IMG/VR virus record: IMGVR_UViG_3300038701_000434
Span: 1 to 35,428 of that record
DNA from: a virus
Direction: 5' to 3' (one strand)
DNA length: 35,428 nucleotides
Below the pieces are notes generated by a model. That model made no database searches and was not told where the DNA came from. It was given only the letters and a program-made list of their open reading frames with translations. A program made the translations under genes and the position numbers. Shown in pieces: positions 1 through 35,428 of this stretch (within the stretch, counting starts at the first letter, position 1; the number at the start of each line of letters is the position of its first letter).

Positions 1-99
1 AAGAAGCGCCAGACGAACACACACAACGCCATTTACCCTGTCAGAGTTCCAAGGTTCATGGTGTAGCATCAACTGTTGAACTGGAACAAGGAGGCGCAG

Positions 100-2118
100 A
101 TGACCGACCTCACCAACATCCTCGGCGGCCCATGGAAGCCGCCACCGGAACCACCAGCACCGCCAGCGCCAGAGGCGCAGTTGATCGATGCCATGCTATC
201 GGCGGGCATTGTCACGCCACCAGAGACCATCCAGATGGACGGGCAGCTACACCGGTTCCGATCCGGGACGAAAGGCAAGCCTGGAGAGGATCGGTCTGGC
301 TGGTATGTGATGTTTCCAGACGGTGTGCCTGCCGGGCGGTTTGGCTGCTGGCGGGCGGGCATTGAGCAGACATTTCGCGCCGAGATCGGGCGGGAGCTTT
401 CTCTAGCGGAGGAGATGGCCATTCCGCGCCGTCTCGCCGAGGCACAGCGGGCACGCGATGCCGAGCGCAAGCGCAAGGCGGAGACGGTCTCCAGCGTGGT
501 GGAAACCATCTGGAGCCAGGCGGGCGTTGCCGACGACTCGCACCCGTATCTGGTGCGGAAGGGGATTGGCGCATCCGGTGCGCGGATCACAGGCGACGGG
601 CGGCTTATGGTGCCGCTATACGCGCCAGACGGTACGCTGTCGTCGCTCCAGTATATTGCTGCGGACAGCGACAAGCTGTACCACGGCGGCGGAGTAACGA
701 AGGGCTGCTTCTGGTGGATCGGCTCTGGTGACGATCACCGCACCGCCTACCTGGCCGAGGGCTTCGCCACTGCCGCCAGCATTCACGCTGCCACCAACGC
801 ACGGTGCTACATTGCCTATTCGGCTCAGAATCTGGTGCCGGTCTGCGAGACGATCCGCAAGCAGCACGCGGATGTCGTCATCGTCGCAGACCTTGACGCC
901 AGCGGGATCGGTGAGAACAAGGCCAATGAGGCAGCGAGCAAGTACGGTGCCCGCGTGGTGATTCCACCGGTGCCGGGTGACGCCAACGACTACGTGCAGG
1001 CAGGGTATGACCTGGCGGCGTTGCTCAAGCCGGAGGTAGACGACTGGCTGATACCAGCGGACGAGTTCTCCAGCGAACCAGCGCCGGTCAACTGGTTCGT
1101 TAAGCGATGGATACAGCGCGATGCGCTGATCATGGTGCATGGACCATCGGGCGGCGGGAAGACTTTCGCCGTCCTCGACATGGTGCTGCGGATGGCGTCC
1201 GGAATGGACCAGTGGATGGGGCACACCGTCAAGCCTGGCAAGGTGGTCTATCTCGCCGGTGAGGGCCACCACGGGATGAAGGGACGCATCGCCGCCTGGA
1301 AGCAGCACCACGAGAAGAAAAGCCTCGGCATGTGGGTCAGCAAGGCTGGCTGCGATCTGAACACGCCAGCTGGCCTACAGCGCGTGCGGGAGGCCATTCG
1401 CTCGCTTGGCGAGTCGGTCGATGTCATCGTGGTGGATACCCTGCACCGATTCCTATCAGGCGACGAGAACAGCGCACAGGACGCCAAGACGATGCTCGAC
1501 AATTGTGCCGAGCTGATGAAGGAGTTCCATTGCACCGTGATCCTGGTGCATCACACCGGCGTCAGCGACGAGGCACAGCACCGGGCACGCGGTAGCAGCG
1601 CATGGCGCGGTGCGCTGGACATCGAGATCAGCGTTGTCCCGCCACGCCGTGAGGGCGAGTCGATCAGCATCGTGCAGCGCAAGAGCAAAGACGCGGAACT
1701 GGCGGACGAGGTGTTCGTCGACCTCCAGCCGGTGACCATTGACGGCTGGCAAGACGACGATGGCGATGCAGTCACCAGCGCCGTGCTTGTCGGTGGTGCC
1801 AAGCCGATACGGAAGGAGCAGGGCGAAGCACTCGGGCAGAAATACATCACGCAGATCGGCGAGGCATGGCGCGACGGCGGCAGTCAGTGGCGCTTCGGAA
1901 AGCCGTTTGTTGAGAGGGAACACTTGAAAAACTGGCTCATCAAGGCCAGCGGCGGCAAATGGAACGCCGATACCGCCGAACAGAACCTCAAGCCCAGCAA
2001 AAAGGGCCAGATTATCGCGGTACTGCTGGAAAGGAAATATATCGACAACGACTGCAAGGGAGGATATTTGATTATCGATCAAGAGTTTATAGCACAGAAT
2101 GGTTCGGCAGCGGTATAG
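100..2118 (+). CDS. Bifunctional primase-helicase (TOPRIM plus RepA-like AAA ATPase)
   Basis: Predicted replication protein of 672 aa that should prime and unwind phage DNA. The middle of the N-terminal half carries TOPRIM-type motifs: AYLAEGFATA with the acidic residue, then VVIVADLDASG. The C-terminal half has Walker A GPSGGGKT at residues 348-355 and a Walker B strand ending VIVVDT near 441-447, followed by LVHHTG, as in RepA/DnaB-like hexameric helicases of the AAA_25 type. The start is ATG 100 because AAGGAGG at 88-94 lies five bases upstream; an in-frame TTG at 76 has no such site. Residues 12-25 are proline-rich. The stop codon lies inside an iteron-like repeat cluster, which fits a replication initiator next to its origin. 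The domain call is from motifs; the joint primase and helicase role is inferred from family knowledge. Confidence 0.85.
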   Translation: MTDLTNILGGPWKPPPEPPAPPAPEAQLIDAMLSAGIVTPPETIQMDGQLHRFRSGTKGKPGEDRSGWYVMFPDGVPAGRFGCWRAGIEQTFRAEIGRELSLAEEMAIPRRLAEAQRARDAERKRKAETVSSVVETIWSQAGVADDSHPYLVRKGIGASGARITGDGRLMVPLYAPDGTLSSLQYIAADSDKLYHGGGVTKGCFWWIGSGDDHRTAYLAEGFATAASIHAATNARCYIAYSAQNLVPVCETIRKQHADVVIVADLDASGIGENKANEAASKYGARVVIPPVPGDANDYVQAGYDLAALLKPEVDDWLIPADEFSSEPAPVNWFVKRWIQRDALIMVHGPSGGGKTFAVLDMVLRMASGMDQWMGHTVKPGKVVYLAGEGHHGMKGRIAAWKQHHEKKSLGMWVSKAGCDLNTPAGLQRVREAIRSLGESVDVIVVDTLHRFLSGDENSAQDAKTMLDNCAELMKEFHCTVILVHHTGVSDEAQHRARGSSAWRGALDIEISVVPPRREGESISIVQRKSKDAELADEVFVDLQPVTIDGWQDDDGDAVTSAVLVGGAKPIRKEQGEALGQKYITQIGEAWRDGGSQWRFGKPFVEREHLKNWLIKASGGKWNADTAEQNLKPSKKGQIIAVLLERKYIDNDCKGGYLIIDQEFIAQNGSAAV

Positions 2119-2184
2119 CGGTACGGTAGCGGTATGGAGCGGTATTCGTACCGGGGGCGAAAAGATGCGTTAGCGGTACGGTAC
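2109..2184 (+). repeat. Iteron-like AGCGGTAY repeats, candidate replication origin
   Basis: Five direct copies of AGCGGTAT/C start at 2109, 2117, 2128, 2138 and 2172, with further GGTAC units running into 2184. The first two overlap the last codons and stop of the primase-helicase gene. Spacings are 8, 11, 10 and 34 bases. Short, closely spaced direct repeats at the end of a replication gene are typical of an initiator binding region; the origin function is inference. Confidence 0.45.
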
Positions 2185-2220
2185 GGTATACACACCTTTA
2201 GGGTGTATACCGGCGTACCG
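2179..2220. promoter_or_regulatory. Palindromic operator-like site with GGTATACAC arms
   Basis: Arms CGGTATACAC (2184-2193) and GTGTATACCG (2203-2212) form a perfect 10-base inverted repeat around a 9-base centre. An outer pair, CGGTAC (2179-2184) and GTACCG (2215-2220), can extend it with a small bulge. The centre overlaps CCTTTAGGG (2195-2203). The same two parts, GGTATACAC and CCCTTAGGG, recur at the leftward promoter at 32020-32042, which supports a protein-binding site rather than a simple RNA hairpin. No T-run follows, so it is not a terminator. Confidence 0.5.
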
Positions 2221-2261
2221 GTAGCATCGCGGGCAGTTTTTTACCAGCCTCGGAGGCAAGC

Positions 2262-2429
2262 ATGATCGTCATCGAAAGGAAGGATTTCGGCTACACGTGG
2301 GAAGTCCACCACCACGTCCGTGGTATCGTTGGACGCGGTTCGGCGGTGGACTACATCGAGGCGGTGCGTCAGGCTGAGAAGGTGGAGTGGACCGAGGTGC
2401 GGGAGAAGGAGATCAAGCCATGCTCATGA
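2262..2429 (+). CDS. Small hypothetical protein (55 aa)
   Basis: A 55-codon frame begins MIVIERKDFGYTW and ends in a charged helix rich in Glu and Lys. CGGAGG at 2251-2256 lies five bases before the ATG, and the stop overlaps the start of the dCTP deaminase gene, a junction type used throughout this block. That context supports translation. I recognise no family. It may simply couple translation into the deaminase gene, which begins inside its last codons. Confidence 0.6.
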   Translation: MIVIERKDFGYTWEVHHHVRGIVGRGSAVDYIEAVRQAEKVEWTEVREKEIKPCS

Positions 2430-2959
2430 CCTACCACGACCTCATCGCGCTGGTGGAGCGCGGCGTGATCGAGAACGTCAAGCCAGAGCAGATCAACGCC
2501 GCCAGCATCGACATCACGCTTGGCGAGATTGTGCTTGTCGAAGACATCCCGAGCGTCTGCGATCTCACGCGGAAGGAGTCACTGCGGCTTCGACCGCTGG
2601 AGCGCGAGTCGGACGGATCGTGGATTCTGCATCCTGGTGACTTCGTGCTGGCGTCCACCGAGCAGGTGTTCAACCTACCGGACCACGTCGCGGCTGAGTA
2701 CAAGCTCAAGAGCAGTCTGGCGCGGTCAGGCTTGCAACATCTGCTAGCAGGCTGGTGCGATCCAGGTTGGCATGGAGCAACGCTCACGCTGGAGCTGATC
2801 AACATCACGCGGGGCACGAGCCTTCGCATTCGACCGGGAATGGCAATCGGGCAGATGGTGTTCTGGTCCGGACAGCCGGTGCCGCAGGAAGCGTCATACG
2901 CCGCGAGAGGCCGCTACAACGGCCAGAGAGCGCCGCAGCCGTCGAAGGGGGTGGAGTAA
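2420..2959 (+). CDS. dcd: dCTP deaminase
   Basis: Converts dCTP to dUTP and ammonia, feeding dTMP synthesis. The 179-residue product has the family signature SSLARSGL at residues 98-105 and the catalytic-glutamate segment DPGWHGATLTLEL, with the glutamate at about 125. Length is close to the usual 180-200 aa of the Dcd family. The start is ATG 2420, with AAGGAG at 2406-2411 eight bases upstream; a longer frame reaching back to 2387 has no good ribosome binding site. The thyX start codon follows the stop directly. Dcd plus ThyX gives the phage its own cytidine-to-thymidine route; no dUTPase is visible, so dUTP hydrolysis would fall to the host, or Dcd may be bifunctional, which the sequence alone does not settle. 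Confidence 0.9.
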   Translation: MLMTYHDLIALVERGVIENVKPEQINAASIDITLGEIVLVEDIPSVCDLTRKESLRLRPLERESDGSWILHPGDFVLASTEQVFNLPDHVAAEYKLKSSLARSGLQHLLAGWCDPGWHGATLTLELINITRGTSLRIRPGMAIGQMVFWSGQPVPQEASYAARGRYNGQRAPQPSKGVE

Positions 2960-3595
2960 ATGCACGCCGAATACCTGAGCCACATGGGCGATGATCTCGC
3001 GGTCGTCAACGCCGCTCGCGTGAGCCTTGCAAAGTACAAGGTCGACTTCGACGACACCGACGAGCGGCTGATCCAGTATCTGGCGAAGCATGGTCACTGG
3101 TCGCCGTTCAGCCATCCGCAGATCACGCTACGGATCAGCGCACCGGTTTTCGTTGCCAGGCAGTGGTGGCGTCACCAGGTGGGCGTTGCTCGGAACGAGG
3201 TCAGCCGCCGCTACGTCGACGATGCGCCGTCGTTCTACCGCATCGAGACCTGGCGACGCAGGCCTGCCGATTCGATCAAGCAAGGCAGTGGTGCCGACTT
3301 CGACCCGCACCAGCAGTTTGCGATCAAGCGAAAGGTCAGCGAAGCGGAGAACCAATGCCGACTGTTGTACGACAACTTGATTGCCCAAGGCGTCGCGCCG
3401 GAGCAGGCACGGTCGATCTTGCCGCAGTCGATGATGACCGAGTGGATCGAGACCGGGTCTCTGGCGTATTTTGCCCGTGCTTGTGGTCAAAGACTGGACG
3501 ATCACGCGCAGGCCGAGGTGCGCGAGCTTGCGGAGCAGGTGTCTGTGATACTATCGCCGCTGTTTCCGGTGTCCTGGGGAGTGCTGGTGCCTTGA
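2960..3595 (+). CDS. thyX: Flavin-dependent thymidylate synthase ThyX
   Basis: Makes dTMP from dUMP using FAD, NADPH and methylenetetrahydrofolate; active as a tetramer in characterised members. The 211-residue protein carries the ThyX signature in the form RHQVGVARNEVSRRY at residues 71-85. Compared with the classic RHR-type motif, the third residue is Gln and one residue is inserted before Asn-Glu, a variant I associate with phage ThyX proteins. The C-terminal half contains PQSMMTEWIETGSLAYF, which matches the conserved substrate-binding region. Its ATG abuts the dcd stop, so the two are probably co-translated. The family call is firm; the effect of the motif change is unknown. Confidence 0.9.
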   Translation: MHAEYLSHMGDDLAVVNAARVSLAKYKVDFDDTDERLIQYLAKHGHWSPFSHPQITLRISAPVFVARQWWRHQVGVARNEVSRRYVDDAPSFYRIETWRRRPADSIKQGSGADFDPHQQFAIKRKVSEAENQCRLLYDNLIAQGVAPEQARSILPQSMMTEWIETGSLAYFARACGQRLDDHAQAEVRELAEQVSVILSPLFPVSWGVLVP

Positions 3596-3622
3596 GTCCC
3601 GATTATAAAATCCGAGGCTGTC

Positions 3623-3952
3623 ATGGCGGTTAGAAGGCGCGTTCACGTTCCGACTGACGAGAATCGGGATATTGTCTCGTCTCATGCGATTGTCGGCACT
3701 CGCCAGGAGGTGATCGCTGACATTCTCGGCATTGATCCCAAGACGCTCCGCAAGCACTACCGCGAGGAGCTGGACCAATCGCTGGCGAAGGCGAACGCGG
3801 TGATCGCCGGTTCGCTTTACAGCAAGGCGCTCGGTGGCGACACCGCCGCGATGATCTTCTGGATGAAGACACGCGCACGCTGGCGCGAGACGGATCGGGC
3901 GGATGATCCGCAGCAGACGCCGATGAATATCAACTTCCACTTGCCGGAATGA
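3623..3952 (+). CDS. Terminase small subunit (HTH type)
   Basis: Probable DNA-recognition subunit of the packaging motor, 109 aa. Residues 25-50 (GTRQEVIADILGIDPKTLRKHY) form a clear helix-turn-helix, followed by a helical segment AKANAVIAGSLYSKALGG and an aromatic stretch FWMKTRARWRE, an arrangement seen in many small proteins directly upstream of phage TerL. GAGG at 3614-3617 serves the ATG. The stop overlaps the TerL start by four bases (ATGA). The role comes from the fold and its position, not from a strongly diagnostic motif. Confidence 0.75.
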   Translation: MAVRRRVHVPTDENRDIVSSHAIVGTRQEVIADILGIDPKTLRKHYREELDQSLAKANAVIAGSLYSKALGGDTAAMIFWMKTRARWRETDRADDPQQTPMNINFHLPE

Positions 3953-5175
3953 ACATCACGCTGCTGGCACACCAGATGCAGTTCGTCGCCAGTCAGGCAC
4001 GCTATCCGGCCATCGTCGGCGGCTACGGCTCTGGCAAGACGAAAGCGGCAACCATGCGGCTGGTGTATCTCATGGTGACGGAGCCGGGCATCAATACGCT
4101 GCTCGGAATGCCGACCTACGATCTATTGCGCCTGAGGGCCATTCCGGGCGTTGAGGCAGACCTGACAGAAATCGGACTGGATTACACGCTGAACAAGTCC
4201 GAATGGTCGATCCAGATTCACGGATTCGGGAAGATTTACTTTCGGTCATACGACAATCCGGGCCGCTGGATTGCGTTTGAATCCGCCCACACCATTCTCG
4301 ACGAGCTGGACACGCTACCGCGTGAGAAAGCGCGTGGTGTCTGGCAGAAAGCGGTCGAGCGCACGCGCCAGAAAACGAATCGTGGAAATAGCATTGGGAA
4401 TGTGTCCACGCCAGACCAGGGCGTCAACGGCTTCACCTTCGAGCGGTGGGGCAAGGCGGCTGACGCTGACTGGCTGCTGATCCGAGCATCGACATACGAC
4501 AATCCGTTCCTGCCGGAAGACTACGCCGCGAGCCTCGTGGCGCAGTACGATCCAGTTTTGGTCGACGCCTACCTTCGCGGTGAGTTCGTCAGCTTCACCC
4601 GCGACAAGGTGTATCACGCTTACGACCGGATCAAGCACGACACCGACCGCGAGCCTTCGCCAGGCGAGCGGCTGCATGTGGGTATCGACTTCAACGTGGG
4701 CGGCTGTTGCGCGACGGTCTGGGTGATCGACGGTCGAACGCCAGTGGCGGTCGGTGAGTTCGTCAGCAAAGACACCCGCGACTTCTGCACGCGCCTGGCG
4801 CGGTACCGCGATCATCCGATCACGGTCTACCCGGACGCCAGCGGGAAGGCGCAGCGGACGAATGCCGCCGAATCTGATCTCGACATCATCCAGCAGGCGG
4901 GATTCCGGGTCGATGCACCGCGAGCCAATCCAGCGATCCGAGATCGCGTGAATGCGGTCAACGGCTTGTTTGCCCACGAAAAGATCAAGGTCAACGCGGG
5001 CAAATGCCCGGAACTGGCGGACGCGCTGGAGATGCAAGGCTACGATGACGGCGTTCCGGAAAAGTTCGACCAGCACCCGGCCATCGATGACTGGTGCGAC
5101 AGCGCAGGGTACTTCCTGCACCGGCGCTTCCCGATCAGCCGACCGGTGGTGAAAGGCATACGAGGTGTGGCGTGA
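3949..5175 (+). CDS. terL: Terminase large subunit
   Basis: ATP-driven DNA packaging motor and headful or cos nuclease, 408 aa. Walker A is GGYGSGKT at residues 24-31; Walker B with catalytic acid is ILDELD near 116-121. The C-terminal RNase H-like nuclease has GIDFNVG with Asp247, YPDASG with Asp296, and an acidic DDWCDS segment near the end. This is the short TerL form in which the ATPase begins almost at the N-terminus. It overlaps terS by ATGA, and the next gene, unexpectedly an aminotransferase and not the portal, starts at a GTG overlapping its stop. Confidence 0.93.
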   Translation: MNITLLAHQMQFVASQARYPAIVGGYGSGKTKAATMRLVYLMVTEPGINTLLGMPTYDLLRLRAIPGVEADLTEIGLDYTLNKSEWSIQIHGFGKIYFRSYDNPGRWIAFESAHTILDELDTLPREKARGVWQKAVERTRQKTNRGNSIGNVSTPDQGVNGFTFERWGKAADADWLLIRASTYDNPFLPEDYAASLVAQYDPVLVDAYLRGEFVSFTRDKVYHAYDRIKHDTDREPSPGERLHVGIDFNVGGCCATVWVIDGRTPVAVGEFVSKDTRDFCTRLARYRDHPITVYPDASGKAQRTNAAESDLDIIQQAGFRVDAPRANPAIRDRVNAVNGLFAHEKIKVNAGKCPELADALEMQGYDDGVPEKFDQHPAIDDWCDSAGYFLHRRFPISRPVVKGIRGVA

Positions 5176-5795
5176 AGAATATGCACGACGTGACACGGGA
5201 CTTTGAAGATGCGCTGTGCGAGTACACTGGCGCACGGTACGCCGTGGCGGTCGATTCCTGCACCAGCGCGATCATGCTGGCGCTGCACTGGGTGGACATC
5301 CAGGATTACACCATTTCGATTCCCAATCGGACGTACATGAGCGTTCCCTGCACCATCATCCAGGCTGGCGGGAAGGTATCCTTCTACGACATCGGCGCGG
5401 ATCACCTAACCGGCGCGTACCGGCTCGATCCGACGCCGGTCTGGGATTGTGCGCTGCGATTCACGTCCGGAATGTATCGTCCGCAGCAGTTCCAGTGCGT
5501 CAGCTTCACCGGACCGCACAAGCGGCTGAAGCTGGGCAAAGGAGGGGCGATCCTGCACGATGACCCGCTGGCGGACGCTTGGTTCCGACGGGCGCGAATG
5601 TCAGGCCGGAATCCGGTTTCCTACCACATCGATACCTTCGACCAGATCGGCTGGAACTGCTGGATGTTGCCGAGCCTCGCCGCCACCGGCCTGCATCTCA
5701 TGCCGCAGTTCTTCGACGCCAACGGCCTCGGCATCGATCTGCCAGACCTGTGCCTGCCGTACCCTGACTTGAGACTGCACGAGGCCTATCGATGA
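5172..5795 (+). CDS. Short DegT/DnrJ-like sugar aminotransferase
   Basis: Predicted PLP enzyme of the DegT/DnrJ/EryC1/StrS family, which makes amino sugars from keto-sugar nucleotides. Visible family elements are ALCEYTGARYAVAVDSCTSA near the N-terminus, IPNRTYMSVPCTIIQAGG, WDCAL with the cofactor-binding Asp at about residue 92, and SFTGPHKRLKLGKGGAI with the likely Schiff-base Lys at 117. At 207 aa it is about half the usual 360-400: the C-terminal domain seems absent, yet the frame ends cleanly at an ATGA overlap with the next gene, so it looks like a deliberate short form and not a fresh truncation. The start is taken as GTG 5172, with GAGG at 5162-5165, overlapping the terL stop. Activity is uncertain without the missing domain. 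Confidence 0.75.
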   Translation: MKNMHDVTRDFEDALCEYTGARYAVAVDSCTSAIMLALHWVDIQDYTISIPNRTYMSVPCTIIQAGGKVSFYDIGADHLTGAYRLDPTPVWDCALRFTSGMYRPQQFQCVSFTGPHKRLKLGKGGAILHDDPLADAWFRRARMSGRNPVSYHIDTFDQIGWNCWMLPSLAATGLHLMPQFFDANGLGIDLPDLCLPYPDLRLHEAYR

Positions 5796-6256
5796 TCTCG
5801 AAACGCGCTAGCGTCTACGGTCGGCTGATTGTCCACGAGACAGCGCGAGTCGATGACTTCGCCGTGCTGTCGGGGACGATCAGCATCCAGCGATACGTCC
5901 ACGTCGCCTGCCATTGCAGCATCATCGGCGACGTGACACTGCGGGAGTTCTCCGGCCTGTCTGGTGGTGTGAGGCTGTACGCCAAGAGCGATGACTACAG
6001 CGGGCAGTGGATGACGAATCCGACGGTTCCGGAGCGGCTGACGCACGTCCACGCTGCGCCGATTGTGATCGGGCGTCATGCGATCATCGGGGCCAATGCC
6101 GTCATCATGCCGGGCGTGACCATCGGCGAAGGGGCGGCGGTCGGCGCAGGTGCCTTCATCACGCGGGACGTCGAGCCGTGGACAATCGTGGTGGATCGCG
6201 GGCGCGTGATCGGTCATCGGGACACGCGATGCGAGGGCTTGTCATGCGGGTTGTGA
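5792..6256 (+). CDS. Hexapeptide-repeat acyltransferase
   Basis: Left-handed beta-helix acyltransferase, 154 aa, probably O- or N-acetylating a sugar made or handled by the neighbouring enzymes. Repeats with the [LIV]-G-x4 pattern are visible throughout, most clearly in VIGRHAIIGANAVIMPGV and TIGEGAAVGAGAFITRDV, and the C-terminal EPWTIVVDRGRVIG matches CatB/Maa-type enzymes. His77 or its neighbours could act as the catalytic His, but I cannot assign it. Its ATG overlaps the aminotransferase stop. An aminotransferase followed by an acyltransferase is the usual pair for making an N-acylated amino sugar. Confidence 0.85.
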   Translation: MISKRASVYGRLIVHETARVDDFAVLSGTISIQRYVHVACHCSIIGDVTLREFSGLSGGVRLYAKSDDYSGQWMTNPTVPERLTHVHAAPIVIGRHAIIGANAVIMPGVTIGEGAAVGAGAFITRDVEPWTIVVDRGRVIGHRDTRCEGLSCGL

Positions 6257-6993
6257 TCTCGGCGCGTGGCTACAACGAGACGAAAGGCGGCCACATCGTC
6301 TTGCACAAGCTGTGTGACAGCCTGCTGCGTCAAGGCATCGACGCCTACATGCGTCCGCACCAGAAGCACTGGGCGCTTTGTGACCGCTACTACAGCCAGG
6401 TCACCGATCACTGCCTGCCGGATGACCTGGTCATCTACCACAACAGCATCTCCGGCAATCCGTGGAAGGCGCGACACTTCGCACGCTGGATGCTGTACAC
6501 GCCGACGCGGGATACCGACGGCATCCTGCTGTACTACAGCAACCAGTTCGGGCCGGGGCCTTACTTGCGCGTGACCGATCCGCGGCTGGATGTGTTCTTC
6601 GACCGCCGAGAGCCGCGCAAGGGCACCTGCTGGACCTATCGCAAGGCAGACAAGCAGGGCATTAAGCGCGAACACATCGAGGAGCGCGGCACCGAGATAC
6701 CGCGTGGGCTTGGACCGAGGGCGCTGGCGGACATCTTCAACCGGCACGAGCGGTTCGTCTGCTACGATGGCGCGAGCTTTCTCGCCGTACAGGCCGCACT
6801 CTGCGGCTGTGACGTGATCGTGCCAGAGCCGATCGGCGGGACGTTCCCGTATCCTGGCATCGCCACCTGCGAGGCCGAAATCGACAAGGCGAGGAGCGAA
6901 CGCGAGCAGTTGCGGGCTGTCATCATGCGCGAGTGGCTGGAGCAGGACGAAAAGGCGGCGGAGGTGATCCGATGGTGTATGGGCCAAAAATAG
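6244..6993 (+). CDS. GT-B-type glycosyltransferase
   Basis: Predicted glycosyltransferase of 249 aa. The N-terminus MRVVISARGYNETKGGHIVL looks like the first beta-strand and glycine loop of a GT-B Rossmann domain. The C-terminal part, FVCYDGASFLAVQAALCGCDVIVPE, resembles the nucleotide-sugar-binding domain of GT4- or WsaF-like enzymes, where an acidic residue precedes the Ala-rich helix. The start is ATG 6244, with CGAGGG at 6232-6237, and overlaps the acyltransferase by 13 bases; an in-frame ATG at 6229 is an alternative. The exact family and donor sugar cannot be read from the sequence. Confidence 0.7.
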   Translation: MRVVISARGYNETKGGHIVLHKLCDSLLRQGIDAYMRPHQKHWALCDRYYSQVTDHCLPDDLVIYHNSISGNPWKARHFARWMLYTPTRDTDGILLYYSNQFGPGPYLRVTDPRLDVFFDRREPRKGTCWTYRKADKQGIKREHIEERGTEIPRGLGPRALADIFNRHERFVCYDGASFLAVQAALCGCDVIVPEPIGGTFPYPGIATCEAEIDKARSEREQLRAVIMREWLEQDEKAAEVIRWCMGQK

Positions 6994-7538
6994 ACGTCCG
7001 CATACCCTATGAACCAGGCGGGCGGCTGGGGCAGGACTACAACCGCGTCATGGCGACGACGCCGCACGAGTGGGTGTTGTTCCTCGACCACGATGTCATG
7101 CTGGCGCTGAATCCGCACTGGTACTATCTCTGCCAGCAGGCGATCCGTCAGCGCAGGTTCGGCTTGGCGACATGCTGGACCAACGCGCCGCATTCCAATA
7201 CAGGTCAGCAGTGGATCAGCGGTGCCGAGACGATGGACGAACACCGCCAGATTGCGCGGAACGTCCACAGTCAGTACGGCTACAAATTGACCGACCTCGA
7301 CAAGGCCTCGGGCTTCTTCATGCTGGTGAACAAGCAGGCATGGAGCGCGGTCGGCGGATTCCCAGGCGTCGGAATGTTTCGGGAGGACTGGCAGTTCTGC
7401 GCGAAACTACGGCGGGCAGGCTGGGCCATCGTGCGGATCGACGGGCTGTACGTTTACCATGCCAAACACCGTCAGGAGTCGTGGATCGAGGGCGAGGACG
7501 TGACGCTCGACATCAAGCGGCGCGAGGTTCGCAAGTGA
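6972..7538 (+). CDS. GT-A (GT2-like) glycosyltransferase
   Basis: Glycosyltransferase of 188 aa. WVLFLDHDVML contains the DxD-type metal and nucleotide-sugar site (DHD), and GGFPGVGMFREDWQFCAKLRRAG is the typical GT2 acceptor/catalytic region with the ED motif. The N-terminal nucleotide-binding strand is shorter than in most GT2 enzymes. The start at ATG 6972 is fixed by GGAGGTGATCC at 6960-6970, an 11-base match to the 16S anti-Shine-Dalgarno sequence inside the end of the previous gene. It overlaps that gene by 22 bases and the next by GTGA. Confidence 0.8.
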   Translation: MVYGPKIDVRIPYEPGGRLGQDYNRVMATTPHEWVLFLDHDVMLALNPHWYYLCQQAIRQRRFGLATCWTNAPHSNTGQQWISGAETMDEHRQIARNVHSQYGYKLTDLDKASGFFMLVNKQAWSAVGGFPGVGMFREDWQFCAKLRRAGWAIVRIDGLYVYHAKHRQESWIEGEDVTLDIKRREVRK

Positions 7539-8221
7539 TCACGATTGTCATGGCGTATTTCGAGAACGGCGGGATGCTCGACTTGCACCTGAGCGAGTGG
7601 GAGCGGTACGAGCGCAAGGACCGCTGGCGCGTCATCCTCGTGGACGATTGCAGCAAGCGCGATCCGGCACTGCCGCACATTCGGGACGTTGGCATCGAGA
7701 TCGAGCTGTACCGGATCATCACAGACCGGGCGTGGAATCAAAACGGCGCGAGGAATCTGGCGATGACCCACGCCAGCGGCTGGTGTCTGCTCACTGACAT
7801 GGATCATCTGTTACCTGCGCGAGACGCCAAGCGATTGCAGAGCATCGACCTAGACGGCGGACCAGCACGCTACTATCGACCGCATCGAATCCGGGCTGCG
7901 ACCAATCAGTACTACAAGCCGCATCCGAACACTTGGCTGATTCGCGCTGTCGATTACTGGCACGCGGGCGGATACGACGAGCGGTTCTGCGGCTACTACG
8001 GCACCGACGCCACATTCCGCAAGGCGCTGGATCGTGCGCTGGGGCCGCCTGGCGGTATCGACGTGGACCTGTGGCTGTACCAGCGCGAGGTCCAGCCGGA
8101 TGCAAGCACGACCGACTACGGGCGCAAGGGCAGTGAATACCACCTGCGCTCACTGCCGTGTAAGGGCGCGAGCCTGCCGCCGGTCAAGCGGCTAAACTTC
8201 GACTGGGAGCGCGTCCTGTGA
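7535..8221 (+). CDS. GT-A glycosyltransferase
   Basis: Second GT-A enzyme of the cassette, 228 aa. VILVDDCSKRDPA is the usual GT2 nucleotide-binding segment, NQNGARNLAMTHASG matches the conserved helix that follows, and LLTDMDH supplies the DxD motif (DMD). FCGYYGTDATFRKAL near residue 150 replaces the usual catalytic ED segment. The GTG start at 7535, with GAGG at 7524-7527, overlaps the previous stop by four bases; the frame is open further upstream but only as a shadow. It is not an obvious duplicate of the preceding gene. Confidence 0.75.
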   Translation: MITIVMAYFENGGMLDLHLSEWERYERKDRWRVILVDDCSKRDPALPHIRDVGIEIELYRIITDRAWNQNGARNLAMTHASGWCLLTDMDHLLPARDAKRLQSIDLDGGPARYYRPHRIRAATNQYYKPHPNTWLIRAVDYWHAGGYDERFCGYYGTDATFRKALDRALGPPGGIDVDLWLYQREVQPDASTTDYGRKGSEYHLRSLPCKGASLPPVKRLNFDWERVL

Positions 8222-8922
8222 TCAACATTCTGTGCTGGCTGTGGCATGACCCGAAATGCTATGCGCAGTACACGGCGGAACACGTCAACCGCTGGGCCAG
8301 CATGATCCGGCGCAACGTGACGCTGCCGTATCGTATCTCCTGCGTGACCGATCAGCCGGAAGGGATCGATGAGGGCATCGCCATCATCCCACTGCCGGAC
8401 TTCCCGGATGTGGTCAATCCGAACTGGCCGACGTCGAAAGGCAGACCGCAGTGCCACCGCCGCATCGACATGTGGCGGGCGGATGCTGCGTCTACCTACG
8501 GCGAGCGGTTCCTCATGATGGACATCGACTGCGCGATCCTGGGCAATATCGACCACATCCTGAGTCGTCCAGAGGATGTCGTGATCAATGGATCGAGCAT
8601 GGCGCATCGTCCCTACAATGGCGGGATGGTGCTGATGACCGCAGGCGCACGACCGCAGGTCTACGACCAGTGGACGCCGAAGCGGCAGATTGCGGCAAGC
8701 AAGGACCATCTGGGTTCCGATCAAGCGTGGTACGCTGAAATCCTGGGACCGGACGAGGCCAAGTTTAGAAAACACGACGGCGTGGTATATTACCGGCGAT
8801 TTCGACCGGTCTGGGATCAGACAAAGATTCTGTTTTTTAACGGATCAACGAAGCCGTGGAATTACCACAGGCACGGGATTGATAGGGTCATCGAGGCGTA
8901 CTATCCGGAGGGCAGGCCATGA
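8218..8922 (+). CDS. GT8-like glycosyltransferase
   Basis: Last enzyme of the sugar cassette, 234 aa. FLMMDIDCAILGNID has the DxD motif (DID) in the setting seen in GT8 and related retaining transferases; PYNGGMVLM, SDQAWYA and ILFFNGSTKPW are the other family landmarks. The GTG start overlaps the previous stop, and its own stop overlaps the portal ATG, so the cassette is fully embedded in the packaging/head transcript. Bases 8761-8860 are more AT-rich than the neighbouring genes. Confidence 0.78.
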   Translation: MINILCWLWHDPKCYAQYTAEHVNRWASMIRRNVTLPYRISCVTDQPEGIDEGIAIIPLPDFPDVVNPNWPTSKGRPQCHRRIDMWRADAASTYGERFLMMDIDCAILGNIDHILSRPEDVVINGSSMAHRPYNGGMVLMTAGARPQVYDQWTPKRQIAASKDHLGSDQAWYAEILGPDEAKFRKHDGVVYYRRFRPVWDQTKILFFNGSTKPWNYHRHGIDRVIEAYYPEGRP

Positions 8923-10319
8923 GCACAGTCGACACGCCGCATGAGGACTACGCCATCGAGCTGCCGGACTGGCGGAAGATCGAACACATCACTCGGCTGC
9001 GGATGCTCGACAGCTATCTGATCGAGCTGAATCCGCACGATACGAGCGAGGAGAACCGCGCACGCAATCGCGCCTACAAACAGCGGGCGATCTTCTACGC
9101 TATCGCAGCGCAGACAGTGCAGGGGATGCTTGGAACCATGTTCCGGCGCGATCCCAAACTGGCGCTCCCGACTGTGCTGGAATACATGGAACGCAATGCA
9201 GACGGCGCTGGCGTGAGTCTGTACCAGCAGAGCCAAGGCTTGTGCGATGACGTAATCCGCAAGAGCCGGGCCGGGCTGTACGTCTCCTTCCCGCCGACCG
9301 AGGGCGCGGTGTCGATGCGCGACATGGTCGAGGGCCGCTTTGTGGCGACCATCCAGCGGCTGGAGCCGGAGCAGATTATCAACTGGCGGACGGAGACGCG
9401 GGGCAGTCAGACGCGGCTGAAGTTCGTCATCATCCGCGAATACCGCGAGAAGATCGACCAGTACACCACCGACGAATACATGACGCTGCGGGAGCTGTAC
9501 CTGGACGACGACGGCGTGTATCAGGAGCGCCATTGGTCGGACGAAGGCGGGGCACTGCGCGTGGTGGACGAGATCACGCCGACCGACGCAGCCGGTCAGC
9601 CGTGGTATGAAATCCCGTTCATATTCGTGGGTGCGGAGAACAACGACCCGAAGGTGGATCGACCCGTCATGCTGCCGCTTGTCGATCTGAACATCGGCCA
9701 CTACCGCAACTCGGCAGACTGGGAGGATTCGGTCTGGTACGTCGGCCAGGCACAGCCGTGGATGTCTGGCGTGACCGAAAGCTATCTGGAGATGCTGAAA
9801 GAGCAGGGCATGTACGTTGGCAGCCGCAACCTGCTGGCCGTGCCAGAGGGTGGGCAGTTCCAGTTTGCCGCACCGCCACCGAACTCCATCGTGCGCCAGG
9901 CGATGCAGGACAAGGTCGAGATGATGCTGCAACTCGGCGCGAGGCTCATGCAGCCGGGCAGTGCGGCGCGGACAGCAACCGAGGTTGCCGGTATCCGCGA
10001 AGCACAGCACTCGATCCTGTCCCTGATCGCCGCGAATGCCAGCGAGGCCTACACGCAGGCGCTGCAATGGGCCGGGCGGTATATGGGCGTTGGTGATGGC
10101 GAGATGGACTCCATCAGCTACCAGATCAATCAGGACTTCGTGTCACCAGACGCCACACCGCAGGACATCCAGGCCATGGTTGCCGGGTTCGTGCAGGGCA
10201 GCATTCCGATCAGCGACTACGTGCGCTATATGCAGCGCATCGGGCGTTTCGACGGCGAGCGGACAGCGGAGGAGTACGCCGACATGCTGGAGACTGGCGG
10301 GCTGCCGAATGCGAACTGA
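8919..10319 (+). CDS. Portal protein (DUF4055-like)
   Basis: Dodecameric portal through which DNA enters the head; it also nucleates assembly. The 466-residue product has the layout of DUF4055-type portals: RNRAYKQRAIFYAIAAQTVQGMLGTMFRR near the N-terminus, a DNDP-like ENNDPKVDRPVMLPLVDLNIGHYRNSADWE core, and a C-terminal helical segment ending in acidic residues. CGGAGGG at 8906-8912 precedes the ATG. It comes after six unrelated sugar enzymes, whereas the portal normally follows TerL directly. Confidence 0.85.
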   Translation: MSTVDTPHEDYAIELPDWRKIEHITRLRMLDSYLIELNPHDTSEENRARNRAYKQRAIFYAIAAQTVQGMLGTMFRRDPKLALPTVLEYMERNADGAGVSLYQQSQGLCDDVIRKSRAGLYVSFPPTEGAVSMRDMVEGRFVATIQRLEPEQIINWRTETRGSQTRLKFVIIREYREKIDQYTTDEYMTLRELYLDDDGVYQERHWSDEGGALRVVDEITPTDAAGQPWYEIPFIFVGAENNDPKVDRPVMLPLVDLNIGHYRNSADWEDSVWYVGQAQPWMSGVTESYLEMLKEQGMYVGSRNLLAVPEGGQFQFAAPPPNSIVRQAMQDKVEMMLQLGARLMQPGSAARTATEVAGIREAQHSILSLIAANASEAYTQALQWAGRYMGVGDGEMDSISYQINQDFVSPDATPQDIQAMVAGFVQGSIPISDYVRYMQRIGRFDGERTAEEYADMLETGGLPNAN

Positions 10320-10473
10320 TAATGTCATCGACTTCGGCAACAGCCAGCGCAATGTGGTCTACCAGCGGCTGGTCGACACCATCAACGACTGCGCCGAGGG
10401 ACTGAGCGTCATCGAAATGATCGGCATTTTGGAAGCGATCAAGGCACAGATCATGGCCGGAGACGATGACTGA
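10309..10473 (+). CDS. Small conserved-type head-region protein (54 aa)
   Basis: A 54-residue acidic protein with the helical core VVYQRLVDTINDCAEGLSV. Its ATG lies inside the last codons of the portal gene and its stop inside the first codons of the MuF-like gene, a tight junction pattern that supports expression. Small proteins of this kind often follow the portal in phages with this head type. The function is unknown. Confidence 0.6.
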   Translation: MRTDNVIDFGNSQRNVVYQRLVDTINDCAEGLSVIEMIGILEAIKAQIMAGDDD

Positions 10474-11554
10474 CTTTTACCTGACCGAGGTTGTCACGCG
10501 CCACCAGGTCATGCTGGAGCGGCTGAAGACCGGCGAGTGGAACCGGCTGCGCGAGTTCGTTCAGGAGCTGGAGATCGACGTATCGGCTCGCATTGCGATC
10601 TTCGACGAGCTGTCGGAGATGTCCATGTTCCAGCTAGAGCGCAATCGGGCAATCCTGCGTCGGATTATCGACCTGCCGATCGAGCGAATGCGGGAGGCCT
10701 GGATCGCTGCGCTGAGAGAGATTGCGATCAACGAAGCAGACTTTGAGCTTGAGGCATTGCGGGCGCTTGATACCGGCGTCACGTTCCTGGCACCAGTGCC
10801 CGAGCAAGTCGCGGCGGCGGCATTCTCGACACCGCTGCAAGTGCGCGGAGCGACGGGTGACGCGCTGCTGGAGACGTTCTTCGACGGCTTCAAGCAGTCC
10901 GCCATCGACCGGATCACAGCAGACGTGACGCTTGGCGCAGCGCAAGGCCTGCCGAATGCGGACATCATCCGGTCGATCCGTGGCACCGTGGCGGCGAATC
11001 GTACCGACGGCACGATGGAGCGCATCCGCCGCGATGCGGATGCCATCGTTCGGACCAGCGTTCAGCATGTGTCGCAGACCGCGAGGCAGGCAACTTGGGA
11101 TGCGAACCGGGACATCATCGACCGCGTGCGTTGGGTATCGACGCTGGACAGCCGGACGACGGATCAGTGCGCGTCACTCGACGGGCGAGAGTTCCCGATT
11201 GACTCAGGGCCTCGGCCACCGATTCACGTGCGGTGCCGGTCGACCACCGTTGCCGTCCTGCGCCCGCCGTTCGATGTGCTGGAGCGCGGTGCGACGCGAG
11301 CGGCGCGGAATCCCGAGGACCGGCGAGAGATCGACCAGGTACCGGCGCGGCTCGACTACTACAGTTGGCTGCTTCGCCAGCCAGCCGATTTTCAGGACGA
11401 AGCGATCGGGCCAACACGCGCCAAGCTACTGCGAGACGGCGGGCTGAGTTCGCGGGGCTTCGCGGACTTGCAGCTAGGGCGGCGGTTTGAGCCGCTGACG
11501 CTGGAAGAGATGCGCGAGAAAAACCCGGTCGTATTTGAACGGGCAGGACTTTGA
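10466..11554 (+). CDS. Phage head morphogenesis protein (Mu gpF-like)
   Basis: Minor head protein of the Mu gpF/SPP1 gp7 family, 362 aa, which associates with the portal and is often ejected with DNA. The diagnostic block lies at about residues 215-265: VRWVSTLDSRTTDQCASLDG followed by GPRPPIHVRCRSTTVAVL, with the conserved Cys and His residues. The N-terminal 150 residues are helical. It overlaps the previous small gene by eight bases and sits where MuF is expected, between portal and scaffold. Confidence 0.88.
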   Translation: MTDFYLTEVVTRHQVMLERLKTGEWNRLREFVQELEIDVSARIAIFDELSEMSMFQLERNRAILRRIIDLPIERMREAWIAALREIAINEADFELEALRALDTGVTFLAPVPEQVAAAAFSTPLQVRGATGDALLETFFDGFKQSAIDRITADVTLGAAQGLPNADIIRSIRGTVAANRTDGTMERIRRDADAIVRTSVQHVSQTARQATWDANRDIIDRVRWVSTLDSRTTDQCASLDGREFPIDSGPRPPIHVRCRSTTVAVLRPPFDVLERGATRAARNPEDRREIDQVPARLDYYSWLLRQPADFQDEAIGPTRAKLLRDGGLSSRGFADLQLGRRFEPLTLEEMREKNPVVFERAGL

Positions 11555-11575
11555 AGACAGCAAAGGTGAGACGAT

Positions 11576-12268
11576 ATGGAAGACGAGACAAAAGACGCCG
11601 CGACTGGCGATACCGATACCCGGCAGACGGAAAGCGCACCCGCTATTGATCCGGCTGCGTTTGCGGCCATGCAGGAATCGATAGCCAAGCTGGAGGCGAA
11701 GAATCGTGAACTACTCGAAGAGAAAGCCCGCACAAAAAAGGAAGCCGAGCAGGCCGCGCTCGAAGCCGCGAAGAAGTCCGGGGACCTAGAATCGCTGGAG
11801 AAATCGTGGCAGAAGAAGGTCGAGACCACCGAGCAAGAACTGCGGACTGAGATCAAGCAGTACGAGCAGATGCTTGCCTCGATCACGAGCGGTGCCGAGG
11901 CGCGACGGCTGGCGGCTGACTTGGCGCTGCCCGGCCATGCGGACCTGCTGATGCCGCACATTGCGGGTCGGCTGAAAACCGAGATCAGGGACGGCAAGCC
12001 GACCGTGCGCGTACTGGACCGCGACGGCACGCCGTCTGCGATGACGGTGGATGATCTGCGGAAAGAGATCATGGGAACCGAACTGTTCGCTCCGATCCTC
12101 GCTGGCAGCAAGGCGAACGGCGCAGGCGGTACCGGGCGGTCGGATGGCGGAAAGCCGAAGCTTAAGGCGTTCAACGAGTACACCAGCAGCGAGTTGGTGG
12201 AGTTGAAGCGGGCCGATCCCGATACTTATATTCGCATCCGCGACGAGTATTACAACCGGAACAATTGA
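11576..12268 (+). CDS. Scaffolding protein (coiled-coil)
   Basis: Probable capsid scaffold, 230 aa, present during procapsid assembly and removed before maturation. The first 30 residues are acidic and low in complexity. Residues 33-100 form a heptad-rich coiled coil high in Glu, Lys and Ala. A compact segment near 100-165 and a GGTG linker precede a basic/acidic C-terminal helix (SSELVELKRADPDTY) of the kind that binds coat protein. The family is called from composition, size and position directly before the capsid gene. AAAGGTGA upstream of ATG 11576 serves as the ribosome binding site. Confidence 0.75.
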   Translation: MEDETKDAATGDTDTRQTESAPAIDPAAFAAMQESIAKLEAKNRELLEEKARTKKEAEQAALEAAKKSGDLESLEKSWQKKVETTEQELRTEIKQYEQMLASITSGAEARRLAADLALPGHADLLMPHIAGRLKTEIRDGKPTVRVLDRDGTPSAMTVDDLRKEIMGTELFAPILAGSKANGAGGTGRSDGGKPKLKAFNEYTSSELVELKRADPDTYIRIRDEYYNRNN

Positions 12269-12294
12269 CAAGATTCGCTGTCAACCGGTATAAG
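12265..12294 (+). promoter_or_regulatory. Sigma70-like promoter for the capsid gene
   Basis: TTGACA at 12265-12270 is a perfect -35 box and TATAAG at 12289-12294 matches the -10 consensus at five of six positions, with an 18-base spacer. The -35 overlaps the scaffold stop codon. An inverted repeat, TCAACCG (12281-12287) and CGGTTGA (12302-12308), brackets the -10 box and could be an operator. It would give the major capsid gene extra transcription inside the late operon, with a leader of about 118 bases. Confidence 0.6.
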
Positions 12295-12310
12295 CATTGA
12301 ACGGTTGAAT

Positions 12311-12347
12311 GCTCCCTGCGGGAGCGGACGATCAAGGCCTGCGGCCT
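12311..12347 (+). promoter_or_regulatory. Two small hairpins in the capsid leader
   Basis: GCTCC-CTGCG-GGAGC at 12311-12325 and AGGCC-TGC-GGCCT at 12335-12347 are perfect 5-bp stems in the leader between the promoter and the capsid gene. A GGCCTTTTTT tract at 12374-12383 lies downstream. AGGCC could pair with it instead to make a weak attenuator, but the distance is long and I see no strong terminator. Confidence 0.3.
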
Positions 12348-12382
12348 ACGGTGGATTTCATCGCCGGGGCGTGGGCCTTTTT

Positions 12383-12414
12383 TGGTCACCCGGCACTACT
12401 CACAAGGGTGATCA
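12383..12414 (+). promoter_or_regulatory. Stem-loop over the capsid ribosome binding site
   Basis: TGGTCACCC (12383-12391) pairs with GGGTGATCA (12406-12414), a 9-bp stem with one G-U pair and a 14-base loop. The capsid Shine-Dalgarno region (AAGGGTGATC) lies in its 3' arm and the ATG is at 12418, so folding could reduce initiation. The structure is seen; control of translation is inference. Confidence 0.4.
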
Positions 12415-12417
12415 CAC

Positions 12418-13419
12418 ATGGCTACTGTACGTCTCTCTGACATCATCGATGTCACCGTATTCCAGGACTTGCCTCCGGTCGATGGTCCTGAAAAGACCGC
12501 TTTCTATGACTCTGGCGTTGTCGTCCGTAATGCGCTGCTCGATCAGGTTGCAGCCTCTGCTGGCAAAACTGCCGAGCTTCCGTTCTGGAAAGACCTCGAC
12601 GCCACCGCCGCTCCGAACCTGACCAGCGACGATCCCAATGTCACGTCCACCGCACAGAAGATTGTGCAGGGCGAGCAGATCGGGCGGAAGGCGTTCCTGA
12701 ACCAGTCCTGGTCCGAAACCGACTTGGCGTCCGAACTGGCGCTCGGTGGCGACGCGATGACTCGCATTCGCGCTCGCATCGACACCTACTGGCGTCGTCA
12801 GTGGCAGCGTCGGCTGATCGCCACGATGAACGGCGTACTGGCGGACAACATCGCCAACGATGCGGGCGATATGGTGTATGACGCTTCGCTCGACACCGCC
12901 ACGACCGCGAGCGGCTTCACGCGGTCGAACTTCACCAGCGCCGCGTTCACCCTGGGCGATGCCTACAACGAGCTGACCGCGCTGGCGGTTCACTCGGTGG
13001 TGTACAAGCGCATGGTCGATAACGACGACATCGACTTTATCCCGGACAGCCAGGGCAACATGACCATTCCCACGTTCCTCGGTCACAGGGTCATCGTCGA
13101 CGACGGCCTGCCGGTCGAGACTGACAGCGTGTACAGCACCAAGTACACCTCGGTGATCTTCGGCGCTGGCGCGGTCGGCTTCGGCGAAGGCACTCCGGCC
13201 AATCCGGTCGAGGTCGACCGTCAGCCCGCACAGGGCAACGGCGGTGGGGTTGAAATTTTGTTCAGCCGGAAGACCTACCTGCTGCATCCGTTCGGCTTCA
13301 AGACCGGCACCGCTCCTGCTGCGACCAGCTACACGCTGGCGGAACTGGAGGCTGCGGCGTCTTGGGATCGGGTGGTTGAGCGGAAGAACGTCCCGCTTGC
13401 TTTCTTGATCACCAACTGA
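12418..13419 (+). CDS. Major capsid protein (HK97-fold)
   Basis: Main shell protein, 333 aa. The pattern LPFWKDLDATAAPNLTSDDP, followed by KIVQGEQIGRKAFLNQSWSETDLASELALGGD and a long basic helix (TYWRRQWQRRLIATMNGVL), fits the Gp13-like group of HK97-fold capsid proteins. Size, position after the scaffold, and more C/T-ending codons at the 5' end than neighbours (often seen in highly expressed genes) support this. There is no fused protease or delta domain; the separate scaffold supplies that role. It has its own candidate promoter and leader. Confidence 0.85.
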   Translation: MATVRLSDIIDVTVFQDLPPVDGPEKTAFYDSGVVVRNALLDQVAASAGKTAELPFWKDLDATAAPNLTSDDPNVTSTAQKIVQGEQIGRKAFLNQSWSETDLASELALGGDAMTRIRARIDTYWRRQWQRRLIATMNGVLADNIANDAGDMVYDASLDTATTASGFTRSNFTSAAFTLGDAYNELTALAVHSVVYKRMVDNDDIDFIPDSQGNMTIPTFLGHRVIVDDGLPVETDSVYSTKYTSVIFGAGAVGFGEGTPANPVEVDRQPAQGNGGGVEILFSRKTYLLHPFGFKTGTAPAATSYTLAELEAAASWDRVVERKNVPLAFLITN

Positions 13420-13424
13420 TCAAG
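13404..13424 (+). promoter_or_regulatory. Hairpin spanning the capsid stop codon
   Basis: CTTGATCA (13404-13411) and TGATCAAG (13417-13424) form a perfect 8-bp stem with loop CCAAC; the stop TGA is in the 3' arm. No T-run follows, so it is more likely to slow mRNA decay at the end of an abundant message than to terminate transcription. Confidence 0.35.
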
Positions 13425-13473
13425 CAGGGATTGACGCAGGGACATGGACGTCCCGCAGTTTCGGAGTGACAGC

Positions 13474-13662
13474 ATGAGAACACAGAAAGAACTGATCGAA
13501 GAAGCCAACCGCATTGCACGCGGCGAAGTGGCGAAGCCGGTACAGCGCAAGCCGGTTCCGCCGAAGGTCGCGCCTGCGCCGGTTGTCGAAGAGAAGCCCG
13601 CGCCGGTCAAGCGGCGCGGTCGACCGAGGAAAGCCAATGGCACAGCAACGACAGCAGGATAA
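13474..13662 (+). CDS. Small basic Pro/Lys-rich protein with AT-hook-like motif
   Basis: A 62-residue protein with a short N-terminal helix (RTQKELIEEANRIARGE), a Pro/Lys/Val-rich linker, and a basic KRRGRPRKA segment resembling an AT-hook. GGAG at 13463-13466 favours ATG 13474 over the in-frame ATG at 13444, which has no useful site. It follows the capsid gene, where small head or DNA-contact proteins are common. DNA binding is only suggested by GRPRK. Confidence 0.55.
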   Translation: MRTQKELIEEANRIARGEVAKPVQRKPVPPKVAPAPVVEEKPAPVKRRGRPRKANGTATTAG

Positions 13663-13756
13663 GAAATACGCGAAGCCGGGATCCGATGCCTATCGCATCT
13701 GGTATCTCCAGCAGCGTCGACGCCAGCGCAAGGCAGCGCAGGAGGAGACGCCGTAA
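13637..13756 (+). CDS. Small basic protein (39 aa)
   Basis: A 39-codon frame beginning MAQQRQQDKKYAKPG and ending in a basic helix rich in Arg and Gln. GAGGAA at 13625-13630 is six bases from the ATG. It overlaps the preceding gene by 26 bases, and its TAA shares one base with the next ATG. The strong ribosome binding site and tight junctions support a real gene. No family is recognised. Confidence 0.5.
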   Translation: MAQQRQQDKKYAKPGSDAYRIWYLQQRRRQRKAAQEETP

Positions 13757-14052
13757 TGCCGCTTGAAATCGGCAAGCGTTACCGGATCAAGGGCCAGATC
13801 GTCACAATCCGCTCCAGCAACGCACAGGGGAAGAAAAAGGCCGCTGTGACGAGCGAGGGCCGCGTGATCAATTTCGGTCAGTCTGGCGCGACTGTCAGGC
13901 CAGGCACCGAGGCTGGCAATGCCTATTGCGCCCGGAGCGCAGGTATCGCATCCGGCGCTCGGGATCGACTGACACCGAATGATCTGGCGCGTGCTGACTG
14001 GCATTGCGTCGGAGCCACCAGCAGGGAGGACGGGCCTAGCCCGATTGACTGA
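13756..14052 (+). CDS. Small conserved phage protein of the head region
   Basis: A 98-residue basic protein: an N-terminal beta-rich segment (IGKRYRIKGQIVTIRSS), then VINFGQSGATVRPGTEAGNAYCARSAGI and LTPNDLARADWHCVG. The spacing of NFG, PGT, YCAR, PND and WxC recalls a widespread small virus/phage domain whose role is not known. Only two Cys residues are present. It starts one base inside the previous stop and ends one base inside the next ATG. Confidence 0.6.
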   Translation: MPLEIGKRYRIKGQIVTIRSSNAQGKKKAAVTSEGRVINFGQSGATVRPGTEAGNAYCARSAGIASGARDRLTPNDLARADWHCVGATSREDGPSPID

Positions 14053-14195
14053 TGCCTGCACAGCGATGCCAGAAGGGCGGAAAGCGCGGTTGGAAGTGGG
14101 GCCAGTCTGGAGCCTGCTACACCGGGCCGGGAGCCAAGGCCAAGGCTGAACGCCAAGGCCGTGCGATCCGCGCTGGGGGCTATCGTGGCCGCTGA
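14052..14195 (+). CDS. Small Gly/Lys-rich conserved-type phage protein (47 aa)
   Basis: A 47-codon frame beginning MPAQRCQKGGKRGWKWGQSG and continuing ACYTGPGAKAKAERQGRAI. The GWKWGxSGxCYTG block followed by a QGRAI helix is a pattern I recognise from short proteins in many phage head regions. Two cysteines flank the glycine-rich core and might bind metal with other residues. It shares one base with the previous stop and overlaps the next gene slightly. Function is unknown. Confidence 0.6.
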   Translation: MPAQRCQKGGKRGWKWGQSGACYTGPGAKAKAERQGRAIRAGGYRGR

Positions 14196-14742
14196 CTGGT
14201 ACACGCTGCCGGGAACGCCGTCAGACATGCTGACGAGCGAGCGCCAGGGCACGCGGCGGCTAAAGACGGATCCCGGATCGACGGCGTTCTACGAGGGGCG
14301 CGAGTTCTACACGTTCCGCCAGTTCGACATTGCGCCTGACGCCACCGAGGTCATCAAGGTGATAGCAACTGGCGACACCATCGTCCAGACCTTCGGTGCG
14401 TCGCTCATTCTCGGCGAACTGCGGATTGAACTGGTGGTCGGCGGTACCGAAGGCGGGACGTTTAACACGCCGCTGCCGATCCTGCCAGCCAACGGCATGA
14501 GCGAGGCACCGAGCGTCAGCGCAGGCGTGACCATGGCGGCTGGTGGTACGCACACGGGCGGGACGGTTGTGGATGTCCTGCTGCTGAACGCCGGATCACC
14601 GGCAACGCAGGCGAACGAAATCAGCGCCAGCGAGGACCTGCCGCTGGGCTTCCCTGCGGGCACGTACTATGTCCGCCTGGTGTCGATCAACAACGCTAAC
14701 GCGCAAGGCATCTTCCGCGCACGATGGGAGCAGCGGGCATGA
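14185..14742 (+). CDS. Putative virion decoration or head fibre protein
   Basis: A 185-residue, beta-rich protein low in charged residues, with repeated Gly/Thr turns (TMAAGGTHTGGTVVDVLLL, FPAGTYYVRLVSINNANAQG) and no Cys. It lies between the capsid and connector genes, where decoration proteins are often found. The start is set at GTG 14185 because of the G-rich site at 14174-14178; GTG 14161 is an alternative. A structural role is inference from composition and place. Confidence 0.5.
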   Translation: MAADWYTLPGTPSDMLTSERQGTRRLKTDPGSTAFYEGREFYTFRQFDIAPDATEVIKVIATGDTIVQTFGASLILGELRIELVVGGTEGGTFNTPLPILPANGMSEAPSVSAGVTMAAGGTHTGGTVVDVLLLNAGSPATQANEISASEDLPLGFPAGTYYVRLVSINNANAQGIFRARWEQRA

Positions 14743-15212
14743 CGATCACAGTGGGCACCAATAGCTACATCACCCGCGCTGCCGCGATTGCCTACGCTGC
14801 CGAGCGTGGTGTCACGCTGGCCGACACGGCGGCTACCGACGTGTTGCTGATCAAGGCCACCGACTACATGGAGACGCTGGAGGGCCGGTATCGCGGGACG
14901 CGCACCGACGCCGACCAGGCGCTGGCATGGCCTCGGTCTGGCGCAATCATCCGCGGCTACGAAGCAGACGACGAGACCGTACCGGCGCTGGTCGAGCAGG
15001 TGCAGAAGGAACTGGTCCTGGACCTGAACGGCGGCGTCGACCTGTACAACCGCACCGACCGCCAGCATGTCACGCGGGAGCGTGTGGATGGGGCTGTCGA
15101 GGTGGCTTATGCCGAGCCGAGCGTCGTTGGCGAACGGGTCATCCAGTCTCAGGCTATGGCGCTGATCCGACAGATCACTCGCGGCCAGGCCATCATCCTG
15201 GAGCGGTCATGA
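14739..15212 (+). CDS. Head-tail adaptor, DnaT-like annotated family
   Basis: A 157-residue protein: TVGTNSYITRAAAIAYAAERG followed by LIKATDYMETLEGRYRGTR and QALAWPRSGA. This is the helical family often labelled DnaT-like ssDNA-binding, but in phages it occupies the adaptor position between head and tail (HK97 gp6 type). The location here, before the stopper and tail-completion genes, supports an adaptor ring and argues against a replication role. Its ATG overlaps the previous stop. Confidence 0.7.
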   Translation: MTITVGTNSYITRAAAIAYAAERGVTLADTAATDVLLIKATDYMETLEGRYRGTRTDADQALAWPRSGAIIRGYEADDETVPALVEQVQKELVLDLNGGVDLYNRTDRQHVTRERVDGAVEVAYAEPSVVGERVIQSQAMALIRQITRGQAIILERS

Positions 15213-15565
15213 GCGTCTTCTACGACCGGATGCAGGACGTGGCGTCGGACCTGCTGGAGCGGTTCGGGCAGGTGGTCACGTTCACCCGGATCACTGGTGG
15301 TGGCATTGATCCGGTGACCGGCGTGAGCACGCAGACCACGACCACAATTGAGACCGTGGGCACACTGCGCCGGTATCCGAATGCGTTGATCGACGGGACG
15401 CGGATTCAGTCCACCGACCGGGAGCTGGTCATTCGGGCAACTGAGATCGAGCCGCGTCTGAGCGATACAGTGACGGTGGACGGCGCGACGTATGCCATTC
15501 AAGAAGTGCAGACCAGCAGTCCTGCCGGGACCGACCTGGCGCATTTTGTGAGGGTGCGGGCATGA
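15209..15565 (+). CDS. Head-tail stopper or neck protein
   Basis: A 118-residue, mostly beta protein: a short N-terminal helix (FYDRMQDVASDLLERFG), then strands VVTFTRITGGGIDPVTG and ELVIRATEIEPRLSDTVTVDGATYAIQEV. That topology fits head-tail stopper proteins (SPP1 gp16/HK97 gp7-like), which close the portal channel. The call rests on the pattern and its place between adaptor and tail-completion proteins. It overlaps both neighbours by four bases. Confidence 0.6.
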   Translation: MSVFYDRMQDVASDLLERFGQVVTFTRITGGGIDPVTGVSTQTTTTIETVGTLRRYPNALIDGTRIQSTDRELVIRATEIEPRLSDTVTVDGATYAIQEVQTSSPAGTDLAHFVRVRA

Positions 15566-15960
15566 GTACGCCGCAGCAGTTTGAAGCGGACATCAAGGCT
15601 TTTGCTGAAAAGCTGAAACAAGACGTTGAGGTTGTTGCTCGTCGTGTTGTCATTGATCTGTTCGACGGAATCACCAGAGACACCCGCGTTGATACCGGGC
15701 GGCTGCGAGGCAACTGGCAAGTGAGCTTGGACAATCCTGTAACAACAACAACTAATCGCTTGGACAAAGTGGCGCAAGGCTCTGATGGCGGATTAGTGCA
15801 AGCAGAAATACAAGCAACAGTGCAGGCCGGGCGCGTTAACTGGCTGTCCAATAACCTGCCGTATGCCGAAGTCTGGGAAGAGCGCGACGGCATGGCGCGA
15901 CGCAATATCGAACGGCTAGAGCGCACAATTGAAGAGGTAGTCCGCAGTGTCCGCCGTTAA
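15562..15960 (+). CDS. Tail completion protein (HK97 gp10-like)
   Basis: A 132-residue protein in which VDTGRLRGNWQVSLD and NLPYAEVWEERDGMARRNIERL form the signature of the HK97 gp10/lambda Z-type family that joins the tail to the head. The N-terminal 50 residues form a helix. G+C is visibly lower than in the flanking genes, with ACAACAACAACT-type codon runs, suggesting a different recent origin. Confidence 0.8.
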   Translation: MSTPQQFEADIKAFAEKLKQDVEVVARRVVIDLFDGITRDTRVDTGRLRGNWQVSLDNPVTTTTNRLDKVAQGSDGGLVQAEIQATVQAGRVNWLSNNLPYAEVWEERDGMARRNIERLERTIEEVVRSVRR

Positions 15961-16357
15961 GATCGATCAAGCGTTCGTGAAGGCGTTCATTGACGGCACT
16001 TTCGGCCTGCCGATTGCACACGAAAACATTGCTTACACGCCGACGACCGGCACCGCCTACGTCGAACTGTCGACGCTGGCGAACGACGTGACCGGCTACG
16101 ATCTGAGCAGCCGTGACATTACGGATGGCATATTTCAGGCAATCCTGCGCTACCCTGCCGGGACTGGCGCGATTGCGATCAAGACAAAGGCGGAGGAGAT
16201 ATTCCGCGCCTTTCCGATTGGCTCGCTGGTTGAATACGACAGCCAAGCAGCGACCATTTCCAGTCAACAGCGGCAACCTGGGGCCGCGCAAGATGGCTGG
16301 TATTCTGTCGTAATCACGCTCGGTTACCGGGCAAAACTCGCGCGAGGTTCATCATGA
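15947..16357 (+). CDS. Tail terminator protein (gpU-like)
   Basis: A 136-residue protein ending VVITLGYRAKL, with alternating helix and strands and the motif AYTPTTGTAYVEL. It matches small tail-terminator proteins that cap the tail tube and fix tail length. The start is GTG 15947 with GAGG at 15934-15937, overlapping the previous gene by 14 bases. The role is mostly from gene order (between gp10-like and tube genes). Confidence 0.65.
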   Translation: MSAVKIDQAFVKAFIDGTFGLPIAHENIAYTPTTGTAYVELSTLANDVTGYDLSSRDITDGIFQAILRYPAGTGAIAIKTKAEEIFRAFPIGSLVEYDSQAATISSQQRQPGAAQDGWYSVVITLGYRAKLARGSS

Positions 16358-16809
16358 GCATTTCTGGAGCATTTACGTCTGCCGGTACGACCATCGGCAT
16401 CAGCAGCACTCTTCCGGCAACCTACGACGCCAGCGGCTACGGTGCGCTGTCCTACAGCGCAGTCGGCGAAGTCACCGACCTGGGCGAGTTCGGACGCGAA
16501 TACGCGCTCGTCACGCACAACCCGCTCGGCGCACGTCGCACCGTCAAGCGGAAGGGTTCGTACAACGATGGCCAGGTGGCGATGACCGTGGCGCGTGTCC
16601 CTAGCGACACCGGACAGGCCGACATCATCACCGCGCTCGACTCTGACGATCCCGTTGCTTTCGAGATCGTGCTTCAGGACGGCACGACGCTCTATTTTGC
16701 CGGTGTCGTTATGTCCTACACCACCAACGTCGGATCGGTCGATCAGATCACCAGCGCCAGCGTCATGATCGAAATCACGACCGACATCGTGGAGGTGGCG
16801 GCGACATAA
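16354..16809 (+). CDS. Major tail tube protein
   Basis: A 151-residue beta-rich protein that should polymerise into the tail tube. VGEVTDLGEFGREYALVTHNPLGARRTVKRKGSYNDGQVAMTV and FAGVVMSYTTNVGSVDQITSASVMIEITTD follow the pattern of gpV/TTP-type proteins. It directly precedes the chaperone and tape measure genes, as expected. The stop overlaps nothing; a 99-base gap with a long hairpin follows. Confidence 0.8.
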   Translation: MSISGAFTSAGTTIGISSTLPATYDASGYGALSYSAVGEVTDLGEFGREYALVTHNPLGARRTVKRKGSYNDGQVAMTVARVPSDTGQADIITALDSDDPVAFEIVLQDGTTLYFAGVVMSYTTNVGSVDQITSASVMIEITTDIVEVAAT

Positions 16810-16839
16810 TCCGGGCTTGCCCGGTAGGGATGGCGCGGT

Positions 16840-16895
16840 CTGCTGTCGCCGCGCTGTCCCGCTCTTTTCAGGTACACTGACAGCACCGACAGCAG
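16840..16895 (+). promoter_or_regulatory. Long stem-loop before the tail chaperone gene
   Basis: CTGCTGTCG (16840-16848) pairs with CGACAGCAG (16887-16895) and GCTGTC (16853-16858) with GACAGC (16879-16884), giving 15 base pairs around a small internal loop and a 20-base apical loop. The helix ends exactly at the Shine-Dalgarno sequence AAGGA (16896-16900) of the next gene. There is no T-tract, so translational control or RNA processing is likelier than termination. A smaller CCGGG-CTTG-CCCGG hairpin lies at 16811-16824. Confidence 0.5.
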
Positions 16896-16908
16896 AAGGA
16901 ATGACAGC

Positions 16909-17331
16909 ATGAAACTAGACGAACTCGATACGATTGCAGGCTCTGACCAGGGCGCGGTTCTCACGCTCAAACACCCAGCAACTGGCGAGCCGATGGACGC
17001 TTGGATCAAGAGCGCAGGGCCGGATTCCAAGATCGCCAAGCAGCGCCAGAGCGTCATGCGGCGCAAGCTGCGCCAGGCTGGGAAGCAGTCAATCGACTTC
17101 GACGAGATCGAAGCAATGGCCATGGATTCCAGAGTGGCGAAAACGCTGGACTGGGGCAACATCGAATTAGAAGGGAAAACACTCGCCTTCAGCGAGGACA
17201 ATGCCCGGATGCTCTATGAGCGTTTCCCATGGATCGCGGATCAAGTCGATGAGCATCAGGCGGATCGCTCTTTTTTTATCGCGACGGCGTCGAAGCCGCG
17301 AAAGTCTGGGTCCGGTTCCGAGCGTGGCTAG
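16909..17331 (+). CDS. Tail assembly chaperone, short form (gpG-like)
   Basis: A 140-residue cytoplasmic chaperone that, in lambda-like phages, coats the tape measure during tail assembly. It begins MKLDELDTIAGSDQG; AAGGA at 16896-16900 is eight bases upstream of the ATG. Codons 121-123 (TCT TTT TTT) contain the slippery T7 run, after which the zero frame runs for only 17 more residues, to a low-complexity KSGSGSERG tail. Position between tube and tape measure genes, plus the frameshift, supports the call more than any sequence motif. Confidence 0.8.
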   Translation: MKLDELDTIAGSDQGAVLTLKHPATGEPMDAWIKSAGPDSKIAKQRQSVMRRKLRQAGKQSIDFDEIEAMAMDSRVAKTLDWGNIELEGKTLAFSEDNARMLYERFPWIADQVDEHQADRSFFIATASKPRKSGSGSERG

Positions 17332-17723
17332 ACAGCACGCCAGAGAAGGGGCGCGAGCAGCGGGGGAAGCGCTACGTTGGCGCTCTCCCGCCAATGGGTC
17401 CAATGCCGGAGCTGATCGAGTACTTGTTCGCGGCAGGGCCGGTCGAGCATTCTGGGATGGGCTTTTCGCCGCTATCTTGGGCGGAATTGCTGGCGTGGCA
17501 AGACGCCGTGGGCATCAGTCTTGACCCGTTCGAGGCGCAGGCTGTGAGGGATTTATCACTGGCTTACGTCGACCAATACGAACGCGGCAAAGCGGCGACT
17601 TGTCCACCGCCGTGGGTCGATCCGGATCACGTCGACCGGGAAGGCGTCGGCAAGAAAATACTGAGTCAGTTCAGGGCGTTCCAGCAGCGCCGTCAGCAGC
17701 AGAGAGGTGTCCGCCGTGGCTGA
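16909..17723 (+). CDS. Tail assembly chaperone, frameshifted long form (gpGT-like)
   Basis: Product of -1 slippage at 17271-17277: zero-frame codons from 16909 to 17277, then the -1 frame from base 17277 (YRDGVEAAKVWVRF) to the TGA at 17721-17723, about 271 aa in all. The -1 frame is open right from the slip site and has no convincing start or ribosome binding site of its own before 17394, as expected of a T domain reached only by frameshifting. The C-terminal part ends in a Gln/Arg-rich helix and overlaps the tape measure start. In lambda the T domain recruits the tape measure and tube protein. Confidence 0.78.
17271..17277 (+). other. Programmed -1 frameshift site TTTTTTT
   Basis: A run of seven T, in zero frame as TCT TTT TTT ATC, is preceded by C and fits the X-XXY-YYZ slippery pattern. 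Slipping back one base joins gpG to the open -1 frame that continues to 17723. GC-rich pairing downstream (17284-17340) could supply a stimulator, but I did not find an obvious simple stem. Confidence 0.78.
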
Positions 17724-20700
17724 TCTAGGCAATGTAAGAATCAAGGCGGATACCACCGAGATCGTCAAAGCCGCCAAAGACATTGACGGGATGGCGAAAG
17801 CTGCGGGACGCGCTCGGGACAAGCTGGGCCGGTTTATCCCGGCGACTGACCGAGCATCCGATAGCGCAGACGGACTGAATCGCTCGACTGGCAAAGCGCG
17901 TGACTCTCTGGGCCGGTTCGTCGGCACTGGCGATAAAGCAACCCGCACCTCTGCAAAGCTCGGAAACGAGTTGGACGTTCTCCGCAATGCGTTCGCATCG
18001 CTCGGAGTCGCGCTGGTCGTGCGCGAAATGGCACAGATGACGATGCAGATGCAGGCGATGGAAAACGTCCTGAAAGTGGCGACGGGTTCCAGCGCCGGTG
18101 CTGCTGCGGAAATGCAATTTCTCCGCGAAGAAGCCGACCGGCTGGGCTTCAATCTGCAAGTGGTCGGCAAGCAATTCGGGCAGTTCGCCGCTGCGGCCAA
18201 GGGCACGGCGCTGGAAGGCCAGGCTGCACGCGAGGTGTTCACCGCCGTTGCCGAAGCGTCGCGGGCACTGGGCCTGTCGTCTGAGCAGACAGAAGGCGCA
18301 CTGAACGCGCTCCAGCAGATGATCAGCAAAGGCAACGTTCAAGCGGAAGAACTGCGTGGCCAGCTCGGTGAGCGCATTCCCGGCGCTTTCAACATGGCCG
18401 CTCGCGCCATGGGCGTCACCACCCAAGAACTCAACAAGATGCTGGAGCAGGGCGAGGTCTTGGCCGAGGACCTGCTGCCGAAGCTGGCGGTCGAAATGCG
18501 GACAGCCTTCGGCCAAGGCGCACAGGATGCGGCGGGTAGCCTGGCGGCTGAAATCGGGCGGTTTCAAACCCAGATGTTTGAACTCGGCGCTGGCGTCGGT
18601 ACGCAGCTACTGCCGGAGATGACCGCTTTCGTCAAGCTGATGACGGACTTGCTACGGATCGCTGCGGACAATACCGAGGTCATCGGCAACCTTGTGCGCG
18701 TCGTCGGGCTGCTGGTGGCGATGAATCTGGTCGGCTGGGCAAGCCGTGGCGCGGTGGCGCTTGGGCAACTGGCGCTCGGCCTGCGTGGTGCGGCGGCTGG
18801 TGCGACGCTGCTGTCTCGCGGGCTGACCATTCTCGGTGGTCCGGTCGGGATCATCTTCGGCGTTGCTGCCGCTACGCTCATGCTTTCCGACCGGTTCCGC
18901 GAGTCGAGCGAGATGGCCAAGACCTACGCTGGCGGGATCGACGCGCTCCGCCAGCGATTCGACGAACTCGGCGAATCACAGCGCGAATTGATGCGGCTGG
19001 AAGTGTCCGACGAACTGCGGAAAGAACAGCAGCAGTTCGAGGCGTTGCAGCGCCAGATTGCCACTACCGGGCAAGAAATCTTCAATCTGGCGCAGCAAGG
19101 CGGCGGTGTCGATCCGGTTACGGGTCAGAGCCTGTCGGCGCTGGAGCGCCAGATGGTCGAATTGAACGCCGCTGCCGAGCAGTCTGCGGGCAAAGTGGAG
19201 GAGCTTCAGCGGTTCCTTGATGACACTGCCGAATCCGCAGACAGAGCAGCAGGCGCGACGCAGGCCGCAGCAAATGCGACAACCGAACTGAGCGACGCCG
19301 AGAAGAAGCTTGCGGAGGCGCGTGGTCGATTTAATCAGACCATGATGGACGCACAGCAGAACCTCGCCGACGAACGGGCGCTAACTGCCGCGCTGGCTGA
19401 GTCGGAAGAAGCCTACCGCCGTCTGTCCGCAGAACAGCGGATCAATGCGACTGTGCGCCAGCAGATCAACGCGCTGGCTGAGGCTGGTGCGACGAATCTG
19501 GAAGAAGAAGCGCAGGCGCTCACGCAGTTGCTGCAACTGCAATTGCGCGAGATCGAGACGCAGCAGCGGCTGCGCGACCAAGCGAGCCGAGAGCAGCAGG
19601 TAGCGTCCGACCTCGACGCGCTCCGCGTCTCGCTCCAGCAGATCAGTCCAGAAGCGAAGGAGTACGCCGAAAGCATCCAGACGATCACGCAGGCTTTCGA
19701 GACCGGCGCGATTGCGACGCAGGCCGAGTTCGACGCCATCCTCGGGCAGTTGAAAGACCGGTTCAACGAAGCGACAGCACAGGCCGATCCGTTCTCCGAC
19801 GCTTGGGGTTCGGCGATGTCGTCGCTGGAGTCGGCGTTCACCGACTTCATCATGAACGGGCTGGATGACTTCGACTCCTTCGCCGATGCGGTCATGGGCA
19901 TCACGAAGCGGCTGGTCGCCGAGATCATTACCGAGTTTGCCAAGGCGCAGATCGGCAAGGTTCTGGGCAATGTGATCGGTGGTGGGACTGGCGGCGGATC
20001 AATCGGCGGTCAAGTCCTCGGCTCGGTCGCTGGCGAGGGACTGAAGAATCTGCTGGGCTTCGGCGCACCGGCTGCTGCCGCAGCACCAGCGGCTTCGGCA
20101 TTTGCCGCACCAAGCATTCCGATGTTCGGCGGTGCCACGTCAATCGCTGGTGCTGGTACCGCTGCCGCCAGCGGCGGGATCATGTCCAGCCTGGCTGCTG
20201 CCGCTGGACCGATCGCGCTCGGTATTGGCGCTTTCGCGCTGCTGGGCGGGCTGTTTGGCGGGTCGAAGAAGCGCCAGCAAGAGAAAGCACAGCGGGATCA
20301 AATCCTAGCGCGTGAGGAAGAACTGCGCGTGCAGCTTGCCAGCATCGACGGGCTGGAAGACCTCACGCTCCAGCGCGAGCGCGAGCTGGAGAAACTGTCA
20401 CCGGCGAACCGCGAGATTCAGGAGCGGGTGTATGCGCTGGAGGATGAAATCCGAATTACCCGCGAGCGGCGGTCACTGGAAGAGCGAGCGTTCCGCCTGA
20501 TCGGTGATACCGCGTCGCTCCGGCGGCGGGAGCTGGCGCAGACCGAGGAAGTGAACCGCGGAATCCTGCGCTACATCTACGCCGTCGAGGATGCACAGGA
20601 GCGCGTATCAGCGGCTCAGGACAAAGTGTCCCAGGCAGAACAGCGCGTCACGCGAGCTTTCGATGCTGTGCGTCGTGCAGTCGAGGCGCAGGAAGCGCAA

Positions 20701-21810
20701 TTGCTCGACCAGCGGCGGGAGATCGAAGACCGGCAGCGCGAGCTTGACCAGCAGTTCACCACGCGCATCGACATGCTCGACTCCGCGCTGGAGCGGATGC
20801 GGTCGAATCTTGGCAGCGCAATGACGCCATTCGCCGAGCGCGAGATGGCGAAGGCGGTGCTGGATGTCGTGCTGGCGTCCGGCATCAATGCCGTGGACGA
20901 GGATACCCTGCGCCAGGCGCTTGATGTGGTGGCGTCGCCGAGCGAGTCGCTGTTCGCTACCTTCCAAGACTATGCCCGCGAGTTCGTCAAGACGCAGAAC
21001 ACATTGGAGGCGATCAAGGCTGACGCCGAGCAGTCGCTTTCTGTGGAAGAGAAACTAGCAGCCGAGCAAATTGCCAAGCTTGACCAACAGATCGACCTCG
21101 GGCGGCAGCAACTGGAAGCCGCACAGCGACAAGTCGACGCGGCGTTCGGCATCGACAACAGCGTCAAGTCAGTCGAGGAAGCCATGCGCGGACTCACCGC
21201 CGCTATCGGCGGGCTGGCGAGCGCACGCGGCGGGCTGGCGTCTGCCGAGTCGGCATTGGCAAGCCTGATCTCCCGAGGGCCGCCTGCTGGCGCTCCGATT
21301 GCCAGTGCACCGGCTGGGCCGTCTGGTCCTGCGGTCAGCCAGCTACAGGCTGCCGGTCGGCTTGCTGTGCGTGGGCCGCTGACGCTGGGCGAGGAAAACA
21401 CTTGGCGGTCGGAAGAACTGAAGCAACTTCGAGCAGTCGGCCTGAATCTCGGCTCGCGCAGCTACGCCAGCCGCACGCAGATCGAAAGCCTACGCCAGCA
21501 GGTGCGATCTGCGGGCGGTATGCCTTCTTTCGCCGATGGCGGTATGCACATGGGCGGTATGCGCCTGGTCGGCGAGCGCGGGCCGGAACTGGAAGCCACA
21601 GGGCCGAGTCGAATCCTGAGCAACCGCGATCTGATGAGCGCGATTGGCGGTGGCGGTTCGGCGGAGTCCATGGAAGCGATCCGCTCCGAGATTCGCGGAC
21701 TGCGCTCTGAACTCGCCCGGACACAGTACAAGATCGAGCGAAACACCCGCCGTACCAGTGATACACTGACCATCTGGGATGCTGACGGGCTGCCAGCGGA
21801 GCGGACATGA
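17716..21810 (+). CDS. Tail tape measure protein
   Basis: Sets tail length and is ejected with DNA; 1364 aa. Residues 1-270 match the tape-measure N-terminal domain (NELDVLRNAFASLGVALVV, LGFNLQVVGKQFGQFAAAAKG, GLSSEQTEGALNALQQMISKG, ELRGQLGERIPGA). Long coiled coils rich in Gln, Glu and Arg occupy about 400-650 and 850-1200, with hydrophobic Ala/Gly-rich segments near 300-400 and 750-860 that could contact the membrane. The C-terminus has GGMHMGGMRLVGERGPELEA, common in these proteins. GTG 17716 is preferred, with GAGG at 17704-17707; GTG 17707 overlaps that site. By the usual 1.5 angstrom per residue, the tail would be about 200 nm (inference). Confidence 0.92.
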   Translation: MADLGNVRIKADTTEIVKAAKDIDGMAKAAGRARDKLGRFIPATDRASDSADGLNRSTGKARDSLGRFVGTGDKATRTSAKLGNELDVLRNAFASLGVALVVREMAQMTMQMQAMENVLKVATGSSAGAAAEMQFLREEADRLGFNLQVVGKQFGQFAAAAKGTALEGQAAREVFTAVAEASRALGLSSEQTEGALNALQQMISKGNVQAEELRGQLGERIPGAFNMAARAMGVTTQELNKMLEQGEVLAEDLLPKLAVEMRTAFGQGAQDAAGSLAAEIGRFQTQMFELGAGVGTQLLPEMTAFVKLMTDLLRIAADNTEVIGNLVRVVGLLVAMNLVGWASRGAVALGQLALGLRGAAAGATLLSRGLTILGGPVGIIFGVAAATLMLSDRFRESSEMAKTYAGGIDALRQRFDELGESQRELMRLEVSDELRKEQQQFEALQRQIATTGQEIFNLAQQGGGVDPVTGQSLSALERQMVELNAAAEQSAGKVEELQRFLDDTAESADRAAGATQAAANATTELSDAEKKLAEARGRFNQTMMDAQQNLADERALTAALAESEEAYRRLSAEQRINATVRQQINALAEAGATNLEEEAQALTQLLQLQLREIETQQRLRDQASREQQVASDLDALRVSLQQISPEAKEYAESIQTITQAFETGAIATQAEFDAILGQLKDRFNEATAQADPFSDAWGSAMSSLESAFTDFIMNGLDDFDSFADAVMGITKRLVAEIITEFAKAQIGKVLGNVIGGGTGGGSIGGQVLGSVAGEGLKNLLGFGAPAAAAAPAASAFAAPSIPMFGGATSIAGAGTAAASGGIMSSLAAAAGPIALGIGAFALLGGLFGGSKKRQQEKAQRDQILAREEELRVQLASIDGLEDLTLQRERELEKLSPANREIQERVYALEDEIRITRERRSLEERAFRLIGDTASLRRRELAQTEEVNRGILRYIYAVEDAQERVSAAQDKVSQAEQRVTRAFDAVRRAVEAQEAQLLDQRREIEDRQRELDQQFTTRIDMLDSALERMRSNLGSAMTPFAEREMAKAVLDVVLASGINAVDEDTLRQALDVVASPSESLFATFQDYAREFVKTQNTLEAIKADAEQSLSVEEKLAAEQIAKLDQQIDLGRQQLEAAQRQVDAAFGIDNSVKSVEEAMRGLTAAIGGLASARGGLASAESALASLISRGPPAGAPIASAPAGPSGPAVSQLQAAGRLAVRGPLTLGEENTWRSEELKQLRAVGLNLGSRSYASRTQIESLRQQVRSAGGMPSFADGGMHMGGMRLVGERGPELEATGPSRILSNRDLMSAIGGGGSAESMEAIRSEIRGLRSELARTQYKIERNTRRTSDTLTIWDADGLPAERT

Positions 21811-22769
21811 TTATTATCAGACCAACGGCAGTGCCGCCGAATGACCTGAACGATCCGGATGCGGTCCTGATTGATAGCAACGTCGCCGCGACAGACGCCG
21901 GAGAAGGCGTGTGGGCGTCCGGCACGACCTATGATGAAGGCGATATTGTCAGCGTTCTCGGCGAGACTCAGCGACGCTACGAAAGCCTGACCGACTACAA
22001 TACAGGCAACAGCCCGCCGGATAGTCCGACCGAATGGCTGGACCTTGGCGCAACAAATCGCTGGCGCATGTTTGATGGCGGGGTCGACACGGCGACGGCC
22101 AACAGCGATGCGATTGAAGTCGAACTCGGCTTTGATCAATACGAGATCGTTAATAGCCTGGCGCTGTTCAATGTCCTCGGCGCTCGCATTCTGATCGATC
22201 GTTACGACGAAGACGACACCTTGGTTTACGAAGCCGAGCTGTTGATTTCGATTCAGATTCCAGAAGCGAACTGGTGGGCGTACTTCTTCGGCCAGACAAA
22301 CTTCGGCAATCCTCGCCGGGATTTGGTCGACTTGCAATTGCCGACCACATTTGGCGGACGGATGGTGATTCGCGTCGAGAGAACCGGAGCGGTCGCCGAG
22401 ATCGGGTTGCTGGTGGTCGGTCGAAAGCAGCAATTGGGCACGACGGTCTACGGCACGACAATCGGGATTGAAGACTTCAGCACCAAGGAGCGCGACACCT
22501 TCGGCAATTTTACGATTGTGGAGCGGCGCTTCATCAACAAAGCGGAATACACGATCTTCGTTCCGACGCAGGATGTCGCGGTGCTAAAACGCGCCATTGC
22601 AGACCGTCGCGCCAAGCCGACAGTTTACGTTGGAGCCGACGAAGCAAGTGCTACGCTCTCCGGCTTCCTGCATGAAGAGACCATCATTTACGGATTCCCG
22701 CGCGACTTCCAAGTTTTGCTAGTCGATGCGCGGAACAGTGAGTGCCTATTGGAGGTTGAAGGATTATGA
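21807..22769 (+). CDS. Tail-tip protein with carbohydrate-binding-like module
   Basis: A 320-residue protein directly after the tape measure, the distal-tail position. Residues 35-76 (WASGTTYDEGDIV, then an aromatic strand and SPTEWLDLG) look like a CBM5/12-type chitin/carbohydrate-binding module. The rest is beta-rich with many aromatic residues. A similar small module occurs in the next protein. G+C is lower than in neighbouring genes. It likely forms part of the tail tip or baseplate, holding or complementing the receptor-binding protein; the exact role is unknown. Confidence 0.6.
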   Translation: MIIIRPTAVPPNDLNDPDAVLIDSNVAATDAGEGVWASGTTYDEGDIVSVLGETQRRYESLTDYNTGNSPPDSPTEWLDLGATNRWRMFDGGVDTATANSDAIEVELGFDQYEIVNSLALFNVLGARILIDRYDEDDTLVYEAELLISIQIPEANWWAYFFGQTNFGNPRRDLVDLQLPTTFGGRMVIRVERTGAVAEIGLLVVGRKQQLGTTVYGTTIGIEDFSTKERDTFGNFTIVERRFINKAEYTIFVPTQDVAVLKRAIADRRAKPTVYVGADEASATLSGFLHEETIIYGFPRDFQVLLVDARNSECLLEVEGL

Positions 22770-24160
22770 GCACTGTCCCGACAATTTCAACGCTGCCGCC
22801 AGCGCCTGTGCGGACGCAGACGCCGGAAGCATTCGCCACCACAGCGGATACTTTCGTCGCATCGCTCGCAACACTGGTCAGCGAGACGAATACCACCATT
22901 GGCGCAATCAACAATGCCTTGGCTGGTGCGCTGGTGACATTCAATGCTTACCAGGGCGACTGGTCGGCAGGAACCTATGCGTCCGGGGATGTCGTCAGAA
23001 AGTCGGATGTGTTCTACATCTCGCTGACCGACAGCAACACGCAGGAGCCGCCGGATACAAATTGGCAAGCGCTCAATATCGCATCCAGCATCGACTACGA
23101 CAACAGCACGTCTGGGCTGTCAGCGACCGATGTGCAAGAGGCGATTGATGAGATTGCTGCTCCTGCCGGGCTGTTTGCAAAAGCCACGCCACGCGCTGTT
23201 GCATGGACAAAGACCGGTGCGGGCACTGCCGAAACAGCAACGGCGTTGACTCTGGAAGTCAACGGCGGGCTGGTATCTGTGTCCTCTGGCACCAGCATCT
23301 CGATGCCGTCTCTGACCGCTGGCACCGACTACGCGATCTGGTGTGCGCCGAATGGAACGCTGGAAGCTGACGCCAGTTTCACCGTCGCGCCGACAGCAAA
23401 TGGACGACTGATCGGAGGCTTTCACTACGCACCCGGTGGCAATGCGGCTGCACAGGCTGGTGGCAACACCACAGCGCAGATCAACGAGTACAGTTTCTGG
23501 GACTTGAAGTTCCGCCCATCGTGCGAAGACCCGCGAGGCATGACGCTGGTCGCTGATCACTTTTGGTCTGATATTTACCTGCTGAATACTGACCCGGACA
23601 CCAACGGCACAAGCGCCAACGACAAAACGATTGCGAATGGGAATGCTGACTACCCCATTATTCCAGATGCGTTTGGCGGTGATGGGACGACCACTTATGG
23701 GTCGTTTACATGGTTTGAAGCACAAGAGATTCTTGGCGCTTATGGCAAACGCTGCCCGACTTACGCCGAGTTCATGCAGTTGGCGTACGGTACGACTGAA
23801 GAACAGGATCGAGGCAATGACCCAGTTACAACGGGTTTTGCCACAACGAACACCGCGACAAATAATGGCGACGAGGAGTTCACCAGCAAGTGGGGCGTGA
23901 TTCAGTCCACGGGTGTTTACTATGTTTGGGGCCGTGACTTTATTGCTGATGGCACCGGCACCGGGGCATTTCAGGATATTACTGAAGGCCGCGGCGAGGT
24001 GTATACATACAGCTCAAGCGCCCGTGCGGGCCGCTTGGGTGGGCATTGTACTACTACGACTCAGGCTGGGTCTCGCTGTTCTGGTTGGAGTCTTGCGCCT
24101 TCCCTTAGCGACAGCCTCATTTCGGCCCGCGGCGTCTGTGACCACCTGATCCTTGACTGA
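22766..24160 (+). CDS. Mtd-like receptor-binding protein, DGR target type
   Basis: Tail-tip receptor-binding protein of 464 aa. Residues 1-60 are a low-complexity attachment region, about 62-103 hold a CBM5/12-like module (DWSAGTYASGDVV to TNWQALN), and about 105-125 a DYDNSTSGLSATDVQEAIDEI fibre motif. From about 240 the sequence closely follows Bordetella phage BPP-1 Mtd: SCEDPRGMTLVADHFWSDIYLL, FGGDGTTTYGSFTW, GKRCPTYAEFMQLAYGTTE, FTSKWGVIQSTGVYYVWG, and the end SARGVCDHLIL. This is the C-type-lectin fold that a DGR diversifies; the variable region would be about 418-453. No reverse transcriptase or template repeat is visible in the window, so active diversification is unproven. Confidence 0.88.
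   Translation: MSTVPTISTLPPAPVRTQTPEAFATTADTFVASLATLVSETNTTIGAINNALAGALVTFNAYQGDWSAGTYASGDVVRKSDVFYISLTDSNTQEPPDTNWQALNIASSIDYDNSTSGLSATDVQEAIDEIAAPAGLFAKATPRAVAWTKTGAGTAETATALTLEVNGGLVSVSSGTSISMPSLTAGTDYAIWCAPNGTLEADASFTVAPTANGRLIGGFHYAPGGNAAAQAGGNTTAQINEYSFWDLKFRPSCEDPRGMTLVADHFWSDIYLLNTDPDTNGTSANDKTIANGNADYPIIPDAFGGDGTTTYGSFTWFEAQEILGAYGKRCPTYAEFMQLAYGTTEEQDRGNDPVTTGFATTNTATNNGDEEFTSKWGVIQSTGVYYVWGRDFIADGTGTGAFQDITEGRGEVYTYSSSARAGRLGGHCTTTTQAGSRCSGWSLAPSLSDSLISARGVCDHLILD
24011..24157 (+). other. Putative DGR variable region with 3' homing-type end
   Basis: Codons for about residues 416-464 of the Mtd-like protein. The 3' part (24122-24157) encodes SARGVCDHLILD and is GC-rich (CGGCCCGCGGCGTC), matching the constant, initiation-of-homing end of BPP-1-type variable repeats. 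Just upstream, 16 of 28 codons (24038-24121) end in T, unlike the G/C-ending codons of most of the window, and variable-type positions (Cys438, Ser439, Gly440, Ser442, Leu443, Leu447, Asp449, Leu451, Ile452) fall where Mtd varies. The template repeat was not found. Confidence 0.6.
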
Positions 24161-24170
24161 GGTCTTACTA

Positions 24171-24635
24171 ATGAAACCAATCATCAATACCCGAAAAGAC
24201 CTTGACGCTGCCGATGCCGCGACCCGGCAAAAGTTCCTGACACATCTTGCGGGCGGGATCAACCGCTGGCGCTGGAACGGATCGGACTGGGAGCAGTGGC
24301 AGGACACCACGACACTGCGCCGCTTTGAGTACACCGTGGCTGACTTCCCCGATGCGCCGGTGCCACCTAAACCCGACTGGAACCCGGACGAGCGAGCGCT
24401 TGCACAAGCACGCGCTGCCGCGAGCCTCTCCCGAGCGCAGTTCAAACTCGCACTGCTGGAAGGCGGCTATCTGGACGCCGTGGAAGCCGCGTATCCATCG
24501 TGGCCTCGGAACGTGCAGATCATGTGGGATGACAGCTCGACGTTTGAGCGGATGCACCCGGCGCTGATCCAGCTCGGTGAGGCGATGGGCTACACGCCGG
24601 AGGAAATGGACGCGCTGTTTGGGATCGGCGCATGA
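24171..24635 (+). CDS. Small protein following the receptor-binding gene, tail-assembly type
   Basis: A 154-residue acidic protein: an N-terminal segment INRWRWNGSDWEQWQDTTTLRRFEYT, then a conserved-looking helical end SRAQFKLALLEGGYLDAVE and MHPALIQLGEAMGYTPEEMDALFG. Similar short proteins with this C-terminal helix pattern occur after tail fibre genes. It could help assemble or accompany the Mtd-like protein, but it does not resemble the Atd accessory protein of DGRs strongly enough to say so. ATG 24171 is preferred, with GAGG at 24159-24162 overlapping the previous stop. Confidence 0.55.
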   Translation: MKPIINTRKDLDAADAATRQKFLTHLAGGINRWRWNGSDWEQWQDTTTLRRFEYTVADFPDAPVPPKPDWNPDERALAQARAAASLSRAQFKLALLEGGYLDAVEAAYPSWPRNVQIMWDDSSTFERMHPALIQLGEAMGYTPEEMDALFGIGA

Positions 24636-25117
24636 TCGACTACAGCCGATACAGTCACCAGCACGGCATCCCGCTCGACCTGCTGAAGGCGATTGTGATC
24701 ACCGAATCCGGTGGCGATCTGCTCGCCATCCGCCACGAGCCGCGCTACCGATGGCTGTGGGATGTGAAGCGCAATCGACCGTACAGCGGCAAGACGCCTG
24801 ACCTGTTCCCTGCGCCAGCAGGCGTCAGCCGCGATACCGAACGCATGGCGCAGATGACATCTTGGGGACCGATGCAAGTGATGGGCGCGGTAGCGCGTGA
24901 GCTGGGCTTCGACGGGCGATTCCTCTCGGAACTGTGCCGCGTGGAGATCGGGATGCGCTACGGCTGCAAGCACCTGCTAAACTACCGCAAGCGGTATGGA
25001 AACTGGGAAGCGGCAGCGGTGTCCTACAATGCAGGATCACCACGCCGCAAGGAGGACGGATCATGGGTCAATCAAGGCTATATCGACAAGCTGCGTCAGC
25101 ACGGCTGGCGGGGCTGA
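24632..25117 (+). CDS. Lytic transglycosylase-like endolysin or tail lysozyme
   Basis: A 161-residue murein transglycosylase-like protein. Glu25 in AIVITESGGD is the expected catalytic acid; SWGPMQVMGAVARELGF and AAVSYNAGSPR are the other SLT (Slt70 C-domain) landmarks, with the family order preserved. There is no signal peptide, so release by a holin, or packaging in the virion, is needed. Lipoprotein and holin-like genes follow, favouring a lysis role. Its last 55 bases overlap the next gene. Confidence 0.85.
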   Translation: MIDYSRYSHQHGIPLDLLKAIVITESGGDLLAIRHEPRYRWLWDVKRNRPYSGKTPDLFPAPAGVSRDTERMAQMTSWGPMQVMGAVARELGFDGRFLSELCRVEIGMRYGCKHLLNYRKRYGNWEAAAVSYNAGSPRRKEDGSWVNQGYIDKLRQHGWRG

Positions 25118-25596
25118 TCCTCGCCGCGGCTGGCCTGGTCGGATGCGCCGGACACGCGGAGTACTACGCCAGCATTGCGGAAGCCAACGCCCGCATCGCC
25201 GAGTCTGAACAGGCGCGGTACGCCGCGCTGACGGAACTCGCATCGTCTGGCGATTCCACCGCCGCAATGGCCGCAGCCATGGCGCTTGCTATGTCACCAG
25301 GCAGCCGCGTGGTGGAACCACAGCCGATGCGCCCGGTGTGGCTCGACGTGCTGTCGATCACCGCTGGACCGCTGGCAAACCTTGGCATCGCTGGGATTCA
25401 GGCAAGCGTGAGCCGTGACCAGATTGCAGCAAACCGGGACGTGAGCATTAGCACGAACAATGCGTTCGTGGGCCTCGGAACGGCAGGCATCGCTGGCGTT
25501 GGCGCTGCTGGCGCTGCTGGTGCGGCTGCGGTGCGTGACACCGCACGGGCTGGGCTGGCGACGATTGAGCGGATCAGTTTGGAGCCGACGCCATGA
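25063..25596 (+). CDS. Lipoprotein of the lysis region
   Basis: A 177-residue predicted lipoprotein. A basic N-terminus and the hydrophobic stretch LAGLILAAAGLVGC end in a lipobox with Cys at about 26. The mature part is Ala-rich with two hydrophobic glycine-rich segments near 100-115 and 145-165. AAGGAGG at 25049-25055, seven bases before ATG 25063, sets the start inside the transglycosylase gene. It might act in outer-membrane disruption like an o-spanin, but it lacks the short proline-rich layout of classical ones. Function otherwise unknown. Confidence 0.65.
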   Translation: MGQSRLYRQAASARLAGLILAAAGLVGCAGHAEYYASIAEANARIAESEQARYAALTELASSGDSTAAMAAAMALAMSPGSRVVEPQPMRPVWLDVLSITAGPLANLGIAGIQASVSRDQIAANRDVSISTNNAFVGLGTAGIAGVGAAGAAGAAAVRDTARAGLATIERISLEPTP

Positions 25597-25784
25597 TCCG
25601 GATATTCATCGCAGCCGTGGCGCTGATGCTGGCGGGCTGCGCTCAAATGAGCGCGTACCTGCCGACCGCGATCAGTGTGGGCAAAATCCTCTATTGCGAG
25701 GCCAAGGATGAAGCCGAACGCGCCGCGATCCGCGACCGGTTCGGCCTGCCTCACGTGGTGTACTGCCCGGAGGACACGCGATGA
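25593..25784 (+). CDS. Small lipoprotein (63 aa), possible o-spanin
   Basis: MIRIFIAAVALMLAGC is a compact signal peptide with a lipobox; the mature protein is about 48 residues with two further cysteines (YCEAKDE and YCPED), which might form a disulfide. Size and place in the lysis region fit an outer-membrane spanin or a superinfection-exclusion lipoprotein. Overlaps both neighbours by four bases. Confidence 0.6.
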   Translation: MIRIFIAAVALMLAGCAQMSAYLPTAISVGKILYCEAKDEAERAAIRDRFGLPHVVYCPEDTR

Positions 25785-26170
25785 TTTACGAGTATCCGGT
25801 TGAGCAGATCACTGACCTCGTAACCCGCCCGGGATCAACGCCGGAGACGCGCATCGTCAGCGAGCCGTGGACGGTTAAGGTTCACCGCTTGCAGCGCACG
25901 TTTACGATTCCGAAGGGTTTCGAGTTCGATCTGGATTCCGTCCCGCGCCTGCCGCTGGTGTACCTGCTTTTCAAGGGCCGGAGCGGGCTGCGTGCGCCGT
26001 GCTTGCACGATTGGCTGTACCGCGTCGATCCGCCGATGAGTACCCGACTGGAGGCTGATCTGGCATACTGGGATGCGATGCGATCATTCGGAGTGCCGCT
26101 GGTGTGGGCGGTGTTTCACTTTCTCGGAGTGCGGATCGGAGGGCGGAAGGCATGGAACGCGAGACGGTGA
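25781..26170 (+). CDS. DUF1353 family protein
   Basis: A 129-residue protein with the DUF1353 signature: FTIPKGFEFDLDSVPRLP, then APCLHDWLYR and an end RIGGRKAW. The invariant Asp, Ser and the CLHDWLY segment suggest a small enzyme or metal/ligand site, but the family has no established activity that I know. It is frequently found near phage lysis genes, as here. The last 19 bases overlap the next gene. Confidence 0.85.
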   Translation: MIYEYPVEQITDLVTRPGSTPETRIVSEPWTVKVHRLQRTFTIPKGFEFDLDSVPRLPLVYLLFKGRSGLRAPCLHDWLYRVDPPMSTRLEADLAYWDAMRSFGVPLVWAVFHFLGVRIGGRKAWNARR

Positions 26171-26439
26171 AAGAGGAATGGCACCTCAGCAAGAGCGTGC
26201 CGGTCGCGTTCATCGTGACGCTGGTGGGCCAGTTGATCGCCGCAATTTGGTTCTTCTCCCAGCTCGCGTCAGACGTCGATCAGACCAAGATCGACCTCGA
26301 CCGTCTCGACCGTCAGGTCATCTCGATGCAGAGCGCCAGCCAGGATCAGGCTACCCGGCTGGCGCGTATCGAAGAACGGCTCGACGGGATGCACTCCCTA
26401 ATGACTCGTATCGCTGACTCCATCGAGCGCCGCCCGTAA
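26152..26439 (+). CDS. Holin-like membrane protein with coiled coil
   Basis: A 95-residue protein with one transmembrane segment at about residues 16-37 (VPVAFIVTLVGQLIAAIWFF) followed by a heptad-rich coiled coil (VDQTKIDLDRLDRQVISM onward). That plan fits single-span holins or i-spanin-like proteins. It is the last rightward gene and lies beside the transglycosylase and lipoproteins, so a lysis role is likely. GGAGGG at 26138-26143 precedes ATG 26152. The 3' end overlaps the convergent leftward gene by 42 bases. Confidence 0.65.
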   Translation: MERETVKEEWHLSKSVPVAFIVTLVGQLIAAIWFFSQLASDVDQTKIDLDRLDRQVISMQSASQDQATRLARIEERLDGMHSLMTRIADSIERRP

Positions 26440-26802
26440 GCGTGCTGCCTCGGCTTCCAGCTTCGCCACTTTGTTCCGCATCCGCATCAGGCCGCGCTCG
26501 TCTGCGGCCATTTTCTTTCGGTTGAACAGCGAGCGGTAGACGTGCCCACCACGCTGTTCCAGTAGCAACCGGATGCGGTCGGCGTCAAGGTCGAGCATGT
26601 CACAGCACCACTCGTACCCAAACGGTTCCTGCGAGCGGCTGGCGATCCAACGCCGTGCCTCCTGCTTGTCTTCGGTGTCCATCTTGCCCACGTAGTCGCG
26701 CATCGCCTCGATCAGCATCGAGGCAAGCAGGCGGCGCTCGGAGTCGAGCGGATCGCCGGTGTCGGCTTCGTTGTCCTCGGTCCAGCGGTTCCAGACTTGC
26801 AT
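26398..26802 (-). CDS. Hypothetical protein with C-terminal coiled coil
   Basis: A 134-residue acidic protein. The central segment EPFGYEWCCDMLDLDADRIRLLL resembles a short motif found in many phage and bacterial small proteins (aromatic-Glu-Trp-x-Cys, then a helix), and the C-terminus is a coiled coil. GGAGG stands seven bases before the ATG at 26802. It is the last leftward gene and ends inside the rightward holin-like gene. Possibly a regulator, but I see no DNA-binding motif that proves it. Confidence 0.65.
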   Translation of the reverse strand: MQVWNRWTEDNEADTGDPLDSERRLLASMLIEAMRDYVGKMDTEDKQEARRWIASRSQEPFGYEWCCDMLDLDADRIRLLLEQRGGHVYRSLFNRKKMAADERGLMRMRNKVAKLEAEAARLRAALDGVSDTSH

Positions 26803-26805
26803 GAT

Positions 26806-26880
26806 TCAAACCTCCGTGGCTATACTGGATCCGTCACTGGGAAGTGACGGTCCTTTGAATGGTTGGTTTGGCTGCTTCAT
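26806..26880 (-). CDS. Possible 24-aa leader peptide
   Basis: Starts MKQPNQPFKG after an excellent Shine-Dalgarno run, GGAGGAGG (26896-26889), and ends three bases before the ATG of the next gene, whose own GGAGG lies inside this frame. That layout could couple translation of the two. The coding region contains a perfect hairpin at 26831-26850. It is very short, and only its ribosome binding site and spacing support it. Confidence 0.4.
   Translation of the reverse strand: MKQPNQPFKGPSLPSDGSSIATEV
26831..26850. promoter_or_regulatory. Perfect 8-bp hairpin with GGGA or TCCC loop
   Basis: CCGTCACT (26831-26838) and AGTGACGG (26843-26850) enclose GGGA on the + strand, a GNRA-class tetraloop. 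It lies in the leader of the last leftward gene. A short TCCTTT follows on the + strand, too weak to call a terminator; a backup terminator or a protein site is possible. Confidence 0.4.
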
Positions 26881-26908
26881 TGTTGACTCCTCCTCCAGTA
26901 GTATCTTG

Positions 26909-26938
26909 GCCCCGCCTGCTCCGGCGGGGCTTTCTTTT
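26909..26938 (+). terminator. Rho-independent terminator of the rightward late operon
   Basis: GCCCCGCC (26909-26916), loop TGCTCC, and GGCGGGGC (26923-26930) make an 8-bp GC stem followed directly by TTTCTTTT. The T-run is on the + strand only, so it stops rightward transcription. It is about 470 bases beyond the last rightward gene, so late transcripts run antisense through the last leftward genes before stopping. Confidence 0.85.
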
Positions 26939-27155
26939 ACCCTTCATAACACCTGCCCGCAATGTGGATCGCAACGATGCCGTCGTATGTCCGCATGTAC
27001 GCGGACCAAGTGGCGTCTGGCAGTTGCTCGCGGTCAGGGTGCGTGGCACCGCACACATAGATATTCTCGATGCCATTGGGCAGGACATCATGGCGGCACG
27101 TAGCGCGACCGTCGATGCAGGCCGCGAGTGCCCACGCCAGCATAGCGGCGGTCAC
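26937..27155 (-). CDS. Small putative exported protein or lipoprotein
   Basis: A 72-residue protein starting at GTG 27155 in a GTGA overlap with the previous stop. Its N-terminus MTAAMLAWALAACIDG looks like a short signal sequence with a possible lipobox (LAAC). The mature part has three more Cys residues. The ribosome binding site is weak, so translation probably depends on coupling. Its TAA lies in the T-tract of the opposite-strand terminator. Function unknown. Confidence 0.5.
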   Translation of the reverse strand: MTAAMLAWALAACIDGRATCRHDVLPNGIENIYVCGATHPDREQLPDATWSAYMRTYDGIVAIHIAGRCYEG

Positions 27156-27328
27156 AGCCGCACGTCCGCAGGTAGCGGTGCTGCGCGGAGCTGGCGCACC
27201 GGCACGCGCCAGAGCCTGCCGTGGACCTCCAGCAGTGCCTGGCGTCCTTGGATGGCTCGAACGCGCCCGACGATGGACGCCATCGCCGAATCCCAGATGA
27301 CGCGCTCTCCTTCCATTACGTGGTGCAT
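27152..27328 (-). CDS. Small beta-barrel-like hypothetical protein
   Basis: A 58-residue protein beginning MHHVMEGERVIWDSAMASIVG; the alternating hydrophobic pattern (GRVRAIQGRQALLEVHGRLWRVP) suggests a small SH3/KOW-like barrel. GGGAGG at 27340-27335 is six bases before ATG 27328, favouring this start over the ATG at 27343. Function unknown. Confidence 0.6.
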   Translation of the reverse strand: MHHVMEGERVIWDSAMASIVGRVRAIQGRQALLEVHGRLWRVPVRQLRAAPLPADVRL

Positions 27329-27329
27329 G

Positions 27330-27623
27330 TCAGTCCTCCCCATTTATCCGTGCGTCGGCCTGTCGAACTGCCTTCCGCATCCCAAACGCCTCCGCAGCAA
27401 GTTTCTCTGCCAAAGGCTCCAGCGCACGCGCGGCGTTTTCCAGCGCATTGATCAGAGCGCTAACATCCGCAAGCAGTTTTTTTTCCTCGTCCCGCAGTCA
27501 TTCGTAGTGGTCCAGCAGGTGCGCCAGCTCCCCCGCATCCACGGTCACCTTCGCCAGCCCGGCGGTCATGCCCGGCCGGTTCAGTGCCTCGTCAACAGCT
27601 CTGCGAAACGACTCGGTGCTCAT
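27330..27623 (-). pseudogene. Small early gene split by an in-frame TGA
   Basis: Starts at 27623 after GGGAGG: MSTESFRRAVDEALNRPGMT and on to AHLLDHYE, then TGA at 27500-27498. The same frame continues for 55 codons (LRDEEKKLLADVSALINALE and on, a clear coiled coil) to a TGA at 27332-27330, without a start codon of its own. One CGA-to-TGA change would explain it: HYE-Arg-LRDEEK reads naturally, and similar early phage proteins continue past this point. UGA followed by C is a leaky context, so readthrough, a real mutation and a sequencing error are all possible. The first part alone could be a 41-aa protein (27498-27623). Confidence 0.6.
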
Positions 27624-27874
27624 GCGTCCTCCCGTATCTGTTTGACTGCTGCCCGGGCAGCGAGCCGCGCCCGCAGCTGGATGTCCGCGAATGTATCGGC
27701 TGCGACCTCCAACGCCTCGGTCAGCCGCTCGACTTCTTTCCGAAGCTCCTCGATCTCCTCGGCTGCTTGGGCAGCCACGCTGACGTCGGTATGCTCGTGG
27801 CGTGACAGCTCGCGTAGCATCTCGACCATGTTTCCCATGGGCCAGCCGGTGTACTGCGGGCGTTCTTCGCTCAT
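27620..27874 (-). CDS. Coiled-coil hypothetical protein
   Basis: An 84-residue protein; from about residue 30 it is a continuous heptad pattern (AEEIEELRKEVERLTEALE), ending in a basic Ala/Arg helix. GGAG is seven bases before ATG 27874, and the stop overlaps the next ATG. Probably a small oligomerising early protein; function unknown. Confidence 0.65.
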   Translation of the reverse strand: MSEERPQYTGWPMGNMVEMLRELSRHEHTDVSVAAQAAEEIEELRKEVERLTEALEVAADTFADIQLRARLAARAAVKQIREDA

Positions 27875-28164
27875 TCCGTCTCTCCTTTTGCTTTAACGAT
27901 CACTGCTCGTGTTTTTTCTCGCCATTCTGGGCCAAGCCGCAGTCCTTCGTCGGCTACTGCCAAAGCATAATCCAGCGCCGCCAGCAGCTCCGGCGCGGCG
28001 GCGATCAGGCGGGCGTCTGCTTCCCATCTGGACTTGCTGTGCCGCAGCATCTCCGGGTCATCGAACGCGCCGACCTTGCAGACTTGCAATCTCCACTCAC
28101 CGTCTTGCGCGATGACTCTCCCGGCTGGTGCCGCCCGCCATGGGCCTTCTGTGTATCTAGTCAT
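27871..28164 (-). CDS. Conserved phage early protein (DARLIAAAPELL type)
   Basis: A 97-residue protein with GPWRAAPAGRVIAQDGEWRLQVC and the hallmark EADARLIAAAPELLAALDYAL, which I recognise from many temperate and lytic phage genomes. The function of that family is unknown. Overlaps the DUF1289 gene upstream by eight bases and the next gene by four. Confidence 0.75.
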   Translation of the reverse strand: MTRYTEGPWRAAPAGRVIAQDGEWRLQVCKVGAFDDPEMLRHSKSRWEADARLIAAAPELLAALDYALAVADEGLRLGPEWREKTRAVIVKAKGETE

Positions 28165-28321
28165 ATCCCTTCTCCTCTGTCACGCGAGCAACGACCGCCG
28201 CCCGCTCGTCTTCATCCATCCTACTCCACCTGGCGATCTCGTCCAGCGTGCGCCCGCAGCCGACGCAGAGGAAGGCTTCGAGTCGGCACACGCCGACGCA
28301 GGGTGAGTCAACCGAGGGCAT
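28157..28321 (-). CDS. DUF1289 family protein (54 aa)
   Basis: Begins MPSVDSPCVGVCRLEAF and continues CVGCGRTLDEIARWSRM, the DUF1289 pattern: Cys8, Cys12, Cys19 and Cys22 are arranged as a probable metal or Fe-S site, followed by the conserved LDEIxxW helix. The family is common in proteobacterial chromosomes; a phage copy fits a proteobacterial host and past gene transfer. It overlaps both neighbours (14 and eight bases). Confidence 0.8.
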   Translation of the reverse strand: MPSVDSPCVGVCRLEAFLCVGCGRTLDEIARWSRMDEDERAAVVARVTEEKGYD

Positions 28322-28547
28322 GGCGCACCTCGTCCTCGATCTTGTTCACCCGCCGCACCTCGATCCCACGCTGACTCCGCCAGACCTCCAGCGTGATGTC
28401 AGGCTCGCCGGGCGCGTCGAGCGTGTACGTCAGCCCGTGCCGACGCCCGACCTTGCCCGACTCGTCGTGCTTGAAGTTGGACACAGCAACACACGCGCAG
28501 GCCCACTCGGCCTGCGTCGTGAGGTCTCTCAAGATGACGGCTGTCAC
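28308..28547 (-). CDS. Hypothetical protein (79 aa)
   Basis: Starts at GTG 28547 in a GTGA overlap with the upstream gene, six bases after AGGAGAGG (GTG 28553 is a less likely start). The sequence is beta-rich with SNFKHDESGKVGRRHGLTYTLDAPGEPDITLEV and two adjacent Cys residues (ACACVA). No family recognised. Confidence 0.6.
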   Translation of the reverse strand: MTAVILRDLTTQAEWACACVAVSNFKHDESGKVGRRHGLTYTLDAPGEPDITLEVWRSQRGIEVRRVNKIEDEVRHALG

Positions 28548-28792
28548 GACCACCCTCTCCTGCCTCCTAAGAAAGTGCCGTGCCCACGACCGTTGCCCTC
28601 GCCTTCGCTGTAGCCTTCGCCGCCACTGATGCCAAAGTGAAAGCCATTTCCGCCACCGCTGCCGCTGCGAATGCCGTAACCGATGCCAAAGCCGATACCT
28701 TTGACGTGCTGATCGTAAAAGCCTATGACGCCGGCTCCACTGTGGCCGTGGCCGCTGCCGCTGCCGTATCCATTGCCCACTGGTCGAAACAT
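28544..28792 (-). CDS. Glycine-rich low-complexity protein
   Basis: An 82-residue protein of which nearly half is Gly, with Ser, Tyr, His and Phe scattered between (NGYGSGSGHGHSGAG; FGIGYGIRSGSGGGNG). GGGAGG five bases before the ATG and the GTGA overlap with the next gene support translation. Such sequences are flexible or phase-separating; phage genomes sometimes carry similar Gly/Tyr repeats of unknown role. Confidence 0.55.
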   Translation of the reverse strand: MFRPVGNGYGSGSGHGHSGAGVIGFYDQHVKGIGFGIGYGIRSGSGGGNGFHFGISGGEGYSEGEGNGRGHGTFLGGRRGWS

Positions 28793-28840
28793 CCTAGCCT
28801 CCCATGCCGCTGGCGACCCATGCCACCAGCGGCTGTTGGT

Positions 28841-29152
28841 TTACAGACCCCAGTCGTCAGCGACTGGGACGCGGAACACTTCGGACTGTGCCGGGATGTC
28901 CACATCGTCAATGGGGCGCAGGTCAACGCGCTTGTCCAACGGATCGGAGATGACGCCGTTGAACCCGACTTCCTCCCAGCGAAACACCCACACTGCGCGG
29001 GTCAGCCGGATGCGTCCGTTTTCTTCGGTCACATCGCCGGCGAAGATCCAGCCTCGGTCGATCACGACCACGGCGCGGGTGCCGCTGGTCGGCTTCTCCG
29101 GGACAAACTTCACACCGTTCAGTACGATGCTGTCGTGCGTGATTTCCTTCAT
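28841..29152 (-). CDS. Hypothetical protein (103 aa)
   Basis: Beta-rich protein beginning MKEITHDSIVLNGVKFVPEK with RAVVVIDRGWIFAGDVTEENG in the middle. GGAG eight bases upstream favours ATG 29152; the frame is open further upstream but without a better start. The ATG overlaps the stop of the preceding gene (ATGA). The 48-base gap after it contains an inverted repeat CCGCTGG/CCAGCGG at 28807-28832. No family recognised. Confidence 0.6.
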   Translation of the reverse strand: MKEITHDSIVLNGVKFVPEKPTSGTRAVVVIDRGWIFAGDVTEENGRIRLTRAVWVFRWEEVGFNGVISDPLDKRVDLRPIDDVDIPAQSEVFRVPVADDWGL

Positions 29153-29337
29153 TTCACTGTCTCCTGTGGGTTGTGCCACTTGCTCTGCTGCTTCTCCAGC
29201 ATCAGCTCCAGTTCAACCAGGCTGCTGCTGATCGAACGCAGCCGTTCGGCGTCTGCGAACGTGGTCCTGCCTTGCTGTGCGCGCAGCGCGATGGCGTGCA
29301 GGTCGTTTCGGAAATCGTTGATGGTCTGGTGTCTCAT
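29149..29337 (-). CDS. Small helical hypothetical protein (62 aa)
   Basis: Begins MRHQTINDFRNDLHAIALRA and continues as one amphipathic helix (ADAERLRSISSSLVELELML). GGGAGGA precedes ATG 29337, and it overlaps both neighbours by ATGA. Follows directly after the helix-turn-helix gene, so it may be a partner of it, which is speculation. Confidence 0.6.
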   Translation of the reverse strand: MRHQTINDFRNDLHAIALRAQQGRTTFADAERLRSISSSLVELELMLEKQQSKWHNPQETVK

Positions 29338-29579
29338 GATTCCTCCCGGTTCCAAGTATTCGCCAGCATCACGACCCACGCATCGGGATCGTCCATGCCT
29401 GCGGCCTCTGCGATGATCCGCCAGGCGCTCGGATCGGCAATCTTCCCTTCCCGAGCCCAGCGTTTCAGGCTGTGGTACGGGAGACCCGTATCCTTCGCCG
29501 CCGCGTACAGCGACGGCCAGCAGCGGAGAAGGTCGACGTGGGGATTGCCTGTCACCCACTCAGGGGATGCGTGCTTCAT
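29334..29579 (-). CDS. Cro-like helix-turn-helix protein
   Basis: An 81-residue probable DNA-binding regulator. Residues 24-46 (SLYAAAKDTGLPYHSLKRWAREG) form a helix-turn-helix of the YdaS/Cro type, followed by ADPSAWRIIAEAAG, a pattern typical of small phage Cro-like proteins. No CI-type repressor is nearby. It is the best candidate in the window for binding the GGTATACAC operators, though that link is inference. Confidence 0.7.
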   Translation of the reverse strand: MKHASPEWVTGNPHVDLLRCWPSLYAAAKDTGLPYHSLKRWAREGKIADPSAWRIIAEAAGMDDPDAWVVMLANTWNREES

Positions 29580-29835
29580 CGTTTGCTTTCTCCACTGCTG
29601 CGATCAAGGCGGCCTCGATGGTGTCGATCTCGGCGTCGGTCATCAGGTCTTCCAGCCAGGGGGCTGGCTGGTCGCCAACGGTCAGGTAGAACTGGACCTC
29701 GCCAGCGTGGCCTTCGATGGCGTCGCCGAATCCGAAGCCTGCACCACAGCGGATCAAGTGTGGCTCGGGTGCTTCGTAGTGGACGAGGACTGCCGTGCAG
29801 TCCTGTCCGTTGACCTTGGTGCTGATCTCGATCAT
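29560..29835 (-). CDS. Conserved-type early hypothetical protein (91 aa)
   Basis: Begins MIEISTKVNGQDCTAVLVHYE, with beta strands up to VQFYLTVG and a C-terminal helix MTDAEIDTIEAALIAAVEKA. Strongly acidic. Overlaps the next gene by 20 bases and shares ATGA with the upstream one. Small acidic proteins of this layout are frequent in phage early regions; function unknown. Confidence 0.6.
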   Translation of the reverse strand: MIEISTKVNGQDCTAVLVHYEAPEPHLIRCGAGFGFGDAIEGHAGEVQFYLTVGDQPAPWLEDLMTDAEIDTIEAALIAAVEKANDEARIP

Positions 29836-30020
29836 TGGTCACACTCTCCCTCGAAAGGCGGCCAGCCGTACTCGCCGCCGCTGGAATGCCATGCTTCGAC
29901 CATCTCGCAGTAGAGGCTGCGGGCCTCTTGCGCGTCTTTGAAATCCTCGTTGCTGACGAACAGCACGAGGGCGAAGAACATCGCCAGGACGATGACCGCG
30001 ATGATGCTGGAGGCGCTCAT
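29832..30020 (-). CDS. Small single-span membrane protein
   Basis: A 62-residue protein with an N-terminal transmembrane helix (SIIAVIVLAMFFALVLFV) and a cytoplasmic or periplasmic tail with LYCEMVEAWHSSGGEYGWPP, a short motif seen in phage early membrane proteins. Overlaps both neighbours by four bases. Function unknown. Confidence 0.65.
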   Translation of the reverse strand: MSASSIIAVIVLAMFFALVLFVSNEDFKDAQEARSLYCEMVEAWHSSGGEYGWPPFEGECDQ

Positions 30021-30835
30021 GCTGTACCTCCAGATATTTCGATGGCTGTTTCAACAACTTTTTTTACATAAGTCACCACATTTTGCATGTCTCTTTCTGT
30101 AGCATACAATTTGCTGTGATCTGCGTATTCTGGATCAAAGCACTTTTTGCAAATTGCCATCTTTTCCAATATCGCTGAGTTTGACCCGCCAGTTTTGATA
30201 CCTCTGTTTTCATAAACACGCTTGAAAAACTTTTGTTCTATTTTTGACATCTCTTCAATTTTGTGAAGAACAAGACGGCGGTAAGATTGCATGATGTATG
30301 ACGAGTCATATTCGCCACTGAGCATCATAACCGAAGCCATGGCACGGCAAGGCGCAGAAGAAAAAACAGCGGCTGTCGTCGGACAAAGATCAATAATCAA
30401 TTGATGTCTATGCAAAACACCAGACTTTGCCATGTCGAGAATCTGACCTGGAGTAATGTTGTTTGAGTTGTAAACTTGCCTTGCCAACAGAGTGCAAATT
30501 TCACTTTCTCTTTTATCAAGACCAGTCAAATCTCCATAGCTACGCTTTGCATGGACATCCAATGCCGAAAAATTATCTTTGGGCATGTCTAGTGTAACCA
30601 TGAAGCTGACGGTCACGCCGGATTCGCAAACTGCTGCAAGCCTATGCTGGCCATCTTGCAATATGCCGTCGACATCAAAAGCCAATCCTTGATGAGTCAG
30701 TTTCCATTCTCCTCGGCGCATTGCTTCGGCCATGCACTTTACCCAGCTTGATCGGATTTTCCTGTTCTGTGTGTTGAAATGATCAAGGATGTGCTTTGCT
30801 TCTGCCGGATTGTAGGAACGGATTTCAGTTCTCAT
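30017..30835 (-). CDS. ParB/sulfiredoxin-like domain protein, AT-rich
   Basis: A 272-residue protein whose N-terminal part, RSSWVKCMAEAMRRGEWKLTHQGLAFDVDGILQDGQHRL, with DGQHRL at 61-66, is the phage ParB-like (ParB/Srx-fold) signature. The C-terminal 150 residues are helical with no recognised domain. Its G+C is clearly lower than all neighbours (by eye about 40-45% against about 60% or more), with many A/T-ending codons, pointing to recent acquisition. ATG 30835 has GGAGA seven bases upstream, just after an 8-bp hairpin. A regulatory, nucleotide-handling or host-takeover role is possible. Confidence 0.78.
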   Translation of the reverse strand: MRTEIRSYNPAEAKHILDHFNTQNRKIRSSWVKCMAEAMRRGEWKLTHQGLAFDVDGILQDGQHRLAAVCESGVTVSFMVTLDMPKDNFSALDVHAKRSYGDLTGLDKRESEICTLLARQVYNSNNITPGQILDMAKSGVLHRHQLIIDLCPTTAAVFSSAPCRAMASVMMLSGEYDSSYIMQSYRRLVLHKIEEMSKIEQKFFKRVYENRGIKTGGSNSAILEKMAICKKCFDPEYADHSKLYATERDMQNVVTYVKKVVETAIEISGGTA

Positions 30836-30852
30836 TGCGCTGTCTCCTGTGT

Positions 30853-30872
30853 GCGCTGGCTCAAGCCAGCGC
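30853..30872 (-). promoter_or_regulatory. Intercistronic hairpin before the ParB-like gene
   Basis: GCGCTGGC and GCCAGCGC (perfect 8 bp) enclose a four-base loop that holds part of the upstream stop codon; the Shine-Dalgarno GGAGA follows five bases after the stem. Same architecture as the hairpins at 31240, 31477, 31716 and 35023. Confidence 0.5.
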
Positions 30873-31220
30873 GTTGAAGCGGGTAACGCCGGTGATGCAA
30901 CCGGCTTCATCGCGGATCGCGTTGTCACGCGGTCCCGTTGCGGGCGCGATGACATCCTGCCTGGTGCTTCCCTGCTCCCGCAGAGCGCTCAGGACGATGC
31001 CGCTGACAATAAAGAACGTGTCTTTCTTCGGCTCGGGCAGGTCGATGACCTGACCGAACGTCGTCATCTGGAGCATGGGATTGACGCCGTGCCCGGCTTC
31101 GATCCGGTGCATCTCGATGCTGCTGGTCGCCACGCGGGCGACCCTTCCGGATGGCGGAATGATCTCGGCATTCCCGCCGTCGTGGACTACGATGGGATGG
31201 GGTGTCAGGTTGACTAGCAT
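30861..31220 (-). CDS. Conserved phage protein (NLTPHPI type)
   Basis: A 119-residue protein starting MLVNLTPHPIVVHDGGNAEIIPPSG, a start pattern I recognise from a widespread family in phage and bacterial genomes, with FIVSGIVLSALREQGSTRQDVIAPATGPR at the C-terminal half (conserved PATGP). Function is unknown. GAGGAG at 31234-31229 precedes the ATG. Preceded by one of the repeated hairpins. Confidence 0.75.
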   Translation of the reverse strand: MLVNLTPHPIVVHDGGNAEIIPPSGRVARVATSSIEMHRIEAGHGVNPMLQMTTFGQVIDLPEPKKDTFFIVSGIVLSALREQGSTRQDVIAPATGPRDNAIRDEAGCITGVTRFNALA

Positions 31221-31239
31221 CTTCGTTGCTCCTCAATGT

Positions 31240-31255
31240 GCGCCGTCCCTGGCGC
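31240..31255 (-). repeat. Intercistronic hairpin repeat A
   Basis: GCGCC-GTCCCT-GGCGC (5-bp stem, 6-base loop) with GGTTGG next to it. It is a shorter relative of copies B (31466-31500) and C (31704-31739), placed in the same way just upstream of a Shine-Dalgarno sequence. Confidence 0.6.
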
Positions 31256-31272
31256 GGTTGGTGGCTGCTGGG

Positions 31273-31455
31273 TCAGTCGACCCAGCGTGTCACGAGATGG
31301 CGCATAGCGCCGTCGATTTCGCGGTACTCGTGGGAGCATTTGCTCCCGTCGGCGAAGTCGCTATTGTCCAGCGTTGCCGGTGCTGGGACCGGCTTCGTCA
31401 GCCACTGACCCGTTGCCGGGTCGGCCTCGACGGTGTAAACCTTGATGTTGTCCAT
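31273..31455 (-). CDS. Small hypothetical protein (60 aa)
   Basis: Begins MDNIKVYTVEADPATGQWLT and ends in KCSHEYREIDGAMRHLVTRW. GGAGAGA at 31468-31462 serves the ATG at 31455. Acidic with one Cys. No family recognised. It is followed by hairpin A and preceded by hairpin B. Confidence 0.6.
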   Translation of the reverse strand: MDNIKVYTVEADPATGQWLTKPVPAPATLDNSDFADGSKCSHEYREIDGAMRHLVTRWVD

Positions 31456-31465
31456 TGCTGTCTCT

Positions 31466-31500
31466 CCTGTAGTGGTGCGCCGTCCGTGGCGCGGGTTGGT
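31466..31500 (-). repeat. Intercistronic hairpin repeat B
   Basis: About 36 bases nearly identical to copy C: the stem GCGCC (31477-31481) and GGCGC (31488-31492) around GTCCGT, flanked by GGTTGGT on one side and TCCTGTAGTG (Shine-Dalgarno side, read as CACTACAGGA on the coding strand) on the other. Differences from C are single bases that leave the stem intact. Confidence 0.75.
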
Positions 31501-31694
31501 TAGGGCTGCTGGACGATGACGTCCGCCAGGTTGCTGGTGCAGGCCTTGATCTCGGCCCGGAAACCGGCGGCACAGGCCGCCTCGGTCAGAGCTGCGGCCA
31601 ACCGCGGCTCCGTGCGCTCGTAGACGAACCGCGGTTCGTCGCCGATCTCTTTACTGATGTCGTCCATCAGGTACTGCATGAAGGGGTTGCTCAT
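31500..31694 (-). CDS. Small hypothetical protein (64 aa)
   Basis: Begins MSNPFMQYLMDDISKEIGDE with a helical C-terminal half (LAAALTEAACAAGFRAEIKA). AGGAGGA at 31707-31701 precedes ATG 31694. Two Cys residues. Function unknown. Preceded by hairpin C. Confidence 0.6.
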   Translation of the reverse strand: MSNPFMQYLMDDISKEIGDEPRFVYERTEPRLAAALTEAACAAGFRAEIKACTSNLADVIVQQP

Positions 31695-31703
31695 TGTCGT
31701 TCC

Positions 31704-31739
31704 TCCTGTAGTGATGCGCCATCCGTGGCGCTGGTTGGT
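31704..31739 (-). repeat. Intercistronic hairpin repeat C
   Basis: Copy with stem GCGCC (31716-31720) and GGCGC (31727-31731), loop ATCCGT. It shares about 32 of 36 positions with copy B, including the Shine-Dalgarno core, and stands at the same distance from the next start codon. Confidence 0.75.
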
Positions 31740-31742
31740 GGT

Positions 31743-31964
31743 TCAGGCCATCTCTGCGGCGCGGCGGACGTGCGCCCGATACCAGCGGCGGGCGTCCCGC
31801 TCAAAAGTTTCCGGCGTCGTCAAGACGGTCCAGCCGCCGCCGATCTGGCCGCGCTCGCAGCACTGGCGAGCGGGGCTGCCGTTGATGCTCACATACAGAT
31901 GCCCGAGGTTGGTCATCCCAAAGGCCAGGTACTGGTTCAGGGTCTTGCTGGCGATGGTCATCAT
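31743..31964 (-). CDS. Hypothetical protein, first gene after the leftward promoter
   Basis: A 73-residue protein beginning MMTIASKTLNQYLAFGMTNLG; SPARQCCERGQIGGGW and a basic C-terminal helix (ARRWYRAHVRRAAEMA) follow. GGAG lies nine bases upstream. First in the transcript from the promoter at 32006-32033, so it is probably made early and strongly. No family recognised. Confidence 0.6.
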   Translation of the reverse strand: MMTIASKTLNQYLAFGMTNLGHLYVSINGSPARQCCERGQIGGGWTVLTTPETFERDARRWYRAHVRRAAEMA

Positions 31965-32005
31965 GGTTGCTTTCTCCGGTGGCGTTGTTGTGGTCTACGG
32001 TTCCC

Positions 32006-32033
32006 ATTCTACAGCAGCAGGTATACACGTCAA
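32006..32033 (-). promoter_or_regulatory. Sigma70-like leftward early promoter with operator half-site
   Basis: On the minus strand, TTGACG (32033-32028) and TAGAAT (32011-32006) each match consensus at five of six positions, with a 16-base spacer. GTGTATACC (32028-32020) overlaps the -35/spacer and equals an arm of the palindrome at 2184-2212; CCCTTAGGG (32034-32042) lies just upstream. The first gene starts 42 bases downstream of the -10 box. Confidence 0.6.
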
Positions 32034-32050
32034 CCCTTAGGGACAAGTTT

Positions 32051-32374
32051 TTACCTATCGCCAAGCATCCGCCAAGCCTCCTCCTGCCCACGCGCCACGA
32101 TGACGGTGTGCCCGATGCTCGCCAGGTACCGGTGCCAATCGCGCTGCGCTGGCGATACAGTGCCGCCGCGCTGGCGCTTCATCTCGATCCAGATCAGCCA
32201 GGCGGGGATGAACAGGTCCGGGACACCAGCCGAGACGCCTTCCGCCTTCAGCCGTGCGCCCGTCGTGCGGCTGCGAGCCTCGCCGTTGGGGATGGCGAAG
32301 ATACGCACGTCGGGATGGCGCTTGCGGAACGCGCTGACAAACTCGCGCTGTTCGACGTGTTCTGACGGAATCAC
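32051..32374 (-). CDS. VRR-NUC nuclease
   Basis: A 107-residue stand-alone VRR-NUC domain (PD-(D/E)XK fold), of the kind that cuts flap or Holliday-junction DNA. GVPDLFIP supplies Asp53 and WIEMKR supplies Glu64 and Lys66; AIPNGEARSRTTGARLKAEG and SPAQRDWHRYLASIGHTVIVARG complete the family pattern. The start is put at GTG 32374 (MIPSEHVEQREFV) because of the GTGA overlap with the helicase stop and the usual family N-terminus; ATG 32419 is an alternative giving 122 aa. It pairs with the helicase and exonuclease upstream. Confidence 0.88.
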   Translation of the reverse strand: MIPSEHVEQREFVSAFRKRHPDVRIFAIPNGEARSRTTGARLKAEGVSAGVPDLFIPAWLIWIEMKRQRGGTVSPAQRDWHRYLASIGHTVIVARGQEEAWRMLGDR

Positions 32375-33975
32375 GCTGGCTCTTCGAGCAACCAGCGGGC
32401 TTGAACGACGCGGTGCCATTTTCCATCCCTCTTGTAATCGATCTCAGACGGAGGCGGTACGCTCTGCATCGCATCAGCGACGCCAGACAGCGTGTTATTT
32501 TGCGCCAAATTGATCGTGTCCATACCACCATCCCGCGCCAGCGTGAACAGGCGTCTGAGCGCCATTTCCTGCGCTGTGCCGCCGTGTGCGATGCCGAGAT
32601 ACTCGCTCACCGGCGGATCAGCAAGCGAGCCGTAGTAGGTGACGCGCAGCATCTCCTTCCCGCTGGTGCGGCTGGTGTGGACACGCCAGCGCCACGATGT
32701 CACGCGCATCGTCTCCGGTCGATCACCCATGATGTCCTGGTCGTGCAGCTTCCACCGTGGCGGCTCGCTGGCGGGAAACAGGAATCCGCAGGCCGGGCAC
32801 TGCTTCACGCTGGTGTGAACGATCTCGGCGCATTCCGGGCAGGTCTTGACCGGTGCATCGCCGGTGCCGTCTCCGGCCTTCTCCGGCGGCGTTACGTCGG
32901 TGATCGGTCCGTGTCGCTGCACCATGCCGACGAAATCCAGCACCAGGCAGTGATCGGTGTGGCTCTTCGGACGCAGGCCGCGCCCGACCATTTGCACGTA
33001 CAGCGTCGGGCTTTCGGTCGGGCGGAGCAGAGCAATCAGGTCGATGTCCGGGTAATCGAAACCGGTAGTCAGCACGTTGGCGTTCGTCAGTGCGCGGATG
33101 CGTCCTGCCCGGTAGTCGTCAATGATCCGCTCCCGCTCGCGCTTCGGCGTCTCGCCGGTGACGCACTCGGCGCTGATGCCTTGCGTCCGCAGGCACTCAG
33201 CTACGTGCTGCGCGTGATCAATGCCGACGCAGAAGAACAACCAGGCTTTCCGATCACCAGCCAGGCGGATGACCTCATCGACCACGCTGGTGTTGTGTTG
33301 GTGGGTGTCTACCGCCTGGGCAAGATCGCGCTCGACGTATTCACCGCCGCGCTTCTTCACGTCGCTGGCGTCGATCCGATGCGCCGTGATCTTCGACCGC
33401 AATGGCGCAAGGAACCCGCGCTCAATCAACTCCAGCACGCCAACCGGTTCCACCAGACCATCGAACAGCGCATCGTCGCCGATGATGTAACCGTGTCCTA
33501 ACCGGTACGGTGTGGCGGTCAGGCCGATGACGCGGAGCGCTGGGTTGATCTGCGCCAGCTCTGCCAGCAGTTGGCGGTATCCACCTTCTGCCCGGTGGCT
33601 GACAAGGTGACACTCGTCGATGATCACCAGATCGATGTGACCGATGCGCTGCGCCTTCGTCCGCACGCTCTGGATGCCAGCAAACGTAATCTGATAGCCC
33701 AGCTCTTTCTTGCCCATGCTGGCGGAGCAGATGCCCAGCGGTGCTTGCGGCCAGTGCTGGCGCATCTTCTCGGCGTTCTGCTCGATCAGCTCCTTGACGT
33801 GGGTCAGCATTAGGACTCGCGTCTCCGGCCAGTTCTGGAGCGCGTCTTTGCAGATCGCCGCCACGATGTGACTCTTGCCTGCGCCGGTCGGCAGCACCAG
33901 GCAGGGATGGCCGTCGTGACGGCGCATCCAGTCGTACACCATGTCGATGGCGCGTTGCTGGTAATCGCGGAGCAT
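32371..33975 (-). CDS. SF2 DEAD/DEAH-type helicase with zinc ribbon
   Basis: A 534-residue superfamily 2 ATPase. Q-motif-like LRDYQQRAI, Walker A PTGAGKS at 29-35, DECH at 120-123, TATPYR as motif III, NVLTTGFDYPDID and QMVGRGLRP as motifs V and VI. After the helicase core, CPECAEIVHTSVKQCPACGF (about 375-395) is a four-Cys zinc ribbon, then a beta-rich C-terminal domain of about 130 residues. Start at ATG 33975 shares a base with the upstream stop (TGATG). Probably acts in replication, repair or recombination with the flanking nucleases. Confidence 0.9.
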   Translation of the reverse strand: MLRDYQQRAIDMVYDWMRRHDGHPCLVLPTGAGKSHIVAAICKDALQNWPETRVLMLTHVKELIEQNAEKMRQHWPQAPLGICSASMGKKELGYQITFAGIQSVRTKAQRIGHIDLVIIDECHLVSHRAEGGYRQLLAELAQINPALRVIGLTATPYRLGHGYIIGDDALFDGLVEPVGVLELIERGFLAPLRSKITAHRIDASDVKKRGGEYVERDLAQAVDTHQHNTSVVDEVIRLAGDRKAWLFFCVGIDHAQHVAECLRTQGISAECVTGETPKRERERIIDDYRAGRIRALTNANVLTTGFDYPDIDLIALLRPTESPTLYVQMVGRGLRPKSHTDHCLVLDFVGMVQRHGPITDVTPPEKAGDGTGDAPVKTCPECAEIVHTSVKQCPACGFLFPASEPPRWKLHDQDIMGDRPETMRVTSWRWRVHTSRTSGKEMLRVTYYGSLADPPVSEYLGIAHGGTAQEMALRRLFTLARDGGMDTINLAQNNTLSGVADAMQSVPPPSEIDYKRDGKWHRVVQARWLLEEPA

Positions 33976-35006
33976 CACCGCACCACCCTTGCGCCGAAAG
34001 TAGCGCGGATGTCGTGGTCGAGGTCGTCCGCGTTGGCGCAGGCTTTCGGGTTCGCCAGTATCTCCTTGCTGCCGAACACGTGTGCATCCGGTTCGCCGTT
34101 CTGCACCGGCTTGCCTTCGATTTCGTAGACCGCCACGTGCGGATTGCTGCTATCGCGCAGCGGCCAAGGCACAAGGTCCGGGTGCAGGACATGACAGTCG
34201 CAACCGGCCTGCTGGAACTCCACCGGGATGCCGCCTGCATCGTGGCGGGCGCAGTGCCACGTCGAATCCGCTACGGGCGTTACGTGAGCGCAGGTCCGGC
34301 AGTTGACGTGCTTCGTTGTCCGGGTGTCCCAGCAGAAAGCGTGAGCGTCGCAGAAGCGGCACTGATACCAGTCAGGCGCACCGCCTGGGCACGGCTCTGG
34401 CATCCGCTCACTGACCGCCAGCCGCTGACCGCGCTCCACAATCGCCTCGGCGGCGTCTGCATCGTAAGCGACCCGCTCGATGTGATACCGGTCATCGTCT
34501 TTGCAGACAGCCACGTACAGGGCACGCTCAATGCCGGTTCCTTTCATGTAGACCTGCATCTGTGCCCAATGCTCTGGCTTGGCCTTCTCCACGCCATTCG
34601 CCAGCGCATCGAAGGATTTCTTGCTGTGCGTCTTGATCTCCAGAACGTGCCGGGTGTTCTCCGCACCGGGCAGGCCGGACTCGATGATGCCGTCGATCGA
34701 TCCGCTGACATGCGATCCGAAGACGACGCGGTGCTGCCCGCTCTCGTCTTGGCTGATAACGCAGCCAATGGCGCGGAGATCGTCGATCACTGTTTCCTCC
34801 TCCCGCTGCCCGCGCCGGAACAGGCGCAGGATGCGACCGGGGAACTCCGGCTGAACTGCCCATCGGAAGCTAAGCCAAAGCCACCTGTCGCAGTGGTGGC
34901 CAAGCGTGGATGCGCCCATGTGCGGGCGCAGTGGTTCTGTCTTCGCCTCGTGCGCCGCATCGATGGCGGCGGCGATAGCCTCGCGTGCTGCTGGTATCTT
35001 GCTCAT
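33975..35006 (-). CDS. Cas4/AddB-like PD-(D/E)XK exonuclease with Fe-S cysteines
   Basis: A 343-residue RecB-family nuclease. The active site is SGSIDG (Asp105) and LEIKTH (Glu123, Lys125), with KPEHWAQMQVYM as the downstream Gln-Tyr motif. Cys39 plus CRFCDAHAFC (Cys216, 219, 225) reproduces the C...CxxCx5C spacing that holds a 4Fe-4S cluster in AddB and Cas4. A second Cys/His cluster (NCRTCAHVTP to AGCDCH, 236-272) follows. ATG 35006 has GGAG six bases upstream. No CRISPR genes are near, so a recombination/end-processing role with the DUF669 protein is likelier than spacer acquisition. Confidence 0.85.
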   Translation of the reverse strand: MSKIPAAREAIAAAIDAAHEAKTEPLRPHMGASTLGHHCDRWLWLSFRWAVQPEFPGRILRLFRRGQREEETVIDDLRAIGCVISQDESGQHRVVFGSHVSGSIDGIIESGLPGAENTRHVLEIKTHSKKSFDALANGVEKAKPEHWAQMQVYMKGTGIERALYVAVCKDDDRYHIERVAYDADAAEAIVERGQRLAVSERMPEPCPGGAPDWYQCRFCDAHAFCWDTRTTKHVNCRTCAHVTPVADSTWHCARHDAGGIPVEFQQAGCDCHVLHPDLVPWPLRDSSNPHVAVYEIEGKPVQNGEPDAHVFGSKEILANPKACANADDLDHDIRATFGARVVR

Positions 35007-35022
35007 GGTGTACTCCTGAAAA

Positions 35023-35040
35023 GGCACCCCGAAGGGTGCC
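35023..35040 (-). promoter_or_regulatory. UUCG-capped hairpin with short T-run before the exonuclease gene
   Basis: On the minus strand GGCACCC-TTCG-GGGTGCC is a perfect 7-bp stem with the very stable C(UUCG)G loop, followed by TTTTC and then AGGAG. It could be a weak terminator/attenuator between the DUF669 and exonuclease genes, or a member of the hairpin-before-Shine-Dalgarno set. Confidence 0.6.
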
Positions 35041-35048
35041 CGTTGGTC

Positions 35049-35428
35049 TCAACGCTTGGCCCAGGGCGGTGCGCTGGTGGATACACCAGCAGACGCTGCC
35101 GGTGCGGATGGCTTCGGTGCTGGCGCAGGTGATCCGGTCAGGCTCTTCCAAGCCTTCACCTCGTTCTGCGGGCTGTACTGCCCGCTCGGGTCTTCGCGGA
35201 TCGCCAGTTTGATCCCGCACTGGCCGCCGATGAGCTGGTCGGTATCGCTGACCTCTGTCAGGCCGATTGCTCGCATGAGCTGGCCGAGCTGCTGCCGACC
35301 GATCTCCTCTGCCTTCGGGTTCGGGTTAGAGATGTTCAGGTTGCCGAAGACAACCCGGCCTTCGTATGCAGGCCCGGTGATGTCGTACCTGACCTTGATG
35401 TATTGGCCTGTCCCGGCCTTGGTGTTTT
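35049..35428 (-). CDS. DUF669-like ssDNA-binding/recombination protein, 5' end missing
   Basis: The frame is open to the right edge, so only the last 125 residues are present. AYEGRVVFGNLNISNPNPKAEEIGRQQL is the typical DUF669 segment, followed by LIGGQCGIKLAIREDPSGQY and a flexible Pro/Ala-rich tail ending SAPPWAKR. DUF669 proteins accompany phage exonucleases, helicases and RecT/ERF-like functions and probably bind single-stranded DNA. The acidic or aromatic tip common in SSB tails is not obvious here. It is the upstream gene of the leftward recombination set. Confidence 0.8.
   Translation of the reverse strand, partial: NTKAGTGQYIKVRYDITGPAYEGRVVFGNLNISNPNPKAEEIGRQQLGQLMRAIGLTEVSDTDQLIGGQCGIKLAIREDPSGQYSPQNEVKAWKSLTGSPAPAPKPSAPAASAGVSTSAPPWAKR

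Follow-up and report, generated by a model that had tools for sequence, protein, structure and literature searches.

A probable fossil of retroelement-directed variation in the Mtd-type tail tip of a siphophage-like virus

The closest described system is the tropism-switching cassette of Bordetella phage BPP-1, in which mtd is followed by avd, a template repeat (TR), brt and bbp4. Directly behind the variable repeat (VR), BPP-1 has a hairpin, its 4-nt loop reading GRNA, that is needed for retrohoming; when it is deleted, homing drops to an undetectable level, and the hairpin is conserved in the diversity-generating retroelements (DGRs) of phages (PMC3240598). In cassette-deleted BPP-1, on the other hand, avd, TR and brt do function when supplied in trans (PMC3240598).

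The orphan state of Mtd is already known. Synechococcus phages S-CBS1 and S-CBS3 and Marinomonas phage P12026 have an annotated mtd tail protein, about 41% identical in amino acids to the one described here, and in S-CBS3 and P12026 no reverse transcriptase (RT) was found within +/-8 kb of mtd. S-CBS3 keeps the GRNA hairpin and P12026 an Avd-like frame behind mtd, and they thus represent other stages of loss. Recurrent loss combined with a re-supply of variants appears to be undescribed so far, and no prior description of RT-less Mtd was found in PMC3240598, PMC10743442, PMC8144416 or PMC6642488 (the subscription literature lay mostly outside this scope).

The window, by which we mean the whole stretch of DNA that was analysed, is the 35,428-nt virus record IMGVR_UViG_3300038701_000434. 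Like BPP-1, it encodes a tip with homologous sequence and fold, a VR at the 3' end of the gene and a bbp4-like gene next to it. Unlike BPP-1, it is without avd, TR, RT and target hairpin, and its tip sits on another N-terminal anchor. It also belongs to a different group of phages, its tape measure protein being of the siphophage type.

The Mtd-like protein and its anchor

The features upstream of and within the mtd-like gene are as follows.

17707-21810, + strand: tail tape measure protein, for context (PF20155, E 1.4e-29)
21807-22769, + strand: upstream tail protein (PHROG 6278, E 1.5e-65)
22766-24160, + strand: mtd-like receptor-binding (tail tip) gene, ATG start, 464 aa (open reading frame, phmmer and fold search)
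22766-23074, + strand: N-terminal anchor (residues 1-103), 74% of amino acids shared with sibling phage L115
22949-23074, + strand: possible small CBM5/12-like domain (residues 62-103), weak, fold match only
23204-23503, + strand: Mtd second domain (residues 147-246; Pfam mtd_2nd PF21916, E 8.7e-18)

The 464-residue product ends in SARGVCDHLILD. All solved Mtd variants match its residues 136-464 in phmmer (E 1.9e-88 to 4e-86, the best being Mtd 1yu4), with about 49% amino acid identity to BPP-1 Mtd over the same residues, and PHROG 11262, a tail protein, matches with an E of 2e-107. The homology thus covers both the pyramid body and the lectin domain of Mtd. An earlier note, made from the sequence alone, had the protein following Mtd from about residue 240; phmmer, Pfam and PHROG bear out the homology, but it begins near residue 136. 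The note had also proposed a fold prediction as a check. The AlphaFold2 model, built on a 21-sequence alignment, is of moderate confidence (mean pLDDT 62), and the predicted structure appears Mtd-like, with the C-type-lectin fold: in Foldseek, five Mtd structures are the sole matches below E 0.001 (best 6e-27, to 1yu1). By its homology to Mtd, the protein would form a trimer at the tip of the tail and bind the host receptor there.

The anchor is specific to these phages. In the 39 kb sibling phage L115 (IMGVR_UViG_3300017989_000039), the genes for replication and head and some of those for the tail are 87-90% identical to the window in nucleotides, and the L115 receptor protein shares residues 1-103. 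Beyond these residues, however, the L115 protein is different, having a collar-like tip (L115:10333-11148) where Mtd would be. Since the anchor is common to both while the tips differ, these phages can exchange the tip as a module. The same combination of anchor and Mtd as in the window is found in L002, the closest syntenic Mtd-bearing contig, which is syntenic over 17761-24100 and ends inside the VR, short of the RT position. We read the protein as a Mtd tip of the Bordetella type joined to a phage-specific N-terminal anchor, most probably at the tail tip of a siphophage-like virus.

A carbohydrate-binding module had also been ascribed to this protein, but it is not established. There is no Pfam carbohydrate-binding module on it at E<1, a PDB search with its N-terminal 134 residues gave no match, and the N-terminal domain of the model resembles the C-terminal module of chitinase B with an E of 0.46 (40 residues, rmsd 0.9). 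A weak CBM_5_12 match lies on the neighbouring product of 21807-22769 (residues 36-77; Pfam E 0.0017, below the curated cut-off).

The variable repeat and the empty site behind mtd

Relatives were collected as 80 Mtd-bearing contigs from a scan of IMG/VR, with more found through other window genes and through a motif of 25 nt that closes the VR on its 3' side. The features at the 3' end of mtd are as follows.

24020-24137, + strand: VR, matching the L001 TR with adenine-directed differences
24134-24158, + strand: IMH-like 3' end of the VR; the same 25 nt occur in 11 IMG/VR contigs (exact scan of the collection)
24161-24170, + strand: empty site, 10 nt from the mtd stop to the next ATG, from alignment to L001/L098; hairpin absent
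24171-24635, + strand: tail-fibre-chaperone-like gene, in the position of BPP-1 bbp4 (PHROG 6034)

The closest Mtd relatives, L001 (IMGVR_UViG_3300029258_000628) and L098 (3300017960_000226), both bear a DGR and come from two metagenomes. Their mtd 3' region is 82-84% identical to that of the window in nucleotides, and the chaperone-like gene behind their RT is 93% identical in amino acids (84% in nucleotides for L001, over 24180-24625). Both have the order mtd, hairpin, avd, TR, RT and chaperone-like gene. In the window, the hairpin, avd, TR and RT, together about 1.6 kb, are absent precisely at 24161-24170: the mtd stop is at 24158-24160, and the ATG of the chaperone-like gene follows at 24171, 10 nt past the stop, with no Avd at the locus. 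A GAGG Shine-Dalgarno-like motif of the chaperone-like gene overlaps the mtd stop. L001 and L098 have kept the whole machinery; their RT proteins are 100% identical and their TRs the same, whereas their VRs differ, so that their DGR must be active now or have been so recently. (In L001, an 8-nt insertion at L001:8985-8995 breaks the mtd frame, either by assembly error or because this is a dying copy.)

Neither an RT nor a TR was found anywhere in the window. The whole 35,428-base record has no match to RVT_1, tblastn for Brt-like sequence found nothing, and a DGR-aware scan of both strands, in which mismatches at template adenines were forgiven, returned no second copy of the VR; even the best non-self 60-mers were mismatched at 15 or more positions other than adenines. 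The earlier note had reported both absences, of an RT-like protein on either strand and of a second copy of the 3' repeat, and both were upheld. It had also taken the 3' repeat to be of the DGR type, which the comparison with the L001 TR confirms. The window VR resembles the product of a TR of the L001/L098 kind: compared to the L001 TR, 17 of 28 adenines are changed but only 8 of 90 other sites (Fisher p 6.8e-8). For comparison, the L001 TR differs from its own VR at 15/28 adenines and 4/90 others, and from the L098 VR at 16/28 and 1/90. With the TR of L005 as the reference, the signal in the window VR is weaker (18/27 vs 25/80, p 0.001), as expected since L005 is more distant from the window. 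As judged from the sequence, these adenine-directed differences would record past mutagenic retrohoming rather than present activity.

Outside the VR, the window Mtd is under purifying selection, with a dN/dS of 0.053 (dS 0.83) between window and L001 mtd, while within the VR pN exceeds pS (0.22 against 0.14). The low VR pS might suggest a VR younger than the mtd body, or recently imported. This was rejected, as third positions of the VR are slow in all comparisons so distant: the window-L001 divergence of 0.135 falls within the 5-95% range of 0.12-0.30 for pairs of similar distance (median 0.21).

The target site is missing as well. Requiring a GRNA loop and at least 4 Watson-Crick pairs at the mtd stop, a hairpin was found in 42 of 46 RT-bearing Mtd loci and in none of the 16 direct mtd-chaperone junctions, the window included, against a shuffled background of 1.8%. 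DNA folding likewise gives the hairpin in L001 and BPP-1 but not in the window. A variant hairpin, CGAGC-GRNA-GCGAG, whose stem contains two tandem G-A mismatches and whose outer pairs vary between loci (G-C or A-T), occurs at L005:4724, L037:2251, L057:4228, L062:8250, L077:9213 and L079:1706 (positions of the mtd stops).

What, then, is the window mtd? Very probably, it encodes a receptor binder with a fossil VR, once written by a DGR, that has lost cassette and hairpin and is now fixed under purifying selection. In the past, an Mtd-type DGR would have written the 3' VR. The whole avd-TR-RT cassette would then have been lost, and the target-site hairpin with it, either in the window lineage or in whatever donated the module, through deletion or recombination in the stretch from mtd to the chaperone-like gene; this loss may predate the entry of the mtd-chaperone module into the window lineage. 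Mtd would now be a fixed receptor binder that can no longer be rewritten in place, its VR presumably changing only through recombination with the mtd of cassette-bearing phages, to judge from related RT-less groups. Counting against loss of the cassette, the window is one metagenome assembly, and the nearest RT-bearing relatives are only 82% identical to it in mtd, so that the deletion is inferred from relatives that are less than near-identical, one of which, L001, has a frame-broken mtd itself. The earlier note had left three options, namely an RT and template outside the window, action from the host genome, or a frozen target. The last is favoured, because the cassette is absent at the exact site, the hairpin is absent, and little of the genome is left by synteny (see below); the first two are unlikely.

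Other explanations for the missing cassette

Could the VR still be diversified in trans, by the DGR of a host or a co-resident prophage? The trans complementation of cassette-deleted BPP-1 (PMC3240598) provides a precedent, and some RT-less relatives that have one deletion in common differ in adenine-directed VRs. However, the window is without the hairpin whose deletion abolished homing in BPP-1, and an RT provided by host or prophage should therefore fail to rewrite its VR, by extrapolation from that phage. In the best-tested group of RT-less relatives, moreover, recombination accounts for the VR diversity (see below). We consider trans action quite improbable. (The only match among genome contigs, from Thiocystis violacea, has a truncated RT behind mtd; it was considered as a hint to the host, but is too distant.)

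That the cassette lies in the window phage but outside the assembled window is very unlikely. The record is classed as linear, without end repeats, and is thus formally incomplete. Its ends, however, align to the complete 34.8 kb Idiomarinaceae phage 1N2-2 (L206) only about 1.4 kb apart, at 18557 and about 20000, so that by synteny only about 1.4 kb of the genome is outside the window, less than the cassette of about 1.6 kb. In 1N2-2, this interval holds recombination genes: it contains the end of the gene for an ssDNA-annealing protein, a hypothetical and a Sak4-like gene, and a regulator. The RT follows mtd at a distance of 0.6-0.7 kb in 46 RT-bearing relatives, and in the window that place is taken by the chaperone-like gene, a gene type that is found 3' of the RT in nearly all RT-bearing loci with a long enough contig, and in BPP-1 (bbp4). 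An unlinked RT in the unseen part of the genome is also unlikely, and RVT_1 was absent from L115 and from 25 other contigs of RT-less or RT-remnant relatives or close kin.

It is scarcely to be believed that the window mtd was never linked to a DGR, i.e., that a fixed Mtd tip is the older state and the relatives gained their cassettes. In favour of such gains, RT status shifts often on a tree built from 94 Mtd bodies, from which the VR was left out: about 22 changes are needed overall, or at least 18 when the well-supported branches of the RT-less group are counted (L002, whose long branch is a wrong-frame artefact, was left out of this count). Such counts are blind to the direction of change, gain or loss. 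What points to loss are the adenine-directed scars, one of which the window VR bears, and the remnants of an RT that other RT-less relatives still have behind mtd: tblastn found them in L007, L026, L036, L193, L199 and L205, and the one in L068 was read by eye from the sequence after the stop. On the tree, the window is flanked on either side by RT-bearing neighbours and shares a 100/100 clade with L001 and L005, which both bear an RT, and this makes loss the simpler reading. Two deletions can be delimited against near-identical contigs: 1,373 bp in L026/L036 compared to L024, with a 6-bp microhomology (AAATTA), and 1,332 bp in L199/L205 compared to L200, with a 3-bp microhomology (GAA). In both, the start of avd is fused to the end of the RT. 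RT-less Mtd genes are common among relatives of the window. (One bacterial mtd, at L193:10001-11400 of Thiocystis violacea DSM 207, NZ_NRRG01000038.1, has kept the hairpin, with only the last RT residues behind it.)

An assembler that dropped or collapsed the cassette is hardly a credible source of the junction either: VR/TR repeats do disturb assembly, and six contigs (L002, L003, L048, L049, L055 and L065) end inside the VR, but a VR/TR collapse would leave behind the repeat an RT that is absent too, the same direct junction occurs in 15 further contigs, and the chaperone-like gene has its own GAGG motif at the mtd stop. Contig ends within the VR are expected if VR/TR repeats or hypervariation break assemblies, and are possibly an indirect sign of an active DGR.

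One junction, different variable repeats

Some groups of RT-less contigs have the same junction but different VRs: L012/L025/L029/L070, L066/L080, L199/L205 and the more diverged L017/L033. Each of these VRs is adenine-directed relative to the TR of a close RT-bearing relative. The first group, with mtd stops at L012:10957, L025:3938, L029:1473 and L070:5775, has one junction and four different adenine-directed VRs. Its downstream gene forms one clade (90/98), whereas a single clade for the mtd core is rejected (AU p 0.008), and the outer flanks of the contigs are unrelated. Thus, mtd and VR have recombined between RT-bearing and RT-less phages, onto an RT-less junction.

In L199/L205, the mtd body is 99.9% identical to that of L200 and the hairpin is kept, but the VRs differ; trans action from intact siblings and recombination are both candidate causes. 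In L066 and L080 (mtd stops at L066:3141 and L080:1932), the mtd body shares 99% identity with the RT-bearing L052 group. Its last codons, however, give CSHYQSD in place of CDHLQLD, and the gene that comes next is unrelated, from which it follows that both the 3' end of the VR and the target site were replaced.

Why would phages keep a target without the machine? The Mtd family has lost the cassette repeatedly, and sometimes the target site too, while the protein is still selected, so that one can ask when directed hypervariation pays compared to a fixed choice of receptor. The groups with one junction and different VRs suggest that variation made by DGRs reaches phages without them, an ecological role that would be new for these elements. 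More tentatively, RT-less Mtd phages, the window included, may perhaps live off DGR-bearing phages by importing fresh tips through mtd recombination, although we would not yet call this probable. If it is true, a single DGR population supplies many more phages, themselves lacking the machine, with variable receptors. The RT is the usual means of finding DGRs, and targets without one consequently go uncounted. The window Mtd itself is an ordinary member of its family; what deserves to be followed is the recurrent loss, with the target site lost alongside, and the re-supply of variants through recombination.

Identical VRs also occur among RT-less contigs, in L040/L041, L059/L063, L031/L032 and L071/L072/L074/L075, which may be near-identical genomes. 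L071, L072, L074 and L075 each have 2-3 tandem Mtd-like genes per phage contig, all RT-less, and their VRs are identical across the four.

Follow-up and report, generated by a model that had tools for sequence, protein, structure and literature searches.

The window, by which is meant the whole stretch of DNA that was analysed, is one complete virus record of 35,428 bases. On its minus strand, exonuclease, helicase and VRR-NUC genes are followed by a promoter-like site and by an operon of small genes encoding, in this order, proteins of 73, 64, 60, 119 and 272 aa (Table 1). All other sites from the promoter scan were disregarded. No intrinsic terminator, that is, a G+C-rich stem with a T run, was detected within positions 29900-32500. 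At the protein level, no match to the 73-aa product was found in phages, and a peptide-pattern search of IMG/VR returned nothing related to the 64-aa or the 119-aa protein, an ortholog of the former being found later in phage G001. The 272-aa gene appears by eye A+T-richer than its neighbours, as if lately acquired.

Table 1. Positions of the hairpins, Shine-Dalgarno (SD) sites, promoter-like site and open reading frames (ORFs) in the window
Feature	Position	Strand	Remarks
Promoter-like site TTGACG-16-TAGAAT	32006-32033	-	upstream of the small-gene operon; kept in phage G001
73-aa ORF	31743-31964	-	operon gene 1; no hairpin ahead of it; no family
Hairpin C, GCGCC-ACGGAU-GGCGC	31716-31731	-	between 73-aa ORF stop and 64-aa ORF SD; loop fits C-ANGGAN-G
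SD GGAG of 64-aa ORF	31703-31706	-	its GGA begins 18 nt past the loop GGA
64-aa ORF	31500-31694	-	downstream of hairpin C; G001 ortholog, 51% identity
Hairpin B, GCGCC-ACGGAC-GGCGC	31477-31492	-	ahead of 60-aa ORF
SD GGAG of 60-aa ORF	31464-31467	-	GGA-to-GGA distance 18
60-aa ORF	31273-31455	-	downstream of hairpin B; no family
Hairpin A, GCGCC-AGGGAC-GGCGC	31240-31255	-	ahead of 119-aa ORF
SD GGAG of 119-aa ORF	31229-31232	-	GGA-to-GGA distance 16
119-aa ORF	30861-31220	-	follows hairpin A; phrog_21731, function unknown
Hairpin D, 8-bp stem, UUGA loop	30853-30872	-	ahead of 272-aa ORF SD; not ANGGAN type
272-aa ORF	30017-30835	-	phrog_5931; preceded by hairpin D
Hairpin E, UUCG loop	35023-35040	-	ahead of exonuclease gene SD; not ANGGAN type
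Fourth C-ANGGAN-G hairpin, GGGAC-ATGGAC-GTCCC	13439-13454	+	3' of major capsid gene stop; other stem than A-C
SD of 62-aa ORF (13474-13662)	13463-13466	+	downstream of the fourth hairpin

The original prediction had placed hairpins directly before the SD sites of successive short genes, and this arrangement was borne out. Hairpins A, B and C each lie between the stop codon of one early gene and the SD of the next along the 73-, 64-, 60- and 119-aa series, 7-17 nt past a stop codon and 7-9 nt ahead of GGAG. The likeness between copies, with B and C near-identical and A a shorter relative, could be made more precise: B and C belong to a common 54-nt repeat with 83% identity and have CACTACAGGAG in identical form, while A and B share a 20-nt core (95%). 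The distance to the start codon, described as the same for all three, is 21 nt from hairpin end to ATG in B and C but 19 nt in A. The claim of stem-preserving base changes does not hold for A-C, because their 5-bp stems are identical; no compensatory change exists among them and the differences fall in the loop and flanks. Within the loops, variation is confined to positions 2 and 6 of ANGGAN, closed by a C-G pair.

The motif search elsewhere in the genome that had been proposed as a check did uncover another site, with a different stem. This fourth C-ANGGAN-G hairpin follows a gene identified as the major capsid gene by PHROG 247. C-G closes the ANGGAN loop in all four sites, and scanning the window for this hairpin type with at least 3 pairs gave none beyond them. 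The window contains five occurrences of the combined stem and SD pattern (A, B, C and one within-gene site counted twice), against 0.06 expected from shuffled sequence. A match at 34797-34827, inside the exonuclease gene and with a different loop, was rejected as chance. Considered singly, none of the copies has a notable folding energy (z -0.7 to -1.5), and Rfam at gathering score gave no match in the window or in five element loci.

Searching relatives, as had also been suggested, led to phage G001 (locus L090), with 88-90% DNA identity to the window over many structural genes. It has the same promoter but a different first operon gene, and a hairpin with the stem kept lies ahead of its ortholog of the 64-aa gene. 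At this junction the loop is AGGGAC, changed at its two N positions and nowhere else. A further ANGGAN hairpin of G001 precedes a gene whose product does not significantly resemble the 119-aa protein of the window. The post-capsid site is identical in both phages, with a different SD region. In a distant relative (capsid protein 33% identity), a UUCG hairpin occupies the capsid junction instead of ANGGAN.

The specificity of the loop was addressed across viruses. The exact 29-nt B/C element had no match in IMG/VR, and a query for stem GCGCC, loop ANGGAN and a downstream GGAG returned 89 loci with 83 distinct matches. A gene, taken to mean an SD-spaced ATG that opens a frame of at least 30 codons, was present in 53 of these 83. 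With the loop reversed to NAGGNA in the same stem, IMG/VR yielded 19 loci and a gene in 1 of 16 distinct matches; with the compensated stem GGGCC/GGCCC around ANGGAN, it yielded 107 loci and a gene in 85 of 99. ANGGAN is kept with a swapped stem and the reversed loop is poorly represented; therefore, the loop is conserved and the stem, which covaries across phages, is exchangeable. Since these scans had fixed the stem, other stems in the fetched loci were also examined. Stems never used for fetching contributed 16 more pre-SD ANGGAN hairpins, the top value among 90 loop-letter permutations (mean 3.3). The closing pair in these independent stems is C-G in 16 of 16, compared with 42% for permuted loops (p about 1e-6). 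When pre-SD CANGGANG 8-mers were selected with pairing ignored, at least 3 further pairs were found in 11 of 35, against 79 of 1416 (5.6%) in the permuted-loop control. Judged by these comparisons, the signature is in the loop and not in the stem, a point that the original prediction had overlooked together with the C-G-closed ANGGAN form of all three loops and the fourth site.

Among 141 distinct viral elements, 124 start no more than 30 nt from an upstream ORF's stop codon. Downstream, 130 complete proteins of at least 40 aa form 107 clusters; therefore, the element is not tied to one gene. Loop GGA and SD GGA are most often 18 nt apart, within a range bounded by the search pattern, and the flanks of the element are G-poor (12% and 7%). 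Sixteen larger element phages, each picked for having at least one site, carry 1-3 sites (31 in total), compared with one reversed-loop control match. In another phage contig (L382), three successive ANGGAN hairpins with the GGGCC/GGCCC stem precede three small genes at 474, 676 and 922, about 200-250 nt apart, as in the window.

These data bear unevenly on the earlier idea of a mobile or selected 5'-leader module. Selection for a role in translation is favoured by the loop-specific enrichment, by the exchange of stems with the loop kept and by the intercistronic placement before unrelated genes. Mobility as a transposing unit finds no support: because stem, spacer and flank sequences vary from phage to phage, the element seems mostly to have a local origin or local maintenance, and close relatives may share it by recombination.

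Hairpins of other types also occur before SDs. Hairpins D and E of the window are examples, the loop of D containing the 119-aa ORF's stop codon. Relatives keep a UUCG hairpin at the exonuclease SD (L006 4568-4588, L007 1402-1422 and L008 2011-2033, the last with a different stem), and GCCGGGGC-UUCG-GCCCCGGC hairpins stand ahead of SDs in L012, L014, L015, L018, L026 and L054, relatives of the window's exonuclease phages. In one phage set, GCGCC-A-GNRA-U-GGCGC precedes the SD of mostly 130-180-aa genes (L429, L433, L437, L448, L452, L468, L489, L491, L494 and L504). A free-hexaloop scan gave, in 103 distinct cases among the matches listed, 3 ANGGAN loops (0.4 expected), 10 C-UUCG-G and about 10 A-GNRA-U. 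Pre-SD hairpins are thus a broader phage habit, of which ANGGAN is one selected subset. Like the ANGGAN element, the UUCG/GNRA hairpins are placed between stop and SD; unlike it, they are stable tetraloops without GGA and probably serve another function.

This abundance gives substance to the strongest competing explanation, in which any stable hairpin between stop and SD would help, by blocking exonucleases, keeping termination and initiation apart or leaving the SD open, and the loop would be secondary. UUCG and A-GNRA-U loops are common before SDs among the matches listed in an unbiased scan, the window itself has such hairpins in D and E, and the UUCG hairpin at the homologous capsid junction of the distant relative is its best support. 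Nevertheless, a generic stem-loop leaves unexplained the excess of ANGGAN over reversed and permuted loops, the constant C-G closure and the variation at N positions only. Besides, ANGGAN loops are not specially stable by prediction and show no notable energy bonus. This explanation is accordingly regarded as unlikely, although it retains more credit than the others considered below.

A closer counterpart is offered by the CsrA/RsmA family of regulators. The RsmE/CsrA site is a hairpin with an ANGGAN hexaloop, and in vitro selection (SELEX) for CsrA gave the consensus RUACARGGAUGU, in which the loop-adjacent residues are paired (PMC7652899). The loop of RsmZ-2 is AAGGAU (PMC4066749). A CsrA dimer bridges two sites that are 10-63 nt apart, best at about 18 nt (PMC7652899), and the 16-18 nt between loop GGA and SD GGA at A-C fall inside this range. 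Like the CsrA/RsmA/RsmE sites of mRNA leaders and of CsrB/RsmZ-type RNAs, the phage element is a C-G-closed ANGGAN hexaloop, and it stands likewise just before the ribosome site, where the SD provides a second GGA about 18 nt off. Unlike CsrA/RsmA/RsmE leader sites, it is located between operon genes, ahead of non-homologous genes and in many phages. A further difference concerns the stem, with five G-C-rich pairs in the phage hairpins.

On this basis, the hairpins are fairly probably portable intercistronic target sites of CsrA/RsmA, through which the host protein would throttle translation of the next gene. One face of the host CsrA dimer would hold the ANGGAN loop, and the other would take the SD GGA about 18 nt downstream, or else the nearby ribosome site would be blocked. 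Binding of this kind would be expected to repress the next gene rather than to stabilise the message or activate it, so that its translation would be lowered or conditioned relative to the preceding gene on the same transcript. Phage gene dosage would in this way be tied to the free CsrA of the host, which would be its physiological use. The window record has no CsrA gene, and its own host presumably supplies the protein.

Several observations weigh against the CsrA reading. The second GGA is a plain SD, present at any such gene, and the five G-C-rich pairs are to be compared with four or fewer contiguous pairs in most CsrA SELEX hairpins (PMC7652899). Loop position 6 is mostly C or U in the elements, beyond what the consensus demands. 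UUCG and A-GNRA-U loops are found before SDs in phages as well, and ANGGAN, at only 3 of the 103 listed free-loop cases, is not dominant. Finally, the association with CsrA-encoding hosts described next is confounded with gammaproteobacterial ancestry.

In a scan of bacterial genomes, copies were found, among the matches listed, in prophage-type modules with exonuclease VIII, single-strand binding protein and Gp157, for instance in Thiocapsa and Competibacteraceae/Contendobacter; intercistronic copies also occur in Halomonas and Aliidiomarina. All eight genomes with clear prophage-type copies among the matches listed (Thiocapsa, Halomonas, Aliidiomarina, Competibacteraceae/Contendobacter and a Proteobacteria MAG) encode CsrA. 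Again among the matches listed, CsrA is encoded by 10 of 12 genomes with an intercistronic-type match, three of which (Curtobacterium, Nevskia and Flavobacteriales) are doubtful as elements, versus 13 of 47 with other matches, a comparison confounded with taxonomy. Several copies lie in prophage recombination modules of Competibacteraceae/Contendobacter and a related MAG (L187, L179, L228, L259 and L271), where they precede exonuclease VIII and DUF1351-like genes. Many other bacterial matches were excluded as REP-like palindromes or as coding or other chance matches. The match in Alteromonas R9Y1 was rejected as well, lying between convergent genes with no SD after it on its strand.

The hairpin core also lies between genes of named phages that infect Enterobacter, Xanthomonas, Shewanella and Pseudomonas, with Enterobacter phage phiT5282EW (PQ352032) and Pseudomonas phage HRDY3 (PQ015379) among the isolated carriers, the SD being further downstream of the core in the Xanthomonas phages. 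The reversed-loop query had no match in these named carriers. Left out of this set were the matches of Pseudomonas SM1/PaMx31, which comprise spacer and SD only and do not cover the hairpin, Salmonella SHP1, also matched by the reversed-loop control, and Pseudomonas Lana, whose match is in a 500-bp non-coding stretch with no start nearby.

A chromosomal case was observed in Stenotrophomonas, where two consecutive C-ANGGAN-G hairpins (GCCC-AGGGAT-GGGC, then GCGCC-ACGGAU-GGCGC) stand ahead of the recX SD across many species (L182, L188, L190, L245, L291 and others). In strain D457, csrA is located a few kb from recX. From its leader, Stenotrophomonas recX looks like a gene under RsmA control.

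Phages do encode RNA-binding regulators of RegB-like or coat-like type, and a phage-encoded protein or nuclease of this sort could recognise the loop GGA. Own CsrA is encoded by 2 of 40 element phages (G013:43019-43174 and G036:15946-16098; L294 and L295). However, no protein family is common to all 17 element phages compared (maximum 9 of 17), and the named carriers are unrelated. The lack of a RegB match is a weak argument, as control genomes gave no match either. The lack of a common family and the presence of CsrA in only 2 of 40 therefore point to a host factor, and a phage-encoded binder is very improbable.

Boundary sequences of lambdoid phages have been proposed as recombination linkers, and the hairpins could similarly be short common sequences at gene borders for shuffling small genes. 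A-C do have common flanks besides the hairpin, and the operon neighbours differ in G001 while the hairpins stay; nonetheless, a linker acting by homology has no need of a constant loop pattern amid varying stems, spacers and flanks, and this account is given hardly any credence. Least probable of all is a standby or decoy ribosome site whose GGA loop, SD-like when AAGGA, would recruit or hold the 30S subunit, since GGAC/GGAU loops prevail over GGAG/GGAGG and strict C-G closure would be unneeded.

Repeats beside SDs have a precedent in the SAS and ESAS of cluster K mycobacteriophages, which accompany many non-structural genes (PMC3203893). SAS is a 13-bp sequence, GGGATAGGAGCCC, located 3-7 bp from the start, and about half of the copies have an upstream inverted repeat; ESAS consists of imperfect repeats of 17 bp and a variable spacer, with no ANGGAN loop reported (PMC3203893). 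The window element is like them in being repeated next to SDs, and the SAS GGGATAGGAGCCC is absent here at up to 2 mismatches. Among the papers found in an open-access collection, which holds few subscription papers, none describes hairpin targets of CsrA that recur at the junctions between phage genes. csrA genes themselves are carried by phages and plasmids (PMC7366521).

A more general proposition, towards which the balance tips only slightly, is that phages of CsrA-bearing bacteria may commonly carry 1-4 CsrA/RsmA target hairpins at gene junctions, with many independent origins. The host regulator would then act as a translation dial in polycistronic mRNAs, and the sites may draw CsrA from host targets during infection. 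The small number of sites per genome makes a role as CsrA sponge less likely, though conceivable for abundant transcripts. The motif is simple enough for immediate annotation of phage genomes, and element-bearing laboratory phages would permit a direct test. CsrA/RsmA is a main post-transcriptional switch of gammaproteobacteria and, if these sites bind it, phage expression would be wired to the growth state of the host.
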